From Candidatus Latescibacterota bacterium (GTDB lineage Bacteria > JAAXHH01 > JACQVL01): 8,797 nucleotides of DNA. Under the pieces are notes generated by a model. It was not told the origin of the DNA and did not search any database. It saw only the letters and a list, made by a program, of their open reading frames with translations. Below, piece by piece: positions 1-8,797 of this stretch. The stretch lies in contig JACQVL010000305.1 in NCBI GenBank assembly GCA_016209865.1, positions 1-8,797 of the forward strand. Reading direction: 5' to 3'. The stretch's first letter is position 1. Each line of letters begins with the position of its first letter. The translations under genes and the position numbers were made by a program.

Positions 1-368
1 CCCCGGAGATCCAGGACGCGGTCCTGCAGCGGGAGGTGGATGACGTGGCCTTTGCACACCTCGGTCGTGTCGCCCGGCTTCCCATCCAGCAGGGCATCGC
101 CAGCTTTGGCCAGGCGCTCTTAGCGGATGAGGTCCTGCTCGACAAGATCGACCGCTGGGTGGAAGAGGCTGCACTGCGCCTCATCCAGGCGTACGGTCAT
201 GAAGTCGGCCAGCTCATCTCCCAGACGATCCGCGGGTGGGACGCTGAAGCGGCCTCCCGGAAGATCGAACTGCAGATCGGGAAGGACCTGCAGTTCATCC
301 GGATCAACGGCACGATCGTCGGCGGGTTTGCGGGGCTGGTCATCCATATTGTTTCGCGGTTGTTGTAG
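1..368 (+). CDS. DUF445 family membrane protein, C-terminal part (5' end outside window)
   Basis: The reading frame is open from base 3 to the stop TAG at 366-368, giving 121 visible codons, so the gene starts upstream of the window. The end of the protein carries the signature typical of DUF445 (YjiN/YheB-type) proteins: an amphipathic helical stretch, then IGKDLQFIRINGTIVGG, then a short hydrophobic C-terminal helix (GGFAGLVIHIV) ending in SRLL. In this family the bulk of the protein is long helical soluble sequence with membrane helices near the termini, so this end probably anchors it in the cytoplasmic membrane. The biochemical role of DUF445 is not established and I propose none. The GTG at 36 is an internal valine codon, not a start, because the frame continues upstream with family-like sequence. 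The gap to the next gene is 126 bases and contains a promoter-like sequence, so co-transcription with the dehydratase is not implied. Confidence 0.85.
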   Translation, partial: PEIQDAVLQREVDDVAFAHLGRVARLPIQQGIASFGQALLADEVLLDKIDRWVEEAALRLIQAYGHEVGQLISQTIRGWDAEAASRKIELQIGKDLQFIRINGTIVGGFAGLVIHIVSRLL

Positions 369-385
369 CAGGTCGGCAAGAGGTC

Positions 386-414
386 TTGACAATTAAGTTG
401 AGGGGATGTAAATA
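386..414 (+). promoter_or_regulatory. Candidate sigma70-type promoter of the dehydratase gene
   Basis: A perfect -35 hexamer TTGACA (386-391) is followed by a 17-base spacer and TAAATA (409-414), a partial match to the -10 consensus. Transcription would begin near 420, leaving a leader of roughly 75 bases before the ATG at 495. The -35 box is overlapped by a 5-2-5 palindrome, CAAGA-GG-TCTTG (377-388), and GTGT-TAG-ACAC (416-426) lies at the predicted start site; either could be an operator. The spacing and the -35 are good, the -10 is mediocre, and the lineage's own promoter consensus is unknown. Confidence 0.45.
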
Positions 415-443
415 CGTGTTAGACACCTGTCACTGATTGAACC

Positions 444-471
444 GACCACCGACTACCGACCACTGACTCAT
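444..471 (+). repeat. Short tandem heptamer repeat, GACYACY type, about 4 units
   Basis: Units in exact 7-base phase are GACCACC (444-450), GACTACC (451-457), GACCACT (458-464) and the degenerate GACTCAT (465-471). The array sits in the untranslated leader of the dehydratase gene, just upstream of its Shine-Dalgarno site. It resembles the short tandemly repeated repetitive (STRR) heptamers known from cyanobacterial intergenic regions in period and placement, not in sequence. The arms GAGGGGATG (400-408) and CATCCCCTC (469-477) are perfect inverted repeats that would enclose the array in a loop. Confidence 0.6.
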
Positions 472-479
472 CCCCTCTC

Positions 480-484
480 AGGAG
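480..484 (+). promoter_or_regulatory. Ribosome binding site of the dehydratase gene
   Basis: AGGAG ends 10 bases before the ATG at 495, which supports that start. Relatives of this dehydratase begin a similar distance before the first conserved block (FRSAAWFG, residue 9 onward). Confidence 0.6.
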
Positions 485-494
485 CCCCGTCTGC

Positions 495-2222
495 ATGTCT
501 CAGCCGAGCACACGAACCTTCCGGAGCGCCGCCTGGTTCGGCCCGACGGATAAAGCCGGGTTCATCCACCGGAGCTGGATGAAAAACCAGGGATTGCCCG
601 ATCATCTCTTCGATGGCCGCCCGGTGATCGGCATCTGCAACACCTGGTCCGAACTCACTCCGTGTAATGCGCACTTTCGCCTGTTAGCGGAGCGGGTGAA
701 GCGCGGGGTGTATGAAGCGGGCGGGTTCCCGTTGGAATTTCCAGTGATGTCCCTGGGCGAGCCGTTGATGCGTCCGACGACGATGCTGTTCCGTAACCTC
801 GTGAGCATGGATGTGGAGGAATCCATCCGCGCCAACCCGCTCGACGGGGTGGTGCTGCTCGTCGGCTGTGACAAGACCACCCCTGCCCTGCTGATGGGCG
901 CGGCCAGTTGCGACCTGCCGACGATCGTTCTGTCCGGCGGGCCGATGCTCAACGGCAAGTTTCGCGGGCAGGACATCGGGTCGGGGACTGACCTGTGGAA
1001 GTTCAGCGAGGACGTCCGCCGTGGCGCGATGCGTGTGTGCGATTTCATCGACGCGGAATCGTGCATGAGCCGGTCGGCCGGCCACTGCATGACGATGGGG
1101 ACGGCCTCCACGATGGCCAGCATGGTGGAGGCGTTAGGCATGTCTCTGCCCGCGAACGCCGCCATTCCCGCCGTCGACGCCCGCCGTTACGCCTTAGCCC
1201 ATCTTACTGGGCACCGGATCGTGGAGATGGTGCACGAGGATGTGAGGATGTCCTGCATCCTCACCCGGAAGGCGTTCGAGAACGCAGTCCGGGTGATCGG
1301 GGCGATCGGCGGCTCGACGAACGCGGTCATCCATCTCCTGGCTTTAGCCGGCCGGGTCGGGGTAGATTTTACGCTGGACGATTGGGACCGTCTGGGGCAG
1401 GACGTCCCGTGTCTCGTCAACCTGATGCCGTCGGGCCAGTACCTGATGGAGGACTTCTACTACGCGGGCGGCCTGCCGGCGGTCATCCGTGAGCTGGGCG
1501 GCCTGATGGATCGGGATACGATGACGGTCAACGGTACGACAATCGGGTCGAACGTGGCGAACGCGCCCTGTTACAACCGGGCGGTGATCCGGCCGCTGGA
1601 CGACCCGCTCACCGCGAACGGGGGGCTGGCGGTCTTGCGCGGCAACCTCTGTCCGGACGGGGCGATCATCAAGCCGTCGGCGGCCACGCCCGCGTTGATG
1701 AGGCATCGCGGCCGGGCGGTGGTGTTCGAGCACATCGAGGACTTCCACGCGCGTATCGATGACCCCGGCCTCGACATCGACGAGACGTGCGTGATGGTGC
1801 TCAAACATTGCGGGCCGAAGGGGTACCCCGGCATGGCTGAAGTGGGCAACATGCCCCTTCCGCCCAAGCTGCTGAAAAAGGGCGTGACGGACATCGTGCG
1901 GATTTCCGACGCGCGGATGAGCGGCACCGCCTTCGGGACGGTCGTGCTGCACATCGCGCCGGAGGCGGCGGCCGGCGGCACGCTCGCCCTCGTCCGGGAT
2001 GGGGACATGATCGACCTCGACGTCGCCGCCCGCCGGCTCCACGTAGACGTGCCTGACGCGGAGCTGGCCCGGCGGCGGGCCGCCTGGACGCCCCCACCCC
2101 TGCCGTCCGACCGGGGCTACTACCGGCTGTACGTCGACCACGTCCTGCAGGCGGACCGGGGGGCGGATTTCGACTTCCTGGTCGGCAAGAGCGGGGTTGA
2201 GGTCGCGCGGGAAGCGCATTGA
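495..2222 (+). CDS. IlvD/Edd family dehydratase, pentonate (L-arabinonate-like) dehydratase branch
   Basis: This 575-residue cytosolic enzyme should remove water from a sugar acid to give a 2-keto-3-deoxy acid. The closest characterised type I recognise is the [2Fe-2S] L-arabinonate dehydratase of Rhizobium leguminosarum, of nearly the same length and similar throughout. Cluster ligands are C57 (WSELTPCNAH), C125 (VGCDKTTP) and C198 (SAGHCMTMGTASTM). The Mg site is expected from E89, D126 and K127, the lysine that is carbamylated in relatives. The catalytic serine is S476 in SDARMSGTAFG. These positions are offset by a constant 2 or 4 residues from the Rhizobium enzyme. Automated pipelines may call it ilvD (dihydroxy-acid dehydratase, branched-chain amino acid synthesis), but blocks such as SWMKNQGLPDHLFDGRPVIG and GPMLNGKFRG belong to the sugar-acid branch. 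The substrate is not provable here: L-arabinonate, D-fuconate or a related acid all remain possible. No sugar transporter or downstream keto-acid enzyme lies in the window. Confidence 0.9.
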   Translation: MSQPSTRTFRSAAWFGPTDKAGFIHRSWMKNQGLPDHLFDGRPVIGICNTWSELTPCNAHFRLLAERVKRGVYEAGGFPLEFPVMSLGEPLMRPTTMLFRNLVSMDVEESIRANPLDGVVLLVGCDKTTPALLMGAASCDLPTIVLSGGPMLNGKFRGQDIGSGTDLWKFSEDVRRGAMRVCDFIDAESCMSRSAGHCMTMGTASTMASMVEALGMSLPANAAIPAVDARRYALAHLTGHRIVEMVHEDVRMSCILTRKAFENAVRVIGAIGGSTNAVIHLLALAGRVGVDFTLDDWDRLGQDVPCLVNLMPSGQYLMEDFYYAGGLPAVIRELGGLMDRDTMTVNGTTIGSNVANAPCYNRAVIRPLDDPLTANGGLAVLRGNLCPDGAIIKPSAATPALMRHRGRAVVFEHIEDFHARIDDPGLDIDETCVMVLKHCGPKGYPGMAEVGNMPLPPKLLKKGVTDIVRISDARMSGTAFGTVVLHIAPEAAAGGTLALVRDGDMIDLDVAARRLHVDVPDAELARRRAAWTPPPLPSDRGYYRLYVDHVLQADRGADFDFLVGKSGVEVAREAH

Positions 2223-2230
2223 AGAAGGGC

Positions 2231-2328
2231 AGTGAGGAATGATGAGTGAAGAGGTAAGAGTGAAAACCTTTCATCCCCTCGGAGACATGCTTCTTAAACT
2301 CTTCACTCTTCATTCTTCACTCTTCACT
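2231..2328. repeat. Facing arrays of a degenerate heptamer (AGTGAAG / CTTCACT), potential long hairpin
   Basis: The left array has five units in 7-base phase: AGTGAGG (2231), AATGATG (2238), AGTGAAG (2245), AGGTAAG (2252) and AGTGAAA (2259-2265). The right array has four units: CTTCACT (2301), CTTCATT (2308), CTTCACT (2315) and CTTCACT (2322-2328). The right unit is the reverse complement of the left consensus, so the 152-base gap between the dehydratase and the next gene can fold into an imperfect stem about 28-35 pairs long with a loop of about 35 bases (2266-2300). There is no T-run after the stem, so it is not a classical intrinsic terminator. A transcription-attenuating or 3'-end-protecting role is possible. 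Confidence 0.7.
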
Positions 2329-2374
2329 GGAACGGAAGGGAAGCAAACTCTGTCTTCTGAATCGTGAATCACTC

Positions 2375-4354
2375 ATGACTCTCCACGATGTCTTGACCGC
2401 GCTCCCGCTCGACGACCTGAAGCTCATCGCCGCGACGCTCGGCCTGCAACCCACCCTCGTCTCGCGCGCGCGGCTGATCCGGGAAATCCCGATCTGGATG
2501 TTCGAGCCAGGGGTTCTCGAATCCTGTCTCGACCGGCTGAAGCCTGAGGAGCAAGACCTGCTGCTTGCCGTCCTCCTCACCGGGGATCGAGGGTACAGTC
2601 CCAGTCCTCATCTCCCGTATGAGCGCGGGCTGACCGACCGTCTGTATACCCTCCTCTCCCACGGCCTGATCGTCGGCCGGCGCGGCCCGGCCCGGACGCC
2701 GGAATACGTCGCGCCGGGTGATATTCGAGACGCGCTGACCGGATACCTCAACCGCCGGGCGGCCGGCCGGCTGGCGGCTTCCGTACGACCGCCGAGGACA
2801 GATGAGACAGATTCCCTCTCCTTTATCCGGGACCTGTTCTCCTTCCTCAGCGCGCTCCGGGTGGAGCCCGCCCGGCTGACCGACCATGAGGTGCTGTTCA
2901 AACGGGCACAAGAACACCTGTTCGACCGGTTCGAAGTCCGCGAATCCCTCCCGGCGTCGACGGTTCGGCCATACCCCGACCCGTTCACCCTGATGATGAC
3001 GTACTGCCAGACGCGGCGTCTCGTCTACACGGAAGACTCGCGGCTCCGGTGCTCGTCCGCGTTCGAGCAATGGCTGCACCTGCCGACGACGGAGAAGCTC
3101 GACGACCTGCTCGCCTTCTGGTACACCATGTCTCAGCGATGGTCTCCACGAGCCACCAGCTTGCTCGGCGTCCTCCAGGTTTGCCTCGACCTCGACGGGA
3201 TCGACATCGAATCGCTGACTCGCTTAGTCGTCGCCTGCACTCCCGGTCTCCCGTCCCAGCCAGCCGTCCTCGCGCGCGAGCGCACCGTGGTGATAGACGA
3301 CCTCCGTGAACTCGCCTGGCTCGGGCTGCTCCGCCTGTACGGGGGTGAGGCGTCTGGCCCGACGGCTGTCACCTTCACCCCGTGCGGCCGGGCGGTCTTG
3401 GGGAACCGGAGCTGGGCGGAAGAAGGGCTGTGGGCGGAACGGTTCATCGTGCAGCCCAACTACGAGATGATCGTCCCCCGGACGCTCAACTTAGCGGTTC
3501 GGGACGAACTGGAGCGGCTGGCTGACCTGATCGCCGTCGACCGGGCGTTGACGTACCGCATCTCGAAGGAGTCGATCTACCGGGCCGGGGACGACGGGGT
3601 GTCGGGCGAGGCGATCGTCGCGTTCCTGCGCCGGCACTCGGAGAAGCCCGTCCCGCAGAATGTGGAATACTCCATCCGCGAGTGGGGAGCGCATTACGGA
3701 CAGGTGTACTTCCTGGACGTCTTCTTGCTGATGACGGTGGACGCGGACTTAGCCCGGCACATCCGGGCGCATCCCGTCCTCTCCTCGTACATCCGGGGAG
3801 AAGTGGCCCCCCATGCCCTGATCGTCGAGCGGCACCAGTGCCGCGAGCTGATGGACGCGCTGAAGAAAGCCGGTTACATGCCGAAATCACAGGTGATCGG
3901 GATGGAGGCGGAACGGGCGACCGTTCATCTTCCGTTCAGTCGCGAGCGGTTCGCGGATGCCTGGTCGCGCCACCGTCCGGAGCGGGTGACGCCGCCCGTC
4001 ATCGGGATGGACGAATGCCTGCCCGGAGTTCGGCTCCGGCAGTGGTTCCGTTCGGGTGGGGCGGATGCGGCTCACCTGCAGCGAGCGTCTGAGTTGCAGT
4101 ACCTCTCACCCAAGCAGACTCAGGAATTGCTGGAACTGGCCATCCACCGGGATCAGACGATGCTGATCGATTATTCGACCGGGAACCGCGGCCGGAGCAC
4201 CCTCCAGGTAATCCGGCCTTCCCGGATCGATAAGACCCGAGGAACGCCCTACGTCGAGGCGTACTGCCCGTGGGATCACCAGACGAGAGCGTTCAAGATC
4301 GCCAACATTAAGGCCATCCGAATCACAGATGACACTGATGGACAAGACGGCTGA
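2375..4354 (+). CDS. XPB/Ssl2-like helicase-associated domain protein with C-terminal WYL-like domain
   Basis: This 659-residue soluble protein has no signal peptide or membrane segment. The N-terminal part (about 1-135) is helical and resembles winged-helix modules: SALRV- and LRELAWLGLLRLYG-type helices recur at 155-165 and 310-322. Residues about 350-480, beginning ERFIVQPNYEMIVPRTLNLA, match the XPB/Ssl2-like helicase-associated domain (Helicase_C_3 type). Residues about 580-652 (LLELAIHRDQTMLIDYSTGN, then TPYVEAYCPWDHQTRAFKIA) look like a divergent WYL domain with PYV in place of WYL. There are no Walker A/B or other helicase motor motifs, so it is not itself a helicase. Such motorless proteins occur in Firmicutes and Actinobacteria, sometimes near a separate XPB-type helicase; their role is unclear, with DNA repair or ligand/ssDNA sensing as guesses. 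The ATG at 2375 has no convincing Shine-Dalgarno; a purine-rich stretch at 2331-2345 is too far away. Both flanking gaps carry hairpins, so it is probably transcribed alone. Confidence 0.8.
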   Translation: MTLHDVLTALPLDDLKLIAATLGLQPTLVSRARLIREIPIWMFEPGVLESCLDRLKPEEQDLLLAVLLTGDRGYSPSPHLPYERGLTDRLYTLLSHGLIVGRRGPARTPEYVAPGDIRDALTGYLNRRAAGRLAASVRPPRTDETDSLSFIRDLFSFLSALRVEPARLTDHEVLFKRAQEHLFDRFEVRESLPASTVRPYPDPFTLMMTYCQTRRLVYTEDSRLRCSSAFEQWLHLPTTEKLDDLLAFWYTMSQRWSPRATSLLGVLQVCLDLDGIDIESLTRLVVACTPGLPSQPAVLARERTVVIDDLRELAWLGLLRLYGGEASGPTAVTFTPCGRAVLGNRSWAEEGLWAERFIVQPNYEMIVPRTLNLAVRDELERLADLIAVDRALTYRISKESIYRAGDDGVSGEAIVAFLRRHSEKPVPQNVEYSIREWGAHYGQVYFLDVFLLMTVDADLARHIRAHPVLSSYIRGEVAPHALIVERHQCRELMDALKKAGYMPKSQVIGMEAERATVHLPFSRERFADAWSRHRPERVTPPVIGMDECLPGVRLRQWFRSGGADAAHLQRASELQYLSPKQTQELLELAIHRDQTMLIDYSTGNRGRSTLQVIRPSRIDKTRGTPYVEAYCPWDHQTRAFKIANIKAIRITDDTDGQDG

Positions 4355-4445
4355 CACAGATAAAAACATGAACCTGAATCTGCTCACAAGGGATGGTGGA
4401 GCGGATCAGTGACATCATGTTGTTTATCTGTGTCATCTGTGATCC
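4320..4445. repeat. Long imperfect hairpin with two competing left arms, between the XPB-like gene and dnaE
   Basis: The inner stem pairs 4353-4371 (begins GACACAGATAAA) with 4415-4434 (ends TTTATCTGTGTC), complementary except for one bulged base. It continues inward between about 4374-4387 (CTGAATCTGCTCAC) and about 4396-4409 (GTGGAGCGGATCAG) with one mismatch and two single-base bulges. An outer arm, 4320-4339, inside the last codons of the upstream gene, matches the reverse complement of 4426-4445 at 18 of 20 positions. The right arm 4426-4434 is shared, so the two folds exclude each other. The right side also holds a 9-base repeat, TTATCTGTG then TCATCTGTG (4424-4441). No terminal T-run is present. 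Confidence 0.7.
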
Positions 4446-4455
4446 TGAAAGGATC
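4441..4455 (+). promoter_or_regulatory. Small hairpin covering the dnaE Shine-Dalgarno site
   Basis: GATCCT (4441-4446), loop GAA, AGGATC (4450-4455) is a perfect 6-base-pair inverted repeat. The right arm includes the likely Shine-Dalgarno sequence AAAGGA (4448-4453), which lies 7 bases before the ATG at 4461. Folding would hide the ribosome binding site. The 5' arm GATCC overlaps the right arm of the larger upstream fold (to 4445), so the two structures could compete. Confidence 0.5.
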
Positions 4456-4460
4456 CCCCC

Positions 4461-7400
4461 ATGCCCTCCTTCGTGCATCTGCACACCCACACCCACTACA
4501 GCCTCTTAGACGGGGCGTGCCGGATCGAAGACCTGGTCGAGACCGCCAAGGCGTACGGCATGCCCGCCTTAGCCATCACCGACCACGGCAACCTGTTCGG
4601 CGTGGTCGAATTCTACAAGACTGCGAAAGACGCGGGCATCAAGCCGATCATCGGCTGCGAATTGTACGTCGCCCCGCACAGCCGGAAAGACCGGACCCCG
4701 ATCAAGGGCGGCGACCGCGCTGAGACCAACGCCCACCTCGTCGTCCTCGCCCAGAACGCGCAAGGATACCGCAACCTGATGAAACTCGTGTCCCTGGCGT
4801 ATCTTGAGGGATTCTATTACAAGCCACGGGTCGATCAGGAACTCCTCGCCCAGTACAGCGACGGGCTGATCGCCCTGTCCGCCTGCGCGAAAGGGGTGAT
4901 CGCCAACCTCGTCCTGGCCGGACAGACGGAGAAAGCGCGGAAGCATGTCGCCCTCTACCGGGAGATGTTCGACGGCCGGTTCTACCTGGAACTGCAGGAC
5001 CACAGCCTGGAGTTCGACACGACGATCAACAACGCGATGATCGAGTTTGCCCGCGAATTCGACCTCCCCCTCGTCTGCACGAACGACTGCCACTACCTCA
5101 ACCGGGAAGATGCTGCCGCACAGGACGTGCTCGTCTGCATCCAGACCGGCAAAGAGATGAACGATCCTAAACGGCTTCGATTTAATACGGATCAGATTTA
5201 CTTCAAGACCGCTGGCGAGATGGCCCATCTGTTCGGACATATCACCGGCGCGGTCGAGAACACCGTGAAGATCGCCGAGTTGTGTGACTTCGAGATGGAA
5301 TTAGGGAAGCTCAAGTTCCCGCAGTTCCCCGTGCCGTCCGGGTACACCGACCTGGGTCAGTATCTCCGGGAACTCGCGTACAAAGGCCTTCATGAACGGT
5401 ACACGACAGTCACCCCGGCTCTGGAAGAACGGCTCAACTACGAACTGGACACGATCATCCGGATGGGTTATCCGGGGTATTTCCTGATCGTGACCGACTT
5501 CGTCAATTTCGCGCGCCAGCACAACATTCCGGTCATGGCCCGTGGGTCTGTGTTCGGCTGTCTGGTCGCCTACGCCCTGGGGATCACGAACGTCGACCCG
5601 ATGCAGTACGGCCTGCTGTTCGAGCGGTTCCTCAACCCGGAGCGGGTGAGCATGCCGGACATCGACATCGACCTGGCAGATCGGGAACGGGATAAGGTGA
5701 TCTCGTACGTCATCCAGAAGTACGGGGAGAACAGCGTCGCCCAGATCATCACGTTCGGGACGATGGCCGCCAAGGCCGTCATCCGCGACGTCGGCCGGGT
5801 GCTGGGTCTGTCGTACGGGGACGTCGACCGGATCGCCAAGCTCGTCCCGTCGGAACTCCACATCACCCTCGACAAGGCGATCGACCAGGTGCCAGAACTG
5901 AAGCAATTCGCCACGTCCGGGGGACAGGAAGGGGCGCTCCTGTCGTACGCCAAGACGCTCGAAGGCCTCGCCCGCCACGCTTCCACCCACGCCGCTGGCG
6001 TCGTCATCGCGCCGGGAGACCTGACCGATTACGTCCCGCTGTACAAATCGAACAAGGACGTCGTGACGACGCAGTACACCGGGGAGTACATGGAAGAGGT
6101 CGGTCTCCTGAAGATGGATTTTTTGGGCCTGCGGAACCTGTCGGTCATCCAGGACACCTTAGCGATGATCCGGGCGCGGGGTGAGGACCTCGACCTGGAC
6201 GCGATTCCGTTAGACGACAAGAAGACGTTCGAGTTGTTCGCCCGCGGGGAGACGAACGGCATCTTCCAGTTCAGCAGCTCCTGGCTATGGGACTACCTGA
6301 AGCGACTCAGACCCAACTGCATCGAAGACCTGATCGCCATGAACGCTCTTTGCCGGCCCGGCCCGCTGTACGGCGGGATGGTGGACGACTTCATCGACCG
6401 GAAGCACGGCCGGAAGGAGGTCACATACCTCCATCCCATCCTCGAAGCGACGCTGAAGGAGACGTACGGGGTGATCGTCTACCAGGAGCAGGCGATGCAG
6501 ATCGCCCGCGACTTAGCCGGGTACACCCTCGGCCGGGCCGACCTTCTTCGGCGGGCGATGGCGAAGAAGAAGCCGGAGGTAATGGCCGAGGAGAAGCGCC
6601 GGTTTATCAACGGCGCGGTCAGTCGCGGGGTGGAGAAAAAGACGGCGGAGGACATCTTCGATTTGATCGAGTACTTCGCGGGGTATGCGTTCAACAAGAG
6701 CCATTCGGCGGCGTACGCGATCGTGGCTTATCAAGAAGGCTACCTCAAGGCGCATTACCCGAAAGAATTCATGGCCGCCCTCCTGACGAACGAGATGATG
6801 AACACGGACGAAGTCACCGCCCTCATCGGGGAGTGCCGGAAGATGGGATTGCCCGTGCTCCCGCCCGACATCACCCAGAGCCAGGCCGGGTTCGCCGTCG
6901 AAGGCGATGCCATCCGTTTTGGCTTAGGGGCGATCAAGAACGTCGGCCTGTCCGCCATCGAGTCGATCATCCGGGCGCGGGAGCAGCACGGTCCGTTCCG
7001 GACGCTCTACGACCTGTGCGAGCATCTCGACTTGCGGCTCGTCAACAAGCGGGTGCTCGAGAGTCTCATCCAGGCCGGGGCGCTCGACCCGCTCGAAGGC
7101 CACCGGGCACAGCTCATGGCGGCTGTCGAATCGGCGATGGACGCGGCCCAGGCCCGGCAGAACGACCGGGACAAGGGCCAGACGTCGCTGTTCGACCTCG
7201 CGCCCGGCCAGACGAACCTCGTCATCCACCGGCCGGCCTTGCCGGCGGCCGAACGCTGGTCGGTCAGCCAGGCATTGGCGAGCGAGAAAGAGGTTCTGGG
7301 CTTCTACATCTCCGGCCATCCGTTAGCGGAGTATGAAGATGACCTGCGGGCGTTCACGACGGCGGAGATGAAGGGCCTCGACCGGCTCCGAGACGAGGAG

Positions 7401-7928
7401 GTCGTCGTCGGCGGGATCATCACGGAGATCAAGCCGATCGTCGACCGGAAGGGCAAATCGATGGCGTTCGTCACGATCGAGGACTTCTCCGGGCCGGGGG
7501 AAGTCCTGGTGTTCGCTGATCAGTACGAGATTCACCGGAAGTTCATCCGAACGGACGCTCCCATCCTGGTGCGCGGCCGGCTCTCCACGAAGGACGGGGA
7601 GAAGAAGGTGGTCGCGTCCGAGGTCATCCCCCTCGACCAGGCACGGAGCACCTTAGCGAAGTCAATCCACCTCACCGTCACCCCCGACCAGACGGACGAG
7701 GGGACGATCCAGGCGCTGAGGGCGGCGTTCCTCGCCCATCCTGGCCCGTGTGACGTCCATTTCCATGTCAAGACCGAGGCCAACGGAGAGGTGCATATCA
7801 AAGCGGGCGACCAGGTCCAGGTAGCCCCGGCCCGCGACCTCCTGCAGGCCGTCCGGGACCTGGTCGGGCGGGAGCGGGTATGGATGAGCGGCGGGATGGC
7901 GCGCGGCGGGAACAGCGGCAAAGGATAA
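4461..7928 (+). CDS. dnaE: DNA polymerase III alpha subunit (DnaE1 type)
   Basis: The catalytic subunit of the replicative polymerase, 1155 residues (E. coli 1160). The PHP domain (about 1-280) keeps the nine-residue metal site seen in Thermus-type enzymes: H6, H8, D17, H42, E67, H92, C142, D209, H211. The palm contains the catalytic aspartates D400 and D402 (SMPDIDIDLADRERD) and D553 (LLKMDFLGLRNL). Fingers (about 560-830) contain RPGPLYGGMVDDFIDRKHG, VIVYQEQAMQIA and FNKSHSAAYAIVAYQ. A helix-hairpin-helix region (about 820-876) precedes the beta-clamp motif QTSLFDL (907-913). An OB-fold spans about 978-1055 (VVVGGIITEI...MAFVTIEDFSG), and a C-terminal domain of the DnaE1 kind follows (about 1065-1145). 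Two conserved motifs deviate: GPGRGSAAGS-like sequence is replaced by MARGSVFGC (359-367), and ESxGM by SSSWL (605-609). The reading frame is intact through both. It ends 13 bases before the sigma factor gene, with which it is probably co-transcribed. Confidence 0.97.
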   Translation: MPSFVHLHTHTHYSLLDGACRIEDLVETAKAYGMPALAITDHGNLFGVVEFYKTAKDAGIKPIIGCELYVAPHSRKDRTPIKGGDRAETNAHLVVLAQNAQGYRNLMKLVSLAYLEGFYYKPRVDQELLAQYSDGLIALSACAKGVIANLVLAGQTEKARKHVALYREMFDGRFYLELQDHSLEFDTTINNAMIEFAREFDLPLVCTNDCHYLNREDAAAQDVLVCIQTGKEMNDPKRLRFNTDQIYFKTAGEMAHLFGHITGAVENTVKIAELCDFEMELGKLKFPQFPVPSGYTDLGQYLRELAYKGLHERYTTVTPALEERLNYELDTIIRMGYPGYFLIVTDFVNFARQHNIPVMARGSVFGCLVAYALGITNVDPMQYGLLFERFLNPERVSMPDIDIDLADRERDKVISYVIQKYGENSVAQIITFGTMAAKAVIRDVGRVLGLSYGDVDRIAKLVPSELHITLDKAIDQVPELKQFATSGGQEGALLSYAKTLEGLARHASTHAAGVVIAPGDLTDYVPLYKSNKDVVTTQYTGEYMEEVGLLKMDFLGLRNLSVIQDTLAMIRARGEDLDLDAIPLDDKKTFELFARGETNGIFQFSSSWLWDYLKRLRPNCIEDLIAMNALCRPGPLYGGMVDDFIDRKHGRKEVTYLHPILEATLKETYGVIVYQEQAMQIARDLAGYTLGRADLLRRAMAKKKPEVMAEEKRRFINGAVSRGVEKKTAEDIFDLIEYFAGYAFNKSHSAAYAIVAYQEGYLKAHYPKEFMAALLTNEMMNTDEVTALIGECRKMGLPVLPPDITQSQAGFAVEGDAIRFGLGAIKNVGLSAIESIIRAREQHGPFRTLYDLCEHLDLRLVNKRVLESLIQAGALDPLEGHRAQLMAAVESAMDAAQARQNDRDKGQTSLFDLAPGQTNLVIHRPALPAAERWSVSQALASEKEVLGFYISGHPLAEYEDDLRAFTTAEMKGLDRLRDEEVVVGGIITEIKPIVDRKGKSMAFVTIEDFSGPGEVLVFADQYEIHRKFIRTDAPILVRGRLSTKDGEKKVVASEVIPLDQARSTLAKSIHLTVTPDQTDEGTIQALRAAFLAHPGPCDVHFHVKTEANGEVHIKAGDQVQVAPARDLLQAVRDLVGRERVWMSGGMARGGNSGKG

Positions 7929-7931
7929 GGC

Positions 7932-7936
7932 GGAGG
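7932..7936 (+). promoter_or_regulatory. Ribosome binding site deciding the sigma factor start
   Basis: GGAGG lies 5 bases before the ATG at 7942. An in-frame GTG at 7936 overlaps this site and has no ribosome binding site of its own at proper distance, so ATG 7942 is the preferred start. Confidence 0.75.
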
Positions 7937-7941
7937 TGGTC

Positions 7942-8535
7942 ATGCCAGAGACTCCTGATCCAACACGCACGCGATTCGAATCCCACCTGACGCCCATCTT
8001 AGACGCCGCGTACGGCATCGCCCTCCATCTGACGCACAACCGGGACGATGCGGCTGACGTGATCCAGGAAGCGGCGTTCCGGGCGTTTCGAGCGTTCCAC
8101 ACCTTCCAGGAGGGGACGCGCTTCAAGTCCTGGTTCTTCCGCATCTTGACCAACGTCTTCCTGGAGGTGGTCCGCAAAAAACAGCGGGAGCCTGAGGTCG
8201 AAGAGGTGCCGGAAGACCTCTACCTGTACACCCAGACGCGGAATCTCGGACTCCATTCCGGGAACTCAGACCCGGCTTCTGTCATTCTACGGAAGATAGA
8301 GGCGGAACAGGTTCAGGACGCGATCGCCGCCCTGCCTGAGGAGTATCGGATCGTCTCGGCTCTGTATTTTATGGAGGAATTGTCCTACCAGGAGATCGCT
8401 GACATCGCCGGATGTCCGGTCGGGACCGTCCGATCCCGGCTCCATCGGGGCCGGAAACTGCTGCAGAAGGCGCTCTGGCAGATCGCGGAACGGCAGGGGA
8501 TCATCGCGGCGCTCAACGCACAAGGGGGAACCTGA
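7942..8535 (+). CDS. ECF (sigma-24 type) RNA polymerase sigma factor, SigR-like
   Basis: This 197-residue alternative sigma factor redirects RNA polymerase to a stress regulon. Region 2 covers about residues 14-82: DAADVIQEAAFRAFRAF, then GTRFKSWFFRILTNVFLE, then RKKQREPE. Region 4 covers about 124-182: ALPEEYRIVSALYFMEELSY, then the helix-turn-helix QEIADIAGCPVGTVRSRLHR, then GRKLLQKALW. A linker (about 83-118) takes the place of region 3, as usual in ECF factors. The GTxxKxWxxRILTNxF and KKQREP blocks and the IADIxGxPxGTVxSRLHRGR block resemble actinobacterial SigR/SigH, which responds to thiol oxidation. The next gene, an RsrA-like anti-sigma factor, supports this. The start is ATG 7942, chosen from the Shine-Dalgarno position. 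The gene follows dnaE by 13 bases and overlaps the anti-sigma gene by one base (TGATG), a sign of translational coupling. No own promoter is visible; the usual autoregulatory promoter could lie upstream of or inside dnaE. Confidence 0.93.
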   Translation: MPETPDPTRTRFESHLTPILDAAYGIALHLTHNRDDAADVIQEAAFRAFRAFHTFQEGTRFKSWFFRILTNVFLEVVRKKQREPEVEEVPEDLYLYTQTRNLGLHSGNSDPASVILRKIEAEQVQDAIAALPEEYRIVSALYFMEELSYQEIADIAGCPVGTVRSRLHRGRKLLQKALWQIAERQGIIAALNAQGGT

Positions 8536-8789
8536 TGAATCACATCGACCGATTAACATGCGAAGAAACGTTCCAACGCCTGAACGACTATCTCGACCGG
8601 GAACTGAATCCAGAAGAGATGCGCTTAGTGAAGGAGCATCTGGATATCTGCGCAGTGTGCGCGTCCGAGTATACGTTCGAAGCGAGCGTCCTCAGCGACG
8701 TGCGGATGAAATTGCAGCGGATTCACGTGCCCGCCGACCTGAGGACGAAGGTCTCCGCCGTGCTGGATCGGGTGGAACGAGGGGCGTAG
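8535..8789 (+). CDS. RsrA-like zinc-binding (zf-HC2/ZAS) anti-sigma factor
   Basis: This 84-residue soluble protein without a membrane helix should hold the preceding sigma factor inactive. It has the zinc anti-sigma motif HxxxCxxC at H35, C39 and C42, plus C9. The spacing C9-H35-C39-C42 equals that of the zinc ligands in Streptomyces RsrA (C11, H37, C41, C44). The C-terminal helix VPADLRTKVSAVLDRVERG (66-84) also resembles VPxDLRxKVxxxLDxxR of RsrA. In RsrA, oxidation forms a disulfide between the first cysteine and one of the CxxC pair, expels zinc and frees the sigma factor; the same switch is inferred here. The ATG at 8535 overlaps the sigma stop codon, with GGGGGA (8524-8529) as ribosome binding site. 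A longer frame reading back to 8412 is only overlap with the sigma gene. The stop TAG is at 8787-8789, and 8 bases of the window follow. Confidence 0.9.
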   Translation: MNHIDRLTCEETFQRLNDYLDRELNPEEMRLVKEHLDICAVCASEYTFEASVLSDVRMKLQRIHVPADLRTKVSAVLDRVERGA

Positions 8790-8797
8790 CCCCGCAC

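Follow-up and report, generated by a model that had tools for sequence, protein, structure and literature searches.

In the genome of an uncultured Candidatus Latescibacterota bacterium, the use of the rare leucine codon TTA depends strongly on the first base of the codon that follows. We sampled this genome as stretches totalling 747 kb and 581 genes, in which 770 of the 1036 TTA codons (74%) are followed by G, and only 132, 69 and 65 by C, A and T, respectively. The leucine codons CTG and CTC, against which the original prediction had proposed to measure TTA, are followed by G at rates of 34% and 37%, and the equal rates that would have refuted the prediction are thus not observed. Before G, 9.9% of leucine codons are TTA, as against 1.4-2.3% ahead of A, C or T, so that UUA is used about five times as often before G as before other bases. 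With the amino acid controlled, the odds ratio for TTA before G (TTA-G; hyphens mark codon boundaries) is 5.5 (z 24.6), and codon choice therefore depends on the next base. We consider this to be probably a lineage-specific 3' codon-context (codon-pair) bias, with a cause that we infer to lie in decoding.

The preference is broad across following codons and specific to one codon. In the first 493 kb sampled, TTA-G is the largest standardized excess of all codon-by-next-base pairs, with 521 occurrences against 250 expected. TTA is raised ahead of each of the 16 codons with G in first position, the preference peaks in the context C-TTA-G, and other NNA codons do not show the same preference for a following G. 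Where TTA-G is enriched, TTG-G is depleted; the total of TTA and TTG before G stays roughly constant when the preceding base is A, G or T, and is doubled when it is C. The genome encodes four leucine tRNAs, UAA and CAA among them.

The window, by which we mean the whole 8,797-nt stretch of contig JACQVL010000305.1, illustrates the pattern. An in-frame codon scan recovered all 20 TTA codons that had been reported in six genes, 19 of them followed by G. This has a probability of about 1e-7 given that 37.5% of the following codons in the window start with G, close to the 40% that had been guessed. All six frames prove to be genuine genes; they lie on the + strand and each has a Pfam match. The 3' part of a DUF445 protein gene (3..368; PF04286, E=1.3e-31) contains one TTA-G (120..123), and an IlvD/Edd dehydratase gene (495..2222; PF00920, PF24877) contains three (684..687, 1134..1137 and 1344..1347) as well as a C-TTA-G (1194..1197). 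All three codons in a Helicase_C_3/WYL-domain protein gene (2375..4354; PF13625, PF13280) are C-TTA-G (3224..3227, 3491..3494 and 3749..3752). The gene dnaE, for the DNA polymerase III alpha subunit (4461..7928; PF07733, PF17657, PF02811, PF14579), carries six C-TTA-G (4506..4509, 4569..4572, 6159..6162, 6513..6516, 6924..6927 and 7653..7656) and three further TTA-G (5301..5304, 6210..6213 and 7323..7326). An ECF-type sigma factor gene (7942..8535; Sigma70_r2, r4_2) has a C-TTA-G at 7999..8002, and a zf-HC2 anti-sigma-like gene (8535..8789; PF13490) has another at 8625..8628 along with the single exception, a TTA-A at 8553..8556. The DnaE encoded here is nearest to Latescibacterota-type genomes, and the similarity of dnaE to plasmids comprises short, diverged pieces only.

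As had also been reported, the window holds just two CTA codons, one in dnaE at 6285 (followed by T) and one in the sigma factor gene at 8287 (followed by C), and no CTAG, against 12.0 expected from dinucleotide shuffles. The + strand contains 20 TTAG and one CTAA; the resulting 21 TTAG on both strands are not unusual (15.3 +/- 3.8 expected), and thus the signal lies in frame and strand and not in the tetramer count. With the window removed, 73.6% of TTA codons in the genome sample are followed by G. The window's 95% is somewhat higher (P = 0.018), and is unremarkable for genes of high GC3, in which about 87% is typical (P = 0.25).

The distribution among genes follows GC3. Across rising GC3 quintiles, the TTA-G odds ratio is 1.8, 2.9, 8.2, 9.9 and 11.2; from low to high GC3, TTA-G climbs from 7.1% to 12.0% while TTA before other bases drops from 3.8% to 1.1%. 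In the 60% of genes with the highest GC3, TTA-G makes up about 11% of leucine codons before G. Because the preference is strongest in the genes richest in GC3, and is not due to just a few of them, we rejected the idea that it is an AT-rich residue or was brought in by foreign AT-rich genes. From gene to gene the use of TTA is only mildly over-dispersed (chi2/df 1.33), successive TTA-G codons have a median spacing of 89 codons with no striking clustering, and the effect extends beyond gene starts, with 7.9% within the first 20 codons and 11.5% in the rest of the gene. If translational selection were at work, one would expect a stronger effect in genes for ribosomal proteins or at residues that are conserved, and this expectation is not borne out. 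In the highly expressed ribosomal-protein cluster the effect is weaker, TTA being 8.1% of leucines before G and 4.0% otherwise. The TTA-G leucines of DnaE are not more conserved among 15 relatives (0.66 vs 0.72, over only 9 sites), so that a signature of selection for accuracy is not seen at these 9 sites.

The bias is confined to the coding frame and the sense strand, and ORFs show it more strongly than noncoding DNA does. TTAG with TTA in frame occurs 521 times vs 245 expected. In the frame xTT-AGN, TTAG is depleted (24 observed vs 77 expected), as is its antisense equivalent CTAA (15 vs 31 expected and 43 vs 119 expected). Intergenic DNA has no excess of TTAG (129 vs 123 expected, 1.05), and the sense strand of gaps between co-directional genes has neither an excess (44 vs 40.7 expected) nor a preference for CTTAG. 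The preference is also lineage-specific. The TTA-G excess is absent from the order relatives G001, G011 and G013 and from pooled loci, and most other sampled bacteria have no preference for TTA before G; E. coli runs in the opposite direction (odds ratio 0.48), and pooled GC-rich bacteria lean as E. coli does (0.62). Avoidance of TTG-G, by comparison, is common to the order relatives (odds ratio 0.25) and E. coli, and the order relatives avoid TTG-G without gaining TTA-G. CTA-G is just as rare in G011 (odds ratio 0.16), in G013 (0.15) and also in G018 and G027, and in all four a comparable TTA-G excess is lacking.

These controls bear on the causes that had been put forward with the original prediction, of which a codon-context effect on UUA fits best, its tRNA mechanism being the inferred part, while CTAG decay and a strand-oriented TTAG motif are not supported. 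Under CTAG decay, methylated CTAG would deaminate (or be repaired) to TTAG and survive where the change is synonymous, as in CTA-G to TTA-G. CTAG is indeed strongly depleted in this genome, in coding and noncoding DNA (0.16 of expectation in intergenic DNA), which resembles the genome-wide rarity of CTAG in bacteria, and a C-to-T change is synonymous only at the in-frame leucine position. However, CTAG is equally rare in relatives that lack the TTA-G excess, and its rarity is hence a separate feature; TTAG shows no rise in intergenic DNA, even though that DNA lacks CTAG as well; and TTA and TTG together are about as frequent before G as they are before A, as if TTA had replaced TTG and not CTA. 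The search that had been suggested for a CTAG methyltransferase found no PF00145 C5 methyltransferase in the source genome, which is 83% complete. We therefore regard CTAG decay as extremely unlikely. Selection on the sense strand for TTAG or CTTAG as a DNA or RNA signal, such as a restriction-modification, recombination, transcription or RNA-processing site, would accommodate the extension of the context past TTAG to C-TTA-G (CTTAG in that phase, 309 vs 110 expected). However, in the other possible frame the same words are depleted despite the synonymous choices available (CTT-AG 4 vs 18, in addition to the xTT-AG deficit above), and the motif is not enriched in intergenic DNA or in the sense strand of operon gaps, which makes a signal of this kind very unlikely. 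Nor do we see much prospect for ambush selection, in which TTA-G would hide a +1-frame UAG that halts frameshifted ribosomes. An off-frame TAG does arise from TTA-G, but TTA-A, which hides a stop as well, is depleted (46 vs 161 expected), and other codons that create hidden stops are not favoured (CTA-G 11 vs 51, GTA-G 99 vs 110 and ATA-G 65 vs 66 expected); the chance that this accounts for the pattern is slight in the extreme.

A mutational explanation is less remote than these three, and we still judge it unlikely. It holds that a strand-specific, transcription-linked mutation converts TTGG to TTAG on the coding strand and is visible only where synonymous (TTG-G to TTA-G), possibly aided by a general avoidance of TTGG/CCAA. 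Consistent with this, TTG-G is depleted in the place where TTA-G is enriched, with the near-constant total of the two codons after A, G or T; several phases show avoidance of CTTGG and CCAAG; and avoidance of TTG-G extends to the order relatives and E. coli. However, the relatives show that avoidance without a gain of TTA-G, and transcribed but untranslated gaps have no excess of sense TTAG. The strand-mirrored synonymous change, xCC-AA to xCT-AA, is not in excess either (7.2%, like neighbouring contexts). Conversion alone cannot give the doubling of the TTA and TTG total after C, and the codons of relatives at the TTA-G sites of DnaE are mostly CTG or CTC, not TTG.

In the codon-context reading that we favour, UUA would be tolerated or even preferred when G follows, and UUG disfavoured in the same place. 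UUA, read by tRNA-Leu(UAA), may be decoded faster or more accurately when the next codon presents G, and with it an A-site tRNA with C36; alternatively, UUG-G may be the more error-prone combination. The physical step may involve tRNA modification, contact with the ribosome or the avoidance of frameshifts. Weak selection on synonymous changes could then fix the preference across the genome. A simple 3' effect would not predict the strong dependence on a C in front of the codon, which counts against this reading, as does the lack of the preference in other NNA codons. It is improbable, though conceivable, that the apparatus decoding UUA and UUG is itself unusual, for example through altered tRNA-Leu wobble chemistry tied to SpoU-family 2'-O-methyltransferases having apparently all been lost, such that UUA is read well only before G and best in C-UUA-G. 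A scan for TrmL (TIGR00185) gave no match over the cut-off in the source genome or its relatives. Since no true TrmL was found in either, loss of this enzyme and its wobble methylation cannot explain the difference between them, and we rejected it as the cause. If true, such an unusual apparatus would mean that a decoding rule involving a single codon and a single base is visible in sequence and has reshaped leucine codons genome-wide.

Species-specific maps of codon context are established (PMC1088947). The preference described here resembles known 3' codon-context and codon-pair bias (PMC1088947; PMC3202573; PMC2585594) in that synonymous choice tracks the first base of the next codon once amino-acid effects are removed, and in being in-frame, species-dependent and more pronounced in coding sequence than outside it. 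It differs in that a single rare codon occurs almost exclusively in one context, in a direction opposite to that of E. coli and pooled GC-rich bacteria. Control by TTA codons through bldA in Streptomyces (PMC12772374) likewise involves a GC-rich genome, rare TTA and a dedicated tRNA-Leu(UAA). Unlike in that system, TTA occurs here in housekeeping genes (nine times in dnaE) and is only mildly over-dispersed, and it therefore does not act as a switch in a small set of regulated genes. We found no published UUA-before-G rule in the openly licensed PubMed Central literature. Other bacteria have codon-by-next-base biases that are equally large, so the kind of bias is known and this instance is unusually sharp.

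Why neighbouring bases alter codon choice is an old open question, because in most context biases the causes at the level of DNA and of translation are mixed. The preference in this bacterium concerns a single codon, is very sharp, and runs against both base composition and most sampled bacteria. The frame, strand and noncoding controls largely exclude causes at the DNA level, which makes it a clean test case. Should it be only one of many species-specific context biases, it would be a known phenomenon that has been measured well. Finding relatives or tRNA modifications that differ in this respect could reveal what causes a codon-context rule.

The six genes of the window, all on the + strand, were assigned by Pfam to DUF445 (3' part), IlvD/Edd dehydratase, Helicase_C_3/WYL, dnaE, ECF-type sigma factor and zf-HC2. 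A codon scan recovered 20 in-frame TTA codons at exactly the positions of the original prediction (120; 684, 1134, 1194, 1344; 3224, 3491, 3749; 4506, 4569, 5301, 6159, 6210, 6513, 6924, 7323, 7653; 7999; 8553, 8625), with 19 followed by G and the one at 8553 followed by A. With G opening 37.5% of following codons, this is indeed far from chance (P ~1e-7). The scan also found the expected two CTA codons (6285 and 8287) and no CTAG. Because the total of TTAG over both strands is ordinary, while the + strand carries 20 TTAG and 1 CTAA, the signal in the window is one of orientation and frame.

The source genome (G000; 3.75 Mb, 356 contigs, 83% complete) contains the window as one entire contig. 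We sampled 747 kb of it, about a fifth, in which a simple codon-model ORF caller found 581 genes (213,583 codons). In these stretches the base after TTA was G in 770 cases, C in 132, A in 69 and T in 65. TTA thus precedes G in 74% of cases, compared with 34% for CTG and 37% for CTC, so the bias is not one that leucine codons share at the same rate, and the original prediction extends to the genome. TTA makes up 9.9% of leucine codons before G and 1.4-2.3% before other bases; in the first 493 kb, TTA before G had the largest standardized excess among all codon-by-next-base pairs. The preference is present before each of the 16 G-starting codons separately, and is strengthened by a preceding C, where TTA reaches 15% of leucines before G. 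Among the top 40% of genes by third-position GC (GC3), this value is 17%, and 0.6-1.3% before A, C or T.

We found that the preference does not follow TTAG as a word. Judged against synonymous-codon shuffles, TTAG was in excess in frame (521 observed, 245 expected), but depleted as xTT-AGN (24 vs 77 expected), though synonymous third bases would permit more, and its reverse complement CTAA was depleted in both possible coding frames. TTAG stood at expectation in intergenic DNA, as it did on the sense strand of co-directional gaps (44 vs 40.7), which are probably transcribed but untranslated, and the strand-mirrored synonymous context xCY-AA showed no matching shift. What is selected or mutated is therefore the TTA codon in its frame, not a DNA- or RNA-level word, and the proposed TTAG motif is not supported as a cause. 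Decay of methylated CTAG to TTAG, also suggested originally, is rejected: avoidance of CTA before G is common to G000 and its order relatives, which are equally poor in CTAG and show no surplus of TTAG; TTAG is not elevated in noncoding DNA; and a search of the 83%-complete G000 found no C5 methyltransferase. Remnants of AT-rich or foreign genes would give a GC3 trend opposite to that found. From the lowest to the highest GC3 quintile the odds ratio for TTA before G climbs from 1.8 to 11.2, because TTA rises before G (7.1 to 12.0%) and falls before other bases (3.8 to 1.1%). Selection for speed or accuracy would usually leave its mark on strongly expressed genes or conserved positions, and neither is seen: the effect is weaker in the ribosomal-protein cluster, and the DnaE leucines encoded by TTA before G (only nine) are not more conserved among 15 relatives.

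Other biases were observed in G000 coding sequence. Palindromic words are very strongly avoided, such as CAGCTG, GGNCC, CYCGRG, GRGCYC, CCGCGG and TCGCGA, which suggests restriction-modification pressure, past or present. In frame 0, CAGCTG was seen 5 times where 148 were expected, and just 1.7% of the leucines that follow CAG are encoded by CTG. Several PF01555-type methyltransferase loci are present. Among leucine codons, CTC is disfavoured when the next codon is GNG (13-20%) and favoured when it is GNC (37-63%), so that one wobble base depends on that of the following codon.

The cause is most likely a decoding-level context effect on the pair tRNA-Leu(UAA) and tRNA-Leu(CAA), whose genes are both in G000 and which serve UUA and UUG. 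TTA and TTG together account for the same share of leucines, 16%, whether G or A follows, and their sum is roughly flat across next bases after A, G or T; before G, TTA appears to take over the place of TTG. When the preceding base is C, the two together are twice as frequent before G, so in that context there is a positive preference for UUA. All favoured next codons share a first-base G, and hence C36 on the incoming tRNA. G000 also has a predicted selenocysteine tRNA gene (anticodon TCA; positions 8916-9013 of sampled stretch L015). One lead to what sets the lineage apart is the SpoU family (PF00588) of 2'-O-methyltransferases, with no candidates in G000, four or five in each of six order relatives searched, and presence in 14 of 14 control genomes. 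The absence is probably a lineage loss; since G000 is 83% complete with some contigs masked, and true TrmL was not detected in the order relatives either, the link is a single-genome correlation.

The nearest genomes available for comparison were 15 of the same order, rather than family. The named DnaE relatives (65-72% identity) belong to MAGs filed as Candidatus Latescibacterota, Gemmatimonadetes and Zixiibacteriota. The excess of TTA before G is absent from every order relative examined. E. coli differs from G000 in direction (odds ratio 0.48), pooled GC-rich samples of other phyla lean the opposite way (Mantel-Haenszel odds ratio 0.62), and one distant genome, G019, shows the preference in weaker form, with G following 16 of its 21 TTA codons. 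Avoidance of TTG before G is broader than the local TTA effect, being found in same-order relatives (odds ratio 0.25), E. coli, and one Rhizobium and one Streptomyces replicon. In many of the bacterial samples some pairing of codon and next base reaches an odds ratio of 4 to 40, so the G000 preference does not stand out by its magnitude alone. An extreme context bias occurs on a contig of the bacterial MAG JPMR_metabat.36 (L068), where GAC is favoured over GAT before C (odds ratio 38; n=3 for GAT before C), possibly through GATC avoidance. What distinguishes the preference for TTA before G in G000 is its codon, direction and sharpness, and it is a sharp new case within an already known kind of bias.
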